A stretch of 25,939 nucleotides of DNA, from positions 1 through 25,939 of the forward strand of contig JALLAZ010000071.1 in assembly GCA_036939755.1 (NCBI GenBank). The letters are read 5' to 3'. The number at the start of each line of letters is the position of its first letter. The first letter of the stretch is position 1. Shown one piece after another: positions 1-25,939 of the stretch. Made by a program: the position numbers and the translations under genes. This DNA is from Stephanodiscus triporus. Its lineage: Eukaryota > Bacillariophyta > Thalassiosirophyceae > Thalassiosirales > Thalassiosiraceae. The notes beneath the pieces were generated by a model. That model did no database searches. It saw only the letters and a program-made list of their open reading frames with translations, and was not told the DNA's origin.

Positions 1-208
1 ATAAAAATACTCTATTTACTACTCTACTCTACTACGATACTGTCTTTACGAAAATATGGTAGTTTTTCCCCTCTTGTCCGCCACTCCTCCTTCCGGTGAA
101 TCAGAGCCTCTTACTCTGTCTCTAGCCGTCCGCGGATGCCATAGAGTAGAGAGGTGCAACTACTTTAATGGCTCATTGGTCGTCTCATCGCCTGTCATTT
201 TATTAGAT

Positions 209-2199
209 ATGTCAAACATACGTCGATCGACGCGAAATAGCAACGATACTGCCGCCAACGATGGTCTCCAGGCCATGAGGGAGCGTAGTCGCGCGGTGGC
301 GGAGCGAGAGGCGTCGAGGTTGGCTCGTCCTGACCAGCCGGTGGCATCCAACAAACTGGGGCACGCCTCCAAGGCAAAAAGCGCAGTTATGTCGACCCCA
401 TTCGGCCAGATGATGGGTGGTCGAAGTCCCGCGGGACGAAAATCCGATCCCGGACTTCAGGAGGAGTGGTGCGGTCCCTTCAGTGTCGCCAGGCAGATGA
501 TTGCCGCTCGTGAGGAGGCACGACGGCTTCGAGAAGAGCAGCTAGCCGAGACCGATCCCAACAGCAGTAAAGAAAGCCATCCCCTCGATGAGATGACCGA
601 AGTAGCGTTAGAAAAGAAGCGACGATTGGAGAATCCTTCTATGAATTGGGTCTCTCGACGTCAGCGCACAAATAATTCCCCTGCTGGTGGTGATGCGCCT
701 AATGCCAGTTACTACGTGAGTCGACGTAGGCGTTTCAACCAACAGAAGATACTGGGGAGTGGATTTAATAACGTGCCAAGTCTCTTCCAACTTTGCGTAA
801 ATTATCTGGTTGAGAACTTTGAGAGCGTTGACTCGCTTGGTATGGTTGATCATTCTATCCGTCGTTCTTTATGTGAAAGGCTTGTCGCCGTAGGCAAAAT
901 GAATGGAGCCGCATTTGATGTGCTAGCTGAAATGGGAGTGGAAACGCTTGAGCTGGTCGACTGTGCACAAGTCACGCAGGACCAATTTTGCGAAGCGCTC
1001 AGGGCGTTACTTCCATCCGGCTTAAAAGCTTTGATACTAAACCACTGCGGACGTTGCTTTGGCAGTCAGGCAGTACAGGTGATTTCAGAAATTAAGGAGG
1101 ACGAGTTGGAGTTGTTCGCTATTTCTTTAGGAGGAGCTTATCTCTTGAAAGATGAAGACATGGCTAAGTTGATCGGTGCAGCGTGGCGGTCGCTTTCATC
1201 GATTGATATCACAGCTTGTCCTCTAATTGGTACACAATTTTGCCAAGCGTTGGGTGTTTACTTTTCTACGTCAGTTGGTGGGGTGGGCGGAACTCTTTTG
1301 GAGTTATCATTGCAGAATATCCCATTGACCAAGGAAGCTCTACTATCTGTAGGCGCATCATCGGATGCCCTTCGGAACTTGAAAAGCTTGAAGCTGAGAG
1401 AAATGGAATGTGTCGATGACGAGGTCGTCTCCATTATTCTAAGCTCGATCAATCAGGGGTCATTGGAAGGCATTGATCTTGGTGGAAACCCTCAACTGAC
1501 GGATGAAATCTTGCCCTGTATTCGACGTTGTAATACCAATGGAAACCTACGTGCATTGCTTTTAAGTGGTCTGAAAAATCTCACTGCGATTGGATTGGAG
1601 ATTTTCTTCACACCGATCGAGGATCTCCCCTCGCCCCCCATGCTAAGAAAACTTGATTTATCGCAGTGTTCTTACAATGAGGTCAACGACACAATCTTAA
1701 TACTGGCGGCGAAGGCGGCATCTTTCAAGCAGTCGTTGACAGATGCAGTCGACGAAGACAATCCAAATCCAGAAAGCCTCTTTTTCGGAGTCTCGAGTGT
1801 CATGGGACTAGTTCACATCAATGCAGGAGGTAGTAGCATAACAGATAAGGTGAGTACAATCAAACTGAGAAGATTTTGTCATCTCAGTTTCAAAACTCAT
1901 ATATTTCACTGACAAGAAGCGACTCATTTTCATATGAAAACCAGTCATTGGAAATTCTTGCTGCCACATGCAGCTCATCGTTGCAAGAGCTGGACATTAG
2001 CTTTGCTTCAAATGTCACAGACAAGGGACTGGGCTATTTGACATCAAAAGTAGGACATCAGTTCAAGAAGATCCACATTTGGGGTCTAGCTCAAATAACA
2101 GAGGATTTTCTTGATGGACATGACCGGGTCGAAGAAGGAGGACTAGAAATTGTGGGTGTATGGATGAAGAAAAGCGGTGTTAGATCTCTACGAAGGTGA
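209..2199 (+). CDS. RAD7-like leucine-rich-repeat protein
   Basis: Two exons, 209-1849 and 1945-2199, give 631 aa. The 95-nt phase-0 intron has donor AAG|GTGAGT and acceptor CCAG. An in-frame ATG at 56 has no stop before 209, so a start 51 codons upstream is possible; I prefer 209 because the sequence there starts with a basic, disordered nuclear-type tail (SNIRRSTRNS). Residues 1-190 are charged and low complexity. From about residue 190 a helical block (VPSLFQLCVNYL) leads into repeated LxxLxLxxC/N units (LKALILNHC, LKSLKLREM, LRKLDLSQC, LQELDISFA) up to about residue 600. This order, a disordered N-terminus, an F-box-like block and AMN1/RAD7-type repeats, resembles yeast Rad7, which helps detect DNA damage and target ubiquitin ligase activity in global-genome nucleotide excision repair. 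The RAD7 assignment is inference from architecture; an unrelated LRR/F-box adaptor is the alternative. The 3' end converges on the CAF-1 gene. Confidence 0.6.
1850..1944 (+). other. Intron of the RAD7-like gene (95 nt)
   Basis: The donor GTGAGT follows AAG and the acceptor is AACCAG. Without splicing the reading frame stops at 1912. Removing the intron joins two leucine-rich-repeat segments in phase 0. Confidence 0.8.
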
Positions 2200-2332
2200 A
2201 GGAAAAGATGACTAGGTATAGCAATGCGGTCATAAAATGTGGCCTTCGGTGGTTAGATAATCTCTTTCTTATTTTTATCTGGTAGTGATACTGTATCTTA
2301 ACATAATGCCATGGGCACTACTTTGACTACTT
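2200..2332. other. Convergent intergenic spacer (3' ends of RAD7-like and CAF-1 genes)
   Basis: A 133-bp AT-rich stretch lies between two stop codons that face each other. It must hold both 3' UTRs and polyadenylation sites. No gene or clear motif is visible. Confidence 0.6.
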
Positions 2333-5300
2333 CTAGCTGTCCAATTTTTGTTTCTTCTTACTAATGAACGCAGCAAGCAGATTGGCCGAGGCAGTTGACA
2401 CTTTATGCTTCTTTGATGAAGATGATTTCTTAGTGTGACTCACTGAGGGCACGGGGGAGCACGAAGTCACTGCGACTTTACTTTCAGGCGATGCAACCTT
2501 ACATGAATATTCCGCCATTTCCTTATGATATCGTGCCTTATCTGTTGCGGCCTTCTCATCCCAGGCGGCCCGTTCCTCGGCAGTTAATGCCTTGAAATTC
2601 GCGGATAGTAACTTAGTTACATCACCAAATACCAAATTTGGATTTGCCGCGCGGAAATCGTTACGGGTAGCAATGCAATACAAGAGAAAGGCCGACATGT
2701 TTTGTTTCGGAGCATTTGGATCCTTTTTCTTCTTCGTTTTGTCTCCTCCCTCCGACAATTTGGAAGGGGGTACTTCTTCTGGAGCTTTTTTCTACGTGGT
2801 TTAATTCATTGCAAAATATTAGTGAGTGGCATGCATGTTGGCATTAGGTGTTGTTAGGAGATCGCAAGCAAACTTACCAAATCTTCTTCCTTCAAATCAA
2901 GCTTCTTGAGATGATCACTCTTCACCTCCCAAAGTACGCCTGGACCGTTGGCCAATCGTCGCTTGTCTGCAATAGCATCCAACTCTCGCATCGCCTGAGC
3001 TCGACTGTTGGTAATAGTAGGGTGGGCCTTGAGCAATTCGGTTACAACATGATCCTTCGATTTCAGAGTAGAGTTGTGTACGAAATGGGCCATGAGCTTT
3101 TGTGCCTCGGGCGTCAAGTCTTTGATCTGTGGCGTGGACGATTTTCCAGACGAATCCTTCTTGGTTTGGTTGGCGTCCTTGATCGAGTCCGAAGGTGGGA
3201 AAGCATCCAAACAAATACTAACATCAGGGGTGATTACACATCCTGCGTGTGAGGATAGGGCGTCCATAGCTTCCTGTGGGGAAAAACCCTCAATTAAACA
3301 TTGAATATCATCGTCTTCGAAGCTCTCGTGAGGCAGGCCTCCAATGAGTGGTGCCACAACGCATGCTTTGAAATGGCTTGGCTTTCCAGAAGGACCGTTG
3401 GCATTGTTGGAAAGATTCTTTTTCCTCAATTCCCGTGTCTCGTCATCGTCATCTTCAATGCCCAGATCATCTTCGTCAGCAAGCCAACCATCATTATCTT
3501 CGTCATTCTGCATATCCTCCTCCTCATCTGCACCATCATCGTCATCTACCAAGTCTTCTCCCTCTTCATCATCTCCCTCTTCCCATTCCTCTTCACTGTC
3601 ATTATCATAGTCTAGAAATTTGGTGTCCTTTCCCAGGGGTCGGCGTCCGGTGACGAGGGAGCTCCGCTTGCTCCATGTGCCACGATAAGGAGGACGAACA
3701 TCCTCGTGGAACCCAAGGAATTTGTATCGGTTTGGGACAGTAATAATGCGCTCCTCGTCGTAGGGTTGAGGAGCAAATGCATTTTCCGACAGGACGGTAA
3801 CAAATACTGATATCCTGACTTTGTTAGTTTTCCGACGTCGAGATGCTTTGGATCGAGGTGACAGCTTGGAGAAGGGATTTGTGACGATATGATCGTCTCG
3901 GCTGTCAATCAGCTTGTGGAATGCATCACTGTCAAACAATAGAATATCAGCTCGGACTGAATTTGACAGCACACAGGCGTTCAAAACCTTTGCCTTCTTC
4001 TTCACACTTCCCTGAGAAAAGAATGACATCATTCGCGCCTTACGCTTGTTCTCCTTCTCCTCCAACTCTTGCCTCTTCTTCTCTTTTTCCTCGTTCTTCA
4101 AGCGCGTTTCCTCGGCCTTTTTAAGTTCTTTCTCCTCCTCCTTACGTTTCTTTTCGTTGCGCTTCTCTTCCTCGAGGCGTTTCTTTTCGTTGCGCTTCTC
4201 TTCCTCTTGGCGTTGTTTCTCGCGTTGTTTTTCGGCCAAGTCCTCGGTCTTGTTCTTAATGTGCAGTTTTGACTCCCTGAGAAGTCGAGCCTTTTCTTCT
4301 TCGCGCTCGAATTTGAGTACTTTCTCTTCCATATCGCTAACCTTGGCAGTCAGAGTTTCTCCCACTACAGGAGCTGAAGCTGGTATAGATATTGAGGCAC
4401 TGTTCTGAAGCCACGAAGAGGCCTTATCGATGGCAATTATCAAGTTGATAATTGCCTTGTGATGACCCTGGAGTTTCTTTCTCAATGTCCGCGCCTTCTT
4501 AACTTTTATGGCTTCCTTTTGCGGAAGAAGGTCTAAAGAGGAGAGCTCCCAGCGCCACATGTAACATTCCTCGGCATTCTCAAAGCAGTCAAGTTTGGCG
4601 ACCGGGTTAGCCTTTTCGGATGGGGGAGGCTTGCCGCTCAGATAGGACTTGCGTTGGGCCAGGAGCTTAATTTTGGATGATATAGATTCGAAGGTGAGGG
4701 GTCTGACGTCGGTAATGAAAGGTGAAAGCTTTTCAAAGGCATACTTGGTGATGACAGAGAGTGGTTGCGATCTATGTTCAAATGATAATGAAGATTCATA
4801 ACATCGGTAAGGCATGACACGAGTTTCACGAAAGCGGGCGAATGGGCACTGTTGCGTTTGAATGCTCACCTTCCTTGCACAAGTAACTGCAAATGCGTCA
4901 ACAACTTATCAGGGAACCCTCCATCCTCGGCAACTTCAACGGATCCCTCATTCTCAGTGCATCCCTCCAAAGATAGACATTCTTCTTCATAGTCATCCGA
5001 ACTCGGGAGATTACCCAATTCGATAGCTCGCAAGACATATTTCGCACGCAGTATCTTGTAATCGCGAAGCCGAGAGGCATCCTCCTCCGAGAGATTGACA
5101 ATACTTGGGGTAGTAGATGAGGAAACGGTATCTATCTTGGCGTCAATAATATTGTTTGATGATGTCGTATCATTGATTGCACCCGAAAAGTCTGAAGCAG
5201 TATCTGATGGGGATTCTTGCTTTTTTGTTTTGCACACCTTCGTCCGAGGGCAGGCTGCCAATTTTTTGAGAGAGATGGCAATAGGTGCCAATCCCTTTGT

Positions 5301-7065
5301 TTCCGTGGCTGCTGCTAATGCCTTTTCCTTGGATGACTTAATGGGCGATGCATTGGCCTTTTTGCGAGATTTGGTTGAAAGCTTGGTACTTATCATCACC
5401 TGGTGAGCGGACTTCTCCACCATCACCTTTGGTGCAGCAACTTTTGTAACTTCATTGGTAGATGCTCGTATGACAGTTGTTTCCGTTAGAGGATCTTTCA
5501 GGACACTCTTCGTGGAAGTGCCAACAATCAACACTGCCTCGTCATCTTCAATCGAGATTTCCTGATTATCCATCAAGTCGTCGGTAGTAGTTGGTGGCTG
5601 ATCTATTTCAGTTTGAATATGCGAGTCTTCATCTACAGGATCATTACTTGCAACAATTGATTTCCCTGAAGCATCTTCTGCCTCCTCTAATGCGATGGTA
5701 GCATCGTCATCGTCGTCATCTTTTTGAAGCTGGTCCATAGAATCCGGAGCTGTCTTCTCTAGTACAGAAGCCTTTCCTGCTTCGCAATCAATATCAACTT
5801 TGACGTCATGAGAAACCTCATTTGCATGTTTGTCATTGGTGTCCGTAATAGAAGTTCCACCCACGGCCTCGCTTTCATCCAACTCAGCAGTGTCAACGGC
5901 TTCGAGTACAGGATCAACGATATCGTCAATGATTTCAGAATCCACCTCGACTTCAATATCAATCGACTTCGTCCTCTCGCCGAAGTCCACGCCAAGCATC
6001 CTCAGCCTCTCGTAACGCTCCGGCAACAGCTTGCTCCTCTTGTGAGCGACCTTTTGATTTTCCAACCACCTCCCGAGCAAGATCTGGGCCTTCCCATCCC
6101 CGTCTTCGCCATCCGCGGCGGTCTTGTAGGAAAAGGGCATCGCGCAGTCGCCGTGCGTCAGCTTGTACCGCGCGAGGAGGTCGTACCGGTCATCCCACTG
6201 CCGCGCGAGGGCGCCGCCGTTGTTGTTGTTCCCGCGCCTCGATGATCCGCGTGCGCCGATCGCGCGCGATGCCACCGCCAGGGCGTACGTTGGCGAATCG
6301 TCCAATTCATCCTCCGCATCCCCAACAGCGCGAGGGGACGACGACGCCGGAGGAGGCGGAGGCGGCGCGCGGCGGCGGCGCGCGGCGTCGTCGTCGTCGT
6401 CGTCTCCATCCTCCTTCGCCTTCTCGACGCCCCCCGCGCCCTTCGGCGATGGCCCCTTCGTCTTCTTTTCTTTCACCTCGTCGTTCAAGGTCTCCTCGAT
6501 CGCCGACTTCTTCTCCCTTGCGGCATGGGTCTTTTTGCTCGTCTTGTCGTCGTCCCTCCCCTTGCTGGGAGCGGCCGTCTTCTTCTTATCGATGGCCTTC
6601 TTACCCTCGCCGACGACGACGTCGTCGTCCGTCGTCGTCTTCGCGGGTACCCCTTCGACGTCTTCGTCGTGCGCCCTCGAACCTTCACCTCCCCCGTCGA
6701 CGGCTGCCGGGGGGACCGCCACGGACGACGACGACGACGACGGCGATCCCGTCCTCCTCGCGGGGCCGACTTTCGCGATCGTCGGACGCTTGACGCCGGA
6801 TTCCCTCTCTGCGGCGGCGGTGGACGGATCGACCCTGGCGAAGAACGAGTGCAACGTCCTCGACGGCTTCTTGACCGCCGCCGAGGCCGGTCCCGCCGAC
6901 GACGTCCCGCCCTTCCTCCTCTTGGTCGTCGCGCCGTCGTCCTCCCCGGGGGTGGCCACGGCGACGACCGACGACGACGAGGACGAGGACGAGGACGGGA
7001 CGGGGGTGGCGGGACCGGCCTCGCCATCGACGTCGACGTCATCCTCGCCCTTCCTCCTTTTCTTG

Positions 7066-7099
<34 letters not shown>

Positions 7100-7448
7100 A
7101 TTTCCCGCCGCGGCCCTTGCCGCCGGTCGACGACTTCTTGGTCGGCGCCGCCCTGCCGCTCCGCGCGAATCGCGGCGTGACCACCGACGCCTTCTTCTGG
7201 GGAACGGGGCTCACCTGCTGCGCGAGGAGGAGGCCGCGACGATGGTCCTCCTCCTCGTCCTCCTCCTCGTCCTGCGTCCCCCCTCCTCCGCCCCCGCGAC
7301 GATGGTCCTCCTGACTCTGGCTGACCGTCGGACCGGCGGCGTCCGACGGGGACGACGACGACAGCGAGGCCAGGGCGCAGGCCGAGGCGTCGAGGATGGC
7401 GACGTCGTTGTCGGCCGCGTCGATTTCGACTATCTCGCCGGATGGCAT
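2333..7448 (-). CDS. Chromatin assembly factor 1 large subunit (CAF-1 p150/CHAF1A/FAS1 type) with N-terminal HA repeat and C-terminal HMG box
   Basis: Three exons, 7448-4870, 4771-2878 and 2791-2333, give 1643 aa; an in-frame ATG at 7490 would add 14. CAF-1 deposits newly made H3-H4 on DNA at replication forks and repair sites through PCNA. Visible parts: acidic/Ser/Lys low complexity; a PIP-like TLHSFF near residue 200; a helicase-associated repeat (WDDRYDLL, HGDCAMPF, LGRWLENQK) at about 415-490; a KER-type Lys/Glu/Arg helix at about 1017-1107; a second PIP-like MMSFFSQG at about 1107; the diagnostic p150 block FLGFHEDVRPPYRGTWSKRS at about 1211-1230; an acidic ED region (SEEEWEEGDDEEGEDL) at about 1248-1307; a C-terminal winged-helix region at about 1412-1489. 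The last exon adds an HMG box at about 1515-1586. The CAF-1 identity is firm. The HMG fusion rests on splice logic: the HMG exon has no ATG of its own upstream of the domain. Confidence 0.88.
2792..2877 (-). other. CAF-1 intron 2 (86 nt) joining the winged-helix region to the HMG-box exon
   Basis: The donor GATTTG|GTAAGT is a strong consensus, and the acceptor ACCACGTAG directly precedes AAAAAAGCT. The junction is phase 0 on both sides and gives KEEDL|KKAPEEVPPSK in frame. The acceptor's own TAG is the in-frame stop that would block any upstream translation of the HMG exon as a separate gene. Confidence 0.78.
4772..4869 (-). other. CAF-1 intron 1 (98 nt)
   Basis: The donor AG|GTGAGC and the acceptor GAACATAG give a phase-2 junction. 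It joins the low-complexity N-terminal exon to the middle region in frame (GR|SQPLSVITK). The reading frames on either side otherwise overlap only by stopping at 4866 and restarting at 4869. A nearer CAG would leave a 21-nt intron, which is too short. Confidence 0.75.
6200..7300. repeat. GAC/GTC trinucleotide-rich low-complexity tract in CAF-1 exon 1
   Basis: Repeated GAC/GTC, GCC/GGC and CTC/GAG triplets dominate this stretch. On the coding (minus) strand they give runs of Ser, Ala, Asp and Lys. On the opposite strand they create long spurious open frames rich in Arg, Ser and Pro. The GC content is much higher than in the rest of the gene downstream of about position 6000. Confidence 0.8.
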
Positions 7449-8049
7449 GGCGTTTCGTTGGTTTTGGGGGAGTACGTTTGTGTGTATCAATTATTAAAAA
7501 TAGAATGGCGCAATGCGATGAGGAGGTGGATGGGGCCGGGGGGATCGAGATATGGTGAAACGATCGAGCGATGCAAAGAGAGTAGAGGTAGAGTGTTTAT
7601 TTGGCGCACAGAACCCGCCAAATAATCGCCTCCCGGACCTCTACCTTGTTGCGGACACATGTCTTTTGTCTTTTGTCTTTTCGCTTTTCGCGGCCTCCCA
7701 TCCGTCTGTCTGGCACAGACAGCGGTGGTCCAGGGGGAGATATTTAGATAAGGTGTCAAAGAATGGTGAAATCTTGTTTTGGGGGAAATTTGGCTCTAAT
7801 TATCCCTCTCGCCACGCGAGGACTGTAATAAACAGAAAAACTCTCCCCTTCGTCGCCTCTCTCTCTGAGCCAGGAAAAGTGTCGCTCGACCGTCAAGTTG
7901 AGCCCCCCCCCTACGCCAGCCTCACGCTCGTGCGGTCCAGCACTGGTCTCCTCGACTTTTGGTGTGTGTGTGTGTGTGTCGTCGCCCCGAACGCCATAAT
8001 TCGCACCCTCGCTATTAATTATTGATTGACATCCTCGGAGGAGAACTGC
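7449..8049. promoter_or_regulatory. Divergent promoter region between CAF-1 and the Ski2-like helicase
   Basis: About 600 bp separate two start codons pointing away from each other, so both promoters and 5' UTRs must lie here. A (GT)9 dinucleotide run lies at 7962-7979, about 70 bp from the helicase start. I see no protein-coding segment that can be supported, and no clear TATA box. Confidence 0.55.
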
Positions 8050-11000
8050 ATGTCTTTCGTACCTGCGCCACAAAAGGCGACAACCGCCGGCGCCGCCAAT
8101 GCAAGTAATCAAATTAATGGACCTACTAGCGCTGTGAACAACGTCACGTCCGCCGCCGCCGAGGCGGCGGAGGCGGGGGGAGGGGAGGATGCCTTCATCA
8201 CGTCGCGCACCTTTGATGTTTACTGGGTCGACAAGAGCTCGCTCATGTACAAGGATGGTTATGTGAAGGTGAGATTATATTATGGAGTGTTGCTTTTTGT
8301 GTGGGCACGAGGAGGGGGGGGGGGGGGGGGGGGGGGGACGGAGCGATGGAAAAAAACTTAAGTTATTCACATATCAGTTGCTCACGCGTCATTCGCAACC
8401 GGCATTGTTGTAATTCCCTCACCTTCGCGTGATTGTTCAAATAGACTTATGACCGCCAGGAAAAGAAAAGCACCATCGCCATTAAACAGAAATCTTCCAT
8501 CCCCGTCATTCTTCGGGACATGGCACCCCCCGAGGGCTCCATCTTCGATCCGGCCTCGAAATGGAAGGAGGAAAAGGATCGACGCGAAAAGGCCGCTGGT
8601 GTCGAGGCCGAGGCCGAAACGAGGCAAATTAAGAAGAGCGGCGGCGGTCCGAAGAAAACCGCGAAGGGCAAGCAATCTGCCGCCGAGTCCATCAAGGAGT
8701 CGAACGCGGCCGAGAAGGTCAAGAAGGACCTCGAGCGCGACCTCATGAAACTCTCCAACCTCAAGACCCTGAAGGCCCTGCAGGATGCCGCCTGCGACAC
8801 TCCCCTCGGAAAGGTCCATCGCATGCTCAAAATGTTGCACCTGGCCGTATCCGCCCTTAAGGAGGGTTCCGTCGGTGCGAGCGAGGCCGAAGTGCTCGAC
8901 ATCCTCTGGGCGTTGGAGGAGATGCCCCTATTCAAGTCGTGCGAGGATGAAATCGCGGCGGAGAAGGCCTTCAAGAAGGAGTCCAAGAACGATGACAAGA
9001 AATCCAAGAAAGACCCGAAGAAAGATTCGAAGAAGGACAAGAAGGGTAAGGATGCACCGGAGGAGAAGAAAAATTTCGCCCTCTCCACTGATGCCAAGGG
9101 GCTGAAGGATGTGCTGAAAGAAAACGGGGACAGGTGAGTTCGTACTCTAGGGTCAGTTTCGTTCCTTGCGCCCGTAATTCATGCCGTTCAACATCGACAC
9201 AACTATTTGCTCCGCTCAATACGCATCATCGCAGATTCAAGGACACGCTTAAGTACGCGAGGAAGATGATGAATGGGAAGAAGGATATTATCACCTTTCA
9301 ACTCACTGATATGGCCGATCGTCTCCCTCCGTTGAGTCGTTACAACAGGCATTTCAAGTTGGAGGATTGGCAGTGCGATGTACTCCAGGCCATCGACGAC
9401 AAGAAGAGTGCAGTTGTTTGTGCGCCCACATCTTCGGGGAAAACCCTCCTCAGCACATACACCTGTAACAAGGCTCAAGGCACTGTGCTTTTCGTTCTCC
9501 CCAGTGAAGTTCTGGTGTGGCAGATTGCCGCCACCTACTACGAATTCTTCAAGGGGAATGTCACCATCGCTACTGATCTCATCACCTTTCAAGAGATTTC
9601 CGGTGGAGCGGAGGTTTATATAGGTACCCCGCGTGCGCTTGAAAAGTGCCTCATTAAGGCTCGTGGTGCCGCGGGAGAGGAGATGAAGAAGGGTCAGAGA
9701 GAGTTCATGATTCTTGATGGAGGGTACAGTCAGTTTGAATACCTTGTCCTCGACGAGGTCCACACTCTCAACGGACCCGAGGGCGATGCCTTGCAAAGGA
9801 TCATCAAGGCTGCCACTTGTCCCTTCCTTGCGTTGAGCGCAACCATTGGAAATGCCAAGCAGCTCCAGTCCTGGCTGAGCAAGGTCCGCAACGAGCACGT
9901 CTCGGCAGTTAATATTGAAGCAACAACCGAAGAAGTTCTTCTCGAAGAGTACTTTGCACGCTTTATCAATCTGCAACGCTGGGTTGTCATTGAGTCCGAG
10001 GGCAAGGACGGAAAGCAGAAGATGAAGATGGTCAAGCTTCACCCAGTCGCTGCAATGACCCCAGCACGCTTGCAATCTGAGCCTGATTTGATCGCAGCCT
10101 TGTCCATGACCCCCACTGACATGATTGATTTGTGGAAGATGATGAAGGCCATTTTCCCCGGCACTTCTTTGGACGGGATGGACGACCCTGAAAATTTCTT
10201 CCAGGCCAAGGCTGGCCAGCACCATCGCATTACTCTTAATCAGACAAAGGAGTATGAAACTAGGTTGAAGGCGCGACTTACAGCGCTCTCCCAGTCACAC
10301 CCTGAGCTATACGAGAAGCTACGTGTTGCACAGCTCCCGCCTCCTCTCGAGGCCAAGAAGGATGTCAGTGACATTCTCTATGGTGTCGTGCAGCAATTAA
10401 AGGACAGCGATCTTCTTCCCGCAGTTGCTTTCCAGCTTGACACTTACGGTGCTTTCTCCATGTTCAAGACTCTCCTCAGCCGACTGGAGAGTGAACAAGT
10501 TGCCGAGTTCCCCGGTTATCGCAAGGATTTGATCAAGCTTGCGCGTGACAAGGCGTTAATGCGAAAGGTTGCCGCTGGTCAAGCTAGCCGTGTCAATGCC
10601 GCTGAAGCGGAGGAAGATGCCAAATCTGGTTTCACGGACGAGAATCTCACTCAGGAAGATACCACCAAGCCGCATGATAAATACGTGCTTTCCCCTGCAG
10701 GTAAGCGTCTGGGATTCAACGAAGTTGAAGACATAATTGCCGATATGAAGAAGTCTGGCGAGAAAGTCGACATCAACCATGCGCTTATTCGTGGTCTTCG
10801 ACGAGGCATTGCCATCTACACGAACGAGGTAGGCTTCTCATGCTACCGCCGCCAAGTTCAAATGTTAGCTCAAAAGGGAAGGCTTGCTGTGGTGTTCTCT
10901 GATGAGGCTCTTGCATATGGCGTAAATATGCCCTTCCGCTCTTGCGTCTTTTGTGGCGATATGGGCGATTCGTTGACGGCGCTGATAGCGCAGCAAATGC

Positions 11001-12079
11001 AAGGCCGTGCGGGGCGCAGAGGTATGGATGTCCAGGGCAATGTCATCTACCTCGGCATGGAATGGTCGTATATTGAAAACCTAATGCTCGGACAAATTAC
11101 AAACGTCACTGGAAAGGAGCCCCGCTATCCAACTATGGCTCTACAGGGAGCCATCGCCGCGTCTAATGACCCAAATGACAAGAAACACTTTGTTCATGAT
11201 GAAAACAAGCCCGAGTTCGCACAGGCAATTCGTAAGATGCACCGCACCCAGCAGTGCTTTCCAACCATCACCGAGGAAGCGATGGAGTGGATGGCTGGGT
11301 CGACCTTGGAAGACTTCTGCCGTGGCGAAGAAAAGGTGGGGTATCTGGATATTTCCAAGCGTGTCATTCAAGGCCTTGGCTATGTAGACGAGGACATGAG
11401 GCTTGATATGGACCACAACGTGATTTCTATGGTCTGCGAAATGAATGACTACCTTCCTGAAGGAATTCACCTTTGTGCCATCCTTGAGCAGCTCTACCTT
11501 CGTTTTTGCTACATGAAAACCAAGGCATTTAAGGAGAGCGATTCTACTCAAAATGATTTGCTCGCTGTCCTTCTGCATGTTGTTGATCGCGTTCCAGCCA
11601 AGGAAGGGGAAGAGAGCCTTCAGGAGCTGCTCCGTGTGGCTCCGTCGGAAGGGAAGACTATCAATGAAGATGCTCTTGCAATGTGGCTTGAGACCGAGGA
11701 AATGTTGATGGATCAGCGAGACAAGATCAATGCCCTTGATATTGATGACCACGAGAAGGCAAAAATGAATCTTTTTCTCCCCCCAGCTGGCGCGGCTGGC
11801 AATGTGGGCCCCCCACTTGATAAGGGAGTCTATGAAATGATCATAACCAAGCAGAAGGGTTTCCGCGAAGACCAGAGCATTGAATGTCGCAATGATCTCA
11901 AGAATCGCATCTTCAAGCTTGGACACATCTGCCAAATTGCTCACAACAATCTTCAGCAGCCTCATGGAAAATATGACACTCTTGAGGTACACTTCCGTCG
12001 CTTGTTCAGCAATATCAAGTATAGTGTGGCTGATATGATGAGTCAGCTCACTGATCAAAGTGATCTTACCGAGGTTTAA
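8050..12079 (+). CDS. Ski2-like DExH-box RNA helicase, DDX60-related
   Basis: Exons 8050-8268, 8445-9133 and 9235-12079 give 1250 aa. The introns are 176 nt (phase 0) and 101 nt (phase 2). The first ATG in frame is 8050. The N-terminal 300 residues end in a Lys-rich segment (KDDKK/KDPKKDSKKDK type). The helicase core follows: motif I APTSSGKT (366-373), motif II DEVH (476-479), motif III SAT (504-506), and motif V/VI SDEALAYGVNMPFRS with QMQGRAGRRG near 890-900. The GVNMP and QMxGRAGRRG forms are typical of Ski2-like helicases and DDX60. DDX60-type proteins act in cytoplasmic RNA sensing or quality control; Ski2 feeds the RNA exosome. No signal peptide is seen. At 1250 aa it is shorter than human DDX60 (about 1700). 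Helicase identity is secure, but placement in the DDX60 branch rather than another Ski2-like branch is inference. Confidence 0.85.
8269..8444 (+). other. Helicase intron 1 (176 nt) containing a 24-base G run
   Basis: The donor AAG|GTGAGA and the acceptor CAAATAG join DGYVK to TYDRQEKK in phase 0. The run of 24 consecutive G at 8314-8337 explains why this intron is longer than its neighbours. No ncRNA structure was recognised inside it. Confidence 0.75.
9134..9234 (+). other. Helicase intron 2 (101 nt)
   Basis: The donor ACAG|GTGAGT and the acceptor ATCGCAG form a phase-2 junction. It restores an Arg codon and continues into FKDTLKYARK, just upstream of the helicase core. Confidence 0.78.
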
Positions 12080-12248
12080 TCAGGGAACAGAGATTACGTT
12101 GAGTAGTTTTTTGGAAGACGTGTCGCAGCGAAAAATACCTTATATCGTGACTTAGTAGTAGTTGCTATCGCAAGAGATGGGTACGGCACATTAATATCAA
12201 TTAGACTTCGCCAACTTTTAGAGATGAATGCCGCACTGCGTCTTATAA
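12080..12248. other. Convergent intergenic spacer
   Basis: A 169-bp AT-rich spacer lies between the stop codons of the DDX60-like gene (+) and the NusG-SAP gene (-). It should hold both polyadenylation regions. Nothing else can be recognised. Confidence 0.6.
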
Positions 12249-15014
12249 CTATTGACTCTGTAGCCGATTAATCAGCTCGAGTTTGTTCCCTCCAACTTTG
12301 AGGCCCCTGCTACGCAATAAATCCTTAAGCTCTGGCACAGTTAAGGAGGACAGATCATGGATTTTGGTTGTAGCCTGTGTAAGTCCAGTTTCTTCGGGAG
12401 GTTGTGACGCGCTAATCTGGACTTCCAATTTAGTTAGCTCGTTTCTTGGCAACTCAATCTCATTTGCAACATCATTAATCAAACTAGAAAAGAAGTCATT
12501 CTGCAATTCTTCATCATCTATTCTTCCCCGGGACAGCGCTTTGCCCATTTCTTGCTCGAGACTCGCGAAGAAATCATCATCGTCGTCTTTCCTCTCCTGC
12601 TTTTTCCCACTGCCATAACCACCCCCGAGTGACTGAGACAGTTCAGCCTCCAGACTGGAGAAAAAATCATCATCGTCCAAGTTCCTTTGAGACTTGACTT
12701 TCCCCGAACGAGAGGACGACGGTTGATCGAGCACTCCTCCCAGCTCGCTCATCAGGTTTTCGAAGAAGGAGTCCTCGGGACCTCCGCTCTTCTCCGTAAC
12801 CTTCGCATTCGGTCCAGCATAGTCGTGGTTACGCCCCCCTCGCGCTCTTGGTCCTCTGTCTTCTGATCTATCTTCACGCAGGTCGTTGCTGAGCTCACTC
12901 ATCAAGGAATCGAAGAAGTCGCCCTCTTTTCCGGCACCATCATCAAAATTTGACGACGCTGAGGTCCAATCGTCCTCGCGATCACGGGACTGCCGTGCGA
13001 CCGTCCGGCGTTCCCCGGCGTTCCCCCGTTCGCGTCTACTATCGGTCTCGCCGCGAGGGTTCCTTTTCTTATCGAATGCGTTTCCCCTTCCATCCCTGTC
13101 GTCGCGACGGCCCATCGGCGCACGATCTTTGTAAACTTCGGCCGTGCGCCGTTTGCGTTCTCTCTCCTCTTCTTCCGAATTGGCCTCAAATCCGTACTCT
13201 CCTCCATTCCTTCGTGGTATCGATTGCGAAAGATCGAATTCAATGAGGGGGGGGCGGGGGGGGGGCAGTGGTGCAAATTAGATTCATCGGCATCAAGCAA
13301 CACACGCACCAAGAGCTCCGCTCGGTTATCCCCCTGTCGAATTAGCGCGAAAAGAAGAGCGTATGAGTGCACTGGACGGGAAAACGATCATTGAAACGTA
13401 TAACGAAGCATCGCCAACGCAAACTCACCACGTATCCTGGCCCTTCGGTGGCCCCTCCTTGACCTTTTTCATCGCGGTCTCGGGTCGTCCGGCCGGCACA
13501 TTCGTTTCCCCGCCGCCCCCGCGTTGGCCGGCGCGTTTCTCCTCCCGGTAGGCGAGCCAGTTCCGTTCCTCCCTCCCGACGTCCTCGGCGCTACGGCCGA
13601 GCGCGTCGCGTCGATTATCGCCCGTCGTCTCCCCCCGCGCGACGCGATCCTCGCGTCGATTCCTCCCCGGCGCGACTCCCGCGCTCTGCAGCAGCCCGGA
13701 ACGCAGGGACGACGACGACGACGACGCGCGGTCGCCCGCGGTGCGCCCGCCTTCCACGGCGGGTGGGTCCCTCTTCCCGATGATGACGTCGAACTGATCC
13801 TGGTCGATGGGCGACGTCGGGCCGCCGAGCCCTCGCAGCGCCTCCAGGTCGGTCAATGGCCGGACGGCGTCTGGATCGAACCACTCGTCGTACGTTTGGC
13901 CGTACGTGAACATCCTGACCATGAGCATGCCGTCCTTCAGGCGACGGACCGTGCCGTCCTCCCCCTCGAAGTTCCCCCGCAGCACCTTGACCATCTGTCC
14001 CACGTCGTACCCCGCGTACTGCGCCAGCAGGTCCGATCCCGCGTCCGACCTGCCGGTGTAATCCCCCCCGAACATATCCTCGAAGATCTCCTGCTCCTCC
14101 TCCAATCCCTTGAATTTAGACACCTCCTCCGGCCCGAGCGGCAACGGCACCGGCGGGAGCCTCCTATTCCCCCTCCTGTTCACGGTGCCCATCCAGCTGC
14201 GCGCCAATTCCAATCCCTGCAGCGCCTCGTACACGTCCTCGGCCAGCCGTATCCTGCAGAAGACGTACCCGGGATATCGCACCCTCACGTCCACGACCTT
14301 CCTCCTGTCGCCGTGGGATCGCAGGTGTCTCTCCGTCGGCACGACGAACTTTTCCACGTCCGACGACGGGAAGTCGGCGCAAACCTGCCGACACTGGTTC
14401 AGCAGGTCGAGCTCGTTCCCAGCCACGCAATTGATCAGGTACCACGAGGTGCCGTCCGCCGGATCGTCTGCGTGGCCCGGCGTTTTCGGGATCGTGCGTT
14501 TTTTTTTTTTCCACGCCCCGAGATCGATTTTTTTTTTCGGAACCACCCCCCCCCCCGTCCGAGGGACGACGATGCGAAAAAAAGAAGGCACGAGAGCTAT
14601 TGAGTTATATTATACGCACGACGTAGGCAGGACGAAATTATTATATACGCGGCAGCGGCGGCGGGGGGAGGGGGAGGGAGGCGAATCTCCTCCCGCCCCC
14701 GTCATTCCCCCCGAAATATCGCGATAAAAAGAAGAAGAAGAAGAAAACTCACCCTCCTCGATCTCCAGTCGCTTCCACATCTTGCCCCGTAGGGCCGTGG
14801 ACTGGAGGGACCTACACGACGACGACGACGAGGAGGACCGCCACCACGACGACGATGCGGGAGGAGGAGGAGGTCGGAGGTCCTCCGTCCTCGTCCTCGT
14901 CGTCGTCGTCCTCGTCCTCGTCGAACGATGCGCCGACGTCGACGTCGACGACGAACGGAAGGCGCCGCTCCCCCCCGCGACCAGGAGGAGGGAGGCGCAG
15001 GCGATCGTCGTCAT
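12249..15014 (-). CDS. Plastid-targeted NusG/KOW-domain protein with C-terminal FF repeats and SAP domain
   Basis: The preferred model has exons 15014-14753, 14467-13429 and 13209-12249 (753 aa). A 24-nt extra exon at 13333-13310 also fits the frame. The N-terminus (MTTIACASLLLVAGGSGAF) is a signal peptide with a cleavage site next to Phe, the diatom plastid-targeting pattern, followed by a Ser/Thr/Arg-rich transit-like stretch. An NGN-like domain spans about 94-186 (TSWYLINCVAGNELDLL, KFVVPTERH, YPGYVFCRI, WMGTVN). A KOW motif lies at about 241-291 (GQMVKVLRGNFEGEDGTV). NusG proteins bind RNA polymerase and control pausing; this one would act on plastid transcription. The last exon has five FFxxLxxE-type repeats (Phe pairs near 532, 582, 616, 647 and 673) and a SAP domain at 718-752 (LTVPELKDLLRSRGLKVGG), a DNA/RNA-binding fold also found in plastid nucleoid proteins. 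NusG and targeting are firm; continuity with the SAP exon is splice inference. Confidence 0.8.
13210..13428 (-). other. NusG gene intron(s) before the SAP exon, with possible 24-nt microexon at 13333-13310
   Basis: The donor ACGTG|GTGAGT (phase 2) and the acceptor CCACGAAG join W to NGGEYGFE in frame as one 219-nt intron. An internal acceptor TTCGACAG and donor CTCTTG|GTGCGT bound a 24-nt segment in the same phase, which would give two introns of 95 and 100 nt. A G/C homopolymer tract (13247-13265) lies inside. Confidence 0.6.
14468..14752 (-). other. NusG gene intron 1 (285 nt; nearer alternative acceptor gives 156 nt)
   Basis: The donor GAGGAGG|GTGAGT is phase 1. The acceptor CACGCAG at 14468 gives EED|DPADGTSWY. 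A second in-frame acceptor, CTCAATAG at 14597, would instead retain 129 nt. That stretch contains runs of A (up to 12) and G, and would encode a Lys/Gly-rich segment. I prefer the longer intron because of those homopolymers and the smoother acidic junction. Confidence 0.6.
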
Positions 15015-15482
15015 CGATGGTCGATTCCTTCCCGCGCCGCTCATATCTCTCGAGGGGGGGGGGGGGGGGGGAGGGAGGGAGGGAGGGAAAGAACACCCCG
15101 ACGACGGGATCGCGGCCGGCGAACTGTGTAATTATATACTAACCCTTTTTACAAGCCCCCGGGGGGTCGGACGAATCGATGCTCCCTCGCGAACCTCTGG
15201 GGATGGTGGTATGGTATTTGTGGTTTAGAGTAGGAGTACTACTTAGGGTGCTAGGTAAAAATGGAGAAGAAGACGATTATGATGTTCATGTCCAAGCAAG
15301 AGAGAGACGCTTTGATTGATGTGTGTGTCTGTGCGGCGGGGAGAGGAGAGAGAACCTAGAGAACGTCTGGCCATCACACCCAGCCAACCACCACAAAATA
15401 ATAATTCCCTGTGTGGGAAAAGAAAATTTTATTTTTCGTCCCCGCCCCGCCCGCCCCGCCGGAAAGCAGTTTCGTTTTTATC
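15015..15482. promoter_or_regulatory. Divergent promoter region between NusG-SAP and DDX27
   Basis: A 468-bp region separates two outward-facing start codons. It has a run of 18 G at 15054-15071 followed by GGGA repeats up to about 15087, a strong candidate for G-quadruplex structure just upstream of the NusG-SAP start. The rest is AT-richer (15130-15300) with no supported coding sequence. Confidence 0.55.
15054..15087 (+). repeat. Poly-G / (GGGA)n tract
   Basis: Eighteen consecutive G are followed by AGGGAGGGAGGGAGGG. Several G3+ runs with one-base spacers meet the usual pattern for an intramolecular G-quadruplex. Confidence 0.85.
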
Positions 15483-18400
15483 ATGGCGGCGCTCCTCCCG
15501 ACGATCACCTCCGACGACGACGACGACGACGACGAGGACGGGTCGTCGTCGACCGCACGAGTCGAAGTCGGGGGAGGGGACAACCGCCGTCGTCGTCGTC
15601 GTCGGGCGATGACGGGAGCCGCCGACGACGACGACGACGAGGACGACGAGATGGACGAGGACCTCGAGTTCGGCGGACTCCTGGCGAGTTGTTTGTTTGT
15701 TTTTCTCGTCCTCCGCCCTCCCACCACCCCTCCCCCCCCCCGATATTCTCTTTTCCTTTAATACTCGTCCTCTCCCCCTGTCAAAGTTCTCATCCCTGCC
15801 CTCTCCACTCTCTCCCTCGTCCCATATTTTTTTATCTTCTTGCCCATTCTCTACTACCGTATCTATAATATAATATACTGCCAACCCAGGGAGAGGACGG
15901 CAGCGGCGCGGCGTTCCTAGACGGTCGCTACTCCGGCGGCGCGTCATCCTCGTGGAGCTACAGGTCGGCGCTGTCGTTGCTATCGAGGAACGACTCGGGA
16001 GACGACGGAACGACGATGATGGTGGCGGAGAGGACGAGCGTCGCGAGCATCATCGCCGCGGCGCGGTCGAACCTTCGACGGGGCGTCGACGACGAAGACG
16101 ACGTTAAAAATGACAAGGGGGAGGATAAGAAGGAGGATGGAGCGAAGGCAAGAGAGGAGGACGACGACGGGAGCGACGACGACGACGACGACGACGATGA
16201 CGACTCCGATGATGACGACTCCGATGACAGCAGCGACGACGGTGTCGACGACGCCGATCATGCGACGAACTCGATGGAGTCCGACGTGCTCAGGGTGCAG
16301 GAGAGGCAACGTCATCCGCAGAGAAAGGGGAAGAAGGAGGAGGACGGGAAATCTATGGGGGGGGGATCCGCCACCTCCTCCTGGGAGGAGAGGGTGGAGA
16401 AGGAGGGGACCCGTGACGAATCGGACGAAGACGACGACAACGACGACGACGATGACGATGAGGACCCGGAACGAGACGATGACGACAATGATGACGACGA
16501 CGAAGACGAGCGGAGGGAGGCTGCCAAGGCGGCGGCATTCTTCGACTCCTCGAGCGGCGTCGTCGTCGCCCCCTCCTCCGATGCCCCCTCGCGCATCGAC
16601 TCGTTCTCCATGCTCGGCATCTCCCGACCCCTCCTCCGGGGCGTGGCGTCGATGGGATTCGTATCGCCCACGCCGATACAGTCGAGCGTCGTGCCGGTGG
16701 CACTCGCGGGGAGGGACGTGTGCGCCTCGGCCGTCACGGGGAGTGAGTGTTTAATTTCTTGTGGTTTGTCCCGCGTCTATCTCTCTCTCTCCCCACCCCC
16801 CCCCAGTCTTGAAACGTCGCGATCCCTCGAAATTGTTCGGCGTCGAGACGTTCGGCACCTCTCGCGCATACGCTCCCACCCTGCTTTCTCTCGCTGTCTC
16901 TCGCGCTCACTCTCTCTCTCTCTCTCTATCCCTTCTTCTTCGCTCAAAAACGAAGGCGGAAAGACGGCGGCGTTCCTGCTCCCGATCATGGAACGGATAC
17001 TGCAACGCGGCGGCGGCCGCGCGACGTCGTCGGTTAGGCCGATCGCCGGGGGTAGGACGAGCTCCGCCACGCGGGCCCTGATCCTGGCCCCGACGAGGGA
17101 GCTCGCGGCGCAGTGCGTCTCCATGATGACGGCGATGGCCAAGTTCACCGACCTGCGGGCCGCCCTCATCGTCGGGGGGGCGAAGAACGTCATGTCTCAG
17201 GTGAGAAATGCGACGGGAAAAAAAAATGATCGGGCGGCGAGAGAGATTCGACGGGCGCCGACGACGACGACGCGTGCCGGTCGAATATCCATGCGGTTAG
17301 CACACTGCCATAGAGAAATGATTATTCGTTCAGTGATCAAATGTCTCTGCCATTGCTAACCAAGAATAAAAGTTGAGCCGAGTTACTATAGGAAACGTCC
17401 CGCATAGAAACTTATGGACTGCTGGGACGAGTCGAACACTCGTGACAATTCTTCGTCGTTGCGTAAATTGATATCTCGAACTTTAATTTTTTTCTCTCTC
17501 TCTCACCTCTTTGTCTTCTTGTCCCACCCCCGACTAACAACGAAGGCCGCCGAGCTACGCACCCGACCCGACGTCGTGGTGGCGACTCCCGGACGTTTGC
17601 TGGATCACATCGCGAACTCCCAGGGGGTGGACATGGACGACGTCGAGTTCCTCGTCCTCGACGAGGCGGACAGGCTCCTTGATCTCGGCTTTCAGGACGA
17701 GGTACACGAGATCGTTAAGTCGTGCCCCGCAGAACGACAGACGATGCTTTTCTCCGCGACGATGAGCACCAAGGTGGACGATCTGATCAGGCTGAGCCTG
17801 AAACGACCCGTGCGTATCTCGGCCACCGACAAGGAGAGGACTGGCAGGCCCGCCGGCTCAAACAACGGCGTCGAGGTGGCGCCGAGGCTCGAGCAGGAAT
17901 TCGTACGCGTCCGGGCTGGGAACGAGGGGGCCAACCGCGAGGGGATGCTCCTCGCGCTGCTGACTCGGACTTTCAGGGATCGAGTCATTGTCTTCTTCGA
18001 CACCAAGTCCGCCGCGCATCGGCTCATGATAGTGTGCGGCCTGTGCGGGATTAAGTGCGCCGAGCTTCACGGGAATCTGACTCAGGTGCAACGGTTGGAG
18101 GCGTTGGAGGCGTTCAGAGAGGGAAGCGTGGATGTCTTGCTCTGCACCGATCTCGCCGCGAGGGGTCTCGACATAACCGGCGTGGAGGCTGTTATCAATT
18201 TCGAGATGCCTTCTCAAGTCGAGACATACGTTCATAGGATCGGCCGCACGGCTCGGGCCGGAAGGGGGGGCAAGTCTTGCACTTTGATCGGCGAGGGAAG
18301 GCGGTATCTGATGAAGGAGGTCATCAAGGACGCGGACGAGAAGAATCGTAGGCAGAAACAGGACAGGAGCTCACAACCGATAGGTGTCATTCGTTCTCGA

Positions 18401-19202
18401 ACGATCCCCCCCGCCGTCATTGCGCATTTCGTGGCAAAGATCAATTCGCTCGAACGAACGATAAACGAGGTAATGGATGCCGAGACTGTCGCACGACTGG
18501 ATCGTATCGCAGAAATGGAGGCCGTGCGCGTGAAGAACATCATCGAGCACTCGGATTCCATCAAGTCCAGGCCGCAAAAGGAGTGGTTCGCCACACCCAA
18601 AGAAAAGATGTCGGTGAAGGCGGCGACCGCCGAGCGGAAGAGGTTAATGGAGGAGAAGGTTGGCACCGGAACTCATCGCATGACGCGGAAAAAGCGCAGA
18701 GCCCAAGAAGCGCGCGAGATGTTCCTCGAGGCCAAGGAAGAAGCTGCCAAGAAGGAGGAGGAGACCGGCAAGAAATCGAAGAAAGTGTTCACCGATGCTC
18801 AAATGAAAGGATCGGCTCGAGCGTCGAAGAGGAAAGATGCAGAGCGGGAGAAGGAGCTGGCGGCCAGAAGCCTCAATGACGACGATAAACGAAGGGATCG
18901 GAAGCTTAAACAAAAACGAAAGGCAGCAAATCCAGACGCTGCAGGCGATGGGGGATTATTCTCGGAAGAAATAGTAGCGCATGCGAAGAAACCAAAGAAA
19001 GAAACTACGGAAGCACCAGTGAAAAGCAGGTATGTAAAAATATGTCCTTGTTGCGGCTTCCTCACAAATTCCATGTCGACCAGGCTCATTTTCGTTACTT
19101 CTCGTTAGTTATACCTTTCATGAGCACGATCCTAACAAGAAGAAGGGCAAGAAGAAAGCTCACCATGCCTTTAAGAGTCGAAGCAAGTTTAAGCGTAGGT
19201 GA
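15483..19202 (+). CDS. DDX27: ATP-dependent RNA helicase DDX27/Drs1 (60S ribosome biogenesis)
   Basis: Exons 15483-15683, 15890-16742, 16956-17200, 17546-19029 and 19109-19202 give 958 aa. DDX27/Drs1 is a nucleolar DEAD-box helicase for large-subunit pre-rRNA processing. The first 200 or more residues are Asp/Glu-rich. The Q-motif region (GISRPLLRGVASMGFVSPTPIQ) is followed by motif I split across a splice site (AVTG-S|GKT), motif Ia (LAPTRELAAQ), ATPGRLLDH, motif II DEAD in VLDEADRLLDLGF, SAT, VIVFFDTK, CTDLAARGLDI, and motif VI HRIGRTARAGRGG. The tail is Lys-rich with coiled-coil character and ends in AFKSRSKFKRR, as is usual for DDX27. The split motif I, rejoined exactly, strongly supports the splice model. 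Intron 1 appears to use a GC donor. Intron 3 carries an H/ACA snoRNA. Confidence 0.92.
15684..15889 (+). other. DDX27 intron 1 (206 nt), probable GC-AG intron
   Basis: The frame demands a phase-0 junction FGGLL|GEDGSG. The only consensus-like donor at that point is CTG|GCGAGT, which starts with GC rather than GT. The intron is strongly pyrimidine-rich and ends in CCAACCCAG. A weak GT donor 12 nt downstream would add ASCL in frame. Confidence 0.6.
16743..16955 (+). other. DDX27 intron 2 (213 nt), splitting helicase motif I
   Basis: The donor GGGA|GTGAGT and the acceptor AACGAAG restore the Ser codon of the motif I GSGKT sequence. The intron carries CT-repeat runs (about 16783-16795 and 16911-16929). 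Confidence 0.85.
17201..17545 (+). other. DDX27 intron 3 (345 nt), host of an H/ACA snoRNA
   Basis: The donor CAG|GTGAGA and the acceptor AACGAAG join KNVMSQ to AAELRTRPDVV in phase 0, matching the DDX27 family. It is the longest intron in the window, and the middle 158 nt fold as a snoRNA. Confidence 0.85.
17293..17450 (+). ncRNA. Intronic H/ACA-box snoRNA (two hairpins)
   Basis: Hairpin 1 has an outer stem GGTTAGCA (17295-17302) with TGCTAACC (17354-17361). An internal loop follows, then an upper stem AGAGA (17312-17316) with TCTCT (17344-17348) and an apical TGAT/ATCA. Box H AGAATA (17363-17368) fits ANANNA. Hairpin 2 has an outer stem CGAGT (17379-17383) with ACTCG (17438-17442), an internal loop, an upper stem CGTCCC (17396-17401) with GGGACG (17424-17429), and CATA/TATG at the tip. 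Box ACA (17445-17447) is followed by three bases to the 3' end. The gap from each upper stem to its box is 14 nt (to H) and 15 nt (to ACA), which is the family rule. Such RNAs guide rRNA or snRNA pseudouridylation with Cbf5/dyskerin in the nucleolus. The target was not identified. Location inside a ribosome-biogenesis host gene supports the call. Confidence 0.82.
19030..19108 (+). other. DDX27 intron 4 (79 nt)
   Basis: The donor AGCAG|GTATGT and the acceptor CTCGTTAG form a phase-2 junction. It adds a 30-residue basic tail ending in KSRSKFKRR before TGA at 19200-19202, typical of the DDX27 C-terminus. Confidence 0.78.
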
Positions 19203-19521
19203 AAGTGTGAAAACAGTTGCAATTCGGCAACATTTGTTGTGTGTGCTGTGATACGTCCCTGTATTACGTTACATCAAAACTTAAGAAAATATCGCAAAGA
19301 TAAATTACACAAGCTTTTGTAATCACTCATACCACTGCAAACATTACTCGTTTAACCTCTTGTTTATCGTTCCACTGGAACAAGTTGTAATAGAAATTCA
19401 CACAATTCAATCATCTTGCGTGCATCTCTTTCCAGAAATGGAGCGGTGCCGAATGGCCTGGACCTGGCCTTTATCAACACAGCTGCTTCTGCGCAAGTAG
19501 AGCTAGCTCATCAAAGCGCCC
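19203..19521. other. Gene-free stretch after DDX27
   Basis: AT-rich sequence that should include the DDX27 3' UTR. A short open stretch at about 19438-19539 (NGAVPNGLDLAFINTAASAQ...) follows a plausible acceptor (CTTTCCAG) and could be a coding relic. No start or donor is visible, so it is not called as a gene. Confidence 0.4.
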
Positions 19522-21600
19522 TCACCAAGCATCAGTGAAAACAGCCTGTTGCCCTAGTGTTTTCTTAGTGTCTTCAAGATCGTTCAGGGCATCTGCAAGC
19601 TGACACACTGCCGCAGCCTTTTCTTGTTTCACTTCAATTAAAGAATTTGTCATTTGCACAATTGTCTGCATACTACTGGAGCCAACACATGCCTTCCTTT
19701 GCATGGAGGACCCTGCAATGTCATAAGTTGACACTTCCTTATCCACATCATACACTTCTGTGACTTTGATTGTTCCATGGCGAACCCCCTCTCGCGCGAC
19801 GATGAACAACGATGATGACGACACTGACGAGATCGTCAGCGTGCCGAGCCTTGACGGATCAGAGTCGAGCATGGCGGGGGGCGACGACGGCATTGATGGC
19901 GGGACGATGAACAACGTCAACAACAACAACGACAACAACGACGACTCATGCCGGGGGGCGGATGAGACATCGTCGCCCCCCAACGATGACGTGATGCGGT
20001 CCTCACCTTCCTCACGCGGAAGTTGTTCTTATTTAACAATTATAATCTACTATCACGTTGCGTTTGCTCTACGCCTTTTTCTTTGCTCTATACCTTTTTG
20101 CCGCCTCTGCATCCTTTCTTTTCTGAGCGATGCATTGTGGGTTCGTCTTGTTGCAGTGTTCTTTGCACTTACCGTCAAACACCTTTACCCTGGTGCACCC
20201 AAGGTGAGAACAATGTCTTGATGACAGAATATCTTCTGGTGGTGGAAGCCTCCACCCGACCCGTCCTTCAAATAAAATTGAATCTGATCACGGCAGTTGG
20301 GCATCTTGCAAGCTCTCCTGCCACTTACGGCACGATAAGATACAGCAAGCTTTACTGGCAGGGCACCTAACGGATTAGGAGGTACATGTATTCCAGCTGC
20401 TCTCTCCTTCCTCATATTTTTGCTGGCAACATGCCAATTCCTCCTCCAAGCCGCTCTCCTCCTGCTTAGCTTGTCATACTCCTCCTTAAAAAAATGTGGG
20501 ATGTTCTTGTCACTACTACCTTCATCGGTTAGGAAACCTCTCGCGACCAAATTGAAGAATTCTGGAGTTTCATGCGAAAAAATTACATCCAACTGTTCCT
20601 TGCAAAGATTCTCTTCCATTATTTCTTCAACATTGGCTTTCTTTGACTCAGAAGATTTTGCCACATCATCTGATTCGGCCTGGAAAAAGGTCTTGATGTT
20701 CCCTGTGGATTCTGGCTCCTATGGACGCACATACTTGTATTTAGCAAGTAGTGCGTCATACTCCACAAGCATCTTGATTGACCACTGAGTTGGATTAAAG
20801 TAGGTGATTCCTGCGCGTTGAGGAGTGTACGCACGACCACCAGAGGGTCCTTCTTCAACGCGCTTGTTGACACCAATCTGCACCACACCCTTTGGATACT
20901 TGGGGTGTTTGCACTGTAGGTGTGTAAAATAAGATGCGTCTCCACTATCGTACCTATCTCATTATTCAATAACAAGTAGGGGAACATGATTGCGTGTTCA
21001 TAGTATGGGATAGGTTGTCTTGAATAGGTTGTAAAAGCATGTCCCAGTTTTGCCCTCAACTTGAGGTCCAGGTGCATGTTCACCCGACTTGGCCTTCTTG
21101 GGAACTGGTAAAAAAAATCGGTGCATATGCACCTTCACTGCAAAGTTCGTCAACTTGTTCCTTGAAGCATCTCAACTGCACCTGCTTGAAGTACCGCGAG
21201 TCCTCACTGGCACAAAGTATAGGTCCACACGGTGTCGTCCCCTGTGATTCAACTTGTGAAACACTCATCTTCTTCAGAGCTGCCTGTGCTTACATAACAG
21301 CTGAGATAATGGCAGACTTGCCACTGCCATAATACCCAGCCGGCTCTTTGGAGACCTCCACTGGCTTTTTTGCACCTGCCCCCAAAACTGCGGCAGTCAA
21401 GAGGGGGGAATTCCCGATTGGAGGCAGAGGCTTCCGACGAAGCTCGAGAGAGGGGGAAGGAGGATGCTCCTTCCATTTTGCTGACGTGGAGGCTGAAAGG
21501 TCCTCGCAGCTGGCTTGCGTTTGTCAAGATCATCATCATCCCCGGCTTGGGGATGAGGCTTATTCCCCCCAGAAAGCCAAGAACGAAGCATTCGAAAAGA
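19522..21600 (-). pseudogene. Decayed unknown protein-coding gene with stops and frameshifts
   Basis: Coding-like segments follow one another on the minus strand but are broken. From about 21520 a frame runs through AGAKKPVEVSKEPAGYYGSG to a TAA at 21292-21290, then continues in the same frame (ALKKMSVSQVESQ, FKEQVDELCSEGAYAPI). The frame shifts at an 8-T run (plus-strand A run 21110-21117) and goes on as PKKAKSGEHAPGPQVEGK. Later pieces (KHPKYPKGVVQIGVNKR, GITYFNPTQW, YDALLAKYKYVRP) meet a TAG at 20721-20719 and continue in frame as EPESTGNIKTFFQ down to 20185. Beyond a frameshift, a Cys/His-rich piece (CKEHCNKTNPQC) follows. The last piece, from about 19790 to 19522, ends in a helix-prone tail (EVKQEKAAAVCQLADALNDL). 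No family recognised. An intron-rich live gene with assembly errors is the alternative. Confidence 0.45.
19802..20221 (+). CDS. Acidic/Asn-rich hypothetical ORF (doubtful)
   Basis: An ATG at 19802 opens 139 codons. The first 75 or so residues are Asp/Asn/Gly/Ser-rich (NNDDDDTDEIVSVPS, NNVNNNNDNNDD), like many diatom low-complexity proteins, and the rest is hydrophobic. It lies antisense to the decayed minus-strand gene. The second half is probably a shadow of that gene, so only the acidic half might be real. Confidence 0.2.
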   Translation: MNNDDDDTDEIVSVPSLDGSESSMAGGDDGIDGGTMNNVNNNNDNNDDSCRGADETSSPPNDDVMRSSPSSRGSCSYLTIIIYYHVAFALRLFLCSIPFCRLCILSFLSDALWVRLVAVFFALTVKHLYPGAPKVRTMS

Positions 21601-21654
21601 AGGCCAAGGTGCAGTGCACAGCAGGTGAGCAGAATTAGAATGGTTTTCATTATT

Positions 21655-21891
21655 TTAATATTTTAAACCAAGGGCGAAGGTGCAGCAATAGCGGAGGTGG
21701 CAGAATAACACAACAATCAAATGGGTGGAGCGGTCACGATGGTTGCAGCGGCAAGCAGTAATGGCGTTCGTTGAGGAGTACGATGATGACAACAACACGC
21801 GACGTTGACGGCGGCGCCGGCGCAAGGGGGGGGGGGGCGGCATCAGGAAAGACAGCAACGCTCCTTGCATTTCACAAGTTCAAGTGAAGCC
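21655..21891. other. Low-information spacer with a G/C run
   Basis: About 240 bp between the homeodomain exon and the decayed gene, including a run of G at about 21827-21836. Several short open frames of odd composition occur on both strands; none can be supported. It may be an intron of the decayed minus-strand gene. Confidence 0.35.
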
Positions 21892-22116
21892 TTAAAAAAC
21901 AAACCTGTAAATAGATGACAAACCAGCACTGGATCTTTTTTGATCGGAAATTCTCAAGTGACACATCATCGCGAGCTTCTCTGCCTTAGTTGGGTGCGGC
22001 CATAATGAGTGCTCTGACATCCAGAGTGAAAGAAAGGTCTTTATTTCATCTGTTAACCCATGAGGGGGTGAGCTTGAACAAGACTTGACTGCATCACTTT
22101 TGTTGGTAACTGCCAT
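21892..22116 (-). pseudogene. TALE-type (KN) homeodomain exon, frameshifted
   Basis: An ATG at 22116 opens 74 codons. From about residue 23 the sequence (EIKTFLSLWM, SEHSLWPHPT, KAEKLAMMCH, LRISDQK) aligns without gaps to the KN/TALE homeodomain, including the helix-1 Trp, the WPHPT equivalent of the three-residue-extension HPYPT, and the EK of helix 2. The open frame then leaves the domain at a run of six A on the coding strand (plus-strand T 21936-21941). In the next frame helix 3 resumes as KIQCWFVIYLQ, with the diagnostic WF pair. The DNA-contacting Asn51 and Arg53 of normal homeodomains are Ile and Leu here. A GTTTGT donor follows LQ. A decayed gene is most likely; a sequencing indel in the A run is possible. 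It may be the 5' end of the decayed gene downstream on the same strand. Confidence 0.55.
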
Positions 22117-22133
22117 TGTAGAAGCGAGGATGT

Positions 22134-22739
22134 TTGGGGCAAGAACTTTTGCTTCTGTGTCTTAAGTACTTATGGTACACGATGGCACAAGCAGGATACA
22201 TGTACCCCAACACACAACTATCCATCAAACCCCAATTTCACCTTCGATCTGACCCTACGGCACGCCCTTTTGACATTTCCTTCTCACCAGACCCAACTTC
22301 CTCACACTTTTGCCCATACACAACCATCGGAGCAGACATCAACATCACTGCTGGCCCACCATCTCCACCGAAGGCATTCAACCCTGAAGAGGATATCCTA
22401 AACACCATCACTGCCAATGCAGACGACAATCTTCAGCGTCATGAATGTCAGAAACTTGGCCAGATGCACAAACCCTCCTCTAGCACCTCCCCAATCATCC
22501 ATGGTGACAATGTTATTGGTAAACTCTACAACAAGAACATGGTCCTCATCCCCTTCACCGTTGATCCATATGGACGCTTTGGTCCCATGTTACAGGCCTA
22601 CAGGCCTTCCTCACCGCCACAAATCACACACCCCAAAAACCTTGGTGCACCACACATCAAAACAATAAGTACCACCGTCCCAATGCCAACCTTATGTATG
22701 AACGTGCCACCACACCACCATGTCCACTCGGTATCCTAA
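22134..22739 (+). pseudogene. Retroelement remnant (C-terminal region of a reverse-transcriptase polyprotein)
   Basis: An open frame of about 200 codons has the order seen at the C-terminal ends of protist and plant RT elements: a polar stretch with FDISFSPDPTSSH (compare the family's xFDVTV block followed by His), a helical segment with RHECQKLGQMHK (Cys then Gly), and NMVLIPFTVDPYGRFGPMLQ (compare the F-x-P-F/L-x-V-x-x-x-G-x-x-G block). No RT core (YADD box) lies upstream, so the 5' part is missing, as is common for non-LTR elements. Short coding-like stretches continue to about 22970 beyond the stop. The assignment is by remembered block pattern only; the function of the intact region would be endonuclease-like. 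Confidence 0.4.
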
Positions 22740-23039
22740 TCTCTGCCGACATATGCTGGAATCAATCTGCCTCACCCAACCGATGAACCTTTTTTGGCAA
22801 CTCCTAAACTGCACCATCACCCAGCCTCCACACCATACAACTCCTTGGCCTTGGCATCTGCAAAGCCTATAGTTCACTCTTATGCTCTGCCACCCGTACA
22901 TTTCGATTACCCCCAACTGCCCCCTCTTTTGACCTCTATTCATTCCTCACCTTAGAAGATACCTACCCCGTAAGTACGTAGCTTCTTAAACTATATATAT
23001 ATGTATATGTTAGAGAGATATCTATCAGTGCGCATGGAA

Positions 23040-23060
23040 ATTCTACCTTTTTGGTAGAAT
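23040..23060. repeat. Perfect 8-bp inverted repeat with T5 loop
   Basis: ATTCTACC (23040-23047), five T, then GGTAGAAT (23053-23060). Flanking GGAA and TTCC add weak further pairing. It may be the core of a small mobile-element relic or a transcript 3' structure. Confidence 0.6.
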
Positions 23061-23103
23061 GAATTCCTATATAGAATCATACGAATGGTATACAGGTATG
23101 ATA

Positions 23104-23203
23104 GCTCCAGCTCCAGCTCTGGCTTCAGCCGTTTCTGGCTCCGGCTCCGGCTGTGGCTGTGGCTGTGGCTGTGGCTGTGGCTGTGGCTGTGGCTGTGTCT
23201 CTG
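23104..23203 (+). repeat. Hexanucleotide minisatellite (GGCTCC/GGCTGT)n
   Basis: Units begin as variable GCTCCA/GGCTTC/GGCTCC and become about eight uniform GGCTGT copies between about 23149 and 23197, followed by GTCTCT and GGCTAT variants. The graded divergence at the 5' side fits a slippage-expanded array. Confidence 0.85.
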
Positions 23204-23505
23204 GCTATCTGGCGTGTATCCATCAAATTCTTTCTTGACAATCGGCTAAAAAGGATAAAACATACCACATAACATGGGGTTTAAGCACCACGCGGTACAA
23301 GAGAATCGCGAGAAAGATGGATCATACATACAACCCCACTTCTCATTTCTCACTTATTCCTACACATGTCAAGCATTTGAACGGCATATTCGTTTCCAAG
23401 GGAATAAGAGCTTTCCAATGGTGTGTGATACTCCTATGTTCAGACAGATGTAAGAAATAATGCAATTTGAGGTGCACCGTTACAGAGTGTTGTGTGTTCG
23501 CCACG

Positions 23506-24321
23506 ATGATGTTTAAGTGCGGAACGTGCACCTTCCCCATGGATAGCAATGTCCATGGGAAGGGGCCCTGCCCCATGTGCAATGATTTTCGTCCTCGGCT
23601 CCTTCCGCTTCTGCCCGGCAATTTTGGCTACCTGGCCCTGGCGGAGGAGGGTGGGGTGGCGGCGGGGGAGGACACTGGGGAGGTGGGGGATATCGGGAAC
23701 GTGGAGGAGGGGGAGAAAGTGGAGGACGTGGATGAGGGGGGGAAGGTGGACGATGCAGCGGCAGCGGCGGGGCGAGACGAGGGGGGAGAGGGTGATGGTG
23801 GGGGGAAGGTTTCGGGTCAGCTTGCGGCTGAGCCGGCTGAGCCGCGCGGCCGCAAAAAGGCACGTCTCCTTGACAATGTTTTGGATGTAGTGGAGTCTCG
23901 CGGGTACACGATGGACCCAGATGTGGTTGGGTCGCAGGTCGAGGTTGTGGGGACGACCGAGTCCCAGCAAGGCCGGTCGTGCGTAAAGCACGACTGTTGT
24001 GGCACGGCGTTGCTCCGCGTCGGGAGCCACGTGTGTTTTAGAAAGACGAGGTTCGCGTGGAGGGATGGTGAGGAGGAGGACGTCCTGGAGGTGTATTTCC
24101 TCCAGGACGGCCTTGCCACATGCAAAGTCGGATACTTACCAAAACACCTTGCTTTCCGCGCTGACCGATACAACGGTCTGTGCGCGCGCATCGTCGAGGT
24201 TTACTCCTCCGACAATTGCATTACTCCTTGCGTTGCAAAGCGCAACAAGTATCATCGCAACTTTGGGTGCTGCGTTGCCACAATTCTGGGGATGAGGGAT
24301 ATGTTTGCAGTAAGGAATTAG
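23506..24321 (+). CDS. Cysteine-rich accessory protein of a DNA transposon (unknown function)
   Basis: An ATG at 23506 gives 271 aa; an in-frame ATG at 23467 would add 13, but the zinc-like motif begins right after 23506. Residues 3-25 show CGTCTFPMDSNVHGKGPCPMC, two CxxC pairs fitting a zinc ribbon. Residues about 45-105 are a Glu/Gly-rich linker followed by a basic patch (PRGRKKARLL) that could be a nuclear signal. The C-terminal half is Cys/His-rich (CVKHDCCGTALLRVGSHVCF, LPKHLAFRADRYNGLCARI) and resembles no family I can name. It converges on the transposase with only 155 bp between stop codons, so I infer both belong to one element. The coding strand holds two strong hairpins (23531-23563 and 24081-24109). 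Domesticated or host-gene status is not excluded. Confidence 0.5.
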   Translation: MMFKCGTCTFPMDSNVHGKGPCPMCNDFRPRLLPLLPGNFGYLALAEEGGVAAGEDTGEVGDIGNVEEGEKVEDVDEGGKVDDAAAAAGRDEGGEGDGGGKVSGQLAAEPAEPRGRKKARLLDNVLDVVESRGYTMDPDVVGSQVEVVGTTESQQGRSCVKHDCCGTALLRVGSHVCFRKTRFAWRDGEEEDVLEVYFLQDGLATCKVGYLPKHLAFRADRYNGLCARIVEVYSSDNCITPCVAKRNKYHRNFGCCVATILGMRDMFAVRN

Positions 24322-24349
24322 ACAATAGTATTAATGTTCCATAATGATT

Positions 24350-24439
24350 ATACTTAATAATATTAATAATGATAAAAACAAGTAGTCGACGAGTCGAACG
24401 AGGGGTTTCGTAATAATTATAGTTAATAATATTAAGTAT
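24350..24439. terminator. AT-rich spacer with a 10-bp inverted repeat between convergent transposon genes
   Basis: ATACTTAATA (24350-24359) and its exact reverse complement TATTAAGTAT (24430-24439) bracket the spacer between the two stop codons. The symmetric placement suggests a shared 3'-end or polyadenylation region serving both genes. The role is inferred. Confidence 0.4.
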
Positions 24440-24476
24440 GATTCAAACAAACAATACGACACCTGCGCGCCAAGGG

Positions 24477-25736
24477 CTACTCATAATATGAGTACCCCGT
24501 CTTGCGCCACGCATTTTTGACGACTTGCTCGTCAATCGCATCCACCGCCTCGATTATCCACCCCGACACGTCCTCGCGTTTCGCCGCGCGAATTGGTTGA
24601 TTGGCGTCTTGTGCCAACATCCACGACGTATACGCCTTTGTCATGTGCGTTTTGTATGGCTTGTTGATGCCGACGTCGATCGGCTGCACAAGCCCAGTGC
24701 AACCACCGGGAATGAATTCCATCTGAACGCCGAGTTTTTGGATGGCGTCGGCAACGCTGCCGAGCATATGCACCATGAAGGAGTCAAGGAAAAGAATCGG
24801 GATGATTCCGACTGGTGCCGTCGCGATGTAGGGCGCGAGGACACGCTCCACCCAATGGAGCATGACCTCCTCATTGAACCACGCCTTCGTCTGGACGGTG
24901 TACACCGCGCCAGAAGGATGGTTGGGCAACTCGCGCTGGTCGATCGTCCCCCCCCTCACGCCCTTGTAGACGATGAAGGGGGTGAGGAAGTTGCCAGCGG
25001 CTGTAACCGTCAATGCGACGGTGCAGCACTTGCTCTCGTCGGCCCCCTTTCGCATGTTGACGGTTCGCTGGCCGCGAACATTGAGGGTAGTCTTGGGGGA
25101 CGAACCATAGAATTGGTTCGTCTGGTCCATGTTGATGGTCCAGCGAGGGTCCCGCGTGCGACCAACCAACATGGGACGCACCAACTTCAAGTACGACCTC
25201 GCATCCTCACAGGCAGCCTCAGGAGGCTTCTGTGAGGTGTGAGTCGCTACACGATGCACCAAGTCATGTTGGTGCAGAAAATGACTAATGCACATGAAGC
25301 GTGCAGGAATGGTCTTCTCGGCAAAGGCCGGCTTCAACTGAGTTGCCTTCTGGAGTACGGCAAAACGACTCACAGGAAGACCCCTGTCGCGCCACTCAGT
25401 GATGAACTCAATGAGTTCCTCCTTGATCTCTTCAAGGAAACCTTCAGGGCCTGCATGATATTGGAGCTTTTCAGCATCACTTGAGGAATTACTTGAGGAA
25501 TCGGCCAACAGATCGGGTAGCCTGGCGTCCGCACGCCAGCGGAAGACAGTAGTTCTAGGGAGAGCCAGATCAGCCACAGCACGACCAAAGGAGATTTTTC
25601 CTGCCTTCATCTTCTCATCCACAAGACCCAGGACAAGGGCCTTCTCACGATTGGAGTATCTGCGACGAGGCTTAACATCGGCAGAAAGCCTCCGAGCCGA
25701 ACGGGCGCAACTCTTGCCTCCTTGGTTGTAAATCAT
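24477..25736 (-). CDS. pogo-like (Tc1/mariner superfamily) DDE transposase
   Basis: A single open frame of 419 aa starts at ATG 25736. An N-terminal psq/CENPB-type helix-turn-helix spans about 27-68 (REKALVLGLVDEKMKAG, LALPRTTVFRWR). A second DNA-binding-like helical region follows (about 98-165). The DDE_1 catalytic core has D204 in NMDQTNQFYG, D318 in ILFLDSFMVHML and D354 in GLVQPIDVGINKPYK, with 35 residues between the last two. That spacing and the QPxDxGxNKPxK block are typical of pogo/jerky-type transposases. All three acidic residues are present and there is no internal stop, so the protein could be active. Together with the convergent Cys-rich gene it forms the coding part of a DNA transposon. 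Terminal inverted repeats were not found in the window; the right end may lie past 25939. Confidence 0.85.
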   Translation of the reverse strand: MIYNQGGKSCARSARRLSADVKPRRRYSNREKALVLGLVDEKMKAGKISFGRAVADLALPRTTVFRWRADARLPDLLADSSSNSSSDAEKLQYHAGPEGFLEEIKEELIEFITEWRDRGLPVSRFAVLQKATQLKPAFAEKTIPARFMCISHFLHQHDLVHRVATHTSQKPPEAACEDARSYLKLVRPMLVGRTRDPRWTINMDQTNQFYGSSPKTTLNVRGQRTVNMRKGADESKCCTVALTVTAAGNFLTPFIVYKGVRGGTIDQRELPNHPSGAVYTVQTKAWFNEEVMLHWVERVLAPYIATAPVGIIPILFLDSFMVHMLGSVADAIQKLGVQMEFIPGGCTGLVQPIDVGINKPYKTHMTKAYTSWMLAQDANQPIRAAKREDVSGWIIEAVDAIDEQVVKNAWRKTGYSYYE

Positions 25737-25939
25737 GGCCCGACAAGAATGAATTTGTGAGACAATCTCGTGAGTTATTGTGAAACATGGTCAACACTTC
25801 GTACAATCCCTACACAGGTTCTAGTACAAAATTTTGCGGTAAAATGAATGTGCGCAAAAAAAAGGGTACACAGGAATCATACATAAGCCAAATTGCGCGC
25901 GAGCCATCCCTCTAGAGTACTTTCTTTCTGAGTTTTGTC
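25737..25939. other. Sequence upstream of the transposase
   Basis: About 200 bp that should include the transposase promoter and possibly the element's right end. It contains an A8 run near 25856 and AATCATACATA at 25875-25885. The word ATCATACATA also occurs in the same orientation left of the element, at about 23321-23330. No gene is visible. Confidence 0.35.

Follow-up and report, generated by a model that had tools for sequence, protein, structure and literature searches.

A predicted H/ACA snoRNA in intron 3 of a diatom DDX27-like helicase gene, a probable counterpart of yeast snR34 and vertebrate U65

The window (the whole stretch of DNA analysed here) is positions 1-25,939 of contig C71 in the 21.65-Mb, 1,324-contig assembly of the diatom Stephanodiscus triporus. 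Its plus strand carries a DDX27/Drs1-like gene whose protein contains DEAD and Helicase_C domains (Pfam), and the snoRNA candidate lies in the middle of intron 3 of this gene, flanked by 92 nt of intron on its 5' side and 95 nt on its 3' side. Removal of intron 2 (16743-16955) and intron 3 (17201-17545) joins the exons as ...AVTGSGKTAAF... and ...KNVMSQAAELRTRPD..., respectively. The first of these junctions is also present in P0004, the relative from Thalassiosira sp. AJA248-18, and the second in both P0004 and P0006; at the residue level, excision of intron 3 gives VMSQ|AAELRTRPD, and the same junction is read in these two relatives. When the translated ends of the intron were sought in the N-termini of 20 relatives (of 120 listed; 7,934 found), only the exon junction was obtained.

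Among the best 120 of the 7,934 relatives, the protein encoded downstream of the snoRNA reaches its maximum identity, 93%, with P0002, labelled DDX27 by JGI; the host protein is 83% identical to P0004 and 80% identical, across 69% of the query, to P0101 of Thalassiosira pseudonana. A search of solved structures with P0004 (E <= 1e-60) placed HAS1 chains at the top, and the 6 sequences listed include a DDX54 chain. This structure search neither proves nor excludes DDX27, and the host name rests on the JGI source label; by that label on its relatives the gene is DDX27-like, which agrees with a previous sequence-only reading that took the host to be the ribosome-biogenesis helicase DDX27. No DDX27 relatives were found among viral contigs. 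That reading also took the length of intron 3 as a sign that it carries cargo. The length of 345 nt is confirmed; the argument drawn from it is weak, because intron 2 of the same gene is already 213 nt long, more than the 79-101 nt cited for neighbouring introns. Intron 2 was covered by the Rfam and descriptor scans of the entire window.

Two other coding regions were seen in the window, both on the minus strand: a 437-aa reading frame at 24477-25790 with a DDE_1 superfamily endonuclease domain, transposase-like, and at 13425-14609 a NusG-domain protein (a weak match but above cut-off) that is possibly organelle-targeted.

The features of the candidate and its intron are as follows.

17201-17545, plus strand: intron 3 of the DDX27/Drs1-like host gene, 345 nt, GTGAG...AAG, placed from the spliced junction.
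17293-17450, plus strand: predicted mature H/ACA snoRNA, about 158 nt, descriptor score -49.83.
17295-17361, plus strand: hairpin 1, with lower stem 17295-17302/17354-17361 (8 bp), from the fold and the constrained fold.
17312-17316/17344-17348, plus strand: upper stem of hairpin 1, surmounted by the apical stem 17319-17326/17332-17339, from the fold and the constrained fold.
17303-17311, plus strand: 5' guide strand of hairpin 1 (CACUGCCAU), of which the 7 nt next to the upper stem pair with 28S GUGGCAG.
17349-17353, plus strand: 3' guide strand of hairpin 1 (GCCAU), forming 4 bp with the 28S UGGC that precedes the predicted target U (yeast U2826).
17363-17368, plus strand: box H, AGAAUA (fits ANANNA), read directly; it starts 14 nt past the first guide base of the 3' strand.
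17379-17442, plus strand: hairpin 2, with lower stem 17379-17383/17438-17442 and upper stem 17396-17401/17424-17429.
17384-17395, plus strand: 5' guide strand of hairpin 2 (UACUAUAGGAAA), forming 7 bp with 28S UUCCUAU; A17395 is unpaired.
17430-17437, plus strand: 3' guide strand of hairpin 2 (AGUCGAAC), forming 5 bp with the 28S UCGGC that precedes the predicted target U (yeast U2880); A17430 is unpaired.
17445-17447, plus strand: box ACA, read directly, 3 nt before the predicted 3' end at 17450.

Both hairpins, both boxes and both pockets had been proposed by the sequence-only reading, and all are present at these positions. The two hairpins are separated by a single-stranded hinge that contains box H (AGAAUA), as expected of an H/ACA RNA. 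The distances from upper stem to box that had been put forward were reproduced at 17293-17450: 14 nt from hairpin 1 to AGAAUA and 15 nt from hairpin 2 to ACA. The descriptor described below counts 13 nt for hairpin 1, having added the wobble U17311-G17349 to the upper stem. In the constrained fold all listed pairs of hairpin 1 are standard. The unconstrained fold (-41.7) has box ACA paired, and opening both boxes gives -39.9, a cost of 1.8 kcal/mol; with boxes and pockets all held open, the canonical stems form at -34.4, with 3 extra pairs above the upper stem of hairpin 2.

To define such arrangements quantitatively, we used a descriptor consisting of a lower stem, pocket, upper stem, pocket and lower stem, followed by ANANNA, a second hairpin of the same kind and ACA, with an upper-stem-to-box distance of 13-16 nt. 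In its first setting the distance between box H and hairpin 2 was limited to 8 nt, which left out the candidate with its 10 nt; the hinge limit was raised to 14 nt after that miss, and all descriptor controls use the raised limit. With this setting the candidate is the top of 32 H/ACA-like arrangements in the window, at -49.83 compared with -36.49 for the next. The covariance search that the sequence-only reading had suggested gave no Rfam model match: at the gathering score there were 0 matches in the whole window, and the only two hits of a permissive scan of the intron, one to a C/D snoRNA and one to a bacterial sRNA, lie on the opposite strand and have E > 4.

Could the fold have arisen by chance, in an intron without a product? 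The lack of an Rfam match fits such an origin, the z-score of the plus-strand fold is just -2.19 (7/200 shuffles equal or better; for the minus strand, z = -1.36 and 22/200), and block-wise dinucleotide shuffling of the whole window, with both strands counted, equalled the structure score in 49 of 1,500 cases. When the shuffling was confined to the intron, however, the score was matched in 0 of 40,000 trials, and none of the 323 arrangements found in 20 stretches of 10 kb (200 kb) from the same genome reached it; nor did any of 80,000 shuffles of the 158-nt segment. Structure by itself is suggestive, short of decisive. Taken with the double target match presented next, these counts make a chance fold barely credible, and the segment 17293-17450 of intron 3 is very probably a genuine H/ACA guide snoRNA, judging from its sequence and predicted fold.

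We then turn to the targets. Ribosomal RNA was sought in the assembly with a 5.8S model, which had no match, and with LSU and SSU pieces, which had none either in searches made without a positive control. The pool that we scanned therefore comes from other eukaryotes, whose rRNA is present as a contaminant in public contigs: it totals 3,928 nt, drawn from L005 (28S, Rfam model 1990-3401), L007 (3' part of 28S), and L003 and L010 (parts of 18S), and it covers approximately the 3' two fifths of 28S and only part of 18S. A site was defined by pairing of the bases before a U with the 3' pocket strand, one skipped base, and pairing of the next bases with the 5' strand; one unpaired base beside the stem was tolerated on each side.

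The contigs themselves deserve comment. L002-L007 are six bacterial MAG contigs from the GTDB collection that carry eukaryotic 28S rDNA, which is eukaryotic contamination. L010 is an IMG/VR contig catalogued as viral that ends, at 3632-4543, in a eukaryotic 18S rRNA of reduced length (the 912 matched nt span the complete model), and it is probably an assembly chimera.

Within the pool, hairpin 1 pairs best at U140 of L007, ACUGGC-[U]U-GUGGCAG, with 4 + 7 bp and an energy of -23.07 (runner-up, -16.36). Hairpin 2 pairs best at U194 of L007, equivalent to U1261 of L005, UCGGC-[U]C-UUCCUAU, with 5 + 7 bp and -19.36 (runner-up, -10.93). The 28S stretches on which the target claim rests are ACUGGCUUGUGGCAG and UCGGCUCUUCCUAU. 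In both hairpins the predicted pairing flanks an unpaired U-N, as in H/ACA RNAs, where the expected distance to the box is about 14-15 nt; here the 3' strand begins to pair exactly 14 nt ahead of the box in each case. There is no cross fit: hairpin 1 fits the U2826 site and hairpin 2 the U2880 site (yeast numbering, see below). L005 carries GAC, not GGC, ahead of U2826, which breaks the 3' pairing of hairpin 1, so that L005 fits hairpin 2 only; hairpin 1 accordingly fits one (L007) of the two 28S pieces covering U2826. The hairpin 1 register requires the terminal wobble U17311-G17349 to be opened, and if it is kept closed the best site is a different one, at -12.96.

Genes for U2 and U5 snRNA were located in this genome, and U6 was sought without a match (a search made without a positive control); the sense strands of its U2 and U5 offer no site for the candidate pockets, the sense strand of its U3 has one site at -11.08, and the best site in the 5S of L004 is at -14.04. 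The sequence-only reading had expected the pockets to define rRNA or snRNA targets and had proposed matching them to the species' own RNAs: both pockets do fill with 28S, that of other eukaryotes, while the genome's own U2 and U5 provide no site. As a separate observation, the U2 snRNA and U3 snoRNA genes lie back to back, about 360 bp apart, on L009 (G000:C752), at 1501-1693 on the minus strand and 2056-2268 on the plus strand.

U140 and U194 of L007 are 54 nt apart and correspond to U2826 and U2880 of yeast 25S rRNA, with the yeast numbering anchored by U194 = 2880. This numbering finds the right base throughout in both L007 and L005: U at 2826, 2865 and 2921, C at 2870 and G at 2922, as required by the reported positions of Psi2826, m5C2870, Um2921 and Gm2922 (PMC11121408) and of U2865 (PMC8536713). 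U2826 is equivalent to E. coli Psi2457 and is described as a universally conserved modified position of the large subunit, near the peptidyl transferase centre (PMC11121408). In yeast, the guide reported for both 25S-U2826 and 25S-U2880 is a single RNA, snR34 (PMC8536713).

To gauge the strength of the match, we compared it with several backgrounds. Shuffled rRNA pools equalled the match of hairpin 1 in 21 of 3,000 trials and that of hairpin 2 in 22 of 3,000; they equalled both in 0 of 3,000. At these sites, pockets with their bases shuffled did as well in 0 of 20,000 trials for hairpin 1 and 3 of 20,000 for hairpin 2. The 323 background arrangements (200 kb) were treated like the candidate, each one with an upper stem longer than 4 bp being free to open one terminal pair; none of them had both hairpins at or below -19; hairpin 1 was best at U2826 in 1 of them, hairpin 2 was best at U2880 in 0, and both sites were found in 0. 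The summed target energy of the candidate, -42.43, leads the best background value, -41.59, only narrowly. Since this margin is small, the weight of the argument rests on the identity of the two sites: that both sites of one known guide should appear, in the hairpin order of that guide, seems hard to explain by chance.

The candidate is read as the snR34/U65 counterpart because its two pockets match the site pair of that guide in its hairpin order: the U2826/U2880 pair is the predicted target, with the 5' hairpin directed to U2826 and the 3' hairpin to U2880 in the 28S of other eukaryotes. We put the probability that it is an intron-encoded H/ACA guide, corresponding in this diatom to yeast snR34 and vertebrate U65 (SNORA65), at roughly 0.94. 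With yeast snR34 it would share the same two 25S positions; it differs in being intronic, and the two RNAs are likened by their targets. snR34 is one of the yeast snoRNAs with its own promoter. Most yeast snoRNAs are reported to have one (PMC7671301). Chicken U65 (GGgACA46) resembles the candidate in layout. That RNA lies in intron 4 of RPL12 and is reported to direct hairpin 1 to 28S-3858 (7+3 nt) and hairpin 2 to 28S-3912 (6+5 nt), and 28S-3912 is tabulated beside yeast snR34, plant U65 and mammalian U65 (PMC2653536). The diatom RNA has the same intronic setting, the same 54-nt spacing of sites, the same hairpin order and a similar pocket split (7+4 and 7+5). In contrast, its host is a DDX27/Drs1-like helicase gene instead of RPL12, and the Rfam SNORA65 model (RF00302) does not match it: searched against the genome at E <= 10 the model found nothing, and the permissive scan of the intron gave no hit to it either. 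The candidate is filed by its target pair, outside that model.

Two other readings accept an H/ACA RNA at this locus. In the first, the snoRNA is real and has other targets (another rRNA site, an snRNA, or none as an orphan), and the match to snR34/U65 is coincidental. A lone pocket match of this strength is uncommon, not exceptional, as the 21 and 22 shuffled pools attest; the register of hairpin 1 depends on the opening of one wobble; and the scan was without U1, U4 and U6 as well as the portions of 28S and 18S outside the pool. Coincidence would nevertheless have to supply two hairpins that fit both sites of one guide, agree with it in order and roughly in how the pairing is divided between the 5' and 3' pocket strands, and pair 14 nt from their boxes; no background arrangement reproduced that site pair. 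We regard this reading as very unlikely. In the second, the locus is a decayed or moved copy of snR34/U65 and the active copy is elsewhere in the genome. Movement of snoRNAs within genomes has been reported (PMC3511168), and parts of the genome may be missing from the assembly; yet the candidate, searched against the 21.65-Mb assembly at E <= 10, has itself as its sole match, and its stems are intact, as are both boxes and both guides, so that a decayed or moved copy is most improbable.

If the locus does encode the snR34/U65 counterpart, its path to the ribosome can be outlined by analogy with known H/ACA RNPs. For these, the spliced intron is debranched and an intronic snoRNA is processed out of it; the target then occupies the pocket, where dyskerin/Cbf5 isomerises the U left unpaired (PMC8096250, PMC7671301). 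The diatom snoRNA would be freed from the DDX27 intron after splicing and would join the complex of dyskerin (Cbf5), Nop10, Gar1 and Nhp2. Its hairpins would then offer two 28S positions to dyskerin, U2826 (hairpin 1; yeast numbering, E. coli 2457) and U2880 (hairpin 2), and the enzyme would convert both to pseudouridine near the peptidyl transferase centre. The assembly encodes a dyskerin-family domain (C27, E 2.3e-29).

The candidate is ordinary in kind, and the evidence for it is solid as far as a case made from sequence can be. It would show that a diatom has a snR34/U65 guide serving the two sites in the same hairpin order, and this without a covariance-model match, and its predicted targets include U2826, the universally conserved modified position of the large subunit (PMC11121408). 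In the diatom Seminavis robusta, 46 snoRNAs have been counted (PMC7335047); the literature surveyed (PMC4247016, PMC4156623, PMC3141676, PMC7335047) holds no diatom snoRNA tied to the U2826/U2880 targets. As an example of a divergent guide recognised by its pair of ancient targets, the case suggests a practical rule: in genomes like this one, a search for both target sites of an ancient guide at once may recover H/ACA genes that Rfam misses.

An intronic location in a ribosome-biogenesis gene is usual. In Ostreococcus tauri, a green alga and not a diatom, 72 of 131 snoRNAs are reported to lie in introns, and ribosome-biogenesis genes are said to host 33%; the main text of that report does not mention snR34 by name (PMC7671301). 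Is the pairing of host and guide functional, with a pre-60S helicase gene carrying a guide that acts on the same pre-60S region? In yeast, Dbp7, which is a different pre-60S helicase, reportedly promotes the release of snR34 from pre-60S particles (PMC8536713). If the pairing were functional, a single transcript would yield both the guide and a remodeller that may help to place or release it; we consider a functional pairing unlikely. Finally, one relative of the host protein, P0011 (546 aa, from a JGI metagenome), reads straight through the junction of exons 3 and 4 (VMSQAAELRT). It is either transcript-derived or from a related species without intron 3, and in the latter case the guide of that species must lie elsewhere.
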